A DNA stretch of 29,860 bases, from the NCBI GenBank assembly GCA_013002105.1, contig JABDKS010000295.1, forward strand, positions 1-29,860, read 5' to 3'. The stretch is from Pirellulaceae bacterium. Its GTDB lineage: Bacteria > Planctomycetota > Planctomycetia > Pirellulales > Pirellulaceae. A program made the translations under genes and the position numbers. How positions within the stretch are numbered: the stretch's first letter is position 1; every line of letters starts with the position of its first letter. The notes beneath the pieces are model-generated. The model was not told the DNA's origin and ran no database searches. It saw nothing but the letters and a program-made list of their open reading frames with translations. Shown here piece after piece: positions 1 to 29,860 of the stretch.

Positions 1-146
1 AGTTCTTTCTCAATGCCGAAGCACTGTCGTTTCGGATCACGGGCAATGCCGAAGGTGGCGGTGGCACGATGCAGGAAAAGGTGACTGATTCACCCAACGC
101 CAACGATGCCTTCGCAGAAGCCAGTGACGACGAAGCACCGTTCTAG
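1..146 (+). CDS. 3' end of an unidentified protein gene (5' truncated by window edge)
   Basis: An open frame enters from the left edge (codons in register with position 3) and ends at TAG 144-146, giving 47 visible residues. The visible tail reads FFLNAEALSFRITG, then a Gly-rich turn, then an acidic polar stretch ending DDEAPF. This looks like the last strand of a beta-rich domain followed by a disordered acidic C-terminus. The family cannot be named from this fragment. The gene converges on katG, with an inverted repeat between them. Confidence 0.6.
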   Translation, partial: FFLNAEALSFRITGNAEGGGGTMQEKVTDSPNANDAFAEASDDEAPF

Positions 147-193
147 TGCCACAACCGGTAATTGACCTTGATCAATGCAAGGTGGTTTTTACT

Positions 194-251
194 AGCTCGA
201 CGCGCAAGCGAGTGGGTTTTATCAGGGATTCACTCGCTTGCGCGTCGAGCT
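194..251. repeat. Perfect 21-bp inverted repeat between convergent genes (possible bidirectional terminator)
   Basis: Left arm 194-214 (AGCTCGACGCGCAAGCGAG plus TG) is exactly complementary to right arm 231-251, with a 16-nt loop. It lies between the end of the upstream plus-strand gene and the end of katG, so it could terminate transcription from both sides. The right arm is followed by no U-run, which makes a classical intrinsic terminator less certain. The arm resembles those of the inverted repeat at 19037-19114, so it may belong to a dispersed repeat family. Nothing else was seen in the rest of the 147-452 gap. Confidence 0.8.
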
Positions 252-452
252 TGTATCAAAGGTCAATTCCTGGTTTCAGTACTAGGTCTGGCGGACTGAC
301 TGCTGCGTTGTTTGACGCTCGGATACAGCTGTGGCGCATCGTTTGTTGCACAGGTTTCATGCTGACCCCGACAAAGAGAATCCTTCGTCAGGGTCATTGC
401 ATGAAACTGTCTAGTCGACCTAGACAGCAGACTTCATCGGAGAGCTGACCGC

Positions 453-2804
<2,352 letters not shown>

Positions 2805-2859
2805 CTATCCTGGGACGGGGTTGAAATTTGATTTCTGCGATGCAGGCGAACCAAGCTGT

Positions 2860-2878
2860 TCCGCCACATTATGGCGGA
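2860..2878. promoter_or_regulatory. Short perfect hairpin upstream of katG
   Basis: TCCGCCA at 2860-2866 and TGGCGGA at 2872-2878 are exact complements around the loop CATTA. The element starts 58 bp upstream of the katG ATG, a position compatible with an operator or a 5'-leader stem. The function is inferred from position only. Confidence 0.35.
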
Positions 2879-2957
2879 CTGGGAAGCCAAGGGACGATCG
2901 TTTATTGGACTTTAGCTATTTGAGCCAAAGCATTGTGCTGATGATGCCCCCCGACTT

Positions 2958-3002
2958 CGTGGCTGGAAACAGATGTCATGGCTCGAAATACATGGCTTGA
3001 AA
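2958..3002. repeat. Three degenerate 12-bp direct repeats
   Basis: CGTGGCTGGAAA (2958), CATGGCTCGAAA (2977) and CATGGCTTGAAA (2991) lie 19 and 14 bp apart in the divergent promoter region. A cluster of similar 12-mers could be binding sites for a regulator of either flanking gene. No known box was recognised. Confidence 0.35.
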
Positions 3003-3145
3003 CGATGGCAATCCTGTAGGAGACAACGCTGGTCTGGAACCGGGGCCTAAAGCGGAAGTGGCCGATTTTTGCCGATACTTTCTCGATCCCCCCTCGTTCC
3101 ATCTGTATCAAGTCATTTCTGTCAGTTCCAGCTTTGAGGAACAAG

Positions 3146-3478
3146 ATGCAACACATCTACGTGAACTGCGAATCGGGACATCGGATCAAGGCCGGTTCGA
3201 GCTTGCGGGGCAAGACGTTGCCATGTCCCAAGTGTCGCAAACCCGTCGTCATTGCCGAGGCAACCGATCCGCTTTCGGACACCGGCGTGATGCGAATTTT
3301 GGGCGATGCATCGCCGCTCCCGCGGGCCCCCCTGCCGATGCGAATGCAGCTTCGTCCTTGCCCGCAGTGTGAATGCGACGTACGCAAGGATGCCCCGATT
3401 TGTCAACATTGCCGTAGTTATATCGGTGCTTCGACCGATTACACTAAACGGCAGCAAGATCAACGCAGTACGTTTTGA
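3146..3478 (+). CDS. Double zinc-ribbon small protein carrying the SDTGVMRILGD motif
   Basis: A 110-aa protein of unknown function. An N-terminal knuckle (NCESGH around C8-H12, then CPKC at C27/C30) has the form common in planctomycete proteins that start with a Cys/His treble-clef-like ribbon. A second ribbon follows (CPQC at C72/C75, CQHC at C86/C89). Between them, residues 44-54 read SDTGVMRILGD, a motif repeated exactly in the next gene. A TTG 12 bp upstream is in frame, but GAGGA at 3136-3140 sits 5 nt before the ATG at 3146, so that start was chosen. It lies 108 bp upstream of its larger relative on the same strand, and the two are probably a duplicated pair. It is soluble, with no signal peptide or TM helix. 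The ligands suggest zinc binding; nucleic-acid or protein binding is possible but not shown. Confidence 0.8.
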   Translation: MQHIYVNCESGHRIKAGSSLRGKTLPCPKCRKPVVIAEATDPLSDTGVMRILGDASPLPRAPLPMRMQLRPCPQCECDVRKDAPICQHCRSYIGASTDYTKRQQDQRSTF

Positions 3479-3481
3479 AGC

Positions 3482-3526
3482 TGCAGTGAAATCAGTTGCC
3501 GTGAAATCAGATGCAGTACGATAAGT
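3482..3526 (+). repeat. Three tandem 15-bp repeats between the zinc-ribbon genes
   Basis: Copies are TGCAGTGAAATCAGT (3482-3496), TGCCGTGAAATCAGA (3497-3511) and a degenerate TGCAGTACGATAAGT (3512-3526). The first two match at 13 of 15 bases and the third matches the first at 11 of 15. The array begins 3 bp after the stop codon of the first zinc-ribbon gene and ends 60 bp before the next start. It may be replication slippage or binding sites. Confidence 0.5.
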
Positions 3527-3574
3527 TACGGCTTGGTAAGCGGAATCGGCTATGATCATGATTCTCTTGCTTTT

Positions 3575-3578
3575 GGAG
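3575..3578 (+). promoter_or_regulatory. Ribosome binding site GGAG supporting a TTG start
   Basis: GGAG lies 8 nt before the TTG at 3587. There is no in-frame ATG before residue 59, so this site decides the start of the zinc-ribbon/CBS gene. Confidence 0.6.
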
Positions 3579-3586
3579 TTTGAACG

Positions 3587-4369
3587 TTGTCGGCATCACC
3601 CACCGAATTTTTGACCACTGAATGTCCTAATGGCCACCGCGTTCGCGGCGATGTCGGGTGGGTCAATCGCGATGTCCGGTGTCCCCATTGCGACGCCGAA
3701 TTTACATTCAAGCGGCCAGATGACACTGCCGCTGTGGTCGTTGCACCCGATGGCTCCAAAATGAAAACCCGATCGTCCGTCAGCGATACCGGCGTGATGC
3801 GGATCTTGGGAGACTTCGCCAGCGCGGGGGAATTGGACGACGGCACCACGCGGCAGTGTTCCAGTTGCGGTGCGACTTACCCCAGCTACGTGCCCTCGTG
3901 CTACAGTTGCAATATCGAACTCGGTGCGCCGGTTCAAAGATCAGACGATTCGGAAAGCATTGACTTTCAAGCCGTCCAACCATTTCCATTCCAAGACGTC
4001 GGTGTGCGAAAGGTAATGCGTCCGAGAAAGGAAATCAGCTATCTGGATTTGAATACGACGCGTGACGAAATTCTCCGTCGTGCCAGAACCACGATCCATA
4101 CTCGCTATCCCGTATGCGATGGATCGCTCGAGGAACTAATCGGCCTCGTCCACATCGAAGACGTCGTGCTTGCCGATGAAACCGAATTTGACATCCAGAA
4201 GATCATTCGTCCTCTCGAATTGCTGCCTGAATCAATGCCCGTCAGTGAAGTTTTGGGACAATTACAAAAAAGCGGCGAGCCAATCGCCTTGGTCGTCGAC
4301 GAATACGGCACGGTCATCGGCATGGTCACGGTGAAAGATGTCCTGCTGAAACTAGACAAGAATACCTGA
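3587..4369 (+). CDS. Zinc-ribbon / CorC-type CBS-pair fusion protein
   Basis: A 260-aa soluble protein. An N-terminal ribbon (CPNGH at 13-17, CPHC at 32-35) is followed by SDTGVMRILGD (66-76), identical to the preceding gene. A four-Cys ribbon comes next (CSSC at 91-94, CYSC at 105-108). Residues about 140-258 form a tandem CBS pair of the kind found in CorC/HlyC-type proteins: VMRPRKEISYLDL, then YPVCDG and LIGLVHIEDV, then a second half ending VVDEYGTVIGMVTVKDVL. CBS pairs usually sense adenine nucleotides or ions. The DUF21 membrane domain and the C-terminal transporter-associated domain of CorC are both absent, so this is not a transporter. It starts at TTG with a GGAG site 8 nt upstream. 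It is probably a regulatory protein acting with, or derived from, the upstream zinc-ribbon protein. The CBS assignment is firm; the role is unknown. Confidence 0.85.
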   Translation: MSASPTEFLTTECPNGHRVRGDVGWVNRDVRCPHCDAEFTFKRPDDTAAVVVAPDGSKMKTRSSVSDTGVMRILGDFASAGELDDGTTRQCSSCGATYPSYVPSCYSCNIELGAPVQRSDDSESIDFQAVQPFPFQDVGVRKVMRPRKEISYLDLNTTRDEILRRARTTIHTRYPVCDGSLEELIGLVHIEDVVLADETEFDIQKIIRPLELLPESMPVSEVLGQLQKSGEPIALVVDEYGTVIGMVTVKDVLLKLDKNT

Positions 4370-4637
4370 TCCTACCGGCAGGCCTGGCTCGATACACCGC
4401 GCATCAACATGCCGCGCATCAACCCGAGTGCGTTAAAATGCGGTGCACCAACAGATCTAGACAGCCGGATCTGGGCAGTAGTCTTTCGGCGACCACGCAA
4501 GATTCTCGTCCGCCGTGTTGAGCAGAATAACCGTCGATTTCCAAGCAGCTGCGTCCGATCACATCGCGCGACGCACTGTGGATCGCTCGGGCCGCCAGCC
4601 TCGAAAACTGCAGGAACTTTGCCTTCCTTGTTTTCCG
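4370..4637. other. Convergent intergenic region with a short direct repeat
   Basis: This lies between the CBS gene (plus) and the His-rich gene (minus). The 12-mer CCGCGCATCAAC occurs at 4397-4408 and again at 4412-4423. Open frames here have no ribosome binding site or recognisable similarity. No convincing terminator hairpin was seen. Confidence 0.5.
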
Positions 4638-5309
4638 TCAAATGTTCCAGTGACCCGGGCGCTCGGTCGACTGAGTTGGACGACGCGACGTCCAAGGACT
4701 TGTCATTGGGATTCGCATTTCGTTTTGTGACGGACGCACCTGCTGCGGCAAAGTGGGAGGTGGCATCGGTGTCAGGTCGTCGTAATCGGGTGACCGCATC
4801 GGTGGAGTCGATGGGTCTTGACCGGGCAACCCTTGGTATTGGCTCGATGGTCCCCATGGTTGTCGACCGGATGGCTGATCTTGTGCTTGACCGTGTCCAT
4901 GATCGTGATTGCAGCGACCGTTGTGTCGGCGTCCGTGATCGGATTGCTGCAAGTCGCTCCGTGAGCGCGGAGCACCCCAGGGACTTTGATAGGCATATGC
5001 ATCGGGGGACTGCATCATGCGTCGGTCATACTCGCGACTGCGGTTAAACCGCGCTGAATCATAGGGCTGTTGACGAAAGGAATCTGATGATCGCGGACCT
5101 GTCCCGCCATAGTCGAGCGATCGCGGATCGACGTGACCGCCTGCGAAACCACCGTACTGCCGCGGCGGAATGTTGAAACGATTGTCGTATTGCTGTGCAC
5201 TGTGTCCCCCTTGGAACGCACCTCTGCACTCTGGACCGCAAACATGTTGGGCCGAAACGTGTGTCGCCGCCATCAATAATCCGCAACTAAGCAAAAGTCG
5301 AACCGGCAT
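4638..5309 (-). CDS. Secreted His/Gln/Pro-rich low-complexity protein
   Basis: A 223-aa protein of unknown function. The start MPVRLLLSCGLLMAA... was chosen because GGAGA lies 7 nt before this ATG and a textbook signal peptide follows, ending VSA-Q near residue 20. An upstream in-frame ATG would add 25 residues and hide the signal. The mature chain starts HVCGPECRG, a CxxxC pair, and is then almost all low complexity, rich in Gln, Ser, Pro, Gly, Arg and Asp. A His cluster (NHDHGHGQ, with HGRRHNGRC just before) lies in the middle. No folded domain is recognised. The His cluster and CxxxC could bind metal, and the composition suggests a disordered exported or surface protein. Composition alone supports these ideas. 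Confidence 0.65.
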   Translation of the reverse strand: MPVRLLLSCGLLMAATHVSAQHVCGPECRGAFQGGHSAQQYDNRFNIPPRQYGGFAGGHVDPRSLDYGGTGPRSSDSFRQQPYDSARFNRSREYDRRMMQSPDAYAYQSPWGAPRSRSDLQQSDHGRRHNGRCNHDHGHGQAQDQPSGRQPWGPSSQYQGLPGQDPSTPPMRSPDYDDLTPMPPPTLPQQVRPSQNEMRIPMTSPWTSRRPTQSTERPGHWNI

Positions 5310-5955
5310 TCGTTCTCTCCAAATGGGAAGTCGTTGTCGCTGAGCGGCAGACCGAGAACCGGCAACCGCACGATCAAATCGCACTGAATGGGGTACCCAA
5401 TAATAGAGCGGAAGTGTTTATTGCCAGGCTAAGTTGCCAAACACTTTCTGGTGCCCGTGAAGTGGAATCCGTTCAAGCGATCGGATTGTTTGTACGTTGG
5501 CGATCGAAGTCAACGCGACGACACAGGTAAGCGCAGAAACAGCAAGTGGACTTTCATCGTGCAACGCGCCGTGAAACCGATAGCGATCATCAACCCACCG
5601 CAAACAACGCGGAGCCGATGCCGTGTTCGTGACCGACAAAATATCTGGCCGAATAATCGCTTGCTTGCGGGACTCGTCAATTTCGCTGGTCTTGTAACGG
5701 ATACTGCTAACTCCGACAGATGCAACAACGTCGCGGGGCAGGTCAGCAGCCAGTGAACTTGCGCCGCTTGGCCAAACGTCGCGTTTCTCTATCGCAGTGC
5801 CGTCATCGAGCGACCGGTTGATTGAATGAGAAAGAAGCAGCGGCCGATAACGCATGCCGACCACGAATTCTTTGGTGGATTATGCAAGTGCGATCTGGCA
5901 TTGCGCGAAACACACTGACCGGTTGCAAGGATGATGCGTTAATACAAGTCGAGCG
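5310..5955. other. Gene-poor region upstream of the His-rich gene
   Basis: Open frames exist on both strands, but none has a recognisable domain or clear ribosome binding site. The longest is listed separately at 5418-5864. The first ~100 bases presumably hold the promoter of the His-rich gene. The 18-mer GATTGTTTGTACGTTGGC in this stretch (about 5484) matches 17 of 18 bases of a site on the minus strand near 7125-7142. Confidence 0.4.
5418..5864 (-). CDS. Doubtful hypothetical ORF (148 codons)
   Basis: An open frame with no recognised domain, signal peptide or good ribosome binding site. Alternative frames of similar quality exist on both strands over the same bases. The residue composition is not clearly protein-like in its first half. 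The second half (for example a hydrophobic stretch LAVSALTCVVAL) is more plausible. It is more likely a chance ORF or a decayed gene than a working one. Confidence 0.2.
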   Translation of the reverse strand: MVGMRYRPLLLSHSINRSLDDGTAIEKRDVWPSGASSLAADLPRDVVASVGVSSIRYKTSEIDESRKQAIIRPDILSVTNTASAPRCLRWVDDRYRFHGALHDESPLAVSALTCVVALTSIANVQTIRSLERIPLHGHQKVFGNLAWQ

Positions 5956-6675
5956 TCACAAGCCGGCCACGCCGAACAGTCGCCCGACGACAGCAGTGGC
6001 GGCCATTGCAAGAATGCCCCAGAACGTCACGCGAATGGCACCGACATGCATTTTGGATCCGCCGATCCAAGACGACGCAGCTCCCAACACAGCCAAGAGT
6101 AGAACCGTGACTGCGGAGACTAGCCCAACGAGACCGGCGGCCGGACTGATGAGTACGACACAGATGGGTACGACTGCACCGACAGCAAAACTTGCTGCCG
6201 AGGCCAGTGCGGCCTGAATCGGGCGAGCGGTGATCGTTTCGGAAATACCAATTTCATCACGGGCATGCGTGGCCAGAACGTCGTGCTCGGTCAGTTGGAC
6301 GGCAACCTGCTCGGCAAGGTGCACATCCAGTCCTCGCCGAACATAGATTTGCGTCAGTTCGTCAAGCTCGCGTTGCGGATGCTCCGTCAATTCTTGACGC
6401 TCTCGGTCCAGGTCGGCCGATTCCGTGTCGGCTTGCGAACTGACCGAAACATATTCACCCGCCGCCATCGACATCGCACCAGCAACCATCCCTGCCACGC
6501 CCGCCAATACCACACTCGATCGAGAAGCATCCGCGGCGGCAACACCGACAATCAAGCTGGCAGTAGAGACGATGCCGTCATTTGCTCCCAAAACGGCCGC
6601 GCGTAACCAACCCACACGATCGACACGGTGGTGTTCGACATGCCAATGCGGACCCATCGCCGGCGTTTCATTCAT
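5956..6675 (-). CDS. VIT1/CCC1-family Fe2+/Mn2+ transporter
   Basis: A 239-aa integral membrane protein of the vacuolar iron transporter family, which exports or sequesters ferrous iron and manganese. The first helix carries the family pattern LRAAVLGANDGIVSTASLIV (23-42), followed by a second helix with GAMSMAAGEYVSVSSQ. The hydrophilic middle (about 81-150, RERQELTEHP... TEHDVLATHARDE) corresponds to the cytoplasmic metal-binding helices, rich in Glu and His. Three hydrophobic segments follow to the C-terminus (about 157-180, 184-205 and 212-237), giving the five-helix layout. There is no ferritin-like domain of the MbfA kind. The ATG overlaps the stop of the upstream methyltransferase remnant as ATGA (6672-6675), so the two were once translationally coupled. 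Confidence 0.92.
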   Translation of the reverse strand: MNETPAMGPHWHVEHHRVDRVGWLRAAVLGANDGIVSTASLIVGVAAADASRSSVVLAGVAGMVAGAMSMAAGEYVSVSSQADTESADLDRERQELTEHPQRELDELTQIYVRRGLDVHLAEQVAVQLTEHDVLATHARDEIGISETITARPIQAALASAASFAVGAVVPICVVLISPAAGLVGLVSAVTVLLLAVLGAASSWIGGSKMHVGAIRVTFWGILAMAATAVVGRLFGVAGL

Positions 6676-7019
6676 GTTGTTTTTTGATCGGGGGAACGTA
6701 TCGCGACAAGAATCGCCACGGGCATCGTAAATAGATCGAACCGTTCGTTTTGAACCAATTCAAATCCTACGGCGTCAACCATCGTCTCGGCGTCGATCGG
6801 CTGGCAATCCACGATGTGTGGAAAATGAGTGTGCATCCATTTGTACGTTTTCTCCAGCGCGCTTTCTGTTTCGCTGCCACGCACCGTCGCCATACTCACC
6901 ACGCCCAAGCGACCCCCAGGCTTCTAAACGCGCCGAATCTCCGAAAGAACTGCTGGCATTTGCTCGACCGGAAACAGCTCCAACGTCAAGCTCAGTGTGA
7001 CGACATTGATGCTCGTATC
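6672..7019 (-). pseudogene. Remnant of a class I SAM-dependent methyltransferase with an in-frame amber codon
   Basis: Reading one frame on the minus strand from about 7019 gives INVVTLSLTLELFPVEQ, then EIRRV, a TAG at 6924-6926, then KPGGRLGVVSMATV and a C-terminal methyltransferase-like tail (KTYKWMHTHFPHIVDC ... MPVAILVAIRSP). In this family the post-motif-II segment usually reads RRVLKPGG, so TAG sits where Leu is expected; a single T-to-A change from TTG would explain it. Upstream of about 7019 the frame stays open to 7196, but it has no SAM-binding glycine motif, so the N-terminal half is lost or replaced. A shorter product starting at GTG/ATG codons after the TAG (6908) would lack the SAM site. 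The stop overlaps the VIT1-like start by 4 bp. The 7020-7220 stretch holds nothing recognised. Confidence 0.75.
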
Positions 7020-7220
7020 TCTACTTGGCAGCGGCTGGATTGGATGACGGGACGTTGCTCGCAACTCGGTTGTGTACGGAACAAAAATCGAACTCGCCAA
7101 CGACGAATTAGACCTCGCAGCAAGCCAACGTACAAGCAATCGCGGTGAATTCGGCTGGCCGGAGTATTTTCCAATAACGACATCGCTGGAATCCACTTAT
7201 GAAATTGTTTGCGTTGAAGC

Positions 7221-8282
7221 TTAGAACAAACTCATCTGCCCACTGCGATCAGTCGGTGGCGTAAACAAGTCGCAATTCAGGGGTTCGGACTCGATCGCCA
7301 ATGCGTACTTTTTTGCAAAAGTGCGAAACAGATCATGGATCGAATCGGCGCGTTGGCCGCTGCCACGCATGCGGCGGCCAAACTGGGTGTCGTTCATTTC
7401 GCCCGCTCGAACTTCGCGGACCTTGGCCAAGACTTTCGCTTCGGCCTCAGGTCGGACACGTGACAACCACTGACCGAATACCGGCTCCACGGCTCCGGGT
7501 AGTCGCAACATCACATAGCCCGCCGTGGTCGCTCCCGCGTCAGCAGCACGGTCGAGCAAAGTCGGAATTTCGTGATCATTCAGGCCAGGAATCACCGGCG
7601 CCGTCATGATCCGCACCGGCACGCCGGCATCGGATAATGTCTTGATCGCGCGAAAACGGGCTTCGGGCGAACTGGTTCGTGGCTCCATCACGCGAGCCAA
7701 TTGCGCGTCAAGCGTCGTGATGCTGATCGCAACATGGACCAACTGGTCCCGCGCCATCGCGGCAAGCAAATCGATGTCGCGCTCTATCAGCGCATTTTTC
7801 GTGATCACGCTGATGGGGTGTTTGCATTGTGCCATCAACTGCAAGATACCGCGTGTGATTTCTTTCTCTTTCTCGATCGGCTGATAAGGATCGGTGACAC
7901 CGGACATCATCATCGACTCAGGCTTCCAACGCGGGCGAGCAAGCCAATCTTTCAAAAGCGAAACCGCTCGTTCTTTGACAATGATCTTTGTCTCGAAATC
8001 AAGGCCCGCCGACATCCCTAGGTATTCATGCGACGGACGCGCGTAGCAATAACTGCAACCGTGTTCGCAGCCGCGATAGGGATTGATCGAATAGCGGAAC
8101 GGAATGTCCGGGCTGTTATTCTCGCTAACGATCGACTGCGACTGGTCGACCAGGAACTCTGTCTTGGGACGCAAGGGATCGTCGGCGAACGTTGGATCCG
8201 GTGCATCGAGTTCAACATGTACCGGATCGAACCGATTGGCCGCTTGGCTCTGCGCTCCACGGCCTCGAACCGGTTGATTCAT
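7221..8282 (-). CDS. PA0069-family radical SAM protein
   Basis: A 353-aa radical SAM enzyme. The 4Fe-4S motif is CEHGCSYCYARPSHEYLG (C72, C76, C79), preceded by SINPYRGC, as in the PA0069/Rv2578c-type family related to spore photoproduct lyase by fold. Further family features are GVTDPYQPIEKEKEITR, VITKNALIERDIDLL, SITTLDAQLARVMEPR and APVIPGLND. The physiological substrate of the family is not known; DNA repair has been suggested because of SplB similarity. The C-terminus ends in DRSGQMSLF. ATG with an AGAGA-type purine stretch upstream. It lies 61 bp downstream of the EF-hand gene on the same strand and could be the last gene of that operon. Confidence 0.9.
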   Translation of the reverse strand: MNQPVRGRGAQSQAANRFDPVHVELDAPDPTFADDPLRPKTEFLVDQSQSIVSENNSPDIPFRYSINPYRGCEHGCSYCYARPSHEYLGMSAGLDFETKIIVKERAVSLLKDWLARPRWKPESMMMSGVTDPYQPIEKEKEITRGILQLMAQCKHPISVITKNALIERDIDLLAAMARDQLVHVAISITTLDAQLARVMEPRTSSPEARFRAIKTLSDAGVPVRIMTAPVIPGLNDHEIPTLLDRAADAGATTAGYVMLRLPGAVEPVFGQWLSRVRPEAEAKVLAKVREVRAGEMNDTQFGRRMRGSGQRADSIHDLFRTFAKKYALAIESEPLNCDLFTPPTDRSGQMSLF

Positions 8283-8343
8283 TCTTTTTCTCTATCAGAG
8301 TGTGCTTGTGTGGACACGCACCAAATCGAAATTCGCTGATCGT

Positions 8344-9468
8344 CTATTCTTTGGCCAGATGTTTCGCTAATTCTTCGACGCTCAGCCGGACATCGTTGTT
8401 CAGATCGGCGGTCGCAAGTTTGCGTTTGCTCAGTTGCCCGCTGCCGTCGGGGTACTCGTGCGGCTCCATAAAAGTCGATCGGTCTCGGTCGAATCGAACC
8501 ATCAATCGTTTGGCCTCGGCAAGGTCTGTGTCATCAAAACCTTTCTGTTCTCGTTCCGATGCGATGGTCGATTGAATTTCCGCCAAGGTCACGAAGCCAT
8601 CCGAATCGGCGTCGTACTGCTCGAAGGTCTTCGCTTGGGTGTCACCGAGCCCAAAGATTCCCATGGTCATCTCTTTTTCGTCAATCTTCCCGTCACGATT
8701 GTGATCCGCCATTGCGATCAACTGCTTCGCTTTGACCGCATCGGATTTGCTCAACCCCGTCTCGCGGCGGTGTTTGGAGAACAAAATCGCTAACTCTGTT
8801 TGTGACAATTTTCCGTCGCCGTCGTCGTCATGTTGTTTCGCCTCGCGCGGCAGCTGAGCCGCAACCCATTCGTCCGCATTTAATTGGAAATCCTTGTCCG
8901 TGTCAAAACGCTTGATCGTGTTGACCGAACTCATATTGTCGACCGCTTCGATACCGAGTTCACGACGCAGCCCACGTTTGAACGCCAAGTCTCTAGCAAC
9001 TTCGAACAACGTGATAATTCCATTGTCGTTTTTGTCGTAATCTTCAGGACGCGTCGGCCAGCCTTTGGCAATTTCGGCTGGGTCGATCTGGCCGTTGCGA
9101 TTATCGTCTCGCCGTCGAATCATTGCTTGGGCATTATTGATATCGAACTGCGTGATGCCAAACTCGGCTCGCGCCGTGGCCCGCTGCAGAGCAACCTCCA
9201 GGTGTGTCAGCTTCGCATCCTTGTTGATGTCGAACTTTTTATAATCCTTGTGCCACGACAACTTCTTTCGTTCCTGCGAGTCGATGAATCCGTCGTCATC
9301 GAGATCAAAGATCGTCATCATTCGCGACGCTTCAAAAATATCTCGGTTGATTAGAATCAGCGAAGTGATCTCGATATCCTCGGTCGCCTCCTGCGACTTC
9401 ACGGACGACACGCTGCATGTGATTGCCAGAGAGGTCGCCACGATCAAACTGCTTTTACGAATCCACAT
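8344..9468 (-). CDS. Secreted protein with about ten EF-hand calcium-binding loops
   Basis: A 374-aa exported protein. The start MWIRKSSLIVATSLAITC was chosen because a signal peptide follows at once; a further in-frame ATG 90 bp upstream would bury it inside the preceding gene. The rest is EF-hand loops. Well-formed DxDxDG-type loops include DLDDDGFIDSQE, DDNRNGQIDPAE, DKNDNGIITLFE, DDDGDGKLSQTE, DHNRDGKIDEKE and DADSDGFVTLAE. Weaker ones are DINKDAKLTHLE, DTDKDFQLNADE, DRDRSTFMEPHE and DLNNDVRLSVEE. There is no enzymatic domain. It probably binds calcium in the periplasm or at the cell surface, perhaps as a structural or buffering protein. EF-hand proteins of this sort are abundant in planctomycetes. 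Its 5' end overlaps a possible small ORF (9455-9733), linking it to the upstream SMUG operon. Confidence 0.85.
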   Translation of the reverse strand: MWIRKSSLIVATSLAITCSVSSVKSQEATEDIEITSLILINRDIFEASRMMTIFDLDDDGFIDSQERKKLSWHKDYKKFDINKDAKLTHLEVALQRATARAEFGITQFDINNAQAMIRRRDDNRNGQIDPAEIAKGWPTRPEDYDKNDNGIITLFEVARDLAFKRGLRRELGIEAVDNMSSVNTIKRFDTDKDFQLNADEWVAAQLPREAKQHDDDGDGKLSQTELAILFSKHRRETGLSKSDAVKAKQLIAMADHNRDGKIDEKEMTMGIFGLGDTQAKTFEQYDADSDGFVTLAEIQSTIASEREQKGFDDTDLAEAKRLMVRFDRDRSTFMEPHEYPDGSGQLSKRKLATADLNNDVRLSVEELAKHLAKE

Positions 9469-9733
9469 TCTTTCTATTCCAATTGACCTTTGTCCGCACC
9501 GGTTTGGTGTGTGACTGAGTTGCTGTGGCCACGGGCACAGTATCGCGTACCGGGGCACTATTTTGCACGATGATCAAGCCGTTGTGGGTCACGAACTCGA
9601 TCGCGAGATAACTTTTCCCTTCGAACAGGCATGCCGGGAGGGCTGGCGCTGACCGCACACTGATCGATAACCCATTGATCGCTTGAAAACGGCCACGGGT
9701 TGTTGATGGCGTCTTTTGGAATTCTATTTCCAA
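9455..9733 (-). CDS. Candidate small protein (92 aa) bridging the SMUG and EF-hand genes
   Basis: An open frame beginning at TTG 9733, inside the last codons of the uracil-DNA glycosylase gene, and ending 14 bp inside the EF-hand gene. The middle reads like a real beta-rich protein (GKSYLAIEFVTHNGLIIVQN), and the C-terminus is Thr/Val/Lys-rich. The tight overlaps at both ends fit the compact operon around it. Against it: no strong ribosome binding site, a TTG start, and no family recognised. If it is not a gene, the 9469-9723 gap is otherwise empty. Confidence 0.35.
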   Translation of the reverse strand: MEIEFQKTPSTTRGRFQAINGLSISVRSAPALPACLFEGKSYLAIEFVTHNGLIIVQNSAPVRDTVPVATATQSHTKPVRTKVNWNRKNVDS

Positions 9734-10482
9734 ATGCCGGCATCGATCAGTTGTTGCGTGACTTTGCCGGACCAATCTTTGTTGGCTGCAGGAGATGCCG
9801 GGCTCGGGTGGAGGATCCGGCTGAGTTTGGCGGTGCCGGCACCAGCGTTGATTGCGCGCTGCAGGCATTTTTCTGCGTAGACGCCGACGCCAACAAGATG
9901 TTTGGGCTGAAGCGTTGCGAGCACTGTCTGTAAATGACGGTCGCAGGCGGCATCGAGCTGTTCGCGTTCGGCCGCGGGCAATTTGTCGGGCGTACGGTTT
10001 CGCGCCGACGATTCCATAAAAACCAACGGGCAGTAATTGACCACGAACTGCTTGGCAAAGAATCTCTTGCGCGTCTTGTACTTTTCGCGAAAGAGGCCCC
10101 ACAAACGCCGACCACTCACTTCGCTGCGCGGGCACGCAAATCCTTGAACGGGTCGCTTTTCGTGTTCATTGTCGGGTCGATCAACGGGCATTTCGATCCC
10201 TAAAAACTCGCGCACCGCCGCGATCTCGCCAAAAGGGACTCCGGTTTGCGCCATGCCCCAGGGTCCAGGATTCATCCCTAAAAATATGACGTCGGCGCCC
10301 TCGTCGGTGACCTGTGACAAATAGGCCTGATGGGCCGACCATGCGTATCGCAAAGGATTGTAAACATGCGTGACGGGCTGAGCGAACGACAATGCATCGA
10401 CGTCATCGGCCAATCGTTTGGCCGCTTTAATCAACTGCGATGCAATGGCACTCGGCTTGGTCGATACGGTCGTCTTGCTCAC
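9724..10482 (-). CDS. SMUG-type uracil-DNA glycosylase
   Basis: A 252-aa DNA repair glycosylase of the UDG superfamily, closest to the SMUG1-like family 3. The first active-site motif is GMNPGPWGMAQTGVPFG (69-85), which in SMUG1 carries the water-activating Asn. The second motif is HPSPASPAAN with H225. The intermediate segment VVNYCPLVFM also fits the fold. It excises uracil, and in SMUG1 relatives 5-hydroxymethyluracil, from DNA in the cytoplasm. The GTG start (10480-10482) overlaps the stop of the upstream two-TM gene as GTGA, so the two are translationally coupled. Nothing in the sequence links base-excision repair to its membrane and AroE-like neighbours. Confidence 0.93.
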   Translation of the reverse strand: MSKTTVSTKPSAIASQLIKAAKRLADDVDALSFAQPVTHVYNPLRYAWSAHQAYLSQVTDEGADVIFLGMNPGPWGMAQTGVPFGEIAAVREFLGIEMPVDRPDNEHEKRPVQGFACPRSEVSGRRLWGLFREKYKTRKRFFAKQFVVNYCPLVFMESSARNRTPDKLPAAEREQLDAACDRHLQTVLATLQPKHLVGVGVYAEKCLQRAINAGAGTAKLSRILHPSPASPAANKDWSGKVTQQLIDAGIWK

Positions 10483-11462
10483 GAAGGATCCCCGGGTGCA
10501 AAACGGTCCGTTGGACCGCCAGGTTCGCCTCGTGAATGATCGGATGAGATTTGTGTGGGATCGGGAAACGACGTTTCGCCCGTTCGTTTCGAATCGGCGA
10601 CGGCACCGGGCAAGTCCAGCGGTGTCGACGTCTGCATTTCGGATATCGCTGCTGTCGACTGGGAGGTTTTCGATCCGGACTGTTCAGCAAAACTCAACGT
10701 GCGGTGACGATTGAGCACCATGATCTTTTGCCAAATTTTGCGGCTCAGACCCGTGCAGAGTTGTTCAATTTCGCCCACCGCGGCGATCACTTCGGGATCG
10801 TCGAATTTGTTGATGTACAGAGCCGCGATCTTTCCATTAAGCGACAGCATTTCGGTGCAGTAGTCCAAGTAACGCCCGAGTTGCAGCGGCGACATGCTTT
10901 CTTTGGGCGAATGGTTGGTGCTCTGATAATTACCAAACAATCGCTCGGGGTCCTTGGTCAGTTGATGCATGTCAATGATATGCGCGATCGATCGCAATTC
11001 GTGAACAGCGGCGAGTGCTTGACCACGTTTGATCCGTCGCTCCAAACTGATCAAAAAATAGATCGCCGCACCGATGAAGATTCCACCACTGGCGGCGGCA
11101 TCGAATGTTTGGATGAAATTATCCACACTCAAATCTTCGTCTTTGATCCCGATGCTTGTCACACCGTAAATGATGAACCACAAAATCATTCCGAGCAGTA
11201 GCAGTGCAAGCAGATAGCCGCTGACACGAATCCAGAGAATGGGACGGCTAATCGTCGCGGATCGCTTGGCCGACAGTCGCGACAACTCGTGCAGTTGGCC
11301 GCACAGGTTGCTCAAACCAGAATCGGGAAACCGATCACTGATTCGCTGCTGCAATTTTGCCAACGTCACAATGATTCGCTCGTCACGCAGCAGCAGATTG
11401 CCCTCGTGGTCGACTGCGGAATGATCCGACTGGCTGTTCACCTGCGATACCTTTGCGATCAA
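10479..11462 (-). CDS. Two-TM membrane protein of unknown function
   Basis: A 327-aa protein. The N-terminal ~75 residues are cytoplasmic-like and helical (LAKLQQRISDRF, QLHELSRLSAKR). Two TM segments follow, at about 77-100 and 124-141, joined by a short loop. The segment after TM2 (about 142-250) looks like a conserved helical domain: LERRIKRGQALAAVHELRSI, HIIDMHQLTKDPE, RYLDYCTEMLSLNGKIAALY, EIEQLCTGLSRKIWQKIMVL. The last ~75 residues are Ser/Pro/Gly-rich and probably disordered. It starts at TTG and overlaps the AroE-like stop by TTGA; its own stop overlaps the SMUG start. I do not recognise the family by name. The helical domain is probably the functional part. Confidence 0.75.
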   Translation of the reverse strand: MIAKVSQVNSQSDHSAVDHEGNLLLRDERIIVTLAKLQQRISDRFPDSGLSNLCGQLHELSRLSAKRSATISRPILWIRVSGYLLALLLLGMILWFIIYGVTSIGIKDEDLSVDNFIQTFDAAASGGIFIGAAIYFLISLERRIKRGQALAAVHELRSIAHIIDMHQLTKDPERLFGNYQSTNHSPKESMSPLQLGRYLDYCTEMLSLNGKIAALYINKFDDPEVIAAVGEIEQLCTGLSRKIWQKIMVLNRHRTLSFAEQSGSKTSQSTAAISEMQTSTPLDLPGAVADSKRTGETSFPDPTQISSDHSRGEPGGPTDRFAPGDPS

Positions 11463-12256
11463 ACGCCCAAATATTCCTCGATAGCTTCGCGAATAATCGT
11501 CGCTGATGCGCGCTGACCTGTCCAGCGAAGCAAACTTTCGCCAATCGTTCCGGTCTGTCGTGTTAGTCGTGAGATCGTCGTGTAGCCGCGATCGCGGGCG
11601 TCGGTCAATTCGTCATGTCCGTCGGTTAAATCCAATACAAGTGTCGATCCATCGTCTTGGGGCCATTCTGTCGCATCCAGGGGCACGGCCTTTTTGGTTC
11701 GATCAGCCAAGACAATGAGGTTGGCAAGTTCGACTGATTCGATCGCCGGCGTCCGCGTCGAAATCATCATTTCGTTTTCGGATTTCAATGCGTCGGGGAA
11801 CAAATCACTGCGGGCGCCTAGCCAGAGACCGTCGGTGATCGCCATTTCGCGGTCGGCAAAGTGACTTTGAGTCGTCGCGATCAACCAAGCCGCCTGGGCA
11901 TCGAATCCGACTAATTTTTCGGGTGACTGGGGATCGCGAAACAGACAGTTAATTGGTTTGCAGCGATCGTCGCTTGAATTTTGCCCGTCAGCGGAATCTG
12001 ACGCGCCGCTATCGTTTTGATTGTCACACCATTGGCCCACGTCCGATGCGAGCGCATCATCGACCAAGACACCGTGGAAACCCAATACTTGTAGGCCATC
12101 CAGGGCCGCGACGAGCCGATCGGGGGGAACATCGAATGAGGTGACGCGGTAGTCCAACTGCAGCGATTCCAGCGCACACTCTATCGCGAACTGGGATGGG
12201 TTTCCTGCGATCGGATGGCCGATCACGGCGATCAGTGGCTCAGTGTGTCCGTCCAT
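11459..12256 (-). CDS. Shikimate dehydrogenase-like (AroE-fold) protein lacking the catalytic Lys
   Basis: A 265-aa protein. The N-terminus (IAVIGHPIAGNPSQFAIECA, then LQLDYRVTSFDV and a GFHGVLV strand) follows the AroE substrate-binding domain. The C-terminus ends like AroE (GTIGESLLRWTGQRASA). In true AroE, SKSP binds shikimate and a Lys in NVTxPxK is catalytic. Here the first is GNPS and the second is HGVLVDDALASD with no Lys. LVGFDAQAAW may align with the NTDG Asp. Residues 79-100 are a polar Ser/Asp insert. The nucleotide-binding glycine motif is not obvious. It is probably a non-catalytic or altered-substrate AroE paralogue. It is the first gene of the minus-strand operon and overlaps the two-TM gene by 4 bp. 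Confidence 0.7.
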   Translation of the reverse strand: MDGHTEPLIAVIGHPIAGNPSQFAIECALESLQLDYRVTSFDVPPDRLVAALDGLQVLGFHGVLVDDALASDVGQWCDNQNDSGASDSADGQNSSDDRCKPINCLFRDPQSPEKLVGFDAQAAWLIATTQSHFADREMAITDGLWLGARSDLFPDALKSENEMMISTRTPAIESVELANLIVLADRTKKAVPLDATEWPQDDGSTLVLDLTDGHDELTDARDRGYTTISRLTRQTGTIGESLLRWTGQRASATIIREAIEEYLGV

Positions 12257-12708
12257 GTTCTCGATTCGGTCTTGTCCGACACGCGTACTTGGGAGAATCC
12301 GGCAGGGTCAAAATTGGTTTGGTTGCCAGTATTCTGCCCACTGGACCGAGAAAGACAAGCGACGGAATCTTTCCCTTTGCCGCCAATGGCGGCGCGCCTG
12401 AGAAAATCAGTTTCGCAGCCTCATTTGATCGGGCGACCAACGGCGACACGCTCGGTCACGTTTTGGGAGGCAATACGATGAATTTCTGGCCGAATGATTC
12501 GTAAGTGACGCTCCCAGTGGGGCTCTGTGACTTTGAGCGGCCTACTATTGAGGCGATTTTTGTAGCATCCAAGTCAATGGAGTGCCAATCTGAGAGCGAT
12601 TTTGACGAATTCATCGTAGGTGTTCACGTATAATCACACCGCGTCGGTCCTGTCCATCGATCGGAGTGGACCCTGACGCGGTATGCCATCATTTTTCGGG
12701 AGCAAACC
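12257..12708. other. Divergent intergenic region (about 450 bp)
   Basis: This separates the AroE-like operon (minus) from the LRAT-like gene (plus) and should contain both promoters. It has a perfect short hairpin at 12379-12393 (GCCGCC-AAT-GGCGGC) and an 8-codon frame (12478-12504, MNFWPNDS) preceded by a strong GGGAGG. That could be a leader peptide or chance. No larger gene is supported. Confidence 0.5.
12698..12702 (+). promoter_or_regulatory. Ribosome binding site GGGAG for a TTG start
   Basis: GGGAG is separated by 6 nt from the TTG at 12709. The first in-frame ATG after it is residue 25, inside the conserved LRAT core, so the TTG start is preferred. Confidence 0.6.
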
Positions 12709-13431
12709 TTGGCAAAAGGCGACCATTTTTTTGTTTGGCGACAACACCTGGGCGTTCCGTTTCAACATCACGGCATCGACATGGGCGATGGTACCGTCAT
12801 TCATTTTACGGACGGACATGGCGGTGTTGCCGGACCGGGCGTCTCGACAGCGGACTTCGTTGTGATGCAAACCGCGATCACCGTCATCACTCGTGATGGT
12901 CGTGACAGAGTACATGTCATCGAACATTCCGGTCGCTTAGAAGTCGATATGATTTTGGAACGGGCGATCAGTAAGGTTGGACGAGAAGGCTACCATCTGT
13001 TCTATGACAACTGCGAACACTTTGCGTCGTGGTGCGCCACCGGTGTCGGGCAAAGTCGACAGGTCGACGTGGCGTGCGAGCGGCTGAGCGCGGCGAGCGT
13101 GAAGGCGGTTGCCGCTGGAACTGTTCGCGTGGCAGCAAAGCTGGGTGCCAAGCGGGTGATTCGCGGCGCGAATGCTTGGTTGCTGGTTGCCGAAGCGGCT
13201 CAATGGGCTACCGAAGCAGGTGGACATCACATTGGTTTGCGCGATCCCAAGCAACGTCGCCACGCGGGCCGCGCTGTCGGCGGCATGACGGCGCTGGGCA
13301 TTGGCGCGATCGGCGGACCGGCTGGCATTGCCGTCGCCGGAACGATCTGGGTAGTCGGCGAAGTTGCCGGCGAAGCTTCAGGCGGACTTTACCGACGGAT
13401 GCGATCACAACGTGTGACCGCAGAAGGTTAA
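12709..13431 (+). CDS. LRAT-domain (NlpC/P60-fold) protein with hydrophobic C-terminus
   Basis: A 240-aa protein. Residues 1-115 match the LRAT / H-REV107 type of circularly permuted NlpC/P60 fold: MAKGDHFFVWR at the start, HHGIDMGDGTVIHF with the active-site His (H21) and a second His (H32), and the nucleophile motif NCEHFASWC (N101, C102). Family members are acyltransferases or phospholipases using a Cys-His pair. After about 115 the chain becomes helical, with Ala-rich segments (LSAASVKAVAAGTVRVAAKL) and a Gly/Ala-rich hydrophobic stretch near 185-225 that could insert into or lie on a membrane. It therefore probably acts on lipids or acyl groups at the membrane, by analogy. The substrate is unknown. 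It converges on the thioredoxin-protease gene. Confidence 0.85.
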   Translation: MAKGDHFFVWRQHLGVPFQHHGIDMGDGTVIHFTDGHGGVAGPGVSTADFVVMQTAITVITRDGRDRVHVIEHSGRLEVDMILERAISKVGREGYHLFYDNCEHFASWCATGVGQSRQVDVACERLSAASVKAVAAGTVRVAAKLGAKRVIRGANAWLLVAEAAQWATEAGGHHIGLRDPKQRRHAGRAVGGMTALGIGAIGGPAGIAVAGTIWVVGEVAGEASGGLYRRMRSQRVTAEG

Positions 13432-13501
13432 CGCTGCGAATACGCGTCTGCCGGATACAACAATCGAAACGCACCCATTGTGAATGCGGCGTTGTGCTGT
13501 T

Positions 13502-14989
13502 CTATCGGCGAGCTTGCTGCTCGATCATTTGCATCAGATCCGCGGTCGGTTGATCGAGCGTCATCACTCTGGATGAAGCGGTTGGATTGGTCCGATCACG
13601 GACAATCACGATGACTTCGCGATCATCATGGATCGGACGAGGTTGCGGAGCCGATGCGAACTTGACCGGTGCGGTGGCGGAGGCTTGAACGACGGAACCG
13701 GGTAGATTCGCGCCCGGTGGGGTTGAATGAGGCAAACTCGCCAGTCGCTCGTGCGGCGGGGCAGGTTGGGGCGTTGTCTGTCGCGGCGCGACGTTACCGG
13801 CAATCGCACCAGGTGCCGCGTACAGCTTGGACAAATTGACGCGATCGAGTTGCCACTGAATGCTGCCTGGACCGGTATAAATGCCAACGTCACCTTTATA
13901 GTCGGCCGCGTTGCAGACACCGATCAAACGACCTTGATCATCAAACAGTCCACCTCCGCTGCGCCCGTCGACCGGCGCGCCTGAGATTTCGATGTTTGAT
14001 GCGCCCAAATGACTGTTGTACTTGTCGACTCCCGTGATTCGTGTGTCACGACGTGATGGTTCGTCGCCTCGGTCGCATCCAAAACTAAAAACGCCTTGGC
14101 CGTTACGTGGCAGCAAACCTTCGCTCAGTACGGGCACCGGTTGAACGGGGAACCCTGGTCGAATCGCCACTAACGCGATGTCGCGATCATCGGCGTCATA
14201 GTCGATCACTTGCCCGAGCACGGTTTTGACTTGACCGCCCACAAACAAATCGACTTCGATTTTTCCTTGCCCCTTGTTCTCGCGAAACAGGTGACCACAT
14301 GTCAGCACCAACGCTTCTTCGCCGTGGGTGTCAATGATTGTTCCTGTTCCGGCTCCGTAACCGTGACCGTCGTGGACCTTGAGCCGAACGGTTGCGGCAC
14401 TCGCGCGTTCGATCGCGCTGGCTACCGAGACACTGGGCATCGGCTCGCTGGCGATTGGTTGATTTTGACGGGACACAAAACGCCCGTCGGTCTGAGGTGC
14501 AGCGGTGAATGTTTGCTGATGATTTTCTTGCTGAGGTGCCAGTCGTGTTCGCGGCAGTGACGGGCTTTGGGAGAAATCGCTGGGACTGCCGTCGTGCATG
14601 ATGTCACGGCGCACATTAGCACCGGTCGGGATCAACGGCCCAGACGGATTAACCGCCAAGGCGGCGCGAAGCTTGTCGGCGGTTTGCATGCCGACCAATC
14701 GTGTGACTTCGTTGCCACCGGCAACAACAACATAGGTGGGTGTTTGTCGGATTCCGTATCGAATTGCAAGATCCGATTCACGGTCGACGTCGACATGCCG
14801 AACCGGCACGCCTTGGCGTTCCAGCTGATCAATGACCGGGTTCATCGCACGGCAGGGACCGCAGCGGGCGGACGAGAAATCGATCAGCACGGCATCAGCG
14901 GCGACCGCATCATTTGCAGTCAAAGCGACCAGGGCGAGGAAAAGCGGTGTCATCGAACCCGCGATTCGCCCGAACATTCTATTCTTCAC
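13502..14989 (-). CDS. Exported thioredoxin-trypsin fusion protein
   Basis: A 495-aa protein. A signal peptide (hydrophobic 14-24, cleavage near AVAA) is followed by a thioredoxin domain, about 33-113, with the redox motif CGPC (C43, C46) and a cis-Pro motif QTPTYVVV. A polar linker of ~75 residues leads to a trypsin-like serine protease domain, about 190-385, with an apparent triad of H233 (TCGHLF), D270 (DRDIALV) and S344 ([10 protein letters not shown]). The tail (about 390-495) is Pro/Ala/Ser-rich with a final strand [10 protein letters not shown]. It starts at GTG with a perfect GGAGGGA (14995-15001) 5 nt upstream. It probably acts in the periplasm. Why disulfide chemistry and proteolysis are joined is unknown; redox-gated proteolysis, or reduction of substrates before cutting, are possibilities. 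Confidence 0.9.
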
Positions 14990-15318
14990 GGTCGTCCCTC
15001 CATGGACGAATGGTGTTGAATCAACTCAATCGTGCGTTCGCATCCTGCGAGAGACGATCAATGGGGGCCCTGATTCATCCTTTGAAACAGGGCGACGTCG
15101 TGACCGCCGATGGTCGGGAATCGACTCGGCGGCGGCAAGGTCAAACAAACAGGCGTCGTCGAAACTTGAGTCTTTTTTCAGTTTCACGACGAATCGCGTC
15201 CGATTTTGTGCCGCCGCGGTGGTTTCGGCCCACGTCGTCGTTTTCGCCGCGGACGATTACAATTCCGCCATCCATGTCAATGTCTTCCCGTTTCACCAAC
15301 TTCGATGCAAAGATCCTG
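14990..15318. other. Divergent region between the thioredoxin-protease gene and metG
   Basis: The metG frame stays open upstream into this region, but the extra residues are unlike MetRS and Arg/Ser-rich, so it is taken as noncoding. It should hold the two divergent promoters. No clear motif was found. Confidence 0.5.
14995..15001 (-). promoter_or_regulatory. Strong ribosome binding site for a GTG start
   Basis: GGAGGGA on the minus strand with a 5-nt spacer to the GTG at 14989. It fixes the start of the thioredoxin-protease gene; the next in-frame ATG is only four codons later and has a poorer site. Confidence 0.8.
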
Positions 15319-17370
15319 ATGACACGTCGCATTTTGGTCACCAGTGCCCTGCCCTACGCCAATGGCCCGATTCACATCGGTCATTTGGTCGAATACATCC
15401 AGACCGACATTTGGGTCCGATTTCAAAAGCTGATCGGAAACCGATGCGTGTATGTCTGTGCCGACGACACCCACGGCACCGCCATCATGATTCGTGCTCG
15501 AAAGGAAGGACGTAGTGAAGAAGAGTTGATTGCTGCGATGAGCGAAGAGCATCAACGAGATTTTGCCGGCTTCGAGATTAGCTTTGATCATTACGGCAGC
15601 ACCAATAGCGACGCCAACGGTGAACTTTGCCGTGAATTTTGGAAATCGCTACGTGAGGCTGACTTGATTGCCGAGCGACCGATCAAACAGCTCTATGACC
15701 CCGAGGCCGAGACCTTCCTGGCGGACCGGTTTGTACGTGGCACGTGTCCCAAATGTGGGCGGACCGACCAGCCGGGTGACAACTGCGAGTGCGGTCACAC
15801 CTACAGCCCAGCCGAACTGATCGATCCCAAAAGCACGCTCAGCGGTTCCACGCCGGAACTGCGCGAAGCGATTCACCTGTTCGTCGTCTTGGACAAGTTG
15901 CATGACTTCCTGGCCGAGTGGATCGATCAGAGCGATGCGTTACAAAAAGAAACAGCCAATTATTTAAAAGGTCATTTTCTGGCTGAACGTTTACGCGACT
16001 GGGACATCAGCCGTCCTGGCCCGTACTTTGGATTTGAAATCCCTGATTCACCCGGCAACTATTGGTACGTTTGGTTCGATGCCCCGATCGGGTACATCGC
16101 CAGTACAAAACAGTGGTGCGATGCCAATGGCGAAGCACTCAGTGATTGGTGGCAAAGCGATGACTGCGAAGTTCACCATTTCATCGGCAAAGACATCACG
16201 TACTTCCACACCCTGTTTTGGCCAGGCATGTTAAAAACCGCCGGCTACAGTCTGCCGACCAAAGTTCACATCCACGGTTTTCTGAACGTGGGTCGTGAAA
16301 AGATGAGCAAGTCCAAGGGAACGTTGATTTCCGCGGAAACCTACCTGAAACATTCCAGCCCCGAGTACCTGCGTTACTTCTATGCGACCAAGCTGACACC
16401 GCGTGTGGAAGACTTGGATTTGAGCCTGGATGAGTTCACCGAAAAGGTCAACAGCGACTTGGTCGGGAAAGTCGTCAACCTGGCCAGCCGCGTCGGCAAG
16501 TTCGCAAATAAGACCGGTTTGTCAGCGGAGTATCCCGACGATGGAGGCCTGTTCCAGGCGGCTGCAGACGCCGGCGACGAGATCGCTGCGGCCTACGAGG
16601 CGTGTGATTATTCACGAGCGATGCGACAGATCATGGAGCTTGCCGATGCGGCCAATCCGTTTGTCGAACACGCCAAACCGTGGGAGTTGAAAAAAGACGA
16701 CGCGCGACAAGACGAACTGCGCGACGTCTGTACAGTGGCATTGAATCTGTTCCGACAGCTTGCCATCTACCTGGCGCCCGTGTTGCCGACTCTGGCTCGC
16801 CAATGCGGGGATCTGTTGGGTGACGAAATTCAATCTTGGGAGCAAAGTAAAACGCCGTTGGTCGGCACTCCCGTCGCGAAGTTCAAACGAATGATGGACC
16901 GAGTTCAAAAAGAGGATTTAGAAAAGATGATCGAAGAGAGCAAAGAAGAAGCGGCGGCCGATGCGGCTGCTGACGCTGCCGCTGACGCCGCGTCTGAATA
17001 CAACGACAGCGATCAGCCGCTGCAGGACGAACCTTTGGCCGATGAAATTACCATCGACGATTTTGCAAAGGTCGATTTGCGAGTCGCACGCGTCATCGCC
17101 GCCGAACACGTCCCCGAAGCCAACAAGCTGTTGAAATTGACGCTCAGTTTGGGCGGTGACGAACGCCGGCAGGTATTTGCCGGTATCAAGGCGGCGTATG
17201 AACCGGAGGCACTCGTGGGACGTCTGGTGGTGATGGTCGCCAATTTGCAACCACGCAAAATGCGGTTCGGATTGAGCGAAGGTATGGTGACCGCATCGGG
17301 TCCCGGTGGTGCCGACGTATTCATTCTGGGTGTCGACGACGGTGCGCAGCCCGGCCAACGCGTTCACTGA
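15319..17370 (+). CDS. metG: Methionyl-tRNA synthetase
   Basis: A 683-aa class I aminoacyl-tRNA synthetase that charges tRNA-Met. The N-terminus [20 protein letters not shown] carries the HIGH motif at 19-22. The connective-peptide zinc site is CPKC/CEC (C143, C146, C156, C158), of the four-Cys single-zinc type. KMSKS is at 328-332. The helical anticodon domain follows, then a linker near 535-555 made of Ala-Asp repeats. A C-terminal EMAP/Arc1p-like tRNA-binding OB domain covers about 575-683 ([13 protein letters not shown] ... [15 protein letters not shown]). The start MTRR was chosen because families begin just before the ILVTSALPY strand. Upstream in-frame ATGs at 15274 and 15280 are possible, but all three lack a good ribosome binding site. 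Confidence 0.96.
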
Positions 17371-17589
17371 CGCGTGACGTCGCGGATAACGATCCGGTGC
17401 GATGGGACCAATCGACGCCGCGATTGTCGCATGGCGGCGTGCGACACGCATGATCGGCCGGGACACTCCATGGCTGTGCGTCTGACAGACGTACCGGTTA
17501 ATCTGTGAGTATGCTGATTACCCTGTGGGAAGACACGGAGCTGACCGGACGACTGCGTCGGGCTGCTCCGGGCGCGGCTTTCCACGCCG

Positions 17590-18495
17590 ATGACCACGAC
17601 ACCGATGACCGCAGCACCGATCGTTGGTCTTCCGTCCGTATCAGCAGCCGTTGTTGCAGGATTACCATTGATGTTTCCGATCAGTTTCCAGTCGTTGCGT
17701 CGCCGGATGTTCGACCGCTTGGTGCTGCGACCGTCGCGCGAGCCGATCGATCATGGTTCGCTGGAGCGAGTGGTGTTGCACTGGGGAGCCGACAAACATT
17801 TACTCGAGTATTTCGTACAAGCCAATCACGAGGACGACGCGGCGCTGGACCTATTGGTGTTGAAATTTCCAGGTACGGCTGGCCGTGCCGAACGCACCAC
17901 GCCCTTTCCCGCGCAGATGTTCCCCGATTCACCATCGGAGACCTGGACCTGGAATCCGCCCGGTTATGGTGGCAGCCAGGGCCGTGCCAGTTTGCAACGA
18001 ATGAAAGACGCTTCGCTGGAGTTCTTTCGCCATGCGATGGATCATGCAAGAGTAAGCGATTCAACCCGGATATGGATCGTCGGCAATAGTCTTGGTTGCG
18101 TAACCGCATTACACGTTGCCACCGAAGTCACCAATTGCGATCGTGCTGGGATCTTGCTGCGAAATCCTCCGCCCCTGACCGATGTCGTCAAACACGTCGC
18201 ACGGCGTTATCCATTGGGGCGATTGATTCATCCGGTAGCAGAAAGTTTAATCGACGAGATGAACGCGACACTGTCGGCCAGCCGTGTCGAGTTGCCGGCG
18301 GTGTTCTTGCAGAGTGAACGAGATGAGCTGGTTCTGCCGGCGATGCAGCAAAAGGTCTTCGACGCCTACGCGGGACCCAAGCAGCTCGTGTTACTGGAGG
18401 GACTTAGCCATGGTGGCGTGGCTACTGAATATCACGAACCTGTCATTCGTGAAAGTGTTCAATGGTTGTGGGATCAAACACGTGGTGATCAATAA
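17590..18495 (+). CDS. Alpha/beta hydrolase
   Basis: A 301-aa alpha/beta-hydrolase-fold protein. The nucleophile elbow is VGNSLGC (S167), the acid is probably D245 (SERDELVLP) and the base H274 (GLSHGG), giving a full triad. The LKFPGTAGRAE stretch and PPGYGGSQG correspond to the oxyanion-hole loop region. The substrate cannot be told; an esterase or lipase-like enzyme is likely. The N-terminal ~27 residues are Ala/Thr-rich and may not be translated: a second ATG at 17671 has AGGA about 9 nt upstream. The 3' end overlaps the GNAT gene, which suggests a two-gene transcript. Confidence 0.85.
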   Translation: MTTTPMTAAPIVGLPSVSAAVVAGLPLMFPISFQSLRRRMFDRLVLRPSREPIDHGSLERVVLHWGADKHLLEYFVQANHEDDAALDLLVLKFPGTAGRAERTTPFPAQMFPDSPSETWTWNPPGYGGSQGRASLQRMKDASLEFFRHAMDHARVSDSTRIWIVGNSLGCVTALHVATEVTNCDRAGILLRNPPPLTDVVKHVARRYPLGRLIHPVAESLIDEMNATLSASRVELPAVFLQSERDELVLPAMQQKVFDAYAGPKQLVLLEGLSHGGVATEYHEPVIRESVQWLWDQTRGDQ

Positions 18496-19015
18496 GTCTT
18501 ATTCGCCGGCTGACATTGTGATTCGTCCGGCTAACATCGATCGGCCAGACGAAGCGGATGCAGCGCAAATCGCCAGAATTTATAATCACTACGTCGTCAC
18601 CGGCGGAGCGACATTCGACAATGTCCAATGGCCTTCGTCACGAGTCACTGCGTTGATGGAAATCGGATTGCCCGACGCTTTCTATCTGGCGGACTTGGAT
18701 AATCAGATTTTGGGCTGGGCGTCAGCGCGGCGATTCAGTGACCGGCACGGCTATCTACATGCTTGTGAAACAGCGATTTATCTAGATCCTGACGCGATCG
18801 GGCGATCGGTCGCCGATCTGCTTCAGCAACAAATCGAATTTCACTGCCGCGAGCACGGTTTTCATCATGCGGTGGCGAAGATCATCGCGAGCAATCAGCG
18901 CAGCCTTGCATTTCACTATCGCCACGGATACGAACTGGTTGGCGTCCAAAAAGAGATCGGGTTTGTCGACAACCAATGGGTCGATGTGGCGATCTTGCAA
19001 CGAATCTTTGACTGA
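18482..19015 (+). CDS. GNAT-family N-acetyltransferase (phosphinothricin/PAT-like)
   Basis: A 177-aa acetyl-CoA-dependent N-acyltransferase. The fold is recognisable from IVIRPANIDRPDEADAAQIA and RIYNHYVVTGGATFD at the start, the beta4 strand LGWASARRF, and the segment CETAIYLDPDAIGRSVADLL, where the acetyl-CoA loop is expected. The C-terminal NQRSLAFHYRHGYELVG (motif B) is typical of PAT/MnaT-like acetyltransferases. In this paralogue the usual Q/RxxGxG loop is DAIGRSVA, a weak match. Starts considered are GTG 18482 or 18485, overlapping the hydrolase by 14 or 11 bp, and GTG 18518, which matches the family start better. The frame extends further upstream but reads as shadow of the hydrolase. 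Confidence 0.85.
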   Translation: MVINKSYSPADIVIRPANIDRPDEADAAQIARIYNHYVVTGGATFDNVQWPSSRVTALMEIGLPDAFYLADLDNQILGWASARRFSDRHGYLHACETAIYLDPDAIGRSVADLLQQQIEFHCREHGFHHAVAKIIASNQRSLAFHYRHGYELVGVQKEIGFVDNQWVDVAILQRIFD

Positions 19016-19036
19016 CGGATGCGACAATGCGCGGTA

Positions 19037-19114
19037 TACAAGCACGCAGCGCGAGCAAGTGTGTTTTCCGAGGTTCCGGGGTACTGACACACTTGCTGGC
19101 GCTGCGTGCTTGTA
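19037..19114. repeat. 28-bp near-perfect inverted repeat between convergent genes
   Basis: Left arm 19037-19064 and right arm 19087-19114 are complementary at 27 of 28 bases, with a 22-nt loop. The left arm begins TACAAGCACGCAGCGCGAGC. It sits 21 bp after the GNAT stop, with the next gene converging from the right, so bidirectional termination is plausible. The arms resemble those of the repeat at 194-251 and the half copy at 19191-19210. Confidence 0.8.
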
Positions 19115-19190
19115 AGTTCCTGTACATGACTGTTCCAACCTGATTTACCGATTCAAAACCGGTTTTGGGCTCAGATCGCGCAACTTCAAA

Positions 19191-19210
19191 GCTTGCGCTT
19201 CGGGCTTGTA
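19191..19210 (-). repeat. Solitary half-copy of the inverted-repeat arm
   Basis: On the minus strand this reads TACAAGCCCGAAGCGCAAGC, matching the first 20 bases of the neighbouring left arm (19037) at 17 of 20 positions. No partner arm is nearby. A perfect 12-bp palindrome, AAAACCGGTTTT, lies at 19155-19166 just beside it. It is probably a decayed copy of the same repeat family. Confidence 0.55.
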
Positions 19211-19247
19211 GAGATCGGCATTTCATCCAGAAAGTGGCGATGTTCAG

Positions 19248-20375
19248 CTAGTTCGAGTTCGCTCGGGCTTCTCGCAGCATGCTGTTCATTTCGGGAACCA
19301 CCAATGACGACGGCAACGCGTAAGTGACAACGCGACCGGCTCGTGCGATGTTGATTCCGATCGCACGTCCCTTGGAATCGAGCACGGGACCGCCGCAGTC
19401 ATCCGGGTCCAGCACGGTGTCGTGCTGCATGACCTGCTCGAATCCATTAAGCCGAACACTCCGAGGCCCGTTGACCTTGGTGTCGTTTTCGGTCTCCTGC
19501 AGGATATCCATGTCGCGAATCTGCGCGTTCAGTTCCAACGTGTCACCAGCGCGAACGATCGTCAGTCGCACATTTTCGCCAGGAAACATTCCTCGCAAGG
19601 TTTGAATCACGCTCTCGCGGCTCATTTCTTGACGTCCGTTGATTGCGATGATCCGGTCATCTTTTTTGACCCCGGCCCGCTGCGCGCCGCTGTGTGGATA
19701 AACGGTTTGTACGGTCGCCATGCCATTGGGATCGTTATCCAACATCACACCCAAGCGTCCCTGATGGGCGACACGCCGCGCACGTACGCTCAACACGCCC
19801 AATCCGATGGGCCGCCCGGTACGACCGGGGGTGATCACAAAACTACCGATCGGCAAACTGTCGGTGACGAATTGAATCGGCTGCATGGGCGTCGCCGTTT
19901 CGACCTTCAGCAACGCCAAATCACTTGCACGGCGCACCGCTGCAACACGAGCTGGCAACAACCGACCATCCGACAATCGAACGCGGACCGGGTCGCCGGT
20001 CAGCTCACTGCGTTTGGTCAAGACATAGCCGTCGGATCCGACGATGGTTCCCAATGCAACCGGTCGTCCGCCGCTGAGAATTTGAGCGACCGAGGGACGT
20101 GACTTTTCGGCGATGGGGCGAACCAATGTCGTCATGTCGCCGTTGTCGCGTCGATTTGACGGTGCCAATCCAAGCCGCTGTCGTAGCCACTCCGGCGAGT
20201 GGTCGTCTTGCGCAGTTGCCGTCGGCGCGTCGTGCAATATCATCACCGACGCGATCAGTGCAACGGCGATGACGGTCAGCGCGTTCTTCGATAGTTGTCG
20301 GCAACCACGATCGGAAAAGTTTTCGCGACCGCGGTTCGTTAATGGCATCTCAATCATCGGCATATCATTTCTCAA
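19248..20375 (-). CDS. Exported trypsin-fold protein with degenerate triad and an internal PDZ domain
   Basis: A 375-aa protein with a signal peptide or anchor (about 31-55, ending TATAQ). Residues about 93-200 follow the first barrel of a DegP/HtrA-type protease: ALGTIVGSDGYVLTKRSELT, where the catalytic His is expected, has S123, and SDLALLKV keeps D152. Next, instead of the Ser loop, comes a PDZ domain (about 207-286, GRLGVMLDND ... GAQRAGVKKDDRIIAING). Only then does the second-barrel segment appear: VLDPDDCGGPVLDSKGRAIG, with C327 in the Ser position, and TYALPSSLV. So the PDZ is inserted in the protease fold and the triad is broken. It is probably a non-proteolytic binding or adaptor protein. 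The TTG start overlaps the upstream protease stop (TTGA, 20372-20375); ATGs at codons 5, 7 and 10 are alternatives. Confidence 0.85.
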   Translation of the reverse strand: MRNDMPMIEMPLTNRGRENFSDRGCRQLSKNALTVIAVALIASVMILHDAPTATAQDDHSPEWLRQRLGLAPSNRRDNGDMTTLVRPIAEKSRPSVAQILSGGRPVALGTIVGSDGYVLTKRSELTGDPVRVRLSDGRLLPARVAAVRRASDLALLKVETATPMQPIQFVTDSLPIGSFVITPGRTGRPIGLGVLSVRARRVAHQGRLGVMLDNDPNGMATVQTVYPHSGAQRAGVKKDDRIIAINGRQEMSRESVIQTLRGMFPGENVRLTIVRAGDTLELNAQIRDMDILQETENDTKVNGPRSVRLNGFEQVMQHDTVLDPDDCGGPVLDSKGRAIGINIARAGRVVTYALPSSLVVPEMNSMLREARANSN

Positions 20376-21478
20376 TCGTCAGCTCGTCCAATCTCGATGG
20401 TCAATCGCACGCGTCGGTTTTCGCGGTTGACCCAAACTCCAACGCGCTCGCCCGGCATGGTATCGGCTACCGCCGACTTAAGCGACTGAAAGTCGCTGAT
20501 CCGCACGTCTCCAAATTGCTCGACGACATCGCCCGGTATCATTCCGCCATCTGCGGCGGGCGAATCCGATCGAACGATTTTGATCTTGGCGACCGGTGAA
20601 TCGGGTTCGGCGCTGACGCCCAGTACGGGTCGAAAGCCGGGCAAGTATCCCCATGATTCGCGATTGACCAGGCGGTCCCAAGAATAGTCGTAATGATCGA
20701 TTTGCACATGCAGGTTATCCGCGACATCATTTCCAATGCGGCTGTGCACGGCAATCAACCGACCCGACAAATCAAACATCGGTCCACCACTATCACCGCC
20801 GATCAGTGCACAATCGGTAATGATCGCATCGGATCGAACCGCCAAAATACGGCCGACACGCGTCACGGGGCCACGGCCGACGTCATAGCCTCCCGGGTGT
20901 CCGGTCGCTATGCACCACATTCCCGGCACCAACTGATCGCTGGTTCCCAACGTCGCGTGCGGCCACGGTTTGCCACCATTTTGGCCGTCGTTGATCTTGA
21001 TCAATCCCGCATCCACGTTGCGATTCATCCCCAGAGTCGTTGCCATCACATTACGACCGTCCGAAAGGGTGATGATCGCTGTTTTGTTGGGTCGCATGGC
21101 CACATGTGCGGCTGTCAGAACGTAACCACTGCCTGTGATGATCACGCCACAACCTTGGGCCGGTCCGATTTTTACACTCACGGTACATGGCACCGCTGAT
21201 GCTGCTACTCGCCGCTGTTGCTGCTCCAACTTTTGTAGCTGGTCCAACGAATCAGGAATGCCACCATGTTTTAAGAGCTCGGCTAAATCGGCCAAGACAG
21301 GAACTTCGGTATCGCCGCTGCTGGGCTGATCTGCTTGAGCCTGAACCGAAATCGGCGACTCTTGGGCCAATACCGGTGAATCTCCAATCGCCCACATTCC
21401 GATCGCCAACAAAATGACAAGTGCGGCAACCACCGACCGTTGCCATGGCGAATGATAGGGTGATACAGGACGACTCAC
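20372..21478 (-). CDS. Exported trypsin-like serine protease with C-terminal PDZ domain
   Basis: A 368-aa HtrA-like protease. A GTG start with AGAGAG 5 nt upstream is followed by a signal peptide or anchor (about 15-39, ending VLAQ). The protease domain spans about 95-260, with H125 (GYVLTAAHVA), D156 (NVDAGLIKI) and S230 (GGDSGGPMFD), a complete triad. The PDZ domain is C-terminal (about 284-365, LGVSAEPDSPVAKIKIV ... GGMIPGDVVEQFGDVRI). The pre-protease segment has a short coiled-coil-like stretch (SLDQLQKLEQQQRR). It is expected in the periplasm, in protein quality control or regulated cleavage. It is translationally coupled to the degenerate paralogue downstream, suggesting that the two products form a complex or share substrates. 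Confidence 0.9.
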   Translation of the reverse strand: MSRPVSPYHSPWQRSVVAALVILLAIGMWAIGDSPVLAQESPISVQAQADQPSSGDTEVPVLADLAELLKHGGIPDSLDQLQKLEQQQRRVAASAVPCTVSVKIGPAQGCGVIITGSGYVLTAAHVAMRPNKTAIITLSDGRNVMATTLGMNRNVDAGLIKINDGQNGGKPWPHATLGTSDQLVPGMWCIATGHPGGYDVGRGPVTRVGRILAVRSDAIITDCALIGGDSGGPMFDLSGRLIAVHSRIGNDVADNLHVQIDHYDYSWDRLVNRESWGYLPGFRPVLGVSAEPDSPVAKIKIVRSDSPAADGGMIPGDVVEQFGDVRISDFQSLKSAVADTMPGERVGVWVNRENRRVRLTIEIGRADD

Positions 21479-21483
21479 AGATA

Positions 21484-21489
21484 CTCTCT
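21484..21489 (-). promoter_or_regulatory. Ribosome binding site for the GTG start of the PDZ protease
   Basis: AGAGAG on the minus strand, 5 nt before the GTG at 21478. The open frame runs 321 bp further upstream, but that part is not protease-like and this site places the signal peptide at the N-terminus. Confidence 0.6.
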
Positions 21490-21576
21490 TTAGAAAAAAC
21501 AATGTCACGTACCCGCGGAGGAACTCAATCGAGTCTTCCGCACAAGCCCAACCCTGCGACACAGGATCGCGACGCA

Positions 21577-21624
21577 TTGGTCTGATGGATCCGACCAGGA
21601 TTGGCCTGATGGACCCCAACAGGA
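21577..21624. repeat. Tandem 24-bp repeat in a divergent promoter region
   Basis: Copies 21577-21600 and 21601-21624 begin TTGGTCTGATGGATCC and TTGGCCTGATGGACCC and both end AGGA, matching at about 20 of 24 positions. They lie between the divergent PDZ protease and epimerase-like genes. They could be operator sites or a slippage duplication. Confidence 0.55.
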
Positions 21625-21673
21625 TAGGGTTGGGTGGGGTCAAGCAAAACCATTGTAGCCTCCCACCTGGATT

Positions 21674-22591
21674 TTGGAAAAAGTGGACATAAATACCGAA
21701 AAAAACCCAAAAAACGATCACAACCTCCAAGGTGTCCTGGTGGTTGGCTGTGGCTATCTGGGTCGGCGGGTCGCGGATCAATGCCGACGCGCTGGCCACC
21801 GGGTCTGGGCGACGACCCGTAGCCGCGGGCGGGCAAACGAGTTGGCGGCCAGTGGATTTGAACCAATCGTGCTGGACTGGACGGACCGACGCTCGCTCGC
21901 GGGCTTACCTCAAGTCTCGCATGTTTTGGTTGCCGTTAGCTACGATCGCTCGAGCCAGATCGACCGCTACCAATCACAGGTTGGGGGACTGAGAAACCTG
22001 CTTGCTGTTGTCGCGCCTACCGCAAAGATCTGCTACATCAGCACCACCGGCGTGTACCATCAGTGCGACGGTAGCTGGGTCGACGAAAATTCCGTCGCGC
22101 GGCCGGTGCGAGAAGGCGGCCAAGTCCATTTGCAGGCCGAGCAAGAACTCCATCGAAACCGTCCCCACGCGCCTTGGACAGTCTTGCGGCTGGCCGGAAT
22201 CTACGGGCCCAACCGTGTTCCCAGGGCAGCCGATGTGATCCATGGCCGACCCATCCAATCGCCCCAAGACGGCTACCTCAATCTGATTCATGTCGACGAC
22301 GCGGTCTCGGTTGTGCTGGCGTCGTGGCGGCAAGCAGGCCGACGTCTGTATGTGGTCAGCGATAACCAGCCCGTACTGCGGGGTGATTTCTATCGCGAAA
22401 TCGCACGACAATGTCATGTCCAGCCACCACGATTCGAGCCACCGTCACCGGCCGCACCCGTAGCCATGCGGTCAGCCAGCAACAAGCGTGTTTGGAACCG
22501 TCGGATGAAGAGCGAGCTCGTGCCGCATTTGAAGTACCCGACCTATCGCGAGGGTTTAAGGGATGTTTTGCAGCAATATCCCGGACAATGA
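21674..22591 (+). CDS. NAD(P)-binding epimerase-like protein (atypical extended SDR, YeeZ-like)
   Basis: A 305-aa Rossmann-fold protein of the extended short-chain dehydrogenase family. The nucleotide-binding loop is VVGCGYLGRRVADQCRRAG, with TTRS after beta2 as in YeeZ-type proteins. YISTTGVYHQCDG and VLRLAGIYGPNR follow, and NLIHVDDAV is the usual late motif. The Tyr of VYH is present, but the YxxxK partner Lys is not, as in atypical SDRs, so dehydrogenase activity is doubtful. There is no in-frame ATG near the start: TTG 21674, or GTG 21683 with GGA 4 nt upstream, are the candidates. It is divergent from the PDZ proteases, and its role is unknown. Confidence 0.85.
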   Translation: MEKVDINTEKNPKNDHNLQGVLVVGCGYLGRRVADQCRRAGHRVWATTRSRGRANELAASGFEPIVLDWTDRRSLAGLPQVSHVLVAVSYDRSSQIDRYQSQVGGLRNLLAVVAPTAKICYISTTGVYHQCDGSWVDENSVARPVREGGQVHLQAEQELHRNRPHAPWTVLRLAGIYGPNRVPRAADVIHGRPIQSPQDGYLNLIHVDDAVSVVLASWRQAGRRLYVVSDNQPVLRGDFYREIARQCHVQPPRFEPPSPAAPVAMRSASNKRVWNRRMKSELVPHLKYPTYREGLRDVLQQYPGQ

Positions 22592-22669
22592 ACCATCTCT
22601 CAGGGGTTTGCGGCTCGACCTTGTCCCCTAAAATGGACCGCGACTCACCTCTCTTCCACTGTCAAAATC

Positions 22670-23476
22670 ATGCTCGTCAAAAAACCGATCTTTCCCGGCA
22701 TCATTGAACTTAACTTCCAGGCGGGAGAAGTACTTGGGTGCAACGTCTACCTAATCTATGACAACGACGAATGGTTGCTGATTGATATTGGCTACGAAGA
22801 AACGGTGGACGATTTTATCGAGATCATTCGGCAGTTGGATTTCCCACTTTCACGCTGCAAGACTCTGGTCGCCACTCATGCCGATGTAGATCACATCCAA
22901 GGACTGGCCAAAGCAAAACAGATTCTCAAGACCACAGTGACCGCTCATCCCAGAGCGGTGAAGCCGTTACAAGAAGGCGACACGTTGATTACGCTTGCCG
23001 AGATCGAAGCGCAAGGTTTGAAGATGGCGATGCCGCCGGTGGAAATCGAAACACAAGTCAACGACGGCGACATCATTACCGTAGGTAATATCGAGATCCA
23101 AGTCTGGCACACACCCGGTCACACCGACAGCCAACTTGCCTTCCGCATCGGCGATGTCTTATTAAGTGGCGACAACATTTATCGCGACGGGTGCATCGGT
23201 GCGATCGACGCACATCACGGCAGCGACATCAAAGCATTCGTCCAATCACTCGAGCGAATTCGCGACAGCGATGTCCACTGGCTCGCACCCAGCCACGGTC
23301 CGCTATTTCGCAAGGATCCCGACATGTTGAACAAAACCATCGATCGGGTCCGCGGCTATCTGCAAATGGCTGATTTCGGCACGCTTGCCGAGAGCTGGCC
23401 ACTGATGGATCAGTGGGACGAAGAAGTGGCCACGGGAACGTTGCCTGAAGGTCTGAACGAAGCCAAGTCGTCTTAG
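22670..23476 (+). CDS. Metallo-beta-lactamase-fold hydrolase with HADVDH variant motif
   Basis: A 268-aa MBL-fold protein. The metal motif is ATHADVDHIQG: H70, D72, D74, H75, where the usual second His is Asp. The remaining ligands are H151 (HTPGHTDSQL), D168 (LSGDNIYRD) and H209 (APSHGP), so the binuclear site is otherwise complete. No signal peptide, so it is probably cytoplasmic. Family members hydrolyse thioesters, lactones or other esters; the substrate cannot be told here. It lies 78 bp downstream of the epimerase-like gene on the same strand, perhaps co-transcribed. No clear ribosome binding site precedes the ATG. Confidence 0.9.
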   Translation: MLVKKPIFPGIIELNFQAGEVLGCNVYLIYDNDEWLLIDIGYEETVDDFIEIIRQLDFPLSRCKTLVATHADVDHIQGLAKAKQILKTTVTAHPRAVKPLQEGDTLITLAEIEAQGLKMAMPPVEIETQVNDGDIITVGNIEIQVWHTPGHTDSQLAFRIGDVLLSGDNIYRDGCIGAIDAHHGSDIKAFVQSLERIRDSDVHWLAPSHGPLFRKDPDMLNKTIDRVRGYLQMADFGTLAESWPLMDQWDEEVATGTLPEGLNEAKSS

Positions 23477-23689
23477 AGCAAGCCGCCGGAGTTTGTGGTC
23501 AACTCGTTTTGACGAATAAACAGATCGTTTTTGGCCAACGGCCAGACGCAATCGCCATCTCCTATCGCATGCAGGCAACTCGATTTGCACCTGCGCGGCG
23601 CCAGCGATTAGATTGAGGTTCTCTTCCGCCGCCGTCTGCCACTGCGGGCATGCCGGTGTTCAACCGATCCCCTCGTTCCAGGTTTGCCG

Positions 23690-24793
23690 ATGCTCCGTTT
23701 ATACCGCTGCGTTATTGCAATGGCGCTCGTCGCCTTGACCGCCCCGGTCGGCTTCGGCCAATTGGGGCAACCGATACCCATGGCGACGCCGCCTTCGATA
23801 CCCAAACCGTTGCCCGTGCAGGTCCAACCGCCCAATGAAACCGCGCGGATGCTTTCAGAGGTTCTCGATGAGGATGTCGAACTGGGTGAACTGAACACTC
23901 AGCTTGGTCATCTCGCACGTGAATTGTCTGACCAAACTGGCCTCCCGTTTTTCATTGATCAGAAAGGCATCGCGATGGCCGAATTGGGGACGGACAAATC
24001 AATTGCCGCCACTCTGCCGCGAATGCCGCTGCGATCGGCACTACGAACTGTCTTGGCCCCATTGTCTTTGCGGGCGGTCGTTCAAACCGATGGACTCGTG
24101 ATCACCGCCGACTTCACTGAATTGACTCGCCGTGGCATTGCGACCGATCAGTGGATCGATCAGCGCAACAATCGCACGTCAGCCATCACCAAAGCGTTGG
24201 ACCAGGAACAATCTGTCCGATTTATCGAAACACCACTGCAAGACGCTGTCATGCAGTTAAGCAATCAAAGTCAGATTCCGATGGTCGTCGATCGCCGTGC
24301 GCTGGAAGAGATCGGCTTGACCCCCGACACGCCGGTGGTGATGGAGATCGAATCGGTTTCGTTGCGTTCACTGCTGCGGTTGATGTTGCGTGAGTTGGAT
24401 TTGACGTACATGGTCAAAGACGAAATTTTGCAGATCACGACCATCGAAGCAGCGGAGCAGAACCTGGTGGGTCGAATCTATTTCTTAGAGGCAACGGGAT
24501 TACCGATTGGAGATCTTGGTCATGCGATCGCCGTGATCCAATCAACGATCGTCCCCGACACCTGGGAGTCCCTTGGCGGACCGTCGACGATGGTGCCGTT
24601 GCTGCAGGGTCAAGGTAATCGGCCCGCTCTGCTGATTTCAACGACCACCGACGTGCACGAACAGATCGGCGATCTGTTGCGTTTGATGCGGGAGCATCAC
24701 GTTGGCCCCGACCCAGTGGTCGACCCCCATGCCAAAGCGGAACCACCTAAAGTCCCGCGTCGCAAACCGGAACAATCCGGCGGAATGTTCTAG
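23690..24793 (+). CDS. Secreted protein with two STN-like repeats and a secretin-N-like domain
   Basis: A 367-aa exported protein (signal peptide 1-24, ending GFGQ). ATG 23690 was chosen over the TTG two codons upstream because AGG sits 7 nt before it. Two similar repeats (about 70-141 and 177-252) have the secretin short N-terminal (STN) pattern: TGLPFFID, PLRSALRTVLAPLSLRAVV and GLVITAD in the first; IPMVVDRRALEEIGL, VSLRSLLRLMLRELDLTYMV and LQITTIEAAE in the second. A third domain (about 258-336) holds IVPDTWESLGG and ALLISTTTDVHEQI, a pattern I associate with planctomycete secretin-N-like domains. There is no pore domain, so it is not a secretin. The same three domains recur in the next gene behind a sigma factor. 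It is a periplasmic or surface protein of unknown function. Confidence 0.8.
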   Translation: MLRLYRCVIAMALVALTAPVGFGQLGQPIPMATPPSIPKPLPVQVQPPNETARMLSEVLDEDVELGELNTQLGHLARELSDQTGLPFFIDQKGIAMAELGTDKSIAATLPRMPLRSALRTVLAPLSLRAVVQTDGLVITADFTELTRRGIATDQWIDQRNNRTSAITKALDQEQSVRFIETPLQDAVMQLSNQSQIPMVVDRRALEEIGLTPDTPVVMEIESVSLRSLLRLMLRELDLTYMVKDEILQITTIEAAEQNLVGRIYFLEATGLPIGDLGHAIAVIQSTIVPDTWESLGGPSTMVPLLQGQGNRPALLISTTTDVHEQIGDLLRLMREHHVGPDPVVDPHAKAEPPKVPRRKPEQSGGMF

Positions 24794-24867
24794 GTACGGA
24801 CGCGTCAATTTTGAACGAAATTCTTTGAATTTGCCGCGCGCCACGAATGGGACTTGCTGCACTATCT

Positions 24868-24874
24868 AGGTGGA
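24868..24874 (+). promoter_or_regulatory. Ribosome binding site for the sigma-factor fusion
   Basis: AGGTGGA is 5 nt upstream of the ATG at 24880. An in-frame ATG 33 bp earlier (24847) has no such site, so 24880 is preferred. Confidence 0.7.
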
Positions 24875-24879
24875 AAGCC

Positions 24880-26874
24880 ATGAACATCACCATTGAAACA
24901 CCCGAAACGTCGGCCGAGTTGCCCACAACGATTTGCGACGCCGATCTGCTGGATGCGTGGATCCGCGATCAACACGGCCAGTCGCTTGCAACGTTGATCG
25001 GGCGGTACAGCGTGATGGTGCTCAGCGTGTGTCGGCGACGCTGCCGGTCAAAATTCGACGCGGAGGACGCTTATCAAACGACTTTTTTGCATTTAGCACG
25101 CAATGCGAGCAAGATTCGTCGACCCGAGTGTTTGCCAGGTTGGTTGCATCGCGTCGCGCAGCGCGCTGCCATCGCAACACTGGACACTAAAAATATGGAT
25201 GTCCTACCCATAGTCGATCCACCCGCCCAACCTGACGACCCGTTGGATCGATTGACCCAGCGTCACGAAGCAATCGTGTTGGATGAAGAACTCGCGGATT
25301 TGCCAGAACACTACCGAGCGGCGTTGGTGATGCATGTCCTGGAAGAACGACCGCTTGCCGAAGTCGCTCATCACCTGGGCACCACGGTCGGTTCCATTCG
25401 CGGTCGGCTGCAACGAGGCAAGCAACTGTTGGCCCGTCGGCTGCGTAGCCGGGGCATCGTTCCGGTGCTGGCATTTGCTGCAGTGAAGGCCTGGACGGTC
25501 AGCGAAGCGGTCGCGACAGATACGAGTCGGACGATGATCGACTCTGCCACAAGCGGCGACTTGCCTGAACAACCCATCGACACTTCTCTGCTCGATTCTC
25601 TTCTGCGAAACGGTACCCATGCCATGAATTCTCTTTACACTCTCGGTGGCGTGCTCTGCACAGCCGCCGTCGTCACATTGTTGCTGGTGATCGATCATTC
25701 CCCGGCCGTGGGTCAACCGCAATCGCCAATCGTGATGTCCCTTCCGGCGGCACCTCCCAGTACGGATCATGGACAACTGGGGCACTTGGCCCAGATTGTC
25801 GGCGACCAACCCAAGCCGCAGCAAAATCAGCCCAGCAACAATTCGCAAGGACAATGGAATGAGGTTCAAACAGCTTCTGATCCTCCCCAATTTTGGATCA
25901 ACAAAGCGGTTGTTCCAAAACCAGAAGGCGCGATCGCTAAGCGAGCGGTCGAGGCAATGGAGACCGACGTTGACTTGAACATCGAGCCAACGACGATCGC
26001 CGATCTATCGGCCCAACTCACGACCGCGACCGGAGTTCCAGTCCTCGTCGATGAAAGGGGTGTCGCCTTTGCCAAACTGCAGCCGAGCAGCCCGATCGCA
26101 GCGTTTGATCGTTCAGCGATCCCGTTGAAAACTGCGCTCGTATTGATATTGAAACCGTACGGACTCAAAGCAGTCGTCAGCGAGGAGGGCATTACGATCA
26201 CGGCCGATCCGGCAACATTGGTTCACAAGGAGATCGGTACGGCACAGTGGATCAACATTCGTAATGACGTCGCCGAAGAGATCGCAAAAACGCTGCAGAC
26301 GAAATGTGATCTCGACTTGGTGGAAATTCCCCTAATCGAGATGGCTGAAAATATTGAGGCCAAATACTTGGTGCCCGTCAGGGTGGATGATCGCGCGCTC
26401 GAAGAGATCGGAATCTCGTACGAGCAACCCGTCTCGGGACGATTCTCGAACGTTAGCTTGGACAGCGCCCTGTCGACCATGCTTCAAGACATGGACTTAA
26501 CGCTGACGATACGCGACGAATCACTGGTGATCACGACGATCGAAGCCGCCGAGGCTTCGCTACTGAATCGAATCTATTGGCTCGAAAGCACCGGTTTCGC
26601 ACCGGGTGATTTCAATTCGATCATCCAGGTCATTCAAACAACCATTGTCCCCGACACCTGGGAGGCACTCGGCGGATCGTCGACGATGTCACCGCTGGTG
26701 ACTGGCCGACCGGCGATCCTGGTGTCGACTACCTATGACGTTCACGAGAGCATTGACAATCTGTTTCGCAGTTTGCGGCAAGCCCATTTTGGATCCGATC
26801 CCGTCATAGAGCCAGTCTTAGTCCCGGCATCGCAAGTCCTACCACGCAACCAAATGGGCGGCGGATTTATGTAA
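24880..26874 (+). CDS. Membrane-anchored ECF sigma factor fused to STN-like and secretin-N-like domains
   Basis: A 664-aa protein. The N-terminal ~190 residues are an ECF sigma factor: region 2 (about 32-99) with DAEDAYQTTFLHLAR and LPGWLHRVAQRAA, and region 4 (about 134-188) with LPEHYRAALVMHVLEERPLA, then a helix-turn-helix AHHLGTTVGSIRGRLQRGKQ. A single TM helix (LYTLGGVLCTAAVVTLLLVI, about 252-271) follows, then a Gln/Pro/Asn-rich linker. The last ~300 residues repeat the preceding gene's architecture: STN-like repeats at about 367-441 and 478-553, then IVPDTWEALGG and ILVSTTYDVHESI. The predicted topology puts the sigma domain in the cytoplasm and the repeats outside. It would be a one-protein transmembrane signalling device if the sigma domain works tethered or is released by proteolysis; neither is shown. 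The gene is 86 bp after its paralogue and ends 3 bp from a convergent gene. Confidence 0.88.
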   Translation: MNITIETPETSAELPTTICDADLLDAWIRDQHGQSLATLIGRYSVMVLSVCRRRCRSKFDAEDAYQTTFLHLARNASKIRRPECLPGWLHRVAQRAAIATLDTKNMDVLPIVDPPAQPDDPLDRLTQRHEAIVLDEELADLPEHYRAALVMHVLEERPLAEVAHHLGTTVGSIRGRLQRGKQLLARRLRSRGIVPVLAFAAVKAWTVSEAVATDTSRTMIDSATSGDLPEQPIDTSLLDSLLRNGTHAMNSLYTLGGVLCTAAVVTLLLVIDHSPAVGQPQSPIVMSLPAAPPSTDHGQLGHLAQIVGDQPKPQQNQPSNNSQGQWNEVQTASDPPQFWINKAVVPKPEGAIAKRAVEAMETDVDLNIEPTTIADLSAQLTTATGVPVLVDERGVAFAKLQPSSPIAAFDRSAIPLKTALVLILKPYGLKAVVSEEGITITADPATLVHKEIGTAQWINIRNDVAEEIAKTLQTKCDLDLVEIPLIEMAENIEAKYLVPVRVDDRALEEIGISYEQPVSGRFSNVSLDSALSTMLQDMDLTLTIRDESLVITTIEAAEASLLNRIYWLESTGFAPGDFNSIIQVIQTTIVPDTWEALGGSSTMSPLVTGRPAILVSTTYDVHESIDNLFRSLRQAHFGSDPVIEPVLVPASQVLPRNQMGGGFM

Positions 26875-26877
26875 TCT

Positions 26878-28239
26878 CTACGCCGACAGATTGGATCCCA
26901 CATCGGTTCGATAGGCCGACATCGCCGGCAGCAAACCTGCGATCAACGCCAGGATCAACACCAACGGCAAGATGTAAATCTCGTAGAAACTGGTGGTAAA
27001 CATCCCCGGCCGCACACCCGTTTGAGCTTCGATCATTGGACTGGCAATCCAGATCGCAAAGTGCGCCAACAGCCAACCCAACACGCCGCCGATCACAGCG
27101 ATCAACAAACTTTCGCACAGGATGATCGACGTTACGGTGTCACGTCGTGCCCCCAATGCCCGCATCACGGCAATATCACGACGGCGATCGTTCATGGAGT
27201 TGTAAATCGCGACCAAAATCCCCACCGCCGCGACCACACAAGTGATCAACGTAATCACTAACAGGGCCGTCAACAGGGGCCCGACAATCGCATTCATCAA
27301 TTTTGCGATCTCACCGACCGGTGCTGCGGCTTGCGCCTGCAGACTCTCATTGATCTTGTTCTGCATTGGCGGTGCCATGAACAGGTTTCCATTGCGAATC
27401 AAGATCGATGTCACTTCTCGCTGGGGGATGGTCAGCGGTGTCCATTGATCATCGCCGAAACCCTCGGTGGGATCGACGATCACTTCGTCACCGGTCAGCG
27501 GCTTAGCGTGATTCTCCAGCAAATAGAATCCTTCCAAATTCGTGAAGGCCGCGCGATCATTGGGTGTTCCCGTTGGGTCCAGAATCCCGACCACCACAAA
27601 CCCTTGTCCATGTCCCTTTCCTTCGGGATCACCATGGGTGGGCTTGAACTCTTCGCCAACGCTGATCCCCATCTCGGCGGCCACACGTGAACCCAACACG
27701 GCTTCGAAGAATCGATTCTCCGGCGAATACTCCATGAACGCTCGACCGGAGGAGAACGTGAATTCTTCGTCCACATCCGGGCCATGACGCAGCTTTTCAA
27801 AAAACTCAGGCGTCGTCCCCACCGCGCGAAACTCGCCGTAGTAATCGCCCAAAGCCAAGGGAATCGCGAACCCACCGGCAATGAACGCCGCGTACTCGCC
27901 ATCCCGCTCGCCCAATGCCGGATCGCCACCGAACTTCCGGACCATTTCTGCGCGTTGCTCTTGGTCAAAGAACTCCATGTACTCGGTGTACGGCAAATTC
28001 TCGATCGGTTGACTCAGGTAATAAACGCTATTGAGCGTCAGTTGCAACGCGCTGCCTTTGGGTCCGACAACCAAGTTGTAGCCCACTTGCGCATTGCGAC
28101 TGAAGGCCTCGCTAACGATGCCAAAGATCGACAACACCAACACCACCAATCCAACACCCAATGCTAACGACAGAGTCGTCAGGATGCTGGAAAGCGAACG
28201 GTGGCAAAAATTTCGCCAAGCTATCTGAATCAGCGACAT
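26878..28239 (-). CDS. FtsX/LolC-type ABC transporter permease
   Basis: A 453-aa permease of the MacB/LolCDE/FtsX superfamily. An N-terminal TM helix (about 18-42) is followed by a ~250-residue extracytoplasmic MacB-PCD-like domain, then three TM helices in the C-terminal third (about 318-345, 372-398 and 420-440). Between them lies the cytoplasmic MNDRRRDIAVMRALGARRDTV segment (coupling loop). It is the substrate-handling partner of the ATPase encoded 75 bp upstream. Probable roles are lipoprotein release, peptide or lipid handling, or mechanotransduction; the sequence does not decide. The stop is 3 bp from the convergent sigma-fusion stop, leaving no room for a separate terminator. Confidence 0.92.
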   Translation of the reverse strand: MSLIQIAWRNFCHRSLSSILTTLSLALGVGLVVLVLSIFGIVSEAFSRNAQVGYNLVVGPKGSALQLTLNSVYYLSQPIENLPYTEYMEFFDQEQRAEMVRKFGGDPALGERDGEYAAFIAGGFAIPLALGDYYGEFRAVGTTPEFFEKLRHGPDVDEEFTFSSGRAFMEYSPENRFFEAVLGSRVAAEMGISVGEEFKPTHGDPEGKGHGQGFVVVGILDPTGTPNDRAAFTNLEGFYLLENHAKPLTGDEVIVDPTEGFGDDQWTPLTIPQREVTSILIRNGNLFMAPPMQNKINESLQAQAAAPVGEIAKLMNAIVGPLLTALLVITLITCVVAAVGILVAIYNSMNDRRRDIAVMRALGARRDTVTSIILCESLLIAVIGGVLGWLLAHFAIWIASPMIEAQTGVRPGMFTTSFYEIYILPLVLILALIAGLLPAMSAYRTDVGSNLSA

Positions 28240-28249
28240 ATTCTCGTAG

Positions 28250-28267
28250 AACGGACTTCAGTCCGTT
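28250..28267. repeat. Short palindrome between the two ABC genes
   Basis: AACGGACT and AGTCCGTT flank a 2-base centre in the 75-bp gap between permease and ATPase. An 8-bp stem with such a tight loop could pause or attenuate transcription, or be a dispersed intergenic repeat. No second copy was found in this window. Confidence 0.45.
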
Positions 28268-28314
28268 ACCCGCAAAAAGGAATCGGAAACAAAACTAGCA
28301 CGCCTGCCGCCCAA

Positions 28315-28989
28315 CTAGGACGCGGCAAAAGCTCGGTTGATCTCATCAAGCCGATCGACCCGCGAAAACCGCCCCGCTACGTCCATACTGTGCGTCACCA
28401 TCAGCAGCGAAATGTTCTCTTCGTCACAAGACGTTCGGATCAGGTTCAAAACACTATCGGCGCTGGCCGGATCGACGTTGGCGGTCGGCTCGTCGGCCAA
28501 TAACAACTTTGGCTTGCCCGCCAGCGAGCGGGCAATCGCCACCCGTTGCTGTTGGCCCACCGACAGCTGACTCGGTTTGTAATGCGCGCGATCAGCCAAA
28601 CCGACGCGATCCAGCAGATCGATGGCACGGGCAGGGTCGATTCGACCGTGGCCAAACGTCATTCCCAGGCGGACGTTTTCCAGTGCCGTGAACGCGGGCA
28701 ACAGGTTAAATGTCTGAAACACATAGCCAACCATCGACGCCCGAAAACGATCGCGACCTTGTTCGCTGAGCGATGTCAGCTCGATGCCGCCCACACGGAT
28801 GCTTCCTGAATCGGCGGCCAGCAAGCCGGAGATCAAGTGCAGCAGTGTCGTCTTGCCACCGCCGCTTTCACCGATCAAAACGACTTGTTCGCCATCGTCG
28901 ATCTGAAAGTTGGGCAGGTCCAGAACCGTCAACGAACCACCGCCGGGCTGGTCAAATGTCTTGACTAAATCTTTGATCACTAAGGTCAT
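28315..28989 (-). CDS. LolD/MacB-type ABC transporter ATP-binding protein
   Basis: A 224-aa ATPase that powers the adjacent permease. Walker A is GESGGGKTTLL (40-50). The signature is LSVGQQQR (142-149), a variant of LSGGQQQR with Val in place of the first Gly. Walker B is LLLADEP (162-168), followed by the H-loop SLLMVTHS. The Q-loop segment is YVFQTFNLLPAFTALENV, typical of LolD-like subunits. The length is normal for the family. It starts 14 bp after smpB, in a likely smpB-ATPase-permease transcript. Without a second permease gene the transporter would be a homodimeric-permease type. Confidence 0.94.
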   Translation of the reverse strand: MTLVIKDLVKTFDQPGGGSLTVLDLPNFQIDDGEQVVLIGESGGGKTTLLHLISGLLAADSGSIRVGGIELTSLSEQGRDRFRASMVGYVFQTFNLLPAFTALENVRLGMTFGHGRIDPARAIDLLDRVGLADRAHYKPSQLSVGQQQRVAIARSLAGKPKLLLADEPTANVDPASADSVLNLIRTSCDEENISLLMVTHSMDVAGRFSRVDRLDEINRAFAAS

Positions 28990-29003
28990 GGTTATTTTGT
29001 CGG

Positions 29004-29558
29004 CTATCGCCGTCTCATCGCTCGTTGCAGTCCACGGTCGGTATCACGTTTCTTCATCGATTCGCGTTTGTCGTGCAGTTTCTTGCCTTTGACCAATCCC
29101 ATCACGCATTTGGCAATGCCACGATCGTTGAAATAAACCCGCAACGCAATCAACGTCAGACCACGTTCGTGGGCGCGTCCGGCAAAACTATCAAACTCGC
29201 GATCATGAACGAGCAACTTGCGGGGTCGTCGCGGATCATGATTCCACATCCCCGCGTTGGCGTAGTGGCCGATGTCAGCACCAATCAACCACAGTTCGCG
29301 TCCCTTGGTGCGAATGTAGGCTTCGTCGAGCGATAGTTTTCCGTCTCGCATCGATTTCACTTCGCTGCCCATCAACATCATGCCGCACTCGACCGAATCG
29401 ATGACTTCGTACCGATGGCGGGCCTTGCGATTTTCCGAAACCATGGTGATACCGGTATCGGCTTTCTTTTTCGCGCCCGACTTCTTGGACCCGGATTTCT
29501 TGCTACCGGAAGCTTTTTGAATCCCGGTTGGTTTTGACTTTTTGTTCTTTTTGGACAT
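29004..29558 (-). CDS. smpB: SsrA-binding protein SmpB
   Basis: A 184-aa tmRNA-binding protein for rescue of stalled ribosomes. The core is intact: NRKARHRYEVIDSVECGMM, GSEVKSMRDGKLSLDEAYI, PRRPRKLLVH, VMGLVKGKKLHDKRESMKKR, and the basic C-terminal helix RGLQRAMRRR. The N-terminal ~40 residues are an extra Lys/Ser/Gly-rich tail with short repeats (SGSKKSGAKKK), longer than in typical SmpB (~150-160 aa). It starts at ATG 29558 with no clear ribosome binding site; the frame continues 75 bp upstream, but those residues are not family-like. No tmRNA gene is visible in this window. Confidence 0.97.
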   Translation of the reverse strand: MSKKNKKSKPTGIQKASGSKKSGSKKSGAKKKADTGITMVSENRKARHRYEVIDSVECGMMLMGSEVKSMRDGKLSLDEAYIRTKGRELWLIGADIGHYANAGMWNHDPRRPRKLLVHDREFDSFAGRAHERGLTLIALRVYFNDRGIAKCVMGLVKGKKLHDKRESMKKRDTDRGLQRAMRRR

Positions 29559-29812
29559 GACGGGCGAATTGTACTCGCAGAGCCTCCACAGTCGCAGGGC
29601 CGTTCGTTTTTCCCTCACGGCCATTCTTTGCACCCGCCCGGAACCATTGCCGTGTCAGCCGACGCTTTCGATGCTTTGACCGACACGTTTTACGTTGGCA
29701 CCCCGCGGATGTTACGGGGCACCAGCGCCCGCGACCCTGGGTTTCCCTAGTCGTTCGCACTACAATGCGTTGGATAGACCGTTTTGGTTCATTTTTTTAT
29801 TTGGAATGTTTG

Positions 29813-29860
29813 ATGGCTTTTCGCCTGCCCGTGGTCGTTGAACCCGAAATGCCCCAAGGC
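29813..29860 (+). CDS. First codons of an unidentified gene (3' truncated by window edge)
   Basis: ATG 29813 with GGA 7 nt upstream opens a frame MAFRLPVVVEPEMPQG that runs off the window. An alternative ATG at 29806 stops after 11 codons. Too short to assign a family. It is divergent from smpB. The 29559-29812 gap holds no other recognised feature beyond a weak 5-bp stem near 29703-29721. Confidence 0.5.
   Translation, partial: MAFRLPVVVEPEMPQG

Follow-up and report, generated by a model that had tools for sequence, protein, structure and literature searches.

A membrane-tethered ECF sigma factor with STN-type outer domains and a secreted paralogue in Pirellulaceae

The stretch of DNA analyzed here (29,860 nt from a Pirellulaceae bacterium, the window) encodes a sigma factor built into a membrane protein, P2, and, just upstream, a secreted protein, P1, which resembles the outer half of its neighbor. 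This arrangement raises the question of how such a sigma factor is controlled, and whether the free copy has a part in it. The features of both genes are collected in Table 1.

Table 1. Features of the P1 and P2 genes and their upstream regions, with window positions.
Feature	Position	Strand	Basis
Candidate sigma70-like P1 promoter, TTGCAC-N18-TAGATT	23585..23614	+	weak; by eye, no control
P1, secreted paralogue, 367 aa (signal peptide, STN1, STN2, N1-like, short tail)	23690..24793	+	ORF, BLASTP, AlphaFold2
P1 signal-peptide-like segment, residues 1-23, likely cleavage GFG|QLG	23690..23758	+	sequence; helix 2-17 in model
P1 STN1 domain, residues 62-140	23873..24109	+	model; approximate boundaries
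P1 STN2 domain, residues 173-251	24206..24442	+
P1 N1-like domain, residues 260-337	24467..24700	+
P1 C-terminal GGMF	24779..24790	+	C-terminus comparison
Promoter-like element of sigma gene, GCGCGC-N18-CACTA	24836..24864	+	conservation upstream of sigma start
P2, membrane-tethered ECF sigma factor, 664 aa	24880..26874	+	ORF, Pfam, NCBIfam, AlphaFold2 model
P2 sigma region 2, residues 20-102	24937..25185	+	Pfam PF04542 at 39-100; model
P2 sigma region 4, residues 121-190	25240..25449	+	Pfam PF08281 at 134-184; model
P2 fixed-length cytoplasmic tether, residues 191-247, candidate built-in restraint	25450..25620	+	length and conservation, 106 homologues
P2 TM helix, residues 248-270	25621..25689	+	model, hydropathy
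P2 variable extracytoplasmic linker, residues 271-349	25690..25926	+	length and conservation
P2 STN1 domain, residues 350-442	25927..26205	+	model; homology to P1
P2 STN2 domain, residues 475-553	26302..26538	+	Pfam PF07660 at 516-551, below cut-off; model
P2 N1-like domain, residues 560-636	26557..26787	+	model; homology to P1
P2 C-terminal GGGFM	26857..26871	+	C-terminus comparison

Domain make-up and topology of the two proteins

An earlier note, made from the DNA alone, had described P2 as ECF regions 2 and 4 joined to a TM helix and three outer domains, and on this Pfam, hydropathy and an AlphaFold2 model (pLDDT 83.5) agreed. Sigma70_r2 (E 4.7e-10) and Sigma70_r4_2 (E 1.3e-10) both exceeded the Pfam cut-off and TIGR02937 was matched in NCBIfam (E 2.3e-20); sigma-70 regions 2 and 4 are present and region 3 is absent, as in ECF sigma factors. 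The region 2 and region 4 blocks are conserved, and P2 would be expected to bind core RNA polymerase and direct transcription. Translation most likely starts at ATG 24880 and not at 24847, because the promoter-like element extends up to 24864. The tether joining region 4 to the TM helix was 56-58 residues long (10th-90th percentile, 106 homologues) with two conserved blocks, and the linker from the TM helix to STN1 ranged from ~64 to 108 residues over the same percentiles and had the lowest conservation (0.27).

P1 was likewise found to be as the note had it, a signal peptide followed by the three outer domains of P2, in identical order. BLASTP aligned it with the outer half of P2 at 145/346 identical residues (42%, E 2e-81), and the phrases RALEEIG, TTIEAAE and IVPDTWE-LGG are common to the two. 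Structure prediction of each protein singly, a check which the note had proposed, gave STN1, STN2 and a beta-alpha-beta-beta-alpha N1-like domain in both (P1 model pLDDT 89.3). In Pfam, P1 matched STN only (E 0.043), and the STN match of P2 at residues 516-551 (E 4.1e-5) fell below the cut-off. A small-x-small-Q cleavage-type site was present in 18 of the 24 P1 homologues printed. Both proteins end in GG-x-F/M, and none of 316 neighboring ORFs had a GG.?[FM] ending. A fold search run with the P1 model, its result carried over to P2 by homology, matched the STN fold to FecR/PupR-type sigma regulators, signaling domains of TonB transducers and secretin N0 domains.

P2 carries one convincing TM helix: at residues 248-270 the best 19-residue mean Kyte-Doolittle value exceeded 1.4 in all 106 homologues and 1.6 in 95. 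Residues 190-226 include another hydrophobic stretch, a weaker one, which exceeded these values in 37 and 11 homologues respectively; the outer module did so in 12 and 2. Median net charge was -2 on either side of the TM helix, with no positive-inside bias. From the signal-peptide-like N-terminus of the homologous free copy we infer that the STN-STN-N1 half of P2 lies outside the membrane.

Ancestry and distribution of the pair

In a tree of the outer modules (quick IQ-TREE search, bootstrap absent; thinning at 85% identity left 156 of 186 distinct modules), P1 was placed in a 26-row clade of 24 free and 2 unclear modules (SH-aLRT 97), itself nested in a 34-row set of 31 free, 3 unclear and zero tethered modules (SH-aLRT 80), and P2 was placed among the tethered modules. 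Identity between P1 and P2 was 0.414 within pairs and 0.416 across pairs. Tree placement and this equality ruled out a recent local duplication; judged by these sequence comparisons, P1 is an old paralogue and not a recent copy. The mirror-tree signal between P1 and P2 did not exceed the one given by the sigma domain alone (r 0.75), and it therefore fits common descent. Short free modules (~250 aa) were found in scattered contexts in the eight loci looked at.

An intact tethered sigma factor was present in 34 of 241 Pirellulaceae genomes, with up to eight candidates per genome scored. An adjacent free twin was found beside one of the 34 (genome G128); for some loci the sequence covered reached no more than 0.2-0.5 kb ahead of the sigma start. 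In G128 the gene order is that of the window, with each protein only ~49% identical to its counterpart, and five further putative adjacent pairs were noted on the ground that the contigs of the two proteins have equal lengths. Seven of the 34 genomes had a full-length-type free module elsewhere, and four genomes (G129, G180, G192 and G194) had a free-type module with no tethered sigma factor detected, the G192 copy being truncated where its contig stops and both G192 and G194 being 5.1-Mb assemblies that are perhaps incomplete. The one-piece sensor-sigma thus recurs across Pirellulaceae and the adjacent secreted copy is seen in a few lineages. Because an adjacent twin was found at only 1/34 intact sigma factors, P1 is not required for P2 in general. 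The earlier note had named loss of the pair in relatives as grounds for giving up its proposal of an interacting pair; with adjacency this scarce on one side and G128 and the putative pairs on the other, that objection is half borne out.

Beyond the family, 396 genomes drawn from the order (five candidates per genome scored) included 25 with a match at E 1e-60, all already obtained in the family search. A contig scan with P2 alone as query returned zero relatives, and the same scan with 38 sigma homologues (set A1) returned 80 planctomycete loci, some with more distant sigma-STN fusions (e.g., L019, L026, L032-L034 and L056); viral contigs searched with P1 gave zero relatives. The protein sets were drawn from the best 120 of 144 sigma homologues (A1, and A3 with 106) and from the 116 new proteins listed in a further search that found 182 (A2, 30; A4, window P1 plus 52). 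These lists are incomplete, the G128 sigma factor being missing among the sigma proteins listed, and missing twins in them therefore mean little.

Promoter-like elements and proposed control

The exact element GCGCGC-N18-CACTA was found before 22 of the 34 intact sigma genes and was absent from the 350 nt looked at for the other 12, with near variants readable for some sigma genes (G001, G011, G013 and G219). Since sites were picked by exact pattern, those letters of the matrix that are invariant are so by construction; the spacing is not, and it was 18 at 27/27 sites with 14-19 allowed. In 12 genomes the backwards control had 51 exact matches and the element itself 15, of which 11 lay at the sigma gene and the remaining 4 at other sites. 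With up to one mismatch, the backwards pattern had 128 matches in five genomes and the element 28; every one of the five exact matches lay at the sigma gene, and the rest were mostly in long open frames or had low matrix scores. As the element was not enriched elsewhere over the backwards control in these 12 and five genomes, no regulon was found. The candidate P1 promoter has a counterpart in one relative (L121, TTGCAG-N18-TAGATT), and the promoters of P1 and P2 seem to differ (n=2 for P1).

Pfam scans of the 26 window proteins, P1 and P2 included, recognized no anti-sigma gene near P2 and no TonB-dependent or other outer-membrane receptor of cell-surface signaling. Within P2, no cytoplasmic anti-sigma domain was matched in Pfam up to E 1 or among the best 25 of 59 NCBIfam families, and only ~57 residues separate region 4 from the TM helix, compared with 82 residues for the PupR anti-sigma domain (PMC7186176). 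A FecR-type juxtamembrane all-beta subdomain likewise had zero Pfam matches up to E 1, and the P2 model has a low-confidence linker at that position. The interpretation given in the earlier note is supported in part: P2 is a tethered sensor-sigma with one convincing TM helix and outer domains of the STN fold that FecR/PupR-type regulators use, and no anti-sigma gene was recognized nearby. The adjacent pair is not general, and binding or competition between the two proteins is speculative. M50 site-2-type proteases were present in 6/6 genomes and likewise in 14/14 control genomes, and therefore indicate nothing specific about release of P2. No neighbor gene recurred in most of the 34 sigma loci, window included, the largest groups being sulfatases, at 7 loci, and, at 5 loci each, an RNase III-like protein and a 318-aa protein whose GNT-I match was weak; a conserved third partner was rejected on this ground.

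On the reading that we tentatively favor, P2 is a one-piece sigma factor of cell-surface signaling, similar to IutY, that proteolysis would set free, and P1 is a free STN partner, optional and perhaps protective. The sigma half would lie in the cytoplasm, kept inactive by the membrane anchor together with a restraint of its own, the 57 residues that link region 4 to the TM helix, and the STN-STN-N1 half would be the sensor. A signal altering or unmasking this outer half would lead to regulated proteolysis, by a site-1 protease outside and then a site-2 protease in the membrane, and the freed sigma half would transcribe its own gene from the GCGCGC-N18-CACTA promoter in a positive loop, as well as further targets. 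In lineages that keep it, P1 would dock on the outer half of P2 and, by analogy with the cleaved FoxA signaling domain and FoxR, would most likely shield it from proteolysis; removal or loading of P1 would then release the sigma factor. Several results speak against this reading: an adjacent twin was missing from what was found at 33/34 intact sigma factors, the mirror-tree signal fits common descent, 12/34 genes lack the exact element in the 350 nt covered, and a cytoplasmic anti-sigma domain, a regulon and a positive-inside bias were not recognized.

It is also quite possible that the tethered sigma factor acts alone and that P1 has an independent role in the envelope, their adjacency being an inherited neighborhood uncoupled in function. 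The 33/34 intact sigma factors with no adjacent twin found, the four genomes with a free-type module only, the apparently different promoters and a mirror-tree signal explained by common descent all fit this reading. It accounts less readily for the gene order retained in G128 at such low identity and for the five putative pairs, or for the GG-x-F tail, which P1 has kept in common with the tethered form and which was seen in only 2/37 short free proteins.

We consider unlikely a fully self-contained circuit, with receptor, anchor, restraint and sigma factor in one protein that reads a private promoter, present roughly once in each genome and then before its own gene, and in which P1, made from an ordinary promoter, takes the place of the signaling domain of an outer-membrane receptor as a diffusible cap and holds the sigma factor off.

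That the outer halves of P1 and P2 form a mixed ring or oligomer, with scaffold assembly and not a soluble ligand setting sigma activity, e.g., by TM clustering, appears improbable. The STN2 and N1-like tandem of P1 does align to the N0-N1 domains of secretins (EscC, InvG, PilQ and GspD), and a G...[GAS] motif occurs in the TM region of 73/106 homologues (no control). However, the rmsd of these alignments was near 10, and the relative placement of the domains therefore differs; P1 stops 30 residues past the N1-like domain, and neither protein had a secretin Pfam match up to E 1 that would indicate the barrel. The second option of the earlier note, in which P1 is a decoy and competes for a single envelope ligand that the P2 sensor also binds, would suit three domains identical in kind and order, but with no ligand known here and so few free twins beside tethered sigma factors it is very unlikely. 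A cytoplasmic C-terminal half, with two membrane passes or zero and the extension working inside the cell, could draw on the weaker hydrophobic stretch and the unbiased charge but is scarcely credible given how seldom that stretch exceeds 1.6 and the signal-peptide-like start of the free module.

Comparison with known systems

A close counterpart is IutY of Pseudomonas putida (ECF243), a sigma/anti-sigma hybrid of cell-surface signaling (PMC5411451) which, according to PMC5411451 and PMC8999054, is freed by Prc and RseP proteolysis. As in IutY, a cytoplasmic ECF sigma factor, a membrane anchor and an outer half of the cell-surface signaling type are combined in one polypeptide in P2, for which proteolytic release is proposed by analogy. 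IutY has 374 aa whereas P2 has 664, with two STN domains and an N1-like domain; the partner of IutY is an outer-membrane receptor, whereas some lineages have a free, secreted STN protein as the candidate partner of P2; and IutY is termed unique in its own paper, whereas the P2 type recurs in a planctomycete family.

With the FecR, PupR and FoxR regulators (PMC7186176, PMC11637429) P2 shares an STN fold outside the membrane past one TM helix, and the signaling domains of FecA, PupB and FoxA are STN-type partners as P1 might be. In P2, however, the sigma factor itself sits where the anti-sigma domain would be, the juxtamembrane subdomain was not recognized, and the window proteins include no recognized TonB-dependent receptor. 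ECF52 (SCO4117 of Streptomyces), described as exclusive to Actinobacteria and suggested to be positively autoregulated (PMC5826349), is according to that source similarly an ECF sigma factor fused to a TM segment and an outer sensor, but its zinc-finger and carbohydrate-binding domains had zero Pfam matches in P2 up to E 1. Secretins share the N0-N1 fold with the tandem of P1; their barrel is missing from what was recognized here, and the module is attached to a sigma factor or free.

Characterization of ECF sigma factors with C-terminal extensions is described as having just begun, and the same review asks how those with no regulator gene nearby are controlled (PMC8103513). The P2 family offers a concrete case: sensor and sigma factor form one piece, a promoter-like element is defined, the tether is of fixed length, and some lineages encode an obvious partner as well. 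Should P1 be the genome-encoded counterpart of the cleaved FoxA signaling domain, cell-surface signaling would be possible without an outer-membrane receptor.

Architecture and topology of the P1–P2 pair

The tandem genes P1 (secreted paralogue) and P2 (membrane-tethered ECF sigma factor) were compared by Pfam scan, BLASTP and AlphaFold2. Sigma regions 2 and 4 of P2 scored above the Pfam cut-offs and its STN match was weak, while the sole Pfam match in P1 was a marginal one to STN. P1 and the outer half of P2 were 42% identical over 346 residues (E 2e-81), and a TM segment (244-276) with mean hydropathy above 1.4 was present in all 106 aligned sigma homologues. The earlier note's reading of ECF regions 2 and 4, a TM helix and outer domains repeated in the neighbouring protein was accurate. 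The structure predictions which it proposed gave both proteins the same outer module, consisting of two STN-like domains followed by a beta-alpha-beta-beta-alpha N1-like domain.

A hydrophobic stretch N-terminal to the TM segment exceeded 1.4 in 37/106 homologues, and net charge (median -2 on either side) was uninformative on orientation. Spacing between region 4 and the TM segment was nearly constant at 56-58 residues (10th-90th percentile). Within this tether, blocks 191-210 and 227-249 were conserved (0.64 and 0.61), with a weaker intervening stretch (0.39); conservation of the outer linker, of about 64-108 residues, was 0.27. Judged from this pattern, the fixed tether would be a working part of the protein, probably a built-in restraint. 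A motif similar to the N-terminus of the mature secreted protein, [AGS]Q[FLMIV], was found a median of 26 residues past the TM segment in 64 of the 106 (29.4 expected from shuffles).

Features of the window and of loci from relatives (L numbers)
Feature	Position	Strand	Remarks
LRAT-family (lecithin retinol acyltransferase-like) protein	12709-13431		here bacterial
Thioredoxin plus trypsin-like protease domains	13505-14989	-	one protein
Trypsin-PDZ (HtrA-like) gene	19248-20375	-	Pfam
Trypsin-PDZ (HtrA-like) gene	20372-21799	-	Pfam
P1	23690-24793		ORF, tandem with P2
GCGCGC-N18-CACTA	24836-24864		5' of sigma start, leader very short
P2	24880-26874		ORF, tandem with P1
About 240-aa protein	L004 6934-7698
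About 240-aa protein	L007 1361-2098
About 240-aa protein	L008 619-1347
About 240-aa protein	L017 6998-7696
Sigma part and outer module	L017 7977-10008		different frames or separate ORFs; a split gene or a misassembly
Sigma part and outer module	L015 1865-3992		as L017
Tethered sigma gene	L137 2145-3625		G191; three internal stops, upstream element exact

Distribution and descent

Module matches at E 1e-60 were obtained in 44 of 241 Pirellulaceae genomes. Reading of the loci gave 34 intact sigma-TM-module genes, one each in 34 genomes. In the other ten, sigma and module were out of frame (G015, G017), the locus ended at a contig edge (G014, G195), the gene contained internal stops (G191), no sigma ORF was found (G166), or a free-type module was present with no tethered sigma detected (G129, G180, G192, G194).

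Conservation of the adjacent pair among relatives was only partly borne out. In G128 the gene order matched that of the window from SmpB through the protease pair, the neighbours showing 64-88% identity, but no adjoining twin was found for the other 33 of the 34 intact sigma genes. P0127 (Planctomycetes bacterium K23_9) was contained within the G128 free ORF. A full-length-type free module lay away from the sigma gene in 7/34 genomes (G012, G169, G170, G171, G173, G178, G182), and from matching longest-contig sizes (4968, 5280, 20127, 6224, 2907) we infer five more free and tethered pairs. A second kind of free module with a GGMF or GGIF end (L132, L138, L139, L142, L145) occurred away from the tethered sigma in G012, G170, G173, G178 and G169, at least one being Rhodopirellula. 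Short free proteins with STN2 and N1-like domains only (L147, L153-L159) were common in the family; for the most part they had neither the GG-x-F tail nor shared neighbours. In one subclade, a protein of about 240 aa that looks secreted lay directly 5' of the tethered sigma; its Pfam EF-hand match was above cut-off in L017 and slightly under in L004.

In the module tree P1 was placed among free or unclear modules and P2 among tethered ones. Distances among P1 modules were correlated with those among P2 modules (r 0.62, Mantel p 0.007) over seven pairs, five of them inferred and one with a partial tethered module. Because P1 module distances correlated equally well with those of the sigma domain (r 0.75), the correlation agrees with shared ancestry and provides no support for binding.

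Upstream element, C-terminal tail and proteases

Initial screening showed a CGCGC...CACT pair in 25/32 upstream regions; three shuffles yielded best patterns present in 3-4/32 regions each. With gaps of 14-19 permitted, the gap was 18 at all 27 distinct sigma-upstream sites and 15 to 19 at six other sites; a long-frame start followed within 32 nt at 25 of the 27. The exact element preceded 22 of the 34 intact genes and was at the sigma gene in 11/12 chosen genomes; relatives had roughly one copy of the element per genome. Genome scans gave no enrichment away from the sigma gene, the backwards control having the higher total match count. The natural reading of this arrangement is that the sigma factor would activate its own gene; another regulator may instead read the element. 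The candidate promoter of P1 differs (TTGCA[CG]-N18-TAGATT) and was seen in only two species. The N-termini of P0006 and P0007 look as if gene callers ran through the element, so it seems from the protein sequences.

The last residue was F or M in 98, and the C-terminus GG.?[FM] in 78, of 120 sigma homologues listed, some sequences being incomplete. Among free proteins listed, some likewise incomplete, the ending was found in 33/67 of 300-500 aa and 2/37 shorter ones. It was carried by 25/36 family ORFs versus 0/316 neighbouring ORFs at the same loci. One possibility is that the tail serves as a tag for a PDZ- or Prc-type protease, and the trypsin-PDZ proteins are possible site-1 candidates for it. 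G128 has this gene pair in the matching position; it was absent beside the sigma gene, within the stretch examined, at all of the other 28 loci compared.

Role of P1 and comparison with known systems

Taken by itself, P2 is likely to be a tethered sensor-sigma. Membrane-fused ECF sigma factors are already published, namely IutY, ECF48, ECF52 and ECF53 (PMC8999054) and SCO4117 (PMC5826349). Our literature search found neither sigma-STN fusions in planctomycetes nor a free STN twin among the matches listed. IutY joins an ECF sigma and a periplasmic signalling half in one protein, and Prc and RseP can release it; protection by some unknown component is a speculation of the authors of that work (PMC5411451). 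The signalling domain of FoxA, cleaved for the purpose, shields FoxR from proteolysis (PMC11637429), and P1 resembles a ready-made free version of such a domain. The best-supported role for P1, offered tentatively, would be that of a free STN protector of the tethered sigma. The main objection is that most tethered sigmas are without an adjoining P1.
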